Source: a virus
Virus record (IMG/VR): IMGVR_UViG_3300008464_000004
Coordinates: 1 to 31,966 of that record
Strand: one strand, 5' to 3'
Length of the DNA: 31,966 bases
Shown: piece by piece, positions 1-31,966 of the stretch
Numbering within the stretch: position 1 is the stretch's first letter
Layout of the letters: each line of letters starts with the position of its first letter
The notes under the pieces: generated by a model
The model's database searches: none
What the model was told of the DNA's origin: nothing
Seen by the model: only the letters and a program-made list of their open reading frames with translations
Program-made: the position numbers and the translations under genes

Positions 1-445
1 GCCACTCACCGTAGTTGTCCCAAGTCATACCTTCTTCGAACTGCTCTTCTAGATGCGTTTTAAGTTCCAAGGCAGTATAAGGTACCTTACCGGACGAAGC
101 ACTATCAAAGCTGCGTGCTAGTCTAGATGGCAGTGTCCTGCATAAATGCTTGAGTCTAAATAGCACATCAGAGGCATAACGGTTGTTGTAGTAGTCTGTT
201 CGCTTATGGTACTGCCTATTATACTCAGCGTAGGCTTCTTGGTTGTCTGCATAGTAGTCACGTTTATATTGGTTTATGTGCTCTCTATTACGAGTCTTCC
301 AACTTCGTACTGCTTCTCTACCACACTGTACGCAACGCTTACTTTTAGCATTGCGTGGAGAGTCATGTCCTTGCTTACACTCTACTCCAGTGTAGTATTG
401 CTTAAGCCCTTGGACAACAGCTTCTTCACGAGTAATAATTTCCAT
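1..445 (-). CDS. HNH homing-type endonuclease, C-terminus cut by window edge
   Basis: The frame is open from the ATG at 445 to the left edge, giving 148 codons. A Cys/His cluster (CKQGH at about residues 23-27, then CVQC) is followed by a basic Arg/Tyr/Asn-rich helical region. The visible end reads FEEGMTWDNYGEW, the segment that directly precedes the catalytic His (usually W-H-I-D-H) in many phage HNH nucleases. The catalytic residues themselves lie outside the window, so the family call rests on the zinc cluster and this pre-motif. An in-frame ATG at 457 is possible, but GGAGA lies 5-6 nt before the 445 ATG, so that start is preferred. It is the first gene after its own promoter (471-499) and is separated by a terminator from the nucleotide genes. 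Such nucleases are usually free-standing mobile genes that cut related phage DNA. Confidence 0.72.
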   Translation of the reverse strand, partial: MEIITREEAVVQGLKQYYTGVECKQGHDSPRNAKSKRCVQCGREAVRSWKTRNREHINQYKRDYYADNQEAYAEYNRQYHKRTDYYNNRYASDVLFRLKHLCRTLPSRLARSFDSASSGKVPYTALELKTHLEEQFEEGMTWDNYGEW

Positions 446-470
446 CAGAGTCTCCATTGACTGAGATGAT

Positions 471-499
471 ATTATCTCATGTTTTATTAAATTTGTTAA
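471..499 (-). promoter_or_regulatory. sigma70-like promoter with extended -10, upstream of HNH gene
   Basis: On the minus strand TTAACA (494-499) and GATAAT (471-476) are separated by 17 nt, with TG one base before the -10 (TGAGATAAT). The element GTTATTTAACAAATT around the -35 is repeated exactly in the promoter at 6251-6278. This supports a shared host-RNA-polymerase promoter type. The gene starts about 14 nt past the expected transcription start. Confidence 0.65.
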
Positions 500-514
500 A
501 TAACATTTGGCTAT

Positions 515-546
515 AAAAAAGCCCGATCTTATTACTAAATCGGGCT
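515..546 (-). terminator. rho-independent terminator after the dCMP deaminase gene
   Basis: On the minus strand an inverted repeat AGCCCGAT ... ATCGGGCT is followed directly by six Ts. It ends the long leftward replication/nucleotide operon about 60 nt past the dCMP deaminase stop. It lies just ahead of the HNH promoter, so the HNH gene is its own transcription unit. Apart from this hairpin and the promoter, nothing else is seen in 446-605. Confidence 0.85.
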
Positions 547-605
547 CGTGTATGGACTTCTAAGGACAAAATAATCTAGGCCCTATTGATATATCAGGCT
601 GAGAA

Positions 606-1037
606 TTATTGTTCGACCTGGACTCGAATAGGCTTGATTCCGGCCGCATTTAGAAGTCCCAAGGCTTGCATGTTTTCCTCATACCAGGAGGAGCTAATCT
701 TAGGCTCTGGACAGTGTGCTGTAGTGATGCCTGCTTGGATCATAGCCTTAGCACAATCTAAGCAAGGAGCTTTGGTACAGTACATCGTCCAGCCAGTGAG
801 GTCACGTCGGGCATTAACAATGGCATTGACTTCAGCGTGTACAGTTAGTGCAAGCTTCTTGTCTTTGTCCATCATAGTATAACCATCGTAAATCCCAGTA
901 GGGAAGCCATTATAGCCGACTGTAAACAATCGCTTATCAGTACTAACAATAACAGCTCCAACCTTACAGTCAGGGTCCTTACTCCACGACGCAGCTTCCT
1001 GAGCTAACGCCATGAACCGCTTAGTCCACTTATCCAT
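606..1037 (-). CDS. dCMP deaminase (zinc-dependent)
   Basis: 143 aa, a normal length for phage deoxycytidylate deaminases. It converts dCMP to dUMP, the substrate for thymidylate synthesis. The zinc site is complete: H67-A-E69 (E is the proton shuttle) and P-C92-x-x-C95. The substrate loop GYNGFP is at residues 41-46. The start overlaps the end of the dNMP kinase gene by 8 nt, so the two are probably translationally coupled. It is the last gene of a leftward nucleotide operon, followed by a terminator. T4 gene cd is the functional counterpart. In the context of the TS-like gene at 2088, it would divert cytosine nucleotides towards dTMP while others are modified. Family assignment is secure; allosteric control by dCTP or a modified dCTP is not readable here. 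Confidence 0.95.
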   Translation of the reverse strand: MDKWTKRFMALAQEAASWSKDPDCKVGAVIVSTDKRLFTVGYNGFPTGIYDGYTMMDKDKKLALTVHAEVNAIVNARRDLTGWTMYCTKAPCLDCAKAMIQAGITTAHCPEPKISSSWYEENMQALGLLNAAGIKPIRVQVEQ

Positions 1038-1527
1038 TCTTCAGTACCTCTACTAGACGATCAAGCCTAGCTAAGAACTCACCACCGGTACCGTTGTTCT
1101 GAATCTTGATCCAGGCTGGGTGATACCTTAGTTGCATAGACTCAGCAGGTTCAGGTGCTACGCGGCTCATAGCATTGATCCAGATAACAGTAACCTTGAA
1201 CTCTTCGGTCACAGCGTCGCACTCATCCTGAGCTCTGATACCACAGTAGATGTCATTGCTAGCATAGATCAGACGACCTAACTTAGCTTTGTCATCTTTG
1301 CAGTAGTCAGCAATCAAGTCATGCCACTCCGCTCGGTGGTTTACTCGATCTTCAAAGCACTGTTCTGAAGTAGTGTAGCCGTACTTATCCTTGAGAGCGT
1401 CAAAGATAAAAGCATCGCAACACACTTGTGAAGACCCTGCGTAGGTGAGACCCAGCTTTTCAGCTAGGTACTCCGCCGCAGTGTCTTTACCATGACGAGC
1501 ATGGCCTAAGACAAGGATTTTACGCAT
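1030..1527 (-). CDS. deoxynucleoside monophosphate kinase
   Basis: 165 aa P-loop kinase. The N-terminal strand runs straight into the Walker A sequence GHARHGKDT (residues 8-16), in the G-x4-GK[DT]T form typical of phage dNMP kinases and dephospho-CoA-kinase-like enzymes. An R-rich lid (RVNHRAEWHD) and a C-terminal ...IWINAMSRV region follow. It would phosphorylate dNMPs to dNDPs. T4 gp1 does this for dTMP, dGMP and 5-hydroxymethyl-dCMP. It starts on the TAATG that ends the upstream NTP-PPase gene and overlaps dCMP deaminase by 8 nt. This position beside a dCMP-type TS homolog makes a role with modified dCMP plausible, but substrate range cannot be read from sequence. Confidence 0.85.
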   Translation of the reverse strand: MRKILVLGHARHGKDTAAEYLAEKLGLTYAGSSQVCCDAFIFDALKDKYGYTTSEQCFEDRVNHRAEWHDLIADYCKDDKAKLGRLIYASNDIYCGIRAQDECDAVTEEFKVTVIWINAMSRVAPEPAESMQLRYHPAWIKIQNNGTGGEFLARLDRLVEVLKNG

Positions 1528-2081
1528 TAATGAGTGACCTCGGGAATAATGGAGTTAAGTAACTTCTGCAGGCGTGGCTCAGGAGCAACAAAGGAAGAAC
1601 CCTTATCTACATTAGCTTTGACATCAGACGCAGTCTTCTTAGCCGGCTTAGTATCGTTAGCATCACATACAATGTTCATTGCTGCTTCACACTGTGATTG
1701 GTTAAAGCCCATAGACAACATCATTAACTGAGCTACGCCTAGCACTTTGTACATCGCAGACTCAGGGTCTGTTTCAGCTTCAGCTAATATAGGGTATAGC
1801 AGTGACATAGGGTGTACAATAACACCATGTGCCATTACTGCTTCAACCACTCGTACGGCTTGTACTGCGCCTTCAGCGTTTAGCTCAATACCCATCTTCC
1901 ATAAACCACCCATAGCTAAATAGGTAAGATCACATACCGCGTCTAGCTCGTCAACTGGTGTGTCAGCATCAAAGAACTCTTGCAGCTCTTCAGCTAGCAG
2001 TTTGATCGTCAGTTCGTGGTTGTACTCTTGATCATAACGTGCGGCGTTCCAGCCAGCGACTCTTTTAAATACCATTAACAT
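1527..2081 (-). CDS. MazG-like all-alpha NTP pyrophosphohydrolase
   Basis: 184 aa. The N-terminal half carries the acidic pattern of the all-alpha NTP-PPase fold: LLAEELQEFFDA (E31, E32, E35) and then DELDAVCDLTYLAMG (D47, D51), which bind Mg2+ and hydrolyse an NTP/dNTP to the monophosphate plus PPi. A second, helical half contains AMNIVCDANDTKP, a pattern common in phage phosphoribosyl-ATP-pyrophosphatase-like proteins. The C-terminus is Lys- and Pro-rich. The gene lies 6 nt after the TS-like gene and shares a TAATG junction with the kinase. T4 dCTPase (gp56) belongs to the same broad fold class, so dCTP removal is a reasonable inference here. A general house-cleaning role is the alternative. 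An internal ATG at 2075 could be the start instead. Confidence 0.72.
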   Translation of the reverse strand: MLMVFKRVAGWNAARYDQEYNHELTIKLLAEELQEFFDADTPVDELDAVCDLTYLAMGGLWKMGIELNAEGAVQAVRVVEAVMAHGVIVHPMSLLYPILAEAETDPESAMYKVLGVAQLMMLSMGFNQSQCEAAMNIVCDANDTKPAKKTASDVKANVDKGSSFVAPEPRLQKLLNSIIPEVTH

Positions 2082-2087
2082 AATAAC

Positions 2088-2888
2088 TTATCCGTGTAGT
2101 TTGAATTTGATTGCAGGTTGAGGGCTGTAAGACCCAAGTCGTAGTTTACTAGGTTCGAACTCACAGAAGTCTTCACCTTTAGTTGCGTAGAACCATGGTA
2201 CCATAGCCAACACAACGTCTTCACACTGGGCGATGTACTTGTGAGCACCTTCAACGTGATCAGTGTATATGTGGGTATCACCGAAGTCCATCTTAACACG
2301 TCCAGGAGTAAACCCAAACTCTGCAGCGATAGCGATTAACCAGGCTCCAGCTAAGATAAAGTCTGATGGCATGCCAACCATGGTATCAACTGAGCGTTGA
2401 GTCCATACCATGCTAATAATACCACTCTCAGTCACGTGGAACTGATATGAGTAGTGGCAGCAAGGTAGTGACAGTTCACTTAGCTTGTTTGGTCGCCATG
2501 CATTGATAATCATACGTCGATTCGACGGGTCATTCTTTAGCTTATCCTTTAGATCAGCGATCTGGTCAGAGCCTTCAAAGTCAAACCAGGCGTTACCGTA
2601 GTCAAGGTTTAGCTGACCATTCTCATCAGCCCATTGTCCCCAATAGTTACAGCCCCAATCTTTGAAGTCCTGCACACACTTAGGCTGACGTAACAAAGCA
2701 GCAAGCTCACCAAGTACACCGTCAGGAAACATCTTACGACCTGATAGTAACGGGAAGCCATTACGCAAGTCAAACTCAATGCTTGTACCAAATATAGACA
2801 TTGTTTCTTGGTTACGAGTCTCACGACGCTCACCGGCCATCAATACTGTAAGCACTAGGTCTTTGTAGTCTTTCTCAAACTGTTCCAT
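2088..2888 (-). CDS. thymidylate-synthase-family enzyme with Asp at the base-reading site; probable dCMP hydroxymethylase/methylase
   Basis: 266 aa, full length for the family and alignable end to end with E. coli ThyA. Seen: phosphate-loop Arg near residues 22-25, E61, W83/W86 in WGQWADENG, Y97, R124/R125, catalytic Cys144 in LPCCH, Q164-R165-S166-x-D168, and H206/Y208 in DTHIY. The decisive difference is at residue 176. ThyA has GLPFN (Asn177, which hydrogen-bonds uracil); this protein has GMPSD. Asp at this position is found in T4 dCMP hydroxymethylase (Asp179), and Asn-to-Asp in Lactobacillus casei TS is known to switch preference from dUMP to dCMP. I therefore infer dCMP as substrate, giving 5-hydroxymethyl- or 5-methyl-dCMP from methylene-tetrahydrofolate. 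An annotation pipeline would call it thyA. It overlaps the preceding small gene by TAATG. Confidence 0.8.
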   Translation of the reverse strand: MEQFEKDYKDLVLTVLMAGERRETRNQETMSIFGTSIEFDLRNGFPLLSGRKMFPDGVLGELAALLRQPKCVQDFKDWGCNYWGQWADENGQLNLDYGNAWFDFEGSDQIADLKDKLKNDPSNRRMIINAWRPNKLSELSLPCCHYSYQFHVTESGIISMVWTQRSVDTMVGMPSDFILAGAWLIAIAAEFGFTPGRVKMDFGDTHIYTDHVEGAHKYIAQCEDVVLAMVPWFYATKGEDFCEFEPSKLRLGSYSPQPAIKFKLHG

Positions 2889-3097
2889 TATTGTCCACCT
2901 ATGTCATGAGTTGTCACTACAGCGCCGACACTACCAGTTGTCGGTTGTTCACGTTCGTACTTGTCCATAATAAGGTCAAGTGCTTGGCCAATCTCACTAC
3001 AAGCGTGGCTTAAACCTGCTCTGCCTGGTTCACGGCTTTGAAATTGCACCAAAAACCCTGATTCTTGCTCGTCAATAAAAACATTAAGCTTGCCCAT
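2888..3097 (-). CDS. small conserved-context protein of unknown function
   Basis: 69 aa, no family recognised. It is mildly acidic, with a beta-like N-terminus (MGKLNVFIDEQESGFLVQFQ) and a helix around QALDLIMDKYEREQ. It has no cysteine cluster, signal peptide or membrane segment. A good ribosome site (GGAG, 7 nt before the ATG) and tight packing support it as real. It overlaps the end of the DNA polymerase gene by 14 nt and its stop overlaps the start of the TS-like gene (TAATG). Position suggests a replication or nucleotide accessory role, but nothing in the sequence shows which. Confidence 0.7.
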   Translation of the reverse strand: MGKLNVFIDEQESGFLVQFQSREPGRAGLSHACSEIGQALDLIMDKYEREQPTTGSVGAVVTTHDIGGQ

Positions 3098-4808
3098 CTA
3101 CTTTCTCCAACATCGCCATTCCGTCTAGCGAGTAATTCCAAAGGTCAGGAACGTCATCATCTTCAATGTCGCCCCAGTTAAAACCAACCGAAACATCGAC
3201 TGGCATAGGAAGGTCTTTAATGGCAAACAACTTGCTCATTTCAAACCAACCCTCTTGCATGCATTCCGCCATCTTCTTAGCTAAAGGCTCGTAGATCGCA
3301 GGATCATTAGGACAGTCAACAATGAAGCTATCGTGGATGAAGTTAACTAAGTAAGCGTCGTCCTTCTTAGCTTCTTCTAACGCTGGACCAAAGTAGTGTA
3401 GCGCTAGCTTTGCAACTTCTGCTGCACTTCCCTGGTTCTCAATGTTAAGCTGATCAGTCATCATCTTACCTTTGTAGGTACGACCTAGGGCTGTAGAGCC
3501 TAAACGACCTTTACGCCACTGTGAGATACCACGCTCTTGCCAAGCATAGATTTCTTTCCAAAGGTTACGCCAGCGCGCTCTATCCTTATTTGCCTGGCGT
3601 TCAGTTATTAGCATGTCTGCTGTCTCAATAAGTATCGAGATGAGCATTGCTATACCACCACCGTATAAGAACGAGAAGTTGTAGGTCTTACTTAGTTGAC
3701 GCTGAGCTTTTGTCCAGGCTTCACCAAATAACATGTTAGCTGTGAACCCGTGTAAATCCTCGCCCTTACGGAATAGCTCTTCCATCATAACACAAGTGGT
3801 AATCGCACATATCGTACGTAGTTCCACCTGAGCATAGTCAGCGTAGACAAATACGCGACCAGCATCTTCAGGGTAGCCAAACACACCTTTAGTTGAGCGT
3901 GGTAGCTGCTGAAGGTTTTGATCCTTAGATGTCAAGCGACCTGAGCGTGCAGACGGCAGGAACTTGCCGTAGATACGACCATCATTAGTTTCGAACTTCT
4001 TTAAGAAGCTGTTTTGCTTAACTAACTTTCGCACGGTACGAACATTACCAGCACGCTCATTACCTTGAAGAGCAAACGTAGCTAAAGCTAAACCATCGGA
4101 CTCATTCTCACCAATGTAAGGTCGTACTTGCTGCCAGCTGTTAATATTAATAGGCATAGCGTAGCTTTTAATCTTAGCTTCATTAGCTTCGAATAGGGCG
4201 TTTAGCTTGTCCTGGTCTACAGGCATGCCGTTCCACTGGAAGTCTAAGCAACGGCGTACCGTAAGCATGTCCAGCTTATAACTTGGCGTGTCAATTACAG
4301 GACTAACGTTCTCCCACACAGCAGGCATGTAGTACACGTCAGTAGCAGCGTAGTGCAGCTGTTCTTCAGTGAGTACAGGCTTAGACCAGTCAGTCTTCTG
4401 TAGCTTAGTCTTATCCAAGCCCTGCTTGACATAAGGGTCATAACCAAGAGAGTAAGTCATTACTTGATCTAAGCTAAACTTCTCTTTCTCAGGGAAGGCT
4501 AGGCGAGCTAAGTATAATGTGTCCTCAAACTTAGCCGGAATCCAACGTGTGCCTGAAGTCTGTTGCATAGTTGTAATATCGTAGTGGCTGTTATGCCATA
4601 CAGTATTAAACTTGTTAAGCTCAGCCATCATCTCAAAGACGTTAGGCCACTCAACGAATAGCACTTCATCGAGTAAAGGTTGATATAACTGTAGAAGTCT
4701 TACTTTGCCGTAAAGACCACAGGTCTCAGTGTCCGCAAACACTGGTTGACCTGCGTCTAACTCCGACATCGCTTCTACTAGTTCTAGGATGCGATAGGGA
4801 GTCATCAT
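3084..4808 (-). CDS. family-A DNA polymerase with 3'-5' exonuclease
   Basis: 574 aa, shorter than T7 gp5 (704). The 3'-5' proofreading domain occupies about residues 20-165: ExoI D26-T-E28, ExoII HNSHYD (D77) and ExoIII Y153-AAT-D157. The polymerase domain follows. It has SGRLTSKDQNLQQLPR (289-304), motif A VYADYAQVELR (D324), motif B R370-x3-K374-x3-F378-x3-Y382 and motif C IHDSF (H492, D493). Residue 378 is Phe, the form that discriminates against dideoxynucleotides. Motif C has Ser494 where most family-A enzymes have Glu. There is no 5'-nuclease domain. The start shares TAATG with the upstream gene, and a second Met at codon 2 is possible. It is the replicative polymerase of the phage, working with the SSB, primase-helicase and helicase encoded upstream. 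Confidence 0.96.
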   Translation of the reverse strand: MMTPYRILELVEAMSELDAGQPVFADTETCGLYGKVRLLQLYQPLLDEVLFVEWPNVFEMMAELNKFNTVWHNSHYDITTMQQTSGTRWIPAKFEDTLYLARLAFPEKEKFSLDQVMTYSLGYDPYVKQGLDKTKLQKTDWSKPVLTEEQLHYAATDVYYMPAVWENVSPVIDTPSYKLDMLTVRRCLDFQWNGMPVDQDKLNALFEANEAKIKSYAMPININSWQQVRPYIGENESDGLALATFALQGNERAGNVRTVRKLVKQNSFLKKFETNDGRIYGKFLPSARSGRLTSKDQNLQQLPRSTKGVFGYPEDAGRVFVYADYAQVELRTICAITTCVMMEELFRKGEDLHGFTANMLFGEAWTKAQRQLSKTYNFSFLYGGGIAMLISILIETADMLITERQANKDRARWRNLWKEIYAWQERGISQWRKGRLGSTALGRTYKGKMMTDQLNIENQGSAAEVAKLALHYFGPALEEAKKDDAYLVNFIHDSFIVDCPNDPAIYEPLAKKMAECMQEGWFEMSKLFAIKDLPMPVDVSVGFNWGDIEDDDVPDLWNYSLDGMAMLEKVDGQA

Positions 4809-5422
4809 TATAGACGCACCAACTTAGATGTTTCAGTGCGTTCTTCTTCAGTGAGGTTGTTCATAACGTCATCACGAAGCTCTGCACGACGCTTACGGAC
4901 AGTTGCTACACGTAACTTCTCCATTAGCTTGTTTTCCATCTCCAAGCATTGGTCGAAGTGTGTAGTGTCGATCTTTTGCACGATCCAAGCGTAGCGGATA
5001 TTAGGATCAAGGTCAACTTCTAAAGGATCAAGGATCGATACAACTTCAACGATCTTTAGCTCAGTATTTTTAACCCATACAGCAACTTTATCACCAAGCT
5101 CAAGGTCGGTAAGTAGTGTTTTATACGAGTAAGACTTGGTGCCAGTGTAAGGTGCAAAAACAACGTTGACGATTTTGAAGTCAGGGTTTTCAGATAGAAC
5201 TGTGTCGGTCATTTGCATTTTATAGTCTCCTAAGACTGTAGTATTAGTTTCTTCAATTTGGGTTTTCTTAGCTACGGAAGCTTCCCAGCGGTCGAACTCT
5301 TTAGGTGAGATAGACGCTAGTGCTTCTTGTTGCTTACGAGACAGAAAGCCTCGCTCTTTATAGAATTCTTGTAGTGAGCGAATAAAGCCAGCATCACTCA
5401 TATCTTTACGTGGTTCGTTCAT
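4808..5422 (-). CDS. two-part protein of unknown function, possibly two fused or nested genes
   Basis: 204 aa. Residues about 10-55 are helical and basic (FIRSLQEFYKERGFLSRKQQEAL), a segment seen at the start of several phage replication-region proteins. Residues about 75-155 are beta-rich with a GDKVAVWV strand pair and end in YAWIVQKID. A charged C-terminal helix follows. The junction around residues 58-70 (EETNTTVLGDYK) is the translation of a sequence that nearly copies the gene's own leader, including AGTCTTAGGAGACTATAAA directly before ATG at 5218. The beta domain therefore has a complete ribosome site of its own, and translation from 5218 would give a protein of 136 aa. No function is recognised. 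It lies between SSB and DNA polymerase and overlaps the latter by TAATG. Confidence 0.75.
   Translation of the reverse strand: MNEPRKDMSDAGFIRSLQEFYKERGFLSRKQQEALASISPKEFDRWEASVAKKTQIEETNTTVLGDYKMQMTDTVLSENPDFKIVNVVFAPYTGTKSYSYKTLLTDLELGDKVAVWVKNTELKIVEVVSILDPLEVDLDPNIRYAWIVQKIDTTHFDQCLEMENKLMEKLRVATVRKRRAELRDDVMNNLTEEERTETSKLVRL
5220..5245 (-). repeat. internal copy of the gene leader with ribosome site
   Basis: On the minus strand this reads CTAATACTACAGTCTTAGGAG then ACTATAAA and ATG (5216-5218). The leader of the enclosing ORF at 5424-5452 reads CTAATAATAGAGTCTTAAGGAGACTATAAAC before ATG 5422. The two differ by a few bases and one indel. GGAG is 8-9 nt from the ATG in both. This copy lies inside the coding frame and would drive internal initiation. 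Confidence 0.7.
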
Positions 5423-5455
5423 GTTTATAGTCTCCTTAAGACTCTATTATTAGAA

Positions 5456-5478
5456 CCTAGCACTCGTTAGAGGCTAGG
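5456..5478 (-). terminator. weak hairpin between SSB gene and the 4808-5422 gene
   Basis: Inverted repeat CCTAGC ... GCTAGG with an inner CTC/GAG pair and GTTA loop, one bulged A. On the minus strand it is followed by TTCTAATAAT rather than a solid T run. It could be a partial terminator or an RNA-processing hairpin that lowers downstream expression relative to SSB. The duplicated leader follows it directly. Confidence 0.4.
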
Positions 5479-5494
5479 CTTATTCTACTTCTTG

Positions 5495-6154
5495 CTACAG
5501 ACGAGGCTTGCTAGCAGGCTCTGACTTTTCTTCAGCTTGCTCTTCATGCACGCCTTCGAAAGTATCGTCTTCACCAGTCCAACCGCCTTCTTCGTCTTCA
5601 TCCGCTTCAAAACCAGCGTCTTCAGAGTACACTTCAAGCTTGCTGATCTGGATCGCGTTCAAGTAGAACGTTACACCTGCATCAACAATTTGACCTTGCT
5701 TTGACTTGGTGGTGTAGATGTCGAAAGAACCAGACACCTTACCAGTAGAGCCATTGCCGATCTTAGTAGCACCTAACGCAACTTCTTTACCTTTAGCATT
5801 GTACGTCTTAACCAAGATAGGTGAACCATCAGGCCAAGTAACGCCAGTTTTAAACGCTAAGATAAAGTTACCGGTAGGCTCTTTAATAGCTTCGCCGTCT
5901 TCATCAGTTTCACCGGTTTTCTTCATCTGCGGGTATAAACCAGTAGACTTAGGAACCTTAACTTTCTTAGGACGATGTTCTTGCCAGAAAGCTTCAATCT
6001 TAGCTGCGATCTCGTCTGCTTGCTCGGCAGTGAGCACTAGCGAGGCGACATACTGCATTTTGCCAGATAAGTTTTCTTTGCCTTCACCAGTAATAGTTAC
6101 CCATTCTAGTGAACCTTTAGGAGACATGAACTTTTGTAGTGTTTGTGATGCCAT
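5495..6154 (-). CDS. single-stranded DNA-binding protein, T7 gp2.5/DUF2815-like
   Basis: 219 aa from the preferred ATG at 6154 (MASQTLQKFMSPKGSLEW). The open frame extends to 6199, but the added residues do not look like the family's N-terminus. The beta-rich body has YVASLVL, KVPKSTGLYPQMKK, GNFILAFKTGV and IVDAGVTFYLNAIQISKL, consistent with a single OB fold. The C-terminal ~45 residues are strongly acidic (DEDEEGGWTGEDDTFEG), as in T7 gp2.5, where the tail recruits polymerase and helicase-primase. Unusually the last residues are basic (SKPRL). It binds ssDNA at the fork. It is the first gene after the promoter at 6251-6278 and lies upstream of polymerase, fitting high expression. Family by pattern; fold unconfirmed. 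Confidence 0.8.
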   Translation of the reverse strand: MASQTLQKFMSPKGSLEWVTITGEGKENLSGKMQYVASLVLTAEQADEIAAKIEAFWQEHRPKKVKVPKSTGLYPQMKKTGETDEDGEAIKEPTGNFILAFKTGVTWPDGSPILVKTYNAKGKEVALGATKIGNGSTGKVSGSFDIYTTKSKQGQIVDAGVTFYLNAIQISKLEVYSEDAGFEADEDEEGGWTGEDDTFEGVHEEQAEEKSEPASKPRL

Positions 6155-6250
6155 TGTCGTATTTACTCTTAGTTGTCGTACATTGTGACCTGCCAACATG
6201 ACAGGCCTTTGGTTTAATCTTTAGAAACTGTTGTCTCAAAAGATGAATCT

Positions 6251-6278
6251 ATTATGCCATGTATAATGAATTTGTTAA
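6251..6278 (-). promoter_or_regulatory. promoter for the SSB-polymerase-nucleotide operon
   Basis: On the minus strand TTAACA (6273-6278) and CATAAT (6251-6256) are 16 nt apart, with TG one base upstream of the -10. Its 15-nt -35 region GTTATTTAACAAATT is identical to that of the promoter at 471-499. It sits between the helicase and SSB genes and would raise SSB and polymerase expression within the leftward block. Confidence 0.65.
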
Positions 6279-6299
6279 ATAACGTTTTGGAATAAAAAC

Positions 6300-7613
6300 T
6301 CAATTCGTTATAACGGAGTCAGAAGCCCTTGATAGAGCTACATACATGAGCTTTAAATATACTATGTAGTTGATGTCTGCAGCTATTCCTAGATCATCGC
6401 TGTCCAGGAATACCGTGTGGTATGTGCTACCCTGGCTCTTATGCACAGTCATAGCGTGCGCAAAGTCTAAGCAGATACAACACTCGTTAAAGCTAAGGTA
6501 ATCCCGCCATGCCTTGGCTCTAGCCCGTGCGAGCTTAGTCTTAGGGTTAGCTTTGGCCCAACCAGCTGCCTTGTGTCCTGGGTTAGCTCGCTCAATAGCC
6601 ATGTTACTATCAGCTGCAGCCTTGATTAGCTTATCAGTGTATAGCTTGTACTGGTAGTGGCCAAATATAGCACAGTAAGCGCGTACGTCACCTTCTTCAT
6701 CGATGAGTTCAACAAACTTATAGTCGTTGTTCTTCAACAAGTACTCAAGAGTCTTGAACTTACTGCACAAACCCAAGTTATCACCAAATGGTAGCTCAAT
6801 CTGGAAGACATCGTTATGCAACACTACATTGTGGAAGGAGTAGCGCTCACGCATCGTAGGACTGAAGACTTCATCTCCTACCTTAGGTAAGCCGTAACCC
6901 TGTACTTCTGCATTCAAGTTCTCTACACGCTTGTTTGTGTATGCAAGCATAACTTTATCATCAGTACAAGCCTTATAGCCTGCTATGATGTCCTGGTCAC
7001 GCTTAAACTTGTCACTAGTAACTAACTGCTCAGCTTCTCCGCCACTAATAAAGCTAACTAACTGGTTCAACGGTGTCATCAGCGGGTTATCCGCAGCTTG
7101 ACGGTATATCTTAGTTAACGTTATCGCGTACTTACCACTGGGCTTAATAGACTGCTGGTCGTTTACTGGAGGCAACTGATTAGGGTCACCGAGCCACACA
7201 ACACGCATCTCAGGGTTACCATCGTAGTCTTCGTCTTGAAGAGCACGTATGTCCATAAGATGCTTCTCACCAACCATTGAGTACTCATCGATAAACAGGA
7301 TTGAAGACTTATCGCCTTCACCAGAGCTGATCGTAGTCTGTACATGCTTGTGGTTAGTTGCATGTTGGTTAACACCAGGACGACGCTTAAGCAAGCTGTC
7401 CAAGGTACGTATGTTAGACCCCACAGGTAGTTTCTCCCGTAGGATACCACAAGCCTTGTGAGTGAAGGCACAGACTGTATAGTCTATGTCCTCATCCTTA
7501 CAGTATTGTACCAGGGTAGCCAGGTCTGTAGTCTTACCAGTACCTGCCTGCCCAGTGATATACATGTCCCATGCATTGCTATCTGCGTAGAACGCTTTGA
7601 AGGTTTTAAGCAT
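6300..7613 (-). CDS. SF1 DNA helicase, Dda/RecD-like
   Basis: 437 aa from ATG 7613, chosen because AAGGAG lies 7 nt upstream; the frame itself extends to 7652. Domain 1A has Walker A ITGQAGTGKTT (residues 19-29) and motif Ia CAFTHKACGIL. Walker B is ILFIDEYSMV, motif III is VWLGDPNQLPPV, and motif IV-type IYRQAADNPL follows. Domain 2A ends with VHKSQGSTYHTVFLD and YVALSRAS, the UvrD-type motifs V and VI. The order and spacing match Dda/RecD family 5'-3' SF1B helicases. It likely clears proteins from DNA or restarts forks during replication. Its start overlaps the end of the upstream 53-aa gene by 8 nt. Confidence 0.9.
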   Translation of the reverse strand: MLKTFKAFYADSNAWDMYITGQAGTGKTTDLATLVQYCKDEDIDYTVCAFTHKACGILREKLPVGSNIRTLDSLLKRRPGVNQHATNHKHVQTTISSGEGDKSSILFIDEYSMVGEKHLMDIRALQDEDYDGNPEMRVVWLGDPNQLPPVNDQQSIKPSGKYAITLTKIYRQAADNPLMTPLNQLVSFISGGEAEQLVTSDKFKRDQDIIAGYKACTDDKVMLAYTNKRVENLNAEVQGYGLPKVGDEVFSPTMRERYSFHNVVLHNDVFQIELPFGDNLGLCSKFKTLEYLLKNNDYKFVELIDEEGDVRAYCAIFGHYQYKLYTDKLIKAAADSNMAIERANPGHKAAGWAKANPKTKLARARAKAWRDYLSFNECCICLDFAHAMTVHKSQGSTYHTVFLDSDDLGIAADINYIVYLKLMYVALSRASDSVITN

Positions 7614-7767
7614 CACGCTTCTCCTTGTGTAAGAGCTGTCGCTCAGCTTCACGTTCGCGACGCTTAGTGTCTGTCTTGCCTACTTTACCACTGTTATACA
7701 TAGAGCCTGGCCGTCTGGACCAGAACTCGTAACCAGGTGGTTTACTGCCTTTCTTAGTTCTGCTCAT
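7606..7767 (-). CDS. small basic phage protein of unknown function
   Basis: 53 aa: starts MSRTKKGSKPPGYEFWSRRP and ends in a Lys/Arg/Glu-rich helix (KRRERE ... HKEKRDA). The N-terminal KKGSKPPGYEFWSRRPGS pattern resembles very small proteins I recall beside replication genes in T7-like and other podoviruses; their function is unknown to me. Overlaps on both sides (14 nt with the gene upstream, 8 nt with helicase) and the ribosome site for helicase inside its 3' end support it as coding. Confidence 0.7.
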   Translation of the reverse strand: MSRTKKGSKPPGYEFWSRRPGSMYNSGKVGKTDTKRREREAERQLLHKEKRDA

Positions 7768-8047
7768 CTGCTGGGTCCTTATTAGCTTCTGTTAGTTCTT
7801 TAATAAACCAGTCAAGGTCTATGTCGTTGTTATTACAAATGTAGTCTAGTAAGTCAGTAGAATCGTATTGATCTAATAGCTCGTCACGGCCTAGTAGTAC
7901 CGGTATTTCTTCGACACCTATAGCTTTAAGTAGTGCTTGAGCTTCACAACCTGACATTGCAAGATCACCTTCAAGCTCTACCGCAAAGCGGTCTGTTAAA
8001 CGCGTAACTTCTATGCTACCCAGTAGTTCAAATCTTAAGCTATGCAT
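7754..8047 (-). CDS. acidic protein of unknown function
   Basis: 97 aa, acidic, no family recognised. The first 30 residues look like a beta hairpin (LRFELLGSIEVTRLTDRFAVELEG). The rest is helical, with an Asp-rich stretch (DQYDSTDLLDYICNNNDIDLDW). A ribosome site (AAGGA, about 8 nt upstream) is present. It overlaps the upstream 57-aa gene by 8 nt and the downstream 53-aa gene by 14 nt, so it is part of a tightly coupled run between primase-helicase and helicase. Confidence 0.65.
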   Translation of the reverse strand: MHSLRFELLGSIEVTRLTDRFAVELEGDLAMSGCEAQALLKAIGVEEIPVLLGRDELLDQYDSTDLLDYICNNNDIDLDWFIKELTEANKDPADEQN

Positions 8048-8213
8048 CTTCTAGGTCCTTCTCAAGAGCTTGACGTAAGCTGTTTCCAGCTTCAGAAAGT
8101 GTCTTGCCTGTAATTAACCATCCTCGCCAATACAAGTGGTAAGGCTGAGTTCTGTTAGGGCAGTACTCAAACTTTGCTTTAACTGTGACTAAAGCGGCTA
8201 TTGTGTCACTCAT
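8040..8213 (-). CDS. small protein of unknown function
   Basis: 57 aa: MSDTIAALVTVKAKFEYCPN then a Trp/Tyr-rich centre (YHLYWRGWLITG) and a helical, charged tail ending EKDLEDA. It is not a signal peptide or membrane protein. Its ATG overlaps the TGA that ends the primase-helicase gene (GATGAGTGA), and its stop overlaps the next start. This argues strongly for coupled translation. No family recognised. Confidence 0.65.
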   Translation of the reverse strand: MSDTIAALVTVKAKFEYCPNRTQPYHLYWRGWLITGKTLSEAGNSLRQALEKDLEDA

Positions 8214-10455
8214 CTTCCATCTCCTCGAAGGGGCTTTCTTCCTCAGAACCTTTGTGTTCGAGGTAGTCTAAGCCGTAGTAAAATTTCTTACGGTTGTTAA
8301 CCGTTGTTGGTCGTACTTTAATATGGTAACCACGTATAAGCTTAGTTAACACTCGTGGTTCGCCGCCACCTTCTGTGAGAGCGTCATAGAGGTCTTCTAA
8401 GGACTCCGAATAAATACGTCCAGCCTTAATATCCTTAATCAATTCGGGACAGTCATTGAGCTCTGAGAGCTCTATAAGATAGTCCATCATCCTATGATGA
8501 AGTGCATAAGCTAAGCGAGGACCGGCTTTCATCGAGCTGGCGATCAATCTGTGTTTACCTGAGGTGAACGGTGGTGACACATACTTAGCTCGTGGTAGAG
8601 TTGCGACTTCTGTAGCTAAGTAATAAGCAAAGTCACGGGTCTCAGCCATGATAGTATCATGTACTCTTGTTATGTCAGATACCCACTCAGCGTTCTCTAG
8701 CTTATTAGGAGTCTCAAATAAAGCAATACGTCGGTCATCGCCTTCAAGAGCAAACGGGTTCTTGTTTGCAGTACTTATGAAGGTCATATTGTGCTTGTAC
8801 TGATAACCATCGGTGCGCATCTGTCTGAGCTGTATTACTTCCTTACCAGAGTATGCCTTTAGCTTACCCAATGCTTCATCTCGATCACGTGTGCCTAGTT
8901 GGTCACCGTACTCATCAAGCTGTACAAAGTATGAGTCTAAGACCCAGCTGTTGAACTGCTCTAGAAACTCTTTGGTCGTAGGCTTGGCTACACGCTCAGA
9001 ACCCATGATCTTCTCTAGAATACTAACAAACGTATCTTTACCTGAACCTGGTACTCCTAGGAAGTATAGCATTACTGGCGAGTATTCAAACGTGGTTAGC
9101 TTACGCTTGATGAACTGTAATAAGTAGTTACGCATTTCTTCTTCAGGTACTAACGTCTCAAGAAACTTGACAGTAGTCTCTGGTCGCTTGTACAGCTTGG
9201 TATAGCTCTCAGGTTCGCCAAGTATAGTGAGCTCTGGAGTCCGTCTAAACAAATTGAGGGTTCGCACACTATCGTCTGTAGCGAAAAATCCGAAAGGTTT
9301 ATCCGGTGCAGTTGTGACGTTGATGGTGGGCATTGCTTGTACCATCTCAGGTTTCTTTGGAGCGCTCGATACAGATGTATTGACATACATAAAGAGGTCA
9401 GAGTCTCTTTGGAATGCTTTTGTGTGTTCATTAGCTACGTCCACGCAATAATACTGGTTTCTAAGATCATCAAAGCCGAGCTCAATAGTAGACTGACGCT
9501 TAGTATGGAGTATACAACGATGAGCAGCCCAGTCTTCTTCGTACGTCCAGATCGTAACGCCGTCAATCGCTGACCTACCAGACACCATAGGATCAGTAAT
9601 AGTAGCGTCAAGGCGATCAGGGTCCATGGGAGTTGGCCATAGATCGTTAATAGCGTGCATTGTTGCATTATACAATTCCTCACTAATACTGATGTCAGCA
9701 CCTAGGATAGCACTGATCTTGGTTAAGTACTCAGAACCTCGACCTTCAGGTACATTCTCAGGGTGTAAGAAGCCTTGAGTCACATACTGAGGTTCATCTC
9801 TGAATGCTCGTGGTGTTATGATACGGAATAAGCCTTGTGAGAACTTACCACTGTTAACGAATTGCTCTACAGTCGGAGCTAAACAGTTAGACGTCAACGA
9901 GTTCTGCTTGATGCTAGGTGCCAACTTAGGCTTGCCTGCTTCTTTCAAGTGGCATAACAAGTCGAAGGTAGCCTTGGGCATCTCTCTTAGCTCAGGTACT
10001 TCTTTCCACGTGACCTTAGTCTTGTTAGCTGCTGTAGGCAAGTACACCATGCCATTCTCACTGTACACATCTAAAGCTAAACGATCGTCGTTCACTCCGA
10101 AGCTATCAGGGAAGTCAGGGTTATACTTGTATACTATAGTGCCACAATCTTTAGGCGTGCCATCTTTACTTAGCTTGCCCTTAGATATAAAGGTGAACGC
10201 GTACTCAGGGTCTAGACTACGAAACATCTTCCACACAAGGTCATTGTCACAGTCTATGGCAATGATGCCACTCTTAGAACCAGTAATAACTCCACCAAGC
10301 GCTGATGCTTTTGTATTCTTAGTCTCAGCATACTTGTTGCGCCAGTCTTTCTCAAAGCCAGGTTCTGTCTTGCTACCATCTTCGCGGCGCTTCAACTCTC
10401 CCTTCATAGGCACTGTGTGCCAGCCCATCTCTATGAATGGTTCTATGTTCCGCAT
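8206..10455 (-). CDS. primase-polymerase / SF3 helicase fusion (D5/DUF5906-like)
   Basis: 749 aa from ATG 10455. An ATG two codons earlier at 10461 is too close to its GGAG, while the inner one is 6 nt away. N-terminal archaeo-eukaryotic prim-pol domain about residues 1-160: ALGGVITGSKSG, catalytic AIDCDN (D-x-D near 68-70) and LDVYSENGMVYLPT. A linker of ~280 residues follows. The SF3/D5-type ATPase starts at about 440: Walker A FLGVPGSGKDT, Walker B VQLDEYGD, sensor FISTANKNPF and Arg finger GDDRR. The protein would unwind the fork and make primers, replacing T7 gp4. It is the central replication protein of the window and is followed by four coupled genes ending in Dda-like helicase. Confidence 0.9.
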   Translation of the reverse strand: MRNIEPFIEMGWHTVPMKGELKRREDGSKTEPGFEKDWRNKYAETKNTKASALGGVITGSKSGIIAIDCDNDLVWKMFRSLDPEYAFTFISKGKLSKDGTPKDCGTIVYKYNPDFPDSFGVNDDRLALDVYSENGMVYLPTAANKTKVTWKEVPELREMPKATFDLLCHLKEAGKPKLAPSIKQNSLTSNCLAPTVEQFVNSGKFSQGLFRIITPRAFRDEPQYVTQGFLHPENVPEGRGSEYLTKISAILGADISISEELYNATMHAINDLWPTPMDPDRLDATITDPMVSGRSAIDGVTIWTYEEDWAAHRCILHTKRQSTIELGFDDLRNQYYCVDVANEHTKAFQRDSDLFMYVNTSVSSAPKKPEMVQAMPTINVTTAPDKPFGFFATDDSVRTLNLFRRTPELTILGEPESYTKLYKRPETTVKFLETLVPEEEMRNYLLQFIKRKLTTFEYSPVMLYFLGVPGSGKDTFVSILEKIMGSERVAKPTTKEFLEQFNSWVLDSYFVQLDEYGDQLGTRDRDEALGKLKAYSGKEVIQLRQMRTDGYQYKHNMTFISTANKNPFALEGDDRRIALFETPNKLENAEWVSDITRVHDTIMAETRDFAYYLATEVATLPRAKYVSPPFTSGKHRLIASSMKAGPRLAYALHHRMMDYLIELSELNDCPELIKDIKAGRIYSESLEDLYDALTEGGGEPRVLTKLIRGYHIKVRPTTVNNRKKFYYGLDYLEHKGSEEESPFEEMEDE

Positions 10456-10763
10456 ATCCATCTCCCTAATGGAAAAGTACCACTATACGAATAACCATAA
10501 GGCTCTTCCTGTACTGCACCACCTGTAGAGTCTAGCCATGCAGGCGATAGACTATCGATGATATGCTCAGCTCCAGCAGTGTTTCCTGCTTCTAGACATT
10601 CAGTACACAACTGGTTGGCCGCAAGCAGCTTTACAACCGTCGGTCGTGTCATACTATCTTCAGGAAGGTACTTGCGCATGGCGGATGCTACAGGTACTCC
10701 CCGCTTAACGTCTGCATGTAAGTCTTGCAGTACGTCAGCTCTTATCAGCTTACGCAACTTCAT
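10443..10763 (-). CDS. small phage protein of unknown function
   Basis: 106 aa. The N-terminal half is a basic helical segment that looks like a helix-turn-helix (VKRGVPVASAMRKYLPEDSMTRPTVVKLL). The C-terminus has an aromatic strip ending SGTFPLGRWICGT. Comparable small proteins with an FPxGKW-like end precede primase genes in other podoviruses, from memory. The ribosome site AGAGGA is 7 nt from the ATG, and the gene is first behind the promoter at 10796. It overlaps the primase-helicase start by 13 nt, so it likely couples primase translation. A DNA-binding role is possible but unproven. Confidence 0.7.
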   Translation of the reverse strand: MKLRKLIRADVLQDLHADVKRGVPVASAMRKYLPEDSMTRPTVVKLLAANQLCTECLEAGNTAGAEHIIDSLSPAWLDSTGGAVQEEPYGYSYSGTFPLGRWICGT

Positions 10764-10795
10764 TACTGGTTCCTCTATTTATTTTCGATAATGAA

Positions 10796-10826
10796 ATTAT
10801 ATCACAGTTTTATTGTCAGCAGTTAA
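10796..10826 (-). promoter_or_regulatory. extended -10 promoter for the primase-helicase operon
   Basis: On the minus strand TGATATAAT (10796-10804) is a perfect extended -10. The best -35 is TTAACT (10821-10826) at 19 nt, longer than ideal, so activity would rest on the extended -10. The 60-nt gap before ATG 10763 holds nothing else. Confidence 0.5.
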
Positions 10827-11152
10827 TACTTTTCTCTGCCCATACTGTAAGATGGTATCTTAGCAGCTACGACAGTGCCTTTCTTAATACCTCCTATGGT
10901 GTCTATTATCACCACAGCATTAGGAAACAGTTCTGTGACCTGGTTGTAGTCACTAACGTGACAGTACAGTTTACCTCCGTCTGCTAGTAGCTTTACTGCA
11001 CCTCTTAGCTTATCTTCGTTAGACTCTTTACAGTAGAACGGGCCTTCATCAGGTGCTGCGTATTCATAGTCTTGCTCGTTTGCACTCTCACAGTGATGTA
11101 CTGAAGTATAGCCATCACCAATTATGTCGCCACCACATGTCGGACATGTCAT
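10823..11152 (-). CDS. zinc-ribbon-like protein of unknown function
   Basis: 109 aa. Begins MTCPTCGGDIIGDGYTSVHHCE, a Cys-x2-Cys with following His/Cys. A further Cys lies at about residue 41 (FYCKE) and a C-x-H pair in LYCHVSDY. This suggests a small zinc-binding fold. The C-terminal half alternates beta and helix (AVVIIDTIGGIKKGTVVAAK). ATG overlaps the stop of the nucleotidyltransferase-like gene (ATGA), with AAAGGTG 5 nt upstream. Small phage proteins with a similar opening motif occur in early regions; their role is unknown. Confidence 0.65.
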   Translation of the reverse strand: MTCPTCGGDIIGDGYTSVHHCESANEQDYEYAAPDEGPFYCKESNEDKLRGAVKLLADGGKLYCHVSDYNQVTELFPNAVVIIDTIGGIKKGTVVAAKIPSYSMGREKY

Positions 11153-11478
11153 GTTATCACCTTTAGTTGTGAGACTACTGCTATGTCTAGCTTTACACCG
11201 TTATACATGTAGTGGTGCACGTTGATAGGTCGACCACGTGACTGAAGGTTAGGTGACGCAAAGCTATCCGCTACACTCTCTAAGTAAGCGATTAGTGTAC
11301 TTTCATTACCGGCGTATCCACGTGGTACTGCTACTAAGTCTATATCGTTTGTACTTAACCCTTTGTTCAACGTGCCACCGGCTAGTGCAAGGTAGTAGCC
11401 AATGTCCATAACGCCAGGTTGCAACTCTCGCACTATGTCTACAGCTGCGTCTAAAGTAATTATCTCAGGGCAAATCAT
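11149..11478 (-). CDS. minimal nucleotidyltransferase-like protein
   Basis: 109 aa. The segment LAGGTLNKGLSTNDIDLV (about residues 32-49) matches the pol-beta nucleotidyltransferase signature G-G/S...D-x-D. The GG is at 34-35 and the catalytic pair at D45 and D47. A third acidic residue sits on a later strand (VKLDIAVVS, D98). Size and arrangement fit the minimal nucleotidyltransferase (MNT) class, which includes antitoxin AMPylases and aminoglycoside-adenylyltransferase-like proteins. No HEPN partner is seen next to it. The substrate cannot be inferred. It starts with GAGGTGATAAC before ATG, overlapping the stop of the gene upstream. Confidence 0.6.
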   Translation of the reverse strand: MICPEIITLDAAVDIVRELQPGVMDIGYYLALAGGTLNKGLSTNDIDLVAVPRGYAGNESTLIAYLESVADSFASPNLQSRGRPINVHHYMYNGVKLDIAVVSQLKVIT

Positions 11479-11870
11479 GTTATCACCTCTAGTGCTTTGT
11501 TTATGTCTGCTTCGGACCAGTCTTTACCTTCAGGGTCTACTATCCAAGCTGCATCCTCTAACTCCCAGCCAGGATAGTTGTACCGTGCGTCATCACCTGC
11601 TTGTGCATGCAACTTAGCTAAGTAGTCGCCTAGCTGAGTCTTACGCATCTTGTGAGACAGTATTACCTGTCGGCTTATGACATGCACCTCGCCTGACTCT
11701 GCACGGGCCAATACAGCGACGATCACTGACCATTTGTGCTTGACCTTGAAGAATGCATCCTCAATGTTTTTATTGACCTTAATGAGCTCCATACGCGACT
11801 TAGAGATGGCATAAGTCTTACCACTCTTAGTATTGAACGCAAGGAACAGGCCGTCAGTTACTTTGGCCAT
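11475..11870 (-). CDS. protein of unknown function
   Basis: 131 aa from ATG 11870 (GGAGG 6 nt upstream). A TTG just before it is less likely. The N-terminal half is beta-rich (LFLAFNTKSGKTYAIS), then a strand region WSVIVAVLARAESGEVHVIS. Basic residues around HKMRKTQ lead into a helix, and the C-terminus is acidic (DPEGKDWSEADIN). No recognised domain, cysteine motif or membrane segment. Its last codons (LEVIT) double as the ribosome site and start overlap for the next gene. Confidence 0.6.
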   Translation of the reverse strand: MAKVTDGLFLAFNTKSGKTYAISKSRMELIKVNKNIEDAFFKVKHKWSVIVAVLARAESGEVHVISRQVILSHKMRKTQLGDYLAKLHAQAGDDARYNYPGWELEDAAWIVDPEGKDWSEADINKALEVIT

Positions 11871-12168
11871 CAAGGACCTCCATGATTACTAGCTTACGAT
11901 GTCCAGTAGCGCACATGTTAGGGTCTTCAGCAGGCTCAAACCATAGTAAGTGATCTTCGTCACCGTATAGACATACCCACATTTTACCATCATATACACC
12001 TGAAGGCACGCTCCTGTCATAACGCATAAGTTTCTTGGCGGACTTAGTAGTCATATAAGCGTTGGTGTCATCGGTGTAGACTTCGCTTCTGCTAGGCTGT
12101 TCCCAATGTGTGCCTCGTGAGTCTGTCATAGGAGGAATAGTGTTAGCTCGTAGTCTTAGTTTTGACAT
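11854..12168 (-). CDS. protein of unknown function
   Basis: 104 aa starting MSKLRLRANTIPPMTDSRG at ATG 12168, with AGGAGG 10 nt upstream inside the preceding gene; the frame extends to 12195. The centre and C-terminus look beta-rich with many aromatics (VYDGKMWVCLYGDEDHLLWFEPAE). No family recognised. It overlaps the genes on both sides, as do all genes of this cluster, which argues for coding. Confidence 0.6.
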   Translation of the reverse strand: MSKLRLRANTIPPMTDSRGTHWEQPSRSEVYTDDTNAYMTTKSAKKLMRYDRSVPSGVYDGKMWVCLYGDEDHLLWFEPAEDPNMCATGHRKLVIMEVLDGQSN

Positions 12169-12533
12169 ACCGCGACTACCTCCTGACATTGCCACTCACC
12201 GAAATGGCTGATATGACAGTCTGCAACGTGAATGTCCATCTTATCTGCTAGCCATGCGTATGCTTGCTTACGGGTCATGTCACCGTTACGCCACTTAGGG
12301 TCAAACACGCGATGAGCTTGGCTTCTTGCTATACGTAAGTCAGCATTAGCTAATGTACCAAAGGGCTTACCGCTGTTCTTGTGACAACCTACACGAGCAT
12401 CACAGTCTAAGCAGACGTAGAACTTGAGGTTCTTTAAGCCAGTCTGGTTCGGGTATACGTCTCTACCTGTAGCCACGTCAGCACGCTTCTCGCAATACGG
12501 ACATATCACTACGTTAGGTTCTTTAAAGGCCAT
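12156..12533 (-). CDS. zinc-finger protein, DUF3268-like
   Basis: 125 aa. Two Cys pairs near the N-terminus (ICPYCEKRA and YVCLDCDARVGCHK) form a zinc ribbon, followed by GTLANADLRIARSQAHRVFDPKW. This order (CPYC, CxxC-x-x-GCH, then LA...LR..R..aH..fD) is the DUF3268 pattern found in many phages. The C-terminal half has MTRKQAYAWLADKM and two more Cys/His positions. The function of the family is unknown; nucleic-acid binding is likely from the ribbon. AAGGA lies 6 nt before the ATG. Confidence 0.72.
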   Translation of the reverse strand: MAFKEPNVVICPYCEKRADVATGRDVYPNQTGLKNLKFYVCLDCDARVGCHKNSGKPFGTLANADLRIARSQAHRVFDPKWRNGDMTRKQAYAWLADKMDIHVADCHISHFGEWQCQEVVAVCQN

Positions 12534-12542
12534 GGTTTGTCC

Positions 12543-12881
12543 TTACAAGTAAATGTGAGTCTTTAGTGCTTTAGTTTTAATGAGTTCGAACAGTTCTAGC
12601 CACTCATCGCGTTGTACAGATGGCTTGAATGTTATGGATTGCCCATAGCTGTTGCGTATCTCGTCTAGTCTATGAGGCTGCCACTTATACAGTCTGAGAG
12701 TGTAGTATTCTTCATTGTATAGCACCAGCACAAACTTGTGCTGCTTAGACAGTGATGGGTGGCTAATGTAGCCTAGCACCTTGCAACAACGCATTTCTGT
12801 GATGCTATAAGGAAGCTGTGGCATCTGCTTAACCAGGCTTAGTGTTAGCTTCTTCTTTGTAGTGGTAATCTCAATTTCCAT
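12543..12881 (-). CDS. protein of unknown function
   Basis: 112 aa from ATG 12881, which has AAGGAA 7 nt upstream; the open frame reaches 12977 but the extra part is the shadow of the upstream gene. Begins MEIEITTTKKKLTLSLVKQM, followed by a beta-rich stretch with many aromatics (KFVLVLYNEEYYTLRLYKW) and a helical C-terminus. No family recognised. It overlaps the small zinc protein upstream by 11 nt. Confidence 0.6.
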   Translation of the reverse strand: MEIEITTTKKKLTLSLVKQMPQLPYSITEMRCCKVLGYISHPSLSKQHKFVLVLYNEEYYTLRLYKWQPHRLDEIRNSYGQSITFKPSVQRDEWLELFELIKTKALKTHIYL

Positions 12882-13071
12882 TACGATGTTCCTTACAGCA
12901 TTCTGCGCTACAGTACGCGTTATTGTGGGTGTGAGGCTTGTCGCAGTGTAAGCATGGTTTAACAGTGTAGACCTCACGACGTGGTTTAGATTGTATGCCT
13001 TTAGGCATCATTGAGTTAGATAGTGCTAGCATCATGGCTATTCTACTGCTGTTACTACGTTTAATGCTCAT
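12871..13071 (-). CDS. small zinc-binding-like protein
   Basis: 66 aa. The N-terminal half is basic and low in structure. The C-terminal half has CLHCDKPHTHNNAYCSAECC, a Cys4 arrangement (C-x2-C...C-x3-C) typical of one treble-clef or zinc ribbon, ending KEHRNGN. The HNNAYCSAECCKEHR part resembles the zinc knuckles of small phage HNH-associated and MYND-like fingers. The ATG overlaps the upstream stop (ATGA), so it is probably translated by coupling; no strong ribosome site is seen. Confidence 0.6.
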   Translation of the reverse strand: MSIKRSNSSRIAMMLALSNSMMPKGIQSKPRREVYTVKPCLHCDKPHTHNNAYCSAECCKEHRNGN

Positions 13072-13379
13072 GATAGTAAGTACCTATCTTCGGTGTTACG
13101 GTGGTCGTTGCCTTCCATCAGGAGTGCTTTAGCTAAGGCTCCCGGTTGGAACTGTGGACGTAAGCATTCTGCTACACGCTGTTGAAGCTCTTGTAGTATT
13201 GCTGGTGACATGTCAGCGTAGTCAACACAGTGTAGAGCTTGTAACAGCTTGTAGTTGGGATGCTGACTAGGGCTAACGTTTAGTAGCTTACCAATATTGT
13301 CTAGCGCACAGATACTGAAGTGCTTATCAGTGAACAGGTTATTTAGTGCTTGTTCTAACACTGCGGTCTCAAAGCTCAT
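13068..13379 (-). CDS. small phage protein of unknown function
   Basis: 103 aa from ATG 13379 (AGGA 8 nt upstream); ATG 13385 is an alternative two codons earlier. Entirely helical in appearance: LEQALNNLFTDKHFSICALDNIGKLL, then QHPNYKLLQALHCVDYADMSPAILQEL and ECLRP. Similar proteins with the QHP-x-Y-LQ-LHCV-Y-DM pattern occur in the early region of enteric phages as I recall, without a known role. Coupled by overlap to the genes on both sides. Confidence 0.65.
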   Translation of the reverse strand: MSFETAVLEQALNNLFTDKHFSICALDNIGKLLNVSPSQHPNYKLLQALHCVDYADMSPAILQELQQRVAECLRPQFQPGALAKALLMEGNDHRNTEDRYLLS

Positions 13380-13381
13380 AT

Positions 13382-14080
13382 TCATAGTCCTCTTCTAGCG
13401 TTAGGCGCTTTATCATCGTCTTTACTCCTGTGGTAGTATATGTTGCTGCGTTCTACATTGTACTTTTGTGCCGCTTCTGTTACTGTGTGCTCCGCGGCGT
13501 ACTCTAATATCTCTGGCCAGGCGAGCATGTTATTCTTACGCTGCACCTGTCGGCCATAGCCGTTAGCTCTAGCTAACTCACTGACAGCACTCACCGAGCA
13601 GTCGAACTCTGCTGCTATAACTGTGTAGCTCAAGCCTGCCATAATCTTAGCTAGCATAGCTGGGCGTACACCGCGAGTAACCGTCGTCTTCCGTGGTGGG
13701 TCTGCATAGCCGTGGTCTTCTAATATCTTGCGTACGGGCTTCTCCTGGCTGCCTACATGCTTTGCTATTGCTTTAACAGTGTTGTGGCCCTCATGCCATG
13801 CCATCAGTACCTGATCTTCTGTCGGTAATGCTGTACGCGGTAGTGGGTTGTAGCGAGCTTGGTGAGCTTGTGTCACTGACGTGCGATACTGTGCTGCTAT
13901 AACCTTGTCCGTGGTCTCGTAGTCATCGAACTGCTGCATCTCCGCACGACATGAGGGTGTAAGTAACTCTTTAGGGTCTCTTAGCTTACGCCTGACATTC
14001 TTGTGCGTTGTCTGTAGAGTCTCGACTATTACGTCCTCAGTGATACCAGCATCCTCAAGCCGTCTTATTTTATTTCTCAT
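13382..14080 (-). CDS. DNA-binding-like protein with five tandem helix-turn-helix units
   Basis: 232 aa. I count five helix-turn-helix-like segments: about residues 11-36 (ITEDVIVETLQTTHKNVRRK), 54-78 (TDKVIAAQYRTSVTQAHQAR), 93-126 (VKAIAKHVGSQEKPVRKIL), 144-176 (YTVIAAEFDCSVSAVSELA) and 190-219 (VTEAAQKYNVERSNIYYHR). Each has the A-x3-hydrophobic-x2-S/V pattern of a homeodomain- or resolvase-type HTH. There is no catalytic domain. It likely wraps along DNA as a regulator or nucleoid-type protein. It is the first gene after the 14097-14121 terminator and heads the run of small genes down to 10823. GAAGGTG lies 6 nt before the ATG. Confidence 0.65.
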   Translation of the reverse strand: MRNKIRRLEDAGITEDVIVETLQTTHKNVRRKLRDPKELLTPSCRAEMQQFDDYETTDKVIAAQYRTSVTQAHQARYNPLPRTALPTEDQVLMAWHEGHNTVKAIAKHVGSQEKPVRKILEDHGYADPPRKTTVTRGVRPAMLAKIMAGLSYTVIAAEFDCSVSAVSELARANGYGRQVQRKNNMLAWPEILEYAAEHTVTEAAQKYNVERSNIYYHRSKDDDKAPNARRGL

Positions 14081-14096
14081 ATCTTACACCTTCAAG

Positions 14097-14121
14097 TAAA
14101 ATAAAGGCCACTTGCGTGACC
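14097..14121 (-). terminator. terminator with GCAA tetraloop after paralog A
   Basis: On the minus strand GGTCAC-GCAA-GTGGCC (one G-U pair) is followed by TTTATTTTA. It lies about 20 nt past the stop of the 14141-14635 gene. The same design, a 6-bp stem with a GNRA loop, follows the paralog at 16163-16684. Confidence 0.7.
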
Positions 14122-14140
14122 TCTACTTATTGTGTTACTA

Positions 14141-14635
14141 CTAAGCAGCAATACCGCGATTCATGTTATCGTCTAAGCACTCTTCAAGAGTGGTAAAACC
14201 ATAACCGTCTTCACGAGGCTCACGAGCTTTACGAGCTTCTTCGATCTCAGCCATAACAGCTGGTAAGTCAGAAGCAGCAACTTCTTCGTTAGCTACATCT
14301 TGTAGTAACTGTGCACTTGAAGCTTTAGCAACACGTTCTTGCTTCGTCCACTTGCTCACACCGTCTTTACACATGCTGTTGAAGCCAGTAGCAGATGATG
14401 CTTTCTTACCAAACTCAGCAACTTCTGGAGACATCCAAGTGCCGTGGTAGTAACACTGAACAGCAACGATAACACCGTCTTCGTTCTTATGGAAGGTAGT
14501 AGCTTTACCACCGCCGCCACCAGTCTTAGCGCTTGCAAGGGCGATAACCTGAGGTAAGATGTCACCAACAAGTTCGTTAGTGTTAGCTTGTAGTAATTCA
14601 ACGATCTCAACGTGTGCTTTCTTAATGTTTGACAT
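14141..14635 (-). CDS. small Cys/His protein, paralog A
   Basis: 164 aa. Clear paralog of the 173-aa gene at 16163-16684, with roughly half of aligned residues the same. Three parts: an N-terminal helix with ANTNELVGDILPQVIALASAK, a Gly-rich turn (KTGGGGGK), and a conserved core with CYYHGTW, EFGKKASSATGFNSMCKDGV and SKWTKQERVAK. A charged helical tail follows (AEIEEARKAREPRED). The Cys-x2-His with a later Cys may bind metal, but only three ligands are evident. No family name recognised. It has its own promoter (14676-14705) and terminator, so it is a single-gene unit and probably strongly expressed. The TGCACH-free, AT-rich leader and lack of a strong ribosome site (AGAAGAG) are notable. Confidence 0.75.
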   Translation of the reverse strand: MSNIKKAHVEIVELLQANTNELVGDILPQVIALASAKTGGGGGKATTFHKNEDGVIVAVQCYYHGTWMSPEVAEFGKKASSATGFNSMCKDGVSKWTKQERVAKASSAQLLQDVANEEVAASDLPAVMAEIEEARKAREPREDGYGFTTLEECLDDNMNRGIAA

Positions 14636-14675
14636 GGTACTGGTTACTCTTCTTTGGATTGATTTAATTTAAGAT

Positions 14676-14705
14676 ATTATAATACTACTTATTGAAGACT
14701 GTGTA
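14676..14705 (-). promoter_or_regulatory. promoter for paralog A
   Basis: On the minus strand a perfect TATAAT (14676-14681) has TACACA (14700-14705, four of six) 18 nt upstream. The expected start lies ~30 nt ahead of the ATG at 14635. The surrounding 14636-14749 gap is AT-rich and otherwise empty apart from the hairpin at 14731. Confidence 0.5.
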
Positions 14706-14730
14706 CACCTTTATTTTCAATTTAATTTAT

Positions 14731-14771
14731 CAAGGTTACTCGTGCTATGTTAGCGACACTCTATAACCTTG
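14731..14771 (-). terminator. long hairpin at the end of the lipoprotein gene
   Basis: CAAGGTTA and TAACCTTG form an outer 8-bp stem, and inside it GTG-GCTA pairs with TAGC-CAC around an ACA loop. On the minus strand it overlaps the lipoprotein stop and is followed by ATAAATTAAATT, a weak U-tract. Likely terminator or 3'-end-stabilising structure. Confidence 0.45.
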
Positions 14772-14896
14772 CTATCAATGTCTAGCTTTACTGAGGCACT
14801 CCAAGGTGTTCTGACATACGTGACACCATCAATGCAAGTGGTCCATGTGCAACCTACACAAGTGGTCAGTAGTAACGTGATTAGTAAGTGCTTCAT
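14750..14896 (-). CDS. small predicted lipoprotein
   Basis: 48 aa: MKHLLITLLLTTCVGCTW, i.e. Met-Lys-His, a hydrophobic core of Leu/Ile/Thr and Cys at residues 13 and 16. Either L-T-T-C or C-V-G-C could act as lipobox, so a signal-peptidase-II lipoprotein of about 33-36 residues is expected, anchored in the host envelope. The mature part has one further Cys pair (TTCIDG and the last IECR). A strong GGGAGG lies 5 nt before the ATG, which overlaps the upstream stop (TCATGA). Size and topology resemble Rz1-type spanin subunits or superinfection-exclusion lipoproteins, but neither is established. No inner-membrane spanin partner is visible beside it. Confidence 0.65.
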   Translation of the reverse strand: MKHLLITLLLTTCVGCTWTTCIDGVTYVRTPWSASVKLDIDSKVIECR

Positions 14897-15222
14897 GATA
14901 ACCTCCCTGATAGTCGTAAGTAGACGTTATTGTCTAACCGCACTACTAACTCCTTACCGTTTACATAGAAGCGACCGTCCCGTGTGGATACTAAGCTAAG
15001 TGGATCATCTGGTAGGTCGTGAGCGTCTGTGTACTCGTTTGCAGCATTGAGTTTGACCTGAGCTAAAGTAGGCGCACTTTGCTGGGTCCAGTATACGAGG
15101 TGACGCTGACCACGTTTGATCAATTCGAGATCACTGCGGAGAAACACTCTAACTCTATGAGAAGGGTGGTAGGTGACCATTCTTGGACACGGCTTGATCT
15201 TGCTTGGTAGGTGCTTGTTCAT
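14893..15222 (-). CDS. protein of unknown function
   Basis: 109 aa, basic N-terminus (MNKHLPSKIKPCPRMVTYH) followed by RVRVFLRSDLELIKRGQRHLVYW and a mixed C-terminus with a beta hairpin (STRDGRFYVNGKELVVRL). No family recognised; no signal peptide. The ribosome site GAGG lies 8 nt before ATG within the palindrome GAGGTACCTC. A promoter candidate is at 15254-15282. It is coupled to the lipoprotein gene by ATGA overlap, so the two may act together. Confidence 0.6.
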   Translation of the reverse strand: MNKHLPSKIKPCPRMVTYHPSHRVRVFLRSDLELIKRGQRHLVYWTQQSAPTLAQVKLNAANEYTDAHDLPDDPLSLVSTRDGRFYVNGKELVVRLDNNVYLRLSGRLS

Positions 15223-15253
15223 ATGAGGTACCTCTAGTCATTAGGTGTAAGAT

Positions 15254-15282
15254 TTTATAAATCTGAAATAGGCACGAGTCAC
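15254..15282 (-). promoter_or_regulatory. candidate promoter for the 14893-15222 / lipoprotein pair
   Basis: On the minus strand GTGACT (15277-15282) and TATAAA (15254-15259) are 17 nt apart. There is no TG extension. It lies 30 nt before the gene start in the AT-rich gap. Confidence 0.4.
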
Positions 15283-15346
15283 GTGTCTAGATCCTGTTTC
15301 AAAACGCTTTTTTGGGAGACTTCGCATCGTCTATATATACGTACGT

Positions 15347-15392
15347 GCACACAGGTACCTCGTGTGTGCTGATGCTATATATATATATATAT
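15347..15392. repeat. hairpin GCACACA/TGTGTGC plus a (TA)n run
   Basis: A 7-bp perfect stem (15347-15353 with 15363-15369) with a 9-nt loop containing GGTACC is followed by an uninterrupted TA repeat of about eight units (about 15376-15391). On the minus strand the hairpin follows an AT-rich stretch after the 15461-15640 gene. The loop can pair over 8 nt with the ribosome-site palindrome at 15225-15234. The rest of the 15223-15460 gap shows no gene. Confidence 0.6.
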
Positions 15393-15460
15393 TCTATTTA
15401 AAAAATAAGAAACAAGCATTAAATACCCGTATCTAGACACTATACTAGTAACCAGCCCGC

Positions 15461-15640
15461 TTACCTTAGGTCACACTTAGTTAATACAGCTGCTTGAGCA
15501 CGGGTATCTCTGAAGCAACATAGTAAGTCTCTGAGTAAACTTAGTTTCTCCTCAGAACTCGCCGTGCTCCAACGCTCAGCAAATATATCACCGAAGTCAT
15601 TCCACCATCGGTTGACGTATGCTTCTGTTAGCGATTCCAT
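15461..15640 (-). CDS. small protein of unknown function
   Basis: 59 aa from ATG 15640 (MESLTEAYVNRWWNDFGDIF). A TTG start at 15658 is open but lacks support. Helical, with a Trp pair and a C-terminal segment of SLLRDLLCCFRDTRAQ. No family recognised. The start overlaps the end of the preceding 68-aa gene by 13 nt; AGG lies 9 nt upstream. Confidence 0.5.
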   Translation of the reverse strand: MESLTEAYVNRWWNDFGDIFAERWSTASSEEKLSLLRDLLCCFRDTRAQAAVLTKCDLR

Positions 15641-15834
15641 GATGTCAGACCTAAGCAACGCACACGATCAGTGACCATTAAAGCACGTCGGAAGATAAGC
15701 TGTTCATCAGCTATCAACCAACCCTCAATTCCTTTAGCTGCCTCTAAGTCAAGGTGCTCAGCTACTTCTTTAGCTGCATCCTCCTCAACATTAGAAGGAG
15801 TAAGGAATACCATCTCATCTAAGATAACGATCAT
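15628..15834 (-). CDS. small protein of unknown function
   Basis: 68 aa, N-terminal strand MIVILDEMVFLTP followed by an acidic helix (VEEDAAKEVAEHLDLEAAKG) and a WLIADEQLIFRRALMV stretch. No family recognised. ATG overlaps the stop of the upstream gene (ATGA), typical of coupled early phage genes. Confidence 0.55.
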   Translation of the reverse strand: MIVILDEMVFLTPSNVEEDAAKEVAEHLDLEAAKGIEGWLIADEQLIFRRALMVTDRVRCLGLTSWNR

Positions 15835-16022
15835 CGTACTATCGTATGGACTTCAAATCCATCCATTGCATCAGCACCACGTTCGGCTTCAACACACTCA
15901 CATGCTCGCTGTACAAGCTCAGCATCATTCATCTCACGATGATACAAGTGTATAGTACCCACATCTAAGTGATCAGTTGAGTACACAACAACCACGATGT
16001 CCATCTGCTCTAATGTATCCAT
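15831..16022 (-). CDS. small protein of unknown function
   Basis: 63 aa. Beta-rich start with a run of Val (MDIVVVVYSTDHLDVGTIHLYH), then an acidic helix (DAELVQRACECVEAERGADA) and a final strand (GFEVHTIVR). This beta-alpha-beta order fits a compact soluble fold. GGAG lies 8 nt before the ATG. The ATG overlaps the stop of the 21-codon ORF upstream. Confidence 0.55.
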   Translation of the reverse strand: MDTLEQMDIVVVVYSTDHLDVGTIHLYHREMNDAELVQRACECVEAERGADAMDGFEVHTIVR

Positions 16023-16087
16023 TAGTTACTCTCCGTTGGTAGTACATTTAGTTCGATCTCAATTACTTCTAACTCTTCTACTAACAT
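16022..16087 (-). CDS. possible 21-codon leader ORF
   Basis: Codes MLVEELEVIEIELNVLPTESN, acidic and helical. Its stop TAA forms TAATG with the next gene's start, and the next gene's ribosome site lies inside it. It starts 20 nt past the inverted-repeat arm at 16107-16132. It could be a real micro-gene or a leader that couples translation. Low confidence because of length and a poor ribosome site. Confidence 0.3.
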   Translation of the reverse strand: MLVEELEVIEIELNVLPTESN

Positions 16088-16106
16088 AACGATATACTCG
16101 CTTAAG

Positions 16107-16132
16107 AATTTGGTTAGTACCCTTTAGTGAAG
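16107..16132 (-). repeat. left arm of a perfect 26-bp inverted repeat with T3-promoter-like core
   Basis: On the minus strand the arm contains CACTAAAGGGTACTAACC and its reverse complement is exact over 26 bp at 16739-16764; with one mismatch the match runs about 5 bp further on the outer side. TCACTAAAGGG is identical to 11 nt of the T3 RNA polymerase promoter core. This arm points left, toward the small genes 16087-15461. The arms enclose only the paralog B gene and its hairpin. Confidence 0.9.
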
Positions 16133-16147
16133 ACACCTTACGGTGCC
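16132..16147 (-). terminator. GNRA-loop hairpin after paralog B
   Basis: On the minus strand GGCACC-GTAA-GGTGTC (one G-U pair), followed by TTCACTAAAG rather than a T run. It lies 15 nt past the paralog B stop and has the same layout as the terminator after paralog A. Without a U-tract it may be an mRNA-end or processing hairpin rather than a strong terminator. Confidence 0.5.
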
Positions 16148-16162
16148 TAACACATACTTCTA

Positions 16163-16684
16163 CTAGTCTTCAGCTTCAGTGTTAACTTCGTCAGCGTCAG
16201 TACTTACTTGATCGAAAGCTTTGATAGTCTCATCAGCCGTGGAATACCCTTGAGCATCTTCACGAGCAACGATAACTTGCTTAGCTTCTTCAATCTCAGC
16301 TTGCTTGTCAGTCAAGTCACTTACTTCAATGTCACCGCTTGCAACGGCACTCAATAGTAAGCTCTCAGTCTTCTTAGCTACACGTTGTTGCTTAGTCCAA
16401 CGACTAACACCTTCCTTACACATGGTATTCAAACCACTTGCGGTGCCTTTCTTAGCTCCATATTCGCACTCACTTGTCAATTCCCACTGCTTGTGGTAGT
16501 AACAATAAACTGCGAATACTTCACCATTGTCATCTTTCAAGAACGTCTTACCAATGTCAGAACCACCGCTAGACTTAGCAGTCATTAGCTCCATCAATTG
16601 TGGCAAGATAGTCGATACTTTCTTGTTCTTATTAGCTTCAAGAAGTTCGGCGATTCCAACGTATGCTTTTTTGATAGTAGTCAT
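16163..16684 (-). CDS. small Cys/His protein, paralog B, inside the inverted repeat
   Basis: 173 aa, paralog of the 14141-14635 product. Shared core: TIKKAYVGIAELLEAN, ILPQLMELM, AVYCYYHKQW, EYGAKKGTASGLNTMCKEGV and SRWTKQQRVAK. The Gly turn is shorter and the C-terminal tail is longer and more acidic (DQVSTDADEVNTEAED). The Cys-x2-His with a following Cys may be a partial metal site. No named family recognised. It is the first gene behind the promoter at 16798-16826, with a ~110-nt leader. AAAGGA lies 9 nt before the ATG. Both paralogs stand as single-gene units with hairpins at their ends, which suggests abundant early products. A transcription-related or nucleoid role is a guess only. Confidence 0.75.
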   Translation of the reverse strand: MTTIKKAYVGIAELLEANKNKKVSTILPQLMELMTAKSSGGSDIGKTFLKDDNGEVFAVYCYYHKQWELTSECEYGAKKGTASGLNTMCKEGVSRWTKQQRVAKKTESLLLSAVASGDIEVSDLTDKQAEIEEAKQVIVAREDAQGYSTADETIKAFDQVSTDADEVNTEAED

Positions 16685-16738
16685 AATAGTATATCCTTTA
16701 GTTTATAGAGCTAATAGTGCTCGTTAGAAAGCTTATGC

Positions 16739-16764
16739 CTTCACTAAAGGGTACTAACCAAATT
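16739..16764 (+). repeat. right arm of the 26-bp inverted repeat
   Basis: Exact inverted copy of 16107-16132. Read rightward it gives GCCTTCACTAAAGGGTACTA; 13 of 15 positions of its ACCCTCACTAAAGGG-like core match the T3 promoter. If used as a promoter it would run rightward, antisense to the terminase genes. If transcribed from the 16798 promoter, this arm is in the paralog B 5' leader and can pair with the 3' end of the same RNA. Confidence 0.9.
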
Positions 16765-16797
16765 GTTAAAGAACTGACTTACTTAGTAAGTAAATCT

Positions 16798-16826
16798 ATT
16801 ATCTCAAAGAACTTAATGAAAGTAAA
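16798..16826 (-). promoter_or_regulatory. promoter for paralog B, with adjacent inverted repeat
   Basis: On the minus strand TTTACT (16821-16826) and GATAAT (16798-16803) are 17 nt apart, with TG one base before the -10. ACTTACT-t-AGTAAGT, an inverted repeat near 16777-16793, lies at the expected transcription start, so an operator is possible. This is the first promoter of the leftward early block. Confidence 0.65.
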
Positions 16827-17004
16827 CACTTTATTTAATTCTTTTTCTTAGTGGTTGCTTCAGTGTCTCAACTCACTAATTAAAATTATATACTAATAAT
16901 TATCTTTGTGAAATATCGATTGGTTATATCAAATTGAGTTCTTATAACTTGTATAGTCGCCTATTTATTATACGTACGCATGCGAATACATTATAAATGA
17001 TTGA

Positions 17005-17115
17005 AAGTACAATTTATTTAAATGATATTGTCTATTCATTTGATGAATACTAAATTGGTATACTATATTAGTAGATAAGTACAATTTATTTAATCTATAG
17101 TGACTATTCATTTGA
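17005..17115. repeat. two 39-bp direct repeats, 72 bp apart, in an AT-rich non-coding region
   Basis: AAGTACAATTTATTTAA occurs at 17005-17021 and 17077-17093, and each copy is followed after 10 nt by CTATTCATTTGA (17032-17043, 17104-17115). Each copy ends in a short hairpin (ATTCAT..ATGAAT type). AATGATATTG also occurs twice (17021, 17115). The surrounding 16827-17233 holds no gene: short reading frames here are repetitive and unsupported. The place, between a terminator and an early promoter, and the repeats fit an origin of replication or a regulator-binding array. Confidence 0.7.
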
Positions 17116-17229
17116 ATGATATTGGTACTGGTGATTGTATCGATACTATTGGTTACTACATCGGTAGGGTGGGCTAGGGCCAGTCGAGGGGTCAAGTGTC
17201 TACGGTTGAACGCTTGAAAATTTGCATTC

Positions 17230-17265
17230 CAAAATACAAGCTTATTAAATTTAATAAGCTTGTAT
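17230..17265 (-). terminator. terminator with a 32-bp perfect palindrome after the terminase operon
   Basis: 17234-17265 is a perfect palindrome (ATACAAGCTTATTAAA and its reverse complement). On the minus strand it is followed by TTTTGG. It lies 15 nt past the stop of the 17280-17882 gene. Low GC is offset by length. It can act in both directions and would shield the repeat region from terminase transcription. Confidence 0.75.
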
Positions 17266-17279
17266 AGCGTTAAGAGGTG

Positions 17280-17882
17280 TTATGACAGTGCTTTAGACAG
17301 TACGTATCCTTCCAACTCCCACAGTTTATTATGTGCTGCAGCAACACAGCGCTCTTTCGCGTACTTCTCACCATCTTCACGCTTGTAATTCGCAGGGTCT
17401 ACACATGCAGACTCTCCATACGCAACTTGAAAGCCCGAAGGTAAGAAAGCCCAACAACCTGTTACAGTAGTCTCCCCAACGCGTTCAAACTTATACACTA
17501 GAGACTTAACCATCTCTGCGATACGTTCGGCCGGCACCTTGTTCTCAGTAGGCTGTAACGCTTTTACTACTGCTTTACACAGATAGTCCTTAATCTGCTG
17601 TTCCAGCGGTAGCTCAACATACGGAACTAAGCAAGGATGCTCCTTAAGAGCTTCGTCCTTCACAGGCCCGTACTTCCAGCCTTCACTTAGCTTAAAGGCG
17701 CTCCAGTTAGCGTGACTCTCTTCTGGCGTAGAATCATTAGTTAGGTGGTAAGCTACTGCGTCTAAAGCAGATGCTTTGATACCGTCAGATGTGTCGTCCC
17801 ATGCTACCTGGTTGTAGTCACCATTGGCAGCGCAGTATGCGCGGTTTACTTCGTGTATGGCCTTAGCTATTAGTGCTTTCAT
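17280..17882 (-). CDS. RyR-domain protein fused to a phage gp49/gp66-like domain
   Basis: 200 aa with two parts. Residues about 8-105 look like a RyR domain: IHEVNRAYCAANGD, VAWDDTSDGIKASALDAV and SHANWSAFKLSEGWKYGPVKD, then LVPYVELPLEQQIKDYL. Residues about 125-200 match the N4 gp49/Sf6 gp66 family: TTVTGCWAFLPSGFQVAYGE, SACVDPANYKREDG, AAHNKLWELEGYVL. RyR domains bind small ligands, often nucleotide-like, and are common beside phage terminases; the gp49/66 family is of unknown role. The ATG overlaps TerL's TGA (ATGA), so it is the last gene of the packaging operon. Both domain calls are by pattern. Confidence 0.75.
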   Translation of the reverse strand: MKALIAKAIHEVNRAYCAANGDYNQVAWDDTSDGIKASALDAVAYHLTNDSTPEESHANWSAFKLSEGWKYGPVKDEALKEHPCLVPYVELPLEQQIKDYLCKAVVKALQPTENKVPAERIAEMVKSLVYKFERVGETTVTGCWAFLPSGFQVAYGESACVDPANYKREDGEKYAKERCVAAAHNKLWELEGYVLSKALS

Positions 17883-19513
17883 ATTGCAAATCCTGAGGTT
17901 TGTGTTGATCTGTACCTTTCTGGTACGGCTTGCTTAGACTCGTTAGAGCTTTCACTTTCTCTGACGCCCATAGCCACTTGGCGTAGCATATCAGCGCCGT
18001 GAGAGAATTCATCGTGCTTAGGTGTGAGTTTCCACACTTGTAACTTCTCATCGAAGTCTTTGGAGTAGTTATTCAGACAGTCTATAGTGTACGTACATGA
18101 CACATCGATACGCATCATTGGTAGTATACGACGTACTGCTTGTATACCATCAGCAATGGCAGACCTGGGCAACACGCGGACACCCCATGGGTAGCCTTCG
18201 AGCTTCATGTGATCCTTAGCTACGTCTTCGGTACTCTTAGCTTTGCCGCTGCCAGCAGTGTTAGTTCCACGTTGGCGTGCATCGTGAGGCAATACAATAT
18301 CTCGTATATCCCACCCTGTGTCAGCAGCATAATCAAGGTAATGGCCAATACCAAAGCCGTTATTCCAGTACTCAGCTATTATGCGGTATTCACCACGATA
18401 CCACTGTACAAAACCTAGCACAGTATAATCGTCGACACCTAGATCGAAGAAGATGTCGATAGGAAGGTTAGGATCATACAAGTCAGGCACAACACGATTC
18501 TTACGTACTACCTTTTCATTGAACAGCTTAGAGTAATAAGTACCGTCACGACTAGCTAAGAAAGCTTCTTCGGGCGTGGCAGGATACTCTTGGTAAAGAT
18601 CGCCAGCAAGCTCTCGGCGTTGGACAACCCAGAAGTTTTTCTGCTCTGTGGTAGCAACACGACCGTGCTCGCGTTCAAGCTTCTCGAAGTACTCAACAGC
18701 TTCAGTATCCAGGGTCTGCGCCACAGTCTCAACACAGTCAGGATCGTCGAGCCAGGACAGAAACACTGGGTAGAAATCCTTGGGAGCCATCTGGCCAGAG
18801 TGTAGAGCTAAGATGCTAGCATCCCACACGTCCTTGAACATGTTACGTCCCTCAGCAGTACTCTCGATGACACCCGTGTTACCTTTGCCGAGGGCTTGCA
18901 GCGTACCAGTCTTGGTTTCTTTAGCTCGCTTAGGGTTGGCGTTAGCAATCTTACCCAGCTCTGAGATATGTAACCGCTGTAGAGTAGCAGATCGGAAGGA
19001 CACTCGAATAAACATCTTGGAGTCGTTGGAGAACCCGAACTCCTTGGTGTTATCCTTAGTTAGGCGTATGCCCAGGAAAGCTTTGACACTAGGGTTCATG
19101 TTGTCCCATAAGAACTTCACACGCTCAAGGAGTGTCGTCGCTTCGTCGTTGCCCTGAGCCATGAGGCCGAGAGTAAGGAAGGGACAGAACACAGCGTCAT
19201 CGAAGAAGGACACAAGCCAGAAGGTGGAGATACCCTGCTGTCTAGACTTGAGGATCACAACACGTGCGTGCTGTCGGGTTGCTGCGTACACACGGTGTTG
19301 CGCATAGTTCATGACGAACTTTACAGGCTCACCATCCTTGTTAATAACCTTGTAGACATTGTTTAGACGCCACAACTTAGACTTGAGATACGTGCGCTCA
19401 AACTCTTGCTTGTCAATGTTAACTGGTACAGGCTCATCGAAGAACGCATAGCGTCCTACCATGTCAGGATACAGCTCGTTGAACTGCTCCTCTGTTATTC
19501 TTAGTTTAATCAC
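17879..19513 (-). CDS. terL: terminase large subunit
   Basis: 544 aa, GTG start at 19513 (GGAG about 9 nt upstream). The ATPase domain has a Walker A-type loop VVILKSRQQGIS (K89-S96), the common classic-like K-x-R-Q-x-G-x-S variant. Walker B RLHISELG (E185) and a coupling motif ESTAEG (217-222) follow. The C-terminal RNase-H-like nuclease has FFDLGVDD (D357), LPHDARQ (D411) and a later HDEFSHGADMLRQ. It pumps DNA into the procapsid and cuts the concatemer. It overlaps the small-subunit gene by 8 nt. The operon is on the opposite strand to the capsid genes, unlike the usual terminase-portal-capsid order. Confidence 0.93.
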   Translation of the reverse strand: MIKLRITEEQFNELYPDMVGRYAFFDEPVPVNIDKQEFERTYLKSKLWRLNNVYKVINKDGEPVKFVMNYAQHRVYAATRQHARVVILKSRQQGISTFWLVSFFDDAVFCPFLTLGLMAQGNDEATTLLERVKFLWDNMNPSVKAFLGIRLTKDNTKEFGFSNDSKMFIRVSFRSATLQRLHISELGKIANANPKRAKETKTGTLQALGKGNTGVIESTAEGRNMFKDVWDASILALHSGQMAPKDFYPVFLSWLDDPDCVETVAQTLDTEAVEYFEKLEREHGRVATTEQKNFWVVQRRELAGDLYQEYPATPEEAFLASRDGTYYSKLFNEKVVRKNRVVPDLYDPNLPIDIFFDLGVDDYTVLGFVQWYRGEYRIIAEYWNNGFGIGHYLDYAADTGWDIRDIVLPHDARQRGTNTAGSGKAKSTEDVAKDHMKLEGYPWGVRVLPRSAIADGIQAVRRILPMMRIDVSCTYTIDCLNNYSKDFDEKLQVWKLTPKHDEFSHGADMLRQVAMGVRESESSNESKQAVPERYRSTQTSGFAI

Positions 19514-20012
19514 CTAGGAACTCTCCGTACTCAGAGGCTGTAGCACCTGCATCACCGTAGTTATTCTGTACGTTGACTTGAGTAGTATTGCTGTTAAAGA
19601 AAGCAACTTGTAACGCGCATAGCGCACTAGTAAGACCTTCTAGCTCCGACACATGTTCAATGCTTAAAGCTAAGAAACGAATACGCGTATTAAGGTGGCT
19701 AGCGGTGGCTAACATCTCTTCAGAGAGCTTGTCCGTGGCACTCTTTGTTTTCTTGATGTCTGCAATAGCACCGTCGACAGCAGGTAAGAGCTCGGCAGGA
19801 GTATTCGCCTCAACGTTAGCTAAGGCTTGGTCCAGGACTACATTGTCTACGTCGATGAACTCAGCTACAGTATTGTTCTGCTTAGCTTCTTCGTACTCAC
19901 GCTTAAGGCGCAGCACTTTGTTGTAAGAGATTTCCATCTCCGCGCTAATGTCCTTAGGCTCCATACGGTTAAGGAGACGACTAACAACCTCATACTTTAT
20001 TTGGTCGCTCAT
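19506..20012 (-). CDS. terS: terminase small subunit
   Basis: 168 aa. The N-terminus has a helix-turn-helix (VVSRLLNRMEPKDISAEMEISYNKVLRLKR, here shown as two runs: residues about 9-22 and 23-40). A coiled helical middle rich in Ala/Leu and a C-terminal IEHVSELEGLTSAL region follow. It ends with an Asn/Gly-rich segment (NNYGDAGATASEYGEFLGD). Position directly ahead of TerL and this HTH plus oligomerising-helix layout identify it, though no conserved catalytic motif exists for the family. It would recognise the packaging site. Its start lies inside the preceding 52-aa gene. Confidence 0.75.
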   Translation of the reverse strand: MSDQIKYEVVSRLLNRMEPKDISAEMEISYNKVLRLKREYEEAKQNNTVAEFIDVDNVVLDQALANVEANTPAELLPAVDGAIADIKKTKSATDKLSEEMLATASHLNTRIRFLALSIEHVSELEGLTSALCALQVAFFNSNTTQVNVQNNYGDAGATASEYGEFLGD

Positions 20013-20148
20013 TAGTATGCTCCTTAATTAGCTTGACGACTAGCGCACTGAAGTTCTGCCCAGTGTCTTCGCATTTCTGCTTTAGCTCTTCGACAACACG
20101 TGTGTCTTCAGGCTTCTTAGTTTTAGTAGAGAACGTAAATACAGGCAC
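19990..20148 (-). CDS. small ribbon-helix-helix-like protein, first gene of the terminase operon
   Basis: 52 aa, GTG start at 20148 with AAGGAG 7 nt upstream. Sequence starts MPVFTFSTKTKKPEDTRVVE. A strand (VFTFSTKT), a helix (DTRVVEELKQKCEDTG) and a second helix (NFSALVVKLIKEHTNE) give the ribbon-helix-helix order of Arc/MetJ-type repressors, including the N-F-S-x-L-V turn. A regulator of the divergent promoter region 20149-20268 is a natural guess. It overlaps TerS by 23 nt. The call rests on pattern and size only. Confidence 0.6.
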   Translation of the reverse strand: MPVFTFSTKTKKPEDTRVVEELKQKCEDTGQNFSALVVKLIKEHTNERPNKV

Positions 20149-20177
20149 TTGCTAGCTCCTTAATAAATTTATTATTT

Positions 20178-20206
20178 ATTATATCAAAACTGTATACGAA
20201 CGTACA
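20178..20206 (-). promoter_or_regulatory. promoter for the RHH-TerS-TerL operon
   Basis: On the minus strand the extended -10 TGATATAAT (20178-20186) is perfect. A weak -35 TGTACG (20201-20206) lies 17 nt upstream. Same extended -10 as at 10796. A 14-bp palindrome TAATAAATTTATTA (20161-20174) falls at the likely start of transcription and may be an operator for the RHH protein. Confidence 0.55.
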
Positions 20207-20221
20207 TATAATAGGTATAAT
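20207..20221 (+). promoter_or_regulatory. tandem -10-like elements for the structural operon
   Basis: TATAAT occurs twice on the plus strand (20207-20212 and 20216-20221) upstream of the scaffold gene. No good -35 stands 16-18 nt upstream, so activation or a phage-specific polymerase may be needed. It faces the terminase promoter in a 120-bp divergent region. Confidence 0.35.
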
Positions 20222-20268
20222 AAATAGTCGAATAAACGACAATACAACTAAGCAACTAGGATTTTATC

Positions 20269-20985
20269 ATGTCTACAGACACTCCTGCACAGCAGCCGTC
20301 TATCGATCAGCAGATTAACACGTTAACCGATAGCATGGTGAAGAACGATGATGGCAAATGGGCTTTACCTGAAGGCTCTGAAGCTGACGAGCTAATGCAA
20401 CACGCTGCAATGTCAGAACGACGTCGTCGCGACACTCAAGGCGAGTTTAGCCGTAACCAACAAGCTATGAAAGCACTAGAGACTGAGAATGCTCAGCTAA
20501 CTGCTGGATGGGCCGGTGACGTAGCCTCTGCGTTAACGTCAGAACAACGTGAAGAACTTGATACGTTGAAGCACGAAGACCCTGATGCTTGGCGTACAAA
20601 GCTAAATGAATACGAAGCCACAAACCGCACGACGTTCTCTGAGAAGACAACGAATATAAAGGCTAAGGTCCAACAAGAAACTGAATTAGAAGGCCGTACG
20701 CGTCTCCTGGATGCACATAATGAAGCCAATCCGGACTTCGCATTGACAGATGACGTCATTGAGAACGATTTGCCTCCACGCTTCACTAAGCTACTAGCAA
20801 GCGGCGACATCACCTTCGAACAGTTCATCACTAAGAGCGCTGACTACCTTGGTAAGCCTAAGGTTGTGCCTGGTACAGAAGCACCTGGTGATGTTAGTCT
20901 CAGTAAAGCACCTGGCGGAACTACTCCAGCTGCTGACGCTATTGACAAGTCTGTACAAGAATCGTACAAAGACGAGACTTATTAA
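20269..20985 (+). CDS. scaffolding protein (putative)
   Basis: 238 aa, very acidic and helical. It is rich in Glu, Gln, Ala and Lys, with coiled-coil stretches (MKALETENAQLTAG, IKAKVQQETELEGRTRLL). A Pro/Gly-rich, low-complexity tail follows (GTEAPGDVSLSKAPGGTTP) and the end is YKDETY. No catalytic motif. Position directly before the major capsid gene and this composition match head scaffolding proteins, which guide shell assembly and leave or are ejected at maturation. AGGA lies 7 nt before the ATG. It is the first gene of the rightward late block. Confidence 0.75.
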   Translation: MSTDTPAQQPSIDQQINTLTDSMVKNDDGKWALPEGSEADELMQHAAMSERRRRDTQGEFSRNQQAMKALETENAQLTAGWAGDVASALTSEQREELDTLKHEDPDAWRTKLNEYEATNRTTFSEKTTNIKAKVQQETELEGRTRLLDAHNEANPDFALTDDVIENDLPPRFTKLLASGDITFEQFITKSADYLGKPKVVPGTEAPGDVSLSKAPGGTTPAADAIDKSVQESYKDETY

Positions 20986-20999
20986 TAAATTTAATAAGT
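20978..20999 (+). terminator. AT-rich hairpin at the scaffold stop
   Basis: ACTTATTA (20978-20985) pairs with TAATAAGT (20992-20999) around a 7-nt loop. It overlaps the scaffold stop codon. No U-tract follows; it may mark attenuation or mRNA processing between scaffold and capsid. AAATTTAATAAG here repeats the right arm of the 17234-17265 palindrome. Confidence 0.35.
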
Positions 21000-21027
21000 G
21001 TACAAAGCGAGCGCCGAGCGTCATAAT
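20999..21027 (+). promoter_or_regulatory. promoter for the major capsid gene
   Basis: TGTACA (20999-21004) and CATAAT (21022-21027) are 17 nt apart in the 187-nt gap between scaffold and capsid genes. The resulting leader would be about 140 nt long. A 9-bp inverted repeat (CAAAGCGAG near 21003, CTCGCTTTG near 21134) spans it, so the leader RNA may fold. Nothing else is seen in the gap. Confidence 0.4.
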
Positions 21028-21172
21028 ATATGTAGAGTGGATCAGTATTACAGCGTCCAGCATTCATGCTATCGCAGTAGGAACCTCGACATTGTACGTG
21101 GGCTCGGTGTCCGATACCTCACAAGGCTTTGTACTCGCTTTGATATTTCACTAATTACTTAAGGATACTGAT

Positions 21173-22321
21173 ATGTCTACTGGCATAGTAAGCCTAAGTT
21201 CTGATCTAGTACGCAAAAAATGGATGCGTGAAGGATTGGTTCAAGCGGCAAGTAAGTCTTTCTGGGCACCGATGACGGGTTCCACTAAAGACGCAATCGT
21301 TTTCCAAGCGAACAACGAAAATTCTGGCTCTGGTCACACTGTTGTATTTGATTACGACGGTAACCTTTCAGGTAAAGCTGTTAAAGGTAAAGAAACTGCG
21401 TTTGGTAAAGGCGAAGAGAAGAAAAAGTTCTCTGACAAAGTTACTGTTGAGCGCTACCGCTTAGTAGTTGACAACGGCGATAAGTTTGACGGTGTTAACA
21501 TCGGCGATCTTAAGATCAACGAGCACTCTGACTCTCGTAATAAGCTTGGTGACTTGTTCACTCGCTTTAAAGATCAGGCGATCTTCGATGCTGCTCAGGG
21601 CTTGATTACTACCAACGAAGATGACGTGCAGAATACCTCTCACAACATCGATTTGGGTGCAACCTTCAACTTCGGTTCTTTGCTTGACATCGAACGCACG
21701 TTGAAGACTTCACAAGGTTTCACAACTGGTAGCATTCGTAAGCCGCTACAGCCTTACATCATTCAAGATGGCGAGCCTTGCTGGTTATTCGTGATTGATT
21801 CTGCGATGGCTAACTTGTTACGTAAAGACACTGCTGGTTACCAGACTATCGTACGTTCAGGTGACGTTCGTGGTTCTAAGAACCGTAACATTCGTGGTGT
21901 TATCGGTAAGCTTGGTCGCTTGCTTATTGTTGAAGCTGATCAGTTCTTCGGTGCAACTGCTGGTACTAAAGTTGGTTGGGGCTTGAACGACAGCGAAATT
22001 GAACTGTCTGGTCTTCGTCAGTACTCTGGTGTTGATCCTTTGACTGCTGCATGGACTGGTCAAGAAGGTTTTGACTACGGTTCAGCTGATCTCCACTCAC
22101 GTGGTTTGATCCTTGGCGCTGGCGGTCTCCAGACTGCATTCGGTAAGATGCCTGACTATAAGTATCAAGAATCTCAGGATTTTGGTATTAAGTCTGAGTC
22201 TGCCGTTGAGTTCTGGATGGAAGCTCGTAAAACTAACCTGAAAGCCGAAACTAAGAAGTACAAATCAGCTAAGATCAGTGATCTTGACTACGGCGTAATC
22301 ACTGTTGACGTTAAAGTATAA
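21173..22321 (+). CDS. major capsid protein, N4-gp56/DUF4043-like
   Basis: 382 aa. Matches the N4-gp56 family layout: N-terminal VSLSSDLVRKKWMREGLVQA, a Gly/Lys-rich E-loop region (GKAVKGKETAFGKGEEKKKF), a P-domain with HSDSRNKLGDLFTRFKDQAI, and a central RTLKTSQGF region. It then has FVIDSAMANLLRKD and the end motif GVITVDVKV. It forms the icosahedral head shell (HK97 fold in known members). Codon use is more regular than in neighbours and the leader is long, both typical of a highly expressed gene. Preceded by AAGGA, about 7 nt. Confidence 0.92.
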   Translation: MSTGIVSLSSDLVRKKWMREGLVQAASKSFWAPMTGSTKDAIVFQANNENSGSGHTVVFDYDGNLSGKAVKGKETAFGKGEEKKKFSDKVTVERYRLVVDNGDKFDGVNIGDLKINEHSDSRNKLGDLFTRFKDQAIFDAAQGLITTNEDDVQNTSHNIDLGATFNFGSLLDIERTLKTSQGFTTGSIRKPLQPYIIQDGEPCWLFVIDSAMANLLRKDTAGYQTIVRSGDVRGSKNRNIRGVIGKLGRLLIVEADQFFGATAGTKVGWGLNDSEIELSGLRQYSGVDPLTAAWTGQEGFDYGSADLHSRGLILGAGGLQTAFGKMPDYKYQESQDFGIKSESAVEFWMEARKTNLKAETKKYKSAKISDLDYGVITVDVKV

Positions 22322-22332
22322 GGAGCTAGATC

Positions 22333-22773
22333 ATGGCTTTTACTGATAAGACGCGAGAAGATAACTTCTCGCAAAAGAAGGGCGTTTGCGTATTCGCTGC
22401 TGAAGTTGTTGAAGGTACGGAGTCTTACGAGATTCCTGCTGTTACCGGCAACTATTTGCTAGCGAATATTCCGCCAGACGCGATCATCACCAACGCTTAT
22501 GTCCAGGTTAAAACTGCAGCTGATGCAGCAACATCTGCGACCGCTAAGCTTGGTACTGCTGAAGCCGGTTCTCAAGTGCTGTCTGCAGCTAACTTGAAGA
22601 CTCTTGGTAAGCAAGGTACTTTCACTGGTCACGTTGAGACTGGTACAGGTGCTGAGCTTTACTTAGGCTTGACTCTTGTTGGTGCTGCGACTAACGTTGC
22701 AAACTACGTTGTAGTAGTTGAGTACTTAGAGTACACCAAGAATACTGGTGAGCTTACTCGCATTACTCGTTAG
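22333..22773 (+). CDS. head decoration or minor structural protein
   Basis: 146 aa, beta-rich with many Ala, Thr, Val and Gly: ESYEIPAVTGNYLLANIPPDAI, NAYVQVKTAADAATSATAKL, FTGHVETGTGAELYLGLTL. No signal peptide or motif. It begins 11 nt after the capsid stop with GGAG near, and ends just before a strong terminator, so it is co-expressed with the capsid at high level. Size, composition and position suit a capsid-stabilising decoration protein; no family is recognised by name. Confidence 0.6.
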   Translation: MAFTDKTREDNFSQKKGVCVFAAEVVEGTESYEIPAVTGNYLLANIPPDAIITNAYVQVKTAADAATSATAKLGTAEAGSQVLSAANLKTLGKQGTFTGHVETGTGAELYLGLTLVGAATNVANYVVVVEYLEYTKNTGELTRITR

Positions 22774-22780
22774 TCCCAAC

Positions 22781-22811
22781 AGAAAGCCACATCGTAAAGG
22801 TGTGGCTTTCT
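22781..22811 (+). terminator. strong hairpin after the capsid/decoration genes
   Basis: AGAAAGCCACA (22781-22791) pairs perfectly with TGTGGCTTTCT (22801-22811) around a 9-nt loop. The 3' arm ends in TTTCT, giving a short U-tract. It separates high-level capsid expression from the following virion genes, which would need read-through. The symmetric stem could also stop antisense transcription. Confidence 0.75.
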
Positions 22812-22832
22812 ACTCCATTGCTAGGTGTTAAC

Positions 22833-23768
22833 ATGGCTACCCGAATAGAAAATATTCTTACTCGAGCTAGGGACACGCTAGCCGATCCAAATGCAGACCG
22901 CTGGTCAGACGCGCGACTGCTACGCTTGCTAGATGAGGCCCACAAGGACTTAGCTAAGCAAACAAAAATTCTTAAAGGTGAACATACTATCTTAGTTGAG
23001 ATAGGTGTGCATACTTATACGCTTCCTGATAACCTCTGGCTCATTACCCGCGCTGCTTATGCTGATGCAGATATTAACTTAGCCTCATACGATGGTATGG
23101 ACGAGCGTATGCGTAAGGACAGACTCTCAGAGCAGCCTAACGACAGTCGTGAACGCGGCTACGGTTACAGCTCAGCTATTGACTATAGTGTCAAGCGAGC
23201 TTGGCAACTAGACGAAGGCCCAGAGATTGTCGCCTTAGTTTATGACAACCGTAACATTAACACTATACGTGTATACCCCATTCCTGATGCTGGTATATTT
23301 GAAGAAAGTACCTACGAGTTCGTGAACGCTGGGCCTATACAGTTTGAAGGTGACCAGCTACTCGGAGTTGTCTCAGACATCACAGGTTATACCTTTAATT
23401 CTCCGTTTGGCGTGTTCGCAGAGTTCTACGATCCATTTGTCACTGCTGAAAGCGGAGACGCTTTTGGCGTGGCTACAGCTATACATGAATCAAAGAACGC
23501 AGTTACAGTCTGGTATATTCGTATCCCAGAAGAAGTTACGGTAGTTACAGACTCATTAGAAACTCCTACGATGTTTGACGTTGCACTAAAGCACTATATT
23601 GTAGGTCATGCATTTCGTGATGACTTAGACGTCCAGTACCGTGAGATGGGTGCGGAGTCTATAAGACTGTACAACCGCGAGCTAGAAGTTGTACAAGAAA
23701 CTAACCGAACTGACGGTACGCGTAACGCGACTGCTTTCACGTCTACGTATAGAGGAGGCTTTGAGTAA
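22833..23768 (+). CDS. head-tail adaptor-like structural protein (DUF6682-like)
   Basis: 311 aa from ATG 22833; the frame extends to 22800 but that part lies within the terminator. N-terminal helices MATRIENILTRARDTLADPN and WSDARLLRLLDEAHKDLAKQ match phage adaptor proteins that sit under the portal. Next come beta-rich segments (HTYTLPDNLWLITRA) and an insert, then VALKHYIVGHAFRDDLDVQYR near the C-terminus, also typical. It ends VVQETNRTDGTRNATAFTST. It would connect portal and tail. Ribosome site AGGTG is 5 nt upstream. Confidence 0.7.
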   Translation: MATRIENILTRARDTLADPNADRWSDARLLRLLDEAHKDLAKQTKILKGEHTILVEIGVHTYTLPDNLWLITRAAYADADINLASYDGMDERMRKDRLSEQPNDSRERGYGYSSAIDYSVKRAWQLDEGPEIVALVYDNRNINTIRVYPIPDAGIFEESTYEFVNAGPIQFEGDQLLGVVSDITGYTFNSPFGVFAEFYDPFVTAESGDAFGVATAIHESKNAVTVWYIRIPEEVTVVTDSLETPTMFDVALKHYIVGHAFRDDLDVQYREMGAESIRLYNRELEVVQETNRTDGTRNATAFTSTYRGGFE

Positions 23769-24190
23769 TGTCTAACATAGTGAGTAAAAGTAGAGGAGGC
23801 GTTCAAGACCTCCTACTAGGTAAGGGTGCTGTTAATCAAGATCGTGCTGGTGGAGTGTATAGCATAGACCGCCTGGACATCGCGGTAGCAGTAGACTCTA
23901 TAGGTGAGATGCAAGCACTTGATACAACAGAGTTTACTAGAGCCAACGTTTATTCAACACCTACTGAGTTCACAACATACGTGTATGACTCAGCACGCAT
24001 AACTGGCATCAGCTCAGATGCTAGTAACGGCACCTGGTATAGCGTTAGTGTTAGTGGTGTTGTTGGTGGTACTACAGCACAGCGCTCTCCTACACCTGAG
24101 TTGTTCCAGAGTTACTTTGACTCAACACTTAATAAGCCTATATGGTACAACGGCACTGTTTGGGTTGACGCTACTGGGGCAACAGTATAG
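23768..24190 (+). CDS. virion structural protein
   Basis: 140 aa. The N-terminal part is Gly/Val/Asp-rich (SRGGVQDLLLGKGAVNQDRAGG). A Ser/Gly/Thr beta region (GTWYSVSVSGVVGGTTAQ) and the end SYFDSTLNKPIWYNGTVWVDATG follow. The last motif (LNKPIW-N-G--WVDA-G) is frequent at the ends of phage tail-fibre or head-fibre proteins. It shares a base with the previous stop (TAATG) and its stop TAG overlaps the GTG start of the next gene. No exact role can be stated. Confidence 0.6.
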   Translation: MSNIVSKSRGGVQDLLLGKGAVNQDRAGGVYSIDRLDIAVAVDSIGEMQALDTTEFTRANVYSTPTEFTTYVYDSARITGISSDASNGTWYSVSVSGVVGGTTAQRSPTPELFQSYFDSTLNKPIWYNGTVWVDATGATV

Positions 24191-26151
24191 TGAAAATTCA
24201 ACAGTTTGATGGAGGCTTATCCACACGGACAGAGCCTCAGTTCTTAAGTACTAACCAGGGCACTGTTTACGAGAATATAGACAATGCCTCTGGTATTCTT
24301 AAGCCTCTGAAGATGCCTGCTCCTGCTGGTATCTTTGTGAAGCCTTTCCATACCTTCTTCGATCATAATCAAGAATGGGTAGACTCAGATGTGCGTCGTG
24401 ACTTCGTAGAGTTCCAGCGTAAGCTATACTGGACTGACCGCATCACAGCTCCTCAGAAGTATGATGGGACTACTCAAGCTAACTTAGGTATTGTTCCACC
24501 TCCTCAGTTAGTTAACATTACCGCTCTTGCTCCGCCTACAGTGGTTAGTGTAGATGCGGTACACGCAGTTGTTGTCTCTGGTAGTGACATACCATTCCAT
24601 GACTTATTCTACGCTATAGTGGAGCAGGTTCCTGGTGGTGTTACTAGCGCACTAGCACTGCAGATTGTCACACAGTCTACAGATGTGGAAAGTACTAACT
24701 CTATAGGTCAGACTACCACTACTAACTATACGACAGGCTCGTCAGTTGTATTAGGTGAGAACTTAGATGTCGATGAGCTAAGTACAGAAGAAGCTAGCCT
24801 TACACCCACGGCTCTTGCAACGCTACAGACAGTTACGTTTAGCTCATTTACAGTTAACGGTGCAATTAGAAGCGTATACCGTTTATTCGAAGGCACGTAT
24901 CGCTTAGTTGGTACGTTTATACCTGGTTCGCCTGGCACTTCTCTTCTTGATGACGTGTATGACATCAGTGCGAACGCAGAACTTGTGCAAGGTATAATGT
25001 CACCTCTGTTAGGTGTGTATCAGTACCAGATGACCTACTATAACAGTGCCGATGGTACTGAGTCAGGTCCTAGTCTGTTCTCTGCGGAGATAGACCTTGA
25101 CAAGCGCTCTCAAGTAACGTTAACAAACTTACCAGTGTCTACAGACCCTCAAGTTGATGAGCGTCGACTCTATCGTGTCGGTGGTAACTTGACAACGTCT
25201 ACGCTGGTGACAGAGCTGGACAACATAGTCACTGTTTACGTAGACGACACAGCAGACACCGACTTGACTGGTCAGTTACTTAGCTCAAGTATTGCTTTCA
25301 ACCCTCCTATTGGTTTAGCTTTCTTAACTACTGCTTATGCTATGCTATTTGGTGCTGAGGGTTCTAAACTAAGGTTCACACCGATTGGAGACCCTAATAG
25401 CTGGCCTGAGTTGCACTTCTTAGAGTTTGACTTAGACATTACTGGTATTGCAGCTGTATCTAACGGTATATTAGTATTTACCAAGTACGAGACTAACTTG
25501 GTTACTGGTACAGGACCTAATGCCTTATCTAAGCAACGTTTATCCGCTGACCAAGGCTGTTTAGCTTTCGAGTCAATCCAGGTTATGGGCGGTGCTGCAT
25601 TATGGGTATCGACTGATGGTATTTGTACCTCAGGTGGCGGCCCAGTAATGGTGGTGTCTAAACAGACATTGGGAAAGTACAGCGTAGACGCAACTGCATC
25701 AGCTGTATTCGACGAGTCTTACTACGTCTTAGACTCTGGTGGTACGGTTACTCAGTTCGACTTCGCGTATGGTAAGATATATAAGACTCAAACGCCTGGC
25801 GTAGCTTCTTTAGCTATTGCTAACGACGTACTGTATGGAGTTAAAGAAGGTGAGTTACAGCAGTTCTATGCTGGCGCAGATGCAACGATGAAGTATAAGT
25901 CTCCACGCTTTATAGAGGGATCAGTAACTGAGCAAAAATGGTATAAAAAGTTTACAGTCTATCATGAAGGCGATATAATAATTACAGTGTTAATCGATAA
26001 TATACTGGTAGCTACCCATACTCTATCAGGCACAGACAGTACAGAGATTCAAGTACCCGCAGATAAGCAACGTGGACACTTTGTACAGTTTGAAATTGAA
26101 GGCACTGGTACTATACATGAAATTGAATACGCTGCTGGGAGGGCAAGGTAA
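24190..26151 (+). CDS. tail/portal-stabilisation-like protein
   Basis: 653 aa, GTG start overlapping the preceding stop. Starts MKIQQFDGGLSTRTEPQFLS, which resembles the opening of P22 gp10-type head-completion/stabilisation and similar tail needle-associated proteins. A large beta-rich body follows with repeated short strands (GVYQYQMTYYNSADGTESGP, AYAMLFGAEGSKLRFTPIGD) and an end domain with WYKKFTVYHEGDIIITVLID. In P22-like phages this protein plugs the portal channel after packaging. Assignment is by layout and position among head-tail genes. Confidence 0.65.
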   Translation: MKIQQFDGGLSTRTEPQFLSTNQGTVYENIDNASGILKPLKMPAPAGIFVKPFHTFFDHNQEWVDSDVRRDFVEFQRKLYWTDRITAPQKYDGTTQANLGIVPPPQLVNITALAPPTVVSVDAVHAVVVSGSDIPFHDLFYAIVEQVPGGVTSALALQIVTQSTDVESTNSIGQTTTTNYTTGSSVVLGENLDVDELSTEEASLTPTALATLQTVTFSSFTVNGAIRSVYRLFEGTYRLVGTFIPGSPGTSLLDDVYDISANAELVQGIMSPLLGVYQYQMTYYNSADGTESGPSLFSAEIDLDKRSQVTLTNLPVSTDPQVDERRLYRVGGNLTTSTLVTELDNIVTVYVDDTADTDLTGQLLSSSIAFNPPIGLAFLTTAYAMLFGAEGSKLRFTPIGDPNSWPELHFLEFDLDITGIAAVSNGILVFTKYETNLVTGTGPNALSKQRLSADQGCLAFESIQVMGGAALWVSTDGICTSGGGPVMVVSKQTLGKYSVDATASAVFDESYYVLDSGGTVTQFDFAYGKIYKTQTPGVASLAIANDVLYGVKEGELQQFYAGADATMKYKSPRFIEGSVTEQKWYKKFTVYHEGDIIITVLIDNILVATHTLSGTDSTEIQVPADKQRGHFVQFEIEGTGTIHEIEYAAGRAR

Positions 26152-26264
26152 TGGCTGAATCTACACTTATTGTTCCTGCTGATCTAACAGATACAGCCGC
26201 TCTGCGGTTGTTCCTGCAGCGTCTAGTCGAAGAAGTTGACAAAGCACGAGGCCTAAAGAAATGA
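26151..26264 (+). CDS. small 37-aa structural-operon protein
   Basis: 37 aa starting MAESTLIVPADLTDTAALRL, then a helical QRLVEEVDKARGLKK. The start is coupled to the preceding stop (TAATG) and the stop overlaps the next start (ATGA). Tight coupling on both sides makes it likely to be translated. Similar micro-genes follow stabilisation-protein genes in podoviruses; the role is unknown. Confidence 0.6.
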   Translation: MAESTLIVPADLTDTAALRLFLQRLVEEVDKARGLKK

Positions 26265-26692
26265 CGGCCTTAGCACGCAGAAATAGCATTGACACTCTGG
26301 AGGAAGCCATGAAGGCTCTTCCTGGTCAGATTGATATAGCTAGCATGGACGTTAGACATCATATCACCGACAGTGGTCTTTATGCACGCGAGATGATAAT
26401 CCCTGCGGGGACAATAATCACTGGCAAAATAAAGAAGCACGAGCACATCAGTGTTATCTCTGCGGGCTTTGTCACCGAAGTCACCGACGCAGGGCTACAA
26501 AGAATTAAAGCACCGTACACTATGATCTCTAAGCCAGGGACCAAACGAGTTGTATGGGCGCATACGGATACGGTATGGACTACAATCCATGCTAGTAATG
26601 AAACAGATTTAGACAAGCTTGAAGATGAACTAATAGCTGCATCATACGATGACATGCCAGCTCTAGTCGAACAGCTCACGTTGGAGGTTTAG
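26261..26692 (+). CDS. cupin-like protein
   Basis: 143 aa. After an N-terminal helix (IDTLEEAMKALPGQID), a double-stranded beta-barrel pattern is visible: LYAREMIIPAGTIITGKI, then KKHEHISVISAGFVTEV, then MISKPGTKRVVWAHTDTVW. The order P-x-G, H-x-H, G and later H is the cupin signature (K-H-E-H at about residues 61-65; A-H-T-D near 106). It could bind a metal. Phage cupin proteins in structural operons are of unknown role, perhaps a head or tail component or a small-molecule enzyme. Confidence 0.65.
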   Translation: MTALARRNSIDTLEEAMKALPGQIDIASMDVRHHITDSGLYAREMIIPAGTIITGKIKKHEHISVISAGFVTEVTDAGLQRIKAPYTMISKPGTKRVVWAHTDTVWTTIHASNETDLDKLEDELIAASYDDMPALVEQLTLEV

Positions 26693-26693
26693 T

Positions 26694-27347
26694 ATGACTT
26701 GGGGAGCAGTAGCAATTGGTGCAGGTACAGTTATCGCAGCAGGCGTAACTTACATGTCAGCAGAAGAAGAGCGAGAAGCTAAGGAGAAGGCTAAAGGCCA
26801 GGCTCAAAGCTTCGAGCAGCAGAAGCTTGACGACTGGAATGAAACCTATGGTAGCATTCAGGACAACTTGGCTTCTTACTACGGACAGCTAACTCCTGAG
26901 TTCTATGAGACGCAAGGTCTTGAAGCCTTTCAGAAGGAACAAGATGTTGCTATGGAGCAGATCAAGACTTCTTTAGCTCAGCGTGGTATCGAAGATAGCG
27001 GTATCTCCTTAGCTCTAGAACATCAGACGGCTCAGTCAGGTGCAGAACAGCGTGCTACAATACGAGCTCAAGCTCCTGCGTTAGCTGCTGAAGAGCAACG
27101 TGGCTTCTTACAAATCGGTCTTGGTCAAGACCCTGGTGACTCTTACAGTCGCTCGTTGTCTCAACGTTCAGCAGAAGCATCCCGCTCTGCAGACATTGCG
27201 CAGCAGCAAGCTGGTCAGGCAGTCGGTACAGCAATATCTACCGTAGGTAAAGCGACTGCAGACTACTTAAACCGTCCAGAGCCTACAACACAGCCTACAA
27301 CTACTGGTGTAGACATTAATCAACAAGACTACTCAGGATACGCGTAA
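26694..27347 (+). CDS. internal virion/ejection-like protein
   Basis: 217 aa. Hydrophobic N-terminal segment (WGAVAIGAGTVIAAGVTYM, about residues 3-21) like a membrane-crossing helix. A long, very Gln/Glu/Ala-rich helical region with coiled-coil character follows (KAKGQAQSFEQQKLDDWNET). It ends Pro/Thr-rich (RPEPTTQPTTTG). This composition is that of ejected internal proteins of short-tailed phages, which help cross the host membranes. It precedes another such gene by an adjoining stop/start (TAATGG). Confidence 0.65.
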   Translation: MTWGAVAIGAGTVIAAGVTYMSAEEEREAKEKAKGQAQSFEQQKLDDWNETYGSIQDNLASYYGQLTPEFYETQGLEAFQKEQDVAMEQIKTSLAQRGIEDSGISLALEHQTAQSGAEQRATIRAQAPALAAEEQRGFLQIGLGQDPGDSYSRSLSQRSAEASRSADIAQQQAGQAVGTAISTVGKATADYLNRPEPTTQPTTTGVDINQQDYSGYA

Positions 27348-28924
27348 TGGCTAGAACAGGATTGTACGCTGGCATTGCTCAAGGGCTTGGTGAAGTAGCG
27401 GACTATGAGCGTGATCGACCTGCTCGTGATCTGCGTCACCAAGAAGCGCAGCAGCGCCAGAAGCGTGGCCAGATGCAGATCGAACAAGAGCAAGCTATGG
27501 CTCCTGTACGTCAGTCTCAAGCTGAGTTACAGCTAGAACAGATGCAAGGTCAGCTAAAGCAAGAAAAGCGTGCTCGTTTGAAGAATGAGACATTCAGTGC
27601 TTTTCGTAGTTATAACGGTGATGGTGATACTCGCCACCTCAATAACTTCCTTCAAAGTGCTAAGCAGATGCAAGACCCTACTTGGTCGCATTGGTCGCGC
27701 TTTGATGCAATGACTCGTACACCTCAGACTGAAGCTATGCTCGGTCAGGCAGGTATTACGGACCTTGATGAGTACTTTAGCGATCCTAACTTAGTTCAGA
27801 GTAAAGTCTTAGCTACAGACGCTAATGGTCAGCAAAGCTTACTTGACATGAACAAGCTTCAGCAACGTACTGGTTACACCCAGCACATGACTACTGAAGA
27901 ACTTAAGCAAGCTCGTGAGCGTGCTAGCATCGATGAGTTGTTAATGGGCACTCAGTCTGCAGATACTAATATTATCCACAAGATTGCTGAAGAAGAAGGT
28001 ATCAGCTTACTGGAAGCTAACAAACGTTACCGTGCAGCTAAGGGTAGTAAAGGCGGTTCTACAGTAGAACGTGTTGCGCAGAAACTGCGTGACGAAAACC
28101 CTGATATGACCTTTGAAGAGTCACTTAAACAAGCTGCACGTGCTCAGGCTTCACCAAGTGGAGCTGAGAAAGATATTGAAGTAACTAAAGGCATTCGTAA
28201 GCAGTTACACGGTCTTAGTAAGTCAGGCAGTTTCTACGATGCTGATCTTAACGACCCTAAGACTCGTGAGAAAGCTGGTGAGCTAATTGTTGACTTAGAA
28301 AAAGCTACAGGCCGTAAGCTAACTGGTGAGACTAAGAAAACAGCACGCCAACTACGAAGCTTACTTAAGCTTGGTGGTGTTGCTGGTGCAGAGCTTACTG
28401 ACGATGAAACAGGTGTTATGGATAACATGTTTCACCGCGTTAAGAAGTACTTTAGTGACAACATTGAAGGTACAGCAGGCACTACTGCATATAATGCAAT
28501 GCGTAACGTACAGCGTAATGCATTGATGGGTGCTACACTAACGAAGGCTGAGATTAAGGGATTTGATCAAGCTGCTGGTACCTTAGGTCAACAGTTAGGT
28601 CCTGTCTTAGCTGCTATGAAGACCTCGATGAACACTGTTAAAGAACAGCTACAAACTATTGTAGACTTTGAAGACCCTATGGCAGCTAAGTATTACTTAG
28701 GTACGTCTATGGAGCAGGCTGAAGCTGCTATTGATGCTATTGATGAGCGCTTACGTCACTTCCAGTCCTACGAGACTCGTTCAAGCTCTGGAGCTGAACT
28801 TAAGGTGTCAGATGTTGTAACACCTAAGGTACAAGTTAATGTTCCTGTAGTGGCTACGCCAGATGGCACTAAGCCTACGCTATCTGCTGCTGAGCGCTGG
28901 AAACAACTGAAAGGTGAAGGTTAA
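27347..28924 (+). CDS. internal virion/ejection-like protein
   Basis: 525 aa, almost wholly helical. The first ~75 residues are rich in Gln, Arg and Glu and coiled-coil-like (LRHQEAQQRQKRGQMQIEQ). Middle segments (YTQHMTTEELKQARERASID) and a long helical domain with NAMRNVQRNALMGATLTKAE follow. The end reads LSAAERWKQLKGEG, a C-terminal motif recurring among phage internal virion proteins and polyvalent proteins. It likely forms part of the head core and is ejected into the cell with DNA. No enzymatic motif seen. Confidence 0.65.
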   Translation: MARTGLYAGIAQGLGEVADYERDRPARDLRHQEAQQRQKRGQMQIEQEQAMAPVRQSQAELQLEQMQGQLKQEKRARLKNETFSAFRSYNGDGDTRHLNNFLQSAKQMQDPTWSHWSRFDAMTRTPQTEAMLGQAGITDLDEYFSDPNLVQSKVLATDANGQQSLLDMNKLQQRTGYTQHMTTEELKQARERASIDELLMGTQSADTNIIHKIAEEEGISLLEANKRYRAAKGSKGGSTVERVAQKLRDENPDMTFEESLKQAARAQASPSGAEKDIEVTKGIRKQLHGLSKSGSFYDADLNDPKTREKAGELIVDLEKATGRKLTGETKKTARQLRSLLKLGGVAGAELTDDETGVMDNMFHRVKKYFSDNIEGTAGTTAYNAMRNVQRNALMGATLTKAEIKGFDQAAGTLGQQLGPVLAAMKTSMNTVKEQLQTIVDFEDPMAAKYYLGTSMEQAEAAIDAIDERLRHFQSYETRSSSGAELKVSDVVTPKVQVNVPVVATPDGTKPTLSAAERWKQLKGEG

Positions 28925-30763
28925 ATGAAAGCTACTCTAGACGACCTTAAAGACAGCTTTAAGGTTGGTTATGAGGCCTATGAAGCTTCTCGCAAGGAAG
29001 CTAATGACATATGGGACTTGTACCACAACCGTCACTACACTCAAGATCAGTTAGCTGTGCTTGAGCGTCGTGGCCAGCCTGCTGAGACGTTTAACGTAGT
29101 TAAGCTGTTCTCTCGTATGCTTGTAGGCTACTACTCTACGATTGTTAATACAGTCGTTGCTAGTCCAGTTAACCCTCGTGACATCGATAATGCTACGATG
29201 CTTAACGATGCCATCGCTCACGTGTTTGACGATAACCGCTTTGACATCTTGGGCGACCAGATTAAGCTTGGCGGTTTAGTTTCAGGAGTACTTGCTTGTG
29301 AAGTCACAGTTGAAGACACTGGAGCACGCGATGTGTTTGGTCGCCCTGTTAACCGTGTTAACTATGATTATGTTAATGACTCTGAGCTCGTGTTTGATCC
29401 GGCGTCTACACAAGATGACTACTCGGATGCACGCTACCTTCATCGCTTTAAGTGGCTATCTGAAGATGCGATTATCAAAGCTTATGGTAAAAGAGCAGTA
29501 AGTCGCTTACAGGCGTATTACAATCACCTAAACGTTGATGAAGCTGATTTTGAGTTCAACAGTAACTTTGAGTACACTGGTTACTATCGTGTATTTAACA
29601 ACTATCTGATTGTCCATACTGTTATGGAAGATGAAGATGGTGAGCGCTGGTCTTGCCACTGGTCTGAAGGCGTAATGCTGAAGAAGACTAAGATCACTAG
29701 CCAAGAGACTCGCTGGCCTTACCGTATTCAGTTCCTGCATAGCTCTAACGTTAAAGAGTACTATGGTATCTTTCGTGAGATAGCAGAGTCTCAGCGTGCG
29801 ATTAACCAGGCATTGATTAAGCTTCAGCTAATGGTTAACTCTGAGAAGGCGTTTGTTCAAGACGGTGCAGTGGATAACCTTGATGACTTCACAGTTAACT
29901 TCAACCGTGTTAACGCAGTTATACCGGTTAAAGAGTTGGCTGGTATTAAGATCGAGCAGATGTCACGCGAGATCATGGATCAGTACGTTGTAATCGATAA
30001 AGCCTTAGATCGCATCCAGCGTGTGCTAGGCGTCAATGACAGCTTCTTAGGTATGGCTTATGCATCTGATTCAGGTCGTAAAGTTAAGCTTCAGCAAAGC
30101 GCTACCATCATGTCGCTTCGCTATATTACAGCACGTATTGAAAGCTTCTACCAGTCTCTAGGTGAAGACACAGCTAAGTTAATACGTCAATACTACACTG
30201 CTAACCAGGTTATTATGGTTGTGGATGAGGTTGTTGGTAATCGTTGGATCGAGATGAACAAGCCTATGATGGAGTTCGCTGGTTCAATGGGAGCTGATGG
30301 ACAGCCTAATATGCGTCCAATTCTACTGCCTGAAGTTGATCCTGCCTCTGGTGAGATCATGGAAGATGTAGACGGTAACATTATCATGGCACCTGTTAAT
30401 GAGCTTGAGACTGAGCTACGTGACATGCACTTCACTATACGCATTGACGCTTCAGCTTACAATGATGAAGATGAGAAAGCTCAGCTATTGCTTGAGACTG
30501 TCATGAGCGGCCAGGTTGGTCAGATGATGAGCCAGGTGAATCCTGCTGGCTTCTTTGCTATGTCTGCCTTAGCTATGAAGTCGATGAAAACTAAGTACTC
30601 ACCTGATATTGTTGCAGTACTTAACCAGACTGCTCAGATGCTTGGTGGTGACCCTGAAGCTAACGCTCAGGCATCTCAGATGGCTCAAGGTGGTCAGCAG
30701 CAGGGACAACCTCAGAGTAAAGCTCTTAAGCTTCCACAGAATACAAATGAAGGAGTTGGATAA
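28925..30763 (+). CDS. portal protein, P22 gp1-like
   Basis: 612 aa. Early residues (EANDIWDLYHNRHYTQDQL, RGQPAETFNVVKLFSRMLVG), an YDYVNDSELVFDP segment and SHDS-type loops lead into HSSNVKEYYGIFREIAESQR and AINQALIKLQLMVNSEKAFV. This arrangement is the stem/wing layout of P22-type portals (long helix near QRAINQAL). The C-terminal tail is Gln/Gly/Met-rich (QMAQGGQQQGQPQ). It forms the dodecameric DNA channel at the head vertex and docks terminase and adaptor. Unusually it lies after capsid and internal proteins. Stop overlaps the next start (TAATG). Confidence 0.88.
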   Translation: MKATLDDLKDSFKVGYEAYEASRKEANDIWDLYHNRHYTQDQLAVLERRGQPAETFNVVKLFSRMLVGYYSTIVNTVVASPVNPRDIDNATMLNDAIAHVFDDNRFDILGDQIKLGGLVSGVLACEVTVEDTGARDVFGRPVNRVNYDYVNDSELVFDPASTQDDYSDARYLHRFKWLSEDAIIKAYGKRAVSRLQAYYNHLNVDEADFEFNSNFEYTGYYRVFNNYLIVHTVMEDEDGERWSCHWSEGVMLKKTKITSQETRWPYRIQFLHSSNVKEYYGIFREIAESQRAINQALIKLQLMVNSEKAFVQDGAVDNLDDFTVNFNRVNAVIPVKELAGIKIEQMSREIMDQYVVIDKALDRIQRVLGVNDSFLGMAYASDSGRKVKLQQSATIMSLRYITARIESFYQSLGEDTAKLIRQYYTANQVIMVVDEVVGNRWIEMNKPMMEFAGSMGADGQPNMRPILLPEVDPASGEIMEDVDGNIIMAPVNELETELRDMHFTIRIDASAYNDEDEKAQLLLETVMSGQVGQMMSQVNPAGFFAMSALAMKSMKTKYSPDIVAVLNQTAQMLGGDPEANAQASQMAQGGQQQGQPQSKALKLPQNTNEGVG

Positions 30764-31966
30764 TGTCAGCTATTAGTTCTCTGCTGAAGACAGGATTAAA
30801 ATCGTTACCTGAAGACACAGTAGTGCCTGCACAGTCTGTGCCAAACCTTCTTAAGAAGCAAGGTATTAAGGAAGAGGAAGTTAAGTACTCTGGTATTGAA
30901 CTTCCTAAGTCTGGCAAGGTTAGTAAAGCAGACTTGCTTAAAATGGAAGAAGGTCGTAAGGACGTCTTCAGTACTGAGTTCGCCAACTCTTATAACTGGG
31001 TTAGCTTAAAGCCTGGTCGTAACAACCCTACGTACAAAGAAAAGGTTACTACGTACTCTGATAAAGGTGCTCAGCCAGTTAAACCTTCTGAAGAGTTTGT
31101 AGAAGACATACCAGGCGAGATTGCTGCGCGTGAAGGCTCACGTTACACGTCTAGCCACTTTGAAGATATTCCTAACTACCTTATGCACTCACGAGTGTAT
31201 GATGATACCTTAGATGGTACACCTACTCGGGTCATCCAAGAGATTCAGTCAGACTTACATCAAGCAGGCCGAACACAAGGATACGGCGAGATTCCAGACG
31301 ACGTAATCTACGCTAGAGCAGACCTTAGCGACGCAATACACAACAACGCGCCAACAGAAGAGATTAACCGCCTAGCAGAAGCTGCAGGTGTTCCTCCTGG
31401 TGCAAACGCAGAAGACTGGATTGTAAACAACCTAGATAACGCTGACATACCTAAGTCTCCGTTTGAGAAGACTTGGTTGCGTAAGGGCATGGAACGTGAG
31501 ATTACTGATGCCATTGAAGAAGGTCGTGGTCAAGTCGCTATTCCTATCTCAGGCAACTTAGAAGACCTTAAACGCGCACCAGGTGTGCAGAAGTGGTACG
31601 AGACTACAGTCTTGTCCACAGCTAAAAAGCTAGCTAAGTCGGCAGGCATGGACTTCGAGCTGAAGACAGTAGGTACTGGTACTGACCAGTTTGCGCCTAA
31701 GAATGCAGCACGTATGCTCAAGTATTGGGACGATAGCACTTCAGAAGCTGAAAAGGCATCTGCGCTACAAACTATGCAAATGCTTGGTCTAGGCGATGAC
31801 CTACCTATGATTAAAAAGATGCTAACTGGTGATGAAGTTACTTATGCTGTGCTTAAGGCTAAAGAAGGTGTTAAGCCAAGCTTTGCTCTGTATGCTTCTC
31901 CTGCTGCGTCTGCCTTTGTGGCTTACCAAGCTTTGTCTGGCGGTATGGCTCAAGACGACGTTGAGT
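30763..31966 (+). CDS. large polyvalent protein, start only (cut by window end)
   Basis: The frame is open from ATG 30763 to the window end (401 codons), so the product is larger. GAAGGAG lies 6 nt upstream. A feature from residue about 150 reads VIQEIQSDLHQAGRTQGY and, about 80 residues later, SPFEKTWLRKGMEREITDAIEEG. This pair (EIQSD-x-x-QAGR...PF-x-x-W...) is the signature of the large polyvalent protein-associated domains found in huge phage proteins that are ejected into the host. A helical, Lys-rich region follows (TAKKLAKSAGMDF). Its catalytic nature is unknown. Confidence 0.7.
   Translation, partial: MSAISSLLKTGLKSLPEDTVVPAQSVPNLLKKQGIKEEEVKYSGIELPKSGKVSKADLLKMEEGRKDVFSTEFANSYNWVSLKPGRNNPTYKEKVTTYSDKGAQPVKPSEEFVEDIPGEIAAREGSRYTSSHFEDIPNYLMHSRVYDDTLDGTPTRVIQEIQSDLHQAGRTQGYGEIPDDVIYARADLSDAIHNNAPTEEINRLAEAAGVPPGANAEDWIVNNLDNADIPKSPFEKTWLRKGMEREITDAIEEGRGQVAIPISGNLEDLKRAPGVQKWYETTVLSTAKKLAKSAGMDFELKTVGTGTDQFAPKNAARMLKYWDDSTSEAEKASALQTMQMLGLGDDLPMIKKMLTGDEVTYAVLKAKEGVKPSFALYASPAASAFVAYQALSGGMAQDDVE

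Follow-up and report, generated by a model that had tools for sequence, protein, structure and literature searches.

The stretch of DNA analysed here (the window) is a 31,966-bp IMG/VR virus record with a gene set of the podovirus type, including a family A DNA polymerase, primase, terminase, portal and internal virion proteins. A run of genes on one strand encodes the DNA polymerase (PolA), a small unknown protein, a thymidylate synthase (TS) homolog, a MazG/PRA-PH protein, a deoxynucleoside-monophosphate (dNMP) kinase-like protein and a dCMP deaminase. The TS homolog (2088..2888, minus strand), predicted to be a dCMP 5-methylase from its match to PF00303, its residue table and an AlphaFold2 model, is a complete open reading frame of 266 aa with an ATG start. 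Upstream of it in the same run lies the polymerase gene (3084..4808, minus; PF00476, E=3.6e-36). The MazG/PRA-PH-type NTP pyrophosphohydrolase (1527..2081, minus; PF01503, E=4.9e-7; phrog_671, E=1.5e-14) is a candidate for cleaving dCTP or dUTP. The dNMP kinase-like protein (1030..1527, minus), with the P-loop GHARHGKDT, is a candidate modified-dCMP kinase that matches phrog_139 (dNMP kinase, E=3.1e-9), phrog_38514 (E=4.6e-29) and nothing significant in Pfam. The dCMP deaminase (606..1037, minus; PF00383, E=5.9e-22; phrog_174, E=2.2e-41) has the HAE and PCxxC zinc motifs and the GYNG allosteric motif. Elsewhere in the window, two minus-strand genes (14141-14635 and 16163-16684) both match the unknown family phrog_10459 near full length and represent a duplicated gene, and an edge-cut open frame (1 to about 530, minus) has a CxxC pair and, by eye, the look of an HNH nuclease.

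Membership of the query in the TS superfamily is evident from the profile (PF00303; E=7.7e-58, 196 bits against a Pfam cut-off of 24), the fold and the catalytic Cys, Glu58, Arg166, His207 and Tyr209 of the family. The AlphaFold2 model (pLDDT 94.9) has TS as its best matches among solved structures (Z 34) and superimposes on ThyA with an rmsd of 1.4-1.5 A over 257 residues, tail included. In the numbering of the query, Cys144 (codon 2457..2459, minus, placed from the gene frame, with a clade-specific Cys143 just before it), Arg165-Ser166, Asp168, His206 and Tyr208 are all present and invariant among relatives, and the initial annotation was correct in describing the remaining catalytic residues as intact. 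Its warning that a routine homology search would hide the gene under thyA is borne out for automatic annotation, as the protein scores 136 bits with the NCBIfam thymidylate synthase model TIGR03284, above the cut-off of 108.

The substrate-choosing residue departs from this pattern. Alignment of GMPSD with GLPFN of the E. coli enzyme (the reference sequence is PDB chain 1aob, letter for letter) places Asp176 (codon 2361..2363, minus, likewise from the gene frame) at E. coli position 177, where canonical dUMP-specific TS has Asn and dCMP-using members of the family have Asp; the replacement of the uracil-reading Asn, claimed from the start, is thus confirmed. Asp occupied this position in 56 of 56 relatives in a first table and then in 99 of 101 distinct clade proteins, and Asp176 is therefore neither a sequencing slip nor chance. 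According to work cited in the MetaGPA study, TS becomes a dCMP methylase when Asn177 is changed to Asp. The study itself found an excess of Asp177 among the TSs of phage contigs with modified cytosine, positions 177 and 147 being the best residue markers of such TSs, and it found TS alongside PRA-PH and dCMP deaminase, in many cases specifically in the modified contigs (PMC8670742). These associated domains are all present in the window. From Asp177 and this precedent we infer dCMP as the substrate, which is very likely. The CMP hydroxymethylase MilA shares Asp at the base-reading position but differs in how it reads the sugar: at the positions that read deoxyribose, this CMP-preferring enzyme carries Ala (167) and Lys (126) (PMC5175136), with Ala176 and Lys133 serving for ribose, whereas the query keeps the deoxyribose residues Ser166 and Arg124. 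Judging from the sequence, the protein is probably an active TS-family enzyme directed at dCMP.

An ordinary thymidylate synthase that tolerates Asp177, still acts on dUMP and is paired with a dUMP-making dCMP deaminase would account for the TS-like fold, tail length, Leu143 and His147, for the usual dTMP pair of dCMP deaminase and TS, and for Asn177 in two clade members. His147 (E. coli numbering), the second MetaGPA marker position, is the ordinary TS residue in 101 of 101 clade proteins, which counts against the methylase reading; the position is Thr in T4 and Pro in AXL1. The ordinary-TS reading is nonetheless improbable, because Asn-to-Asp mutants at 177, as cited in PMC8670742, shift the preference to dCMP, and because Asp is kept in 99/101 proteins across deep divergence, along with the linked, clade-only Asp96 and Cys143.

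Scans of IMG/VR for relatives yielded first 51 and later 222 related stretches, of which 80 were kept, and GTDB contigs added 8 more. The clade proteins are about 35-58% identical to the query, and the isolates with the most similar TS are Pseudoalteromonas phage PH1, Dickeya phage Amaethon, Edwardsiella phage KF-1 and Vibrio phage VPMS1 (48-55% identity). Asp96, which precedes the catalytic Tyr97 and lies in or near the pocket, and Cys143, which precedes the catalytic Cys144, are found in 101/101 clade proteins, in which Cys144 and His145 are invariant too; other residues in or near the pocket that are fixed in the clade (E. coli numbering) are Tyr/Phe at 79, Trp163, found in 100/101, and Ser or Ala at 176, found in 99/101. 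The clade has a support of 100/100 in the tree and stands apart from T4 gp42 and from AXL1/DLP4, a separation that makes a repeated origin of Asp177 probable on phylogenetic grounds; at least three Asp/Asn changes (starred branches) are forced by the tree, although long branches may affect its deeper part. Descent shared with T4 gp42 was considered and rejected on the basis of 22% identity and the tree, in which gp42, Pikmin, Entb_45 and SPO1 form long branches.

Three archaeal-MAG sequences just outside the clade have Asn at 177. The two exceptions within it, L125 and L156, are nested tips whose Asn177 probably represents a return to the ancestral residue. Both genes (L125:1123-2022 and L156:5989-6822) carry Asn177 yet retain the clade-specific Cys and Asp; the L156 record has a DHFR gene, with no deaminase detected, and the two are possibly natural reversions to dUMP use. 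Another member, L096, has a 567-codon open frame (5089-6789) that fuses a 5'-3' exonuclease-like domain to the Asp177 TS. A second TS in MW202744, labelled 'bifunctional dihydrofolate reductase-thymidylate synthase' in GenBank (L008:329-1339), was rejected after a search with E. coli TS matched only the Asp177 gene of that locus, and the label at 329-1339 appears to be wrong.

The initial annotation proposed either a dCMP hydroxymethylase or a dCMP methylase, of which the direction towards dCMP stands and the methyl product is favoured; the hydroxymethyl alternative loses ground, as its signature is absent clade-wide and the methyl-transfer residues of TS are kept. In T4 dCMP hydroxymethylase, the hydroxyl-giving water is held by Asp145, which lies three residues ahead of the catalytic Cys (Cys-3), with Ser94, two ahead of the catalytic Tyr (Tyr-2), while Val replaces Trp83 of TS and the C-terminal tail is missing; the signature defined on the T4 enzyme is thus an acid at Cys-3 and Ser/Thr at Tyr-2 (PMC6400193). 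At Cys-3 the query has Leu141, with Leu in 101/101 clade proteins, and at Tyr-2 it has Leu95, with Val/Leu/Ile in 101/101. Its tail, ending ...AIKFKLHG, is of E. coli length, and Trp86 occupies E. coli position 83, where Trp is found in 96/101. Among the references, Cys-3 is Asp in T4, SPO1 dUMP hydroxymethylase and Pikmin and Glu in Entb_45, the function of these hydroxymethylase-type references being established for T4 and SPO1 only, and it is Leu in E. coli TS and Asn in AXL1. The query therefore shows the combination expected of a dCMP methylase of the Xp12 kind, namely Asp177 without the hydroxymethylase signature. Since this signature is absent in 101/101 proteins, while Leu143, a tail of TS length and, in most, Trp83 are kept, methylation is favoured over T4-type hydroxymethylation: a methyl product is likely, given a dCMP substrate, and the gene more likely than not codes for a dCMP methylase with 5-methyl-dCMP as its product, irrespective of where that product goes afterwards.

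The proposed enzyme would be a dCMP C5-methylase derived from thymidylate synthase. Asp176, in place of the uracil-reading Asn, would bond to cytosine at its amino group and at N3, Cys144 would attack C6, and Glu61 with the retained folate machinery would pass on the methylene. Hydride transfer, which a TS-like shield of Trp86 and Leu141 and a tail as long as that of TS presumably preserve, would then yield 5-methyl-dCMP instead of 5-hydroxymethyl-dCMP. If water rather than hydride resolved the methylene intermediate, the product would be 5-hydroxymethyl-dCMP, as with T4 gp42, and the DNA would contain hmC. Asp177 and the dNMP kinase-like and MazG-like neighbours match the logic of T4, hmC lay on one MetaGPA route (PMC8670742), and the non-standard polar tail and the change of Phe176 to Ser/Ala could admit water; the last tail residues of the clade are mostly polar, unlike VAI of E. 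coli, which could loosen the pocket and counts against the methylase. This outcome is nevertheless unlikely, as 0/101 proteins have the Cys-3 acid or Tyr-2 Ser/Thr, D145N alone abolished 5hm-dCMP in T4 (PMC6400193), the TS residues shielding the intermediate, Trp83 (96/101) and Leu143, are kept, and the tree position is far from gp42. No carbamoyltransferase or family 2 glycosyltransferase that could decorate a hydroxymethyl group was found in 46 relative records.

Among known enzymes, ThyA has 30% identity to the query, with all catalytic residues, Leu143, Trp83 and His147 in common, and with Asn177 changed to Asp, Val93 to Asp, Pro145 to Cys, Ile79 to Tyr, Phe176 to Ser and Leu163 to Trp. 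T4 gp42 (22% identity) shares Asp at the base-reading position and the catalytic Cys, Glu, Arg, His and Tyr, but has Asp145, Ser94, Val85, Thr after the Cys and no C-terminal tail, where the query has Leu, Leu, Trp, His and a tail. The Xp12 kind was represented by its relatives AXL1 and DLP4, which resemble the query in having Asp177, no Cys-3 acid, and adjoining genes for a dCMP deaminase and a nucleotide pyrophosphohydrolase. The DNA of AXL1, like that of the related 5mC phage Xp12, is resistant to most enzymes (PMC9206674). The AXL1 TS is, however, only about 24% identical to the query, lies on a separate branch, and has Pro147, Phe83, Asn at Cys-3 and another tail. From these sequences, convergence of the query clade on Xp12 as a dCMP methylase is favoured.

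The neighbouring genes, a MazG-type pyrophosphohydrolase, a dNMP kinase-like protein and a dCMP deaminase, fit a modified-dCMP pathway, in which the MazG-type enzyme would feed dCMP by cleaving dCTP (or dUTP), and the kinase-like protein would phosphorylate the methylated product. Among the 77 relative loci with enough flank, near-duplicates partly remaining, 61 have a MazG-like gene no more than 0.9 kb from TS, 48 have a deaminase no more than 2.6 kb away, and only 3 lack both; PolA was found in 47. Many Kolga-type loci have two MazG-like genes flanking TS, one of which matches DUF1599 ('nucleotide modification associated domain 1') weakly and for the most part below the cut-off. The 46 longer relative records contain exactly one TS each (46/46), with neither a second TS nor ThyX. 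DHFR, which would help a methylase that makes dihydrofolate, is above the cut-off in only 5 of these 46, and this counts against the reading. In KF-1, the deaminase domain and a domain of the dATP/dGTP diphosphohydrolase type (PF18909) form one fused gene (L003:17611-18219), a fusion matched in many relatives, whereas the window has a plain dCMP deaminase there.

As for the fate of 5-methyl-dCMP, the leading guess is use of 5-methyl-dC by the phage polymerase in DNA synthesis, by analogy with Xp12, in which it is incorporated (PMC7653180); given a dCMP substrate and a methyl product, we infer that entry as 5mC is somewhat more probable than another fate. The adjacent deaminase might instead turn 5-methyl-dCMP into dTMP, providing thymine without dUMP and with no need for DNA modification, a different fate of the same product that need not exclude 5mC incorporation. 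A deaminase within 2.6 kb of TS in 48/77 loci, present in 39/46 records and two genes away in the window, would suit such a route, as would the lack of canonical TS and ThyX in the relative records; moreover, 5-methyl-dCMP is a substrate of dCMP deaminases, and in Xp12 the deaminase converts 5-methyl-dCTP into dTTP (PMC12088426). It is still regarded as unlikely, because 7/46 records, that of VPMS1 included, show no deaminase, direct deamination of dCMP would compete for substrate, dTMP could come from host ThyA, and many Kolga-type loci have TS between MazG-type genes instead. More doubtful again is the idea that, in a sizeable family of podoviruses and SAR11-phage-like contigs, an independently arisen dCMP methylase forms, together with the phage deaminase and MazG, a uracil-free dTMP pathway (dCMP to 5-methyl-dCMP to dTMP) able to supply 5-methyl-dCTP as well, the ratio of methylase to deaminase setting the extent of genomic cytosine methylation.

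Published restriction data for clade phages comprise only a HhaI lane for VPMS1, in which digestion was reported, although 5mC should block HhaI (PMC4870561). The VPMS1 record has 148 GCGC sites, with no predicted HhaI fragment above 1.8 kb, and the digestion, for which the gel is known from text alone, may count against full replacement by 5mC. Palindrome avoidance, taken as a proxy for modified C in GATC counts, differs between genomes: PH1 (L002) and VPMS1 (L071) each have 3 GATC sites against about 80 expected (0.04), and the window has 104 against 106 (0.98).

On the strength of the fold, residues, lineage and gene neighbourhood shown here, the phages of this clade probably make 5-methyl-dCMP, for DNA protection or as a side road to thymine. 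Asp177 as a marker of cytosine-modified phages has already been published (PMC8670742), so the principle is known, and what is new here lies in how large and independent the lineage is and in the chemistry predicted for it. The cultured members Edwardsiella KF-1, Pseudoalteromonas PH1, Vibrio VPMS1 and Pelagibacter Kolga make the prediction testable. If it is true, DNA built from premade 5-methylcytosine, until now linked with Xp12 and its close relatives, would recur in common small podoviruses and SAR11-phage-like genomes, a separate Asn-to-Asp change would have reached the 5mC strategy, and these genes would have been misnamed thymidylate synthase.
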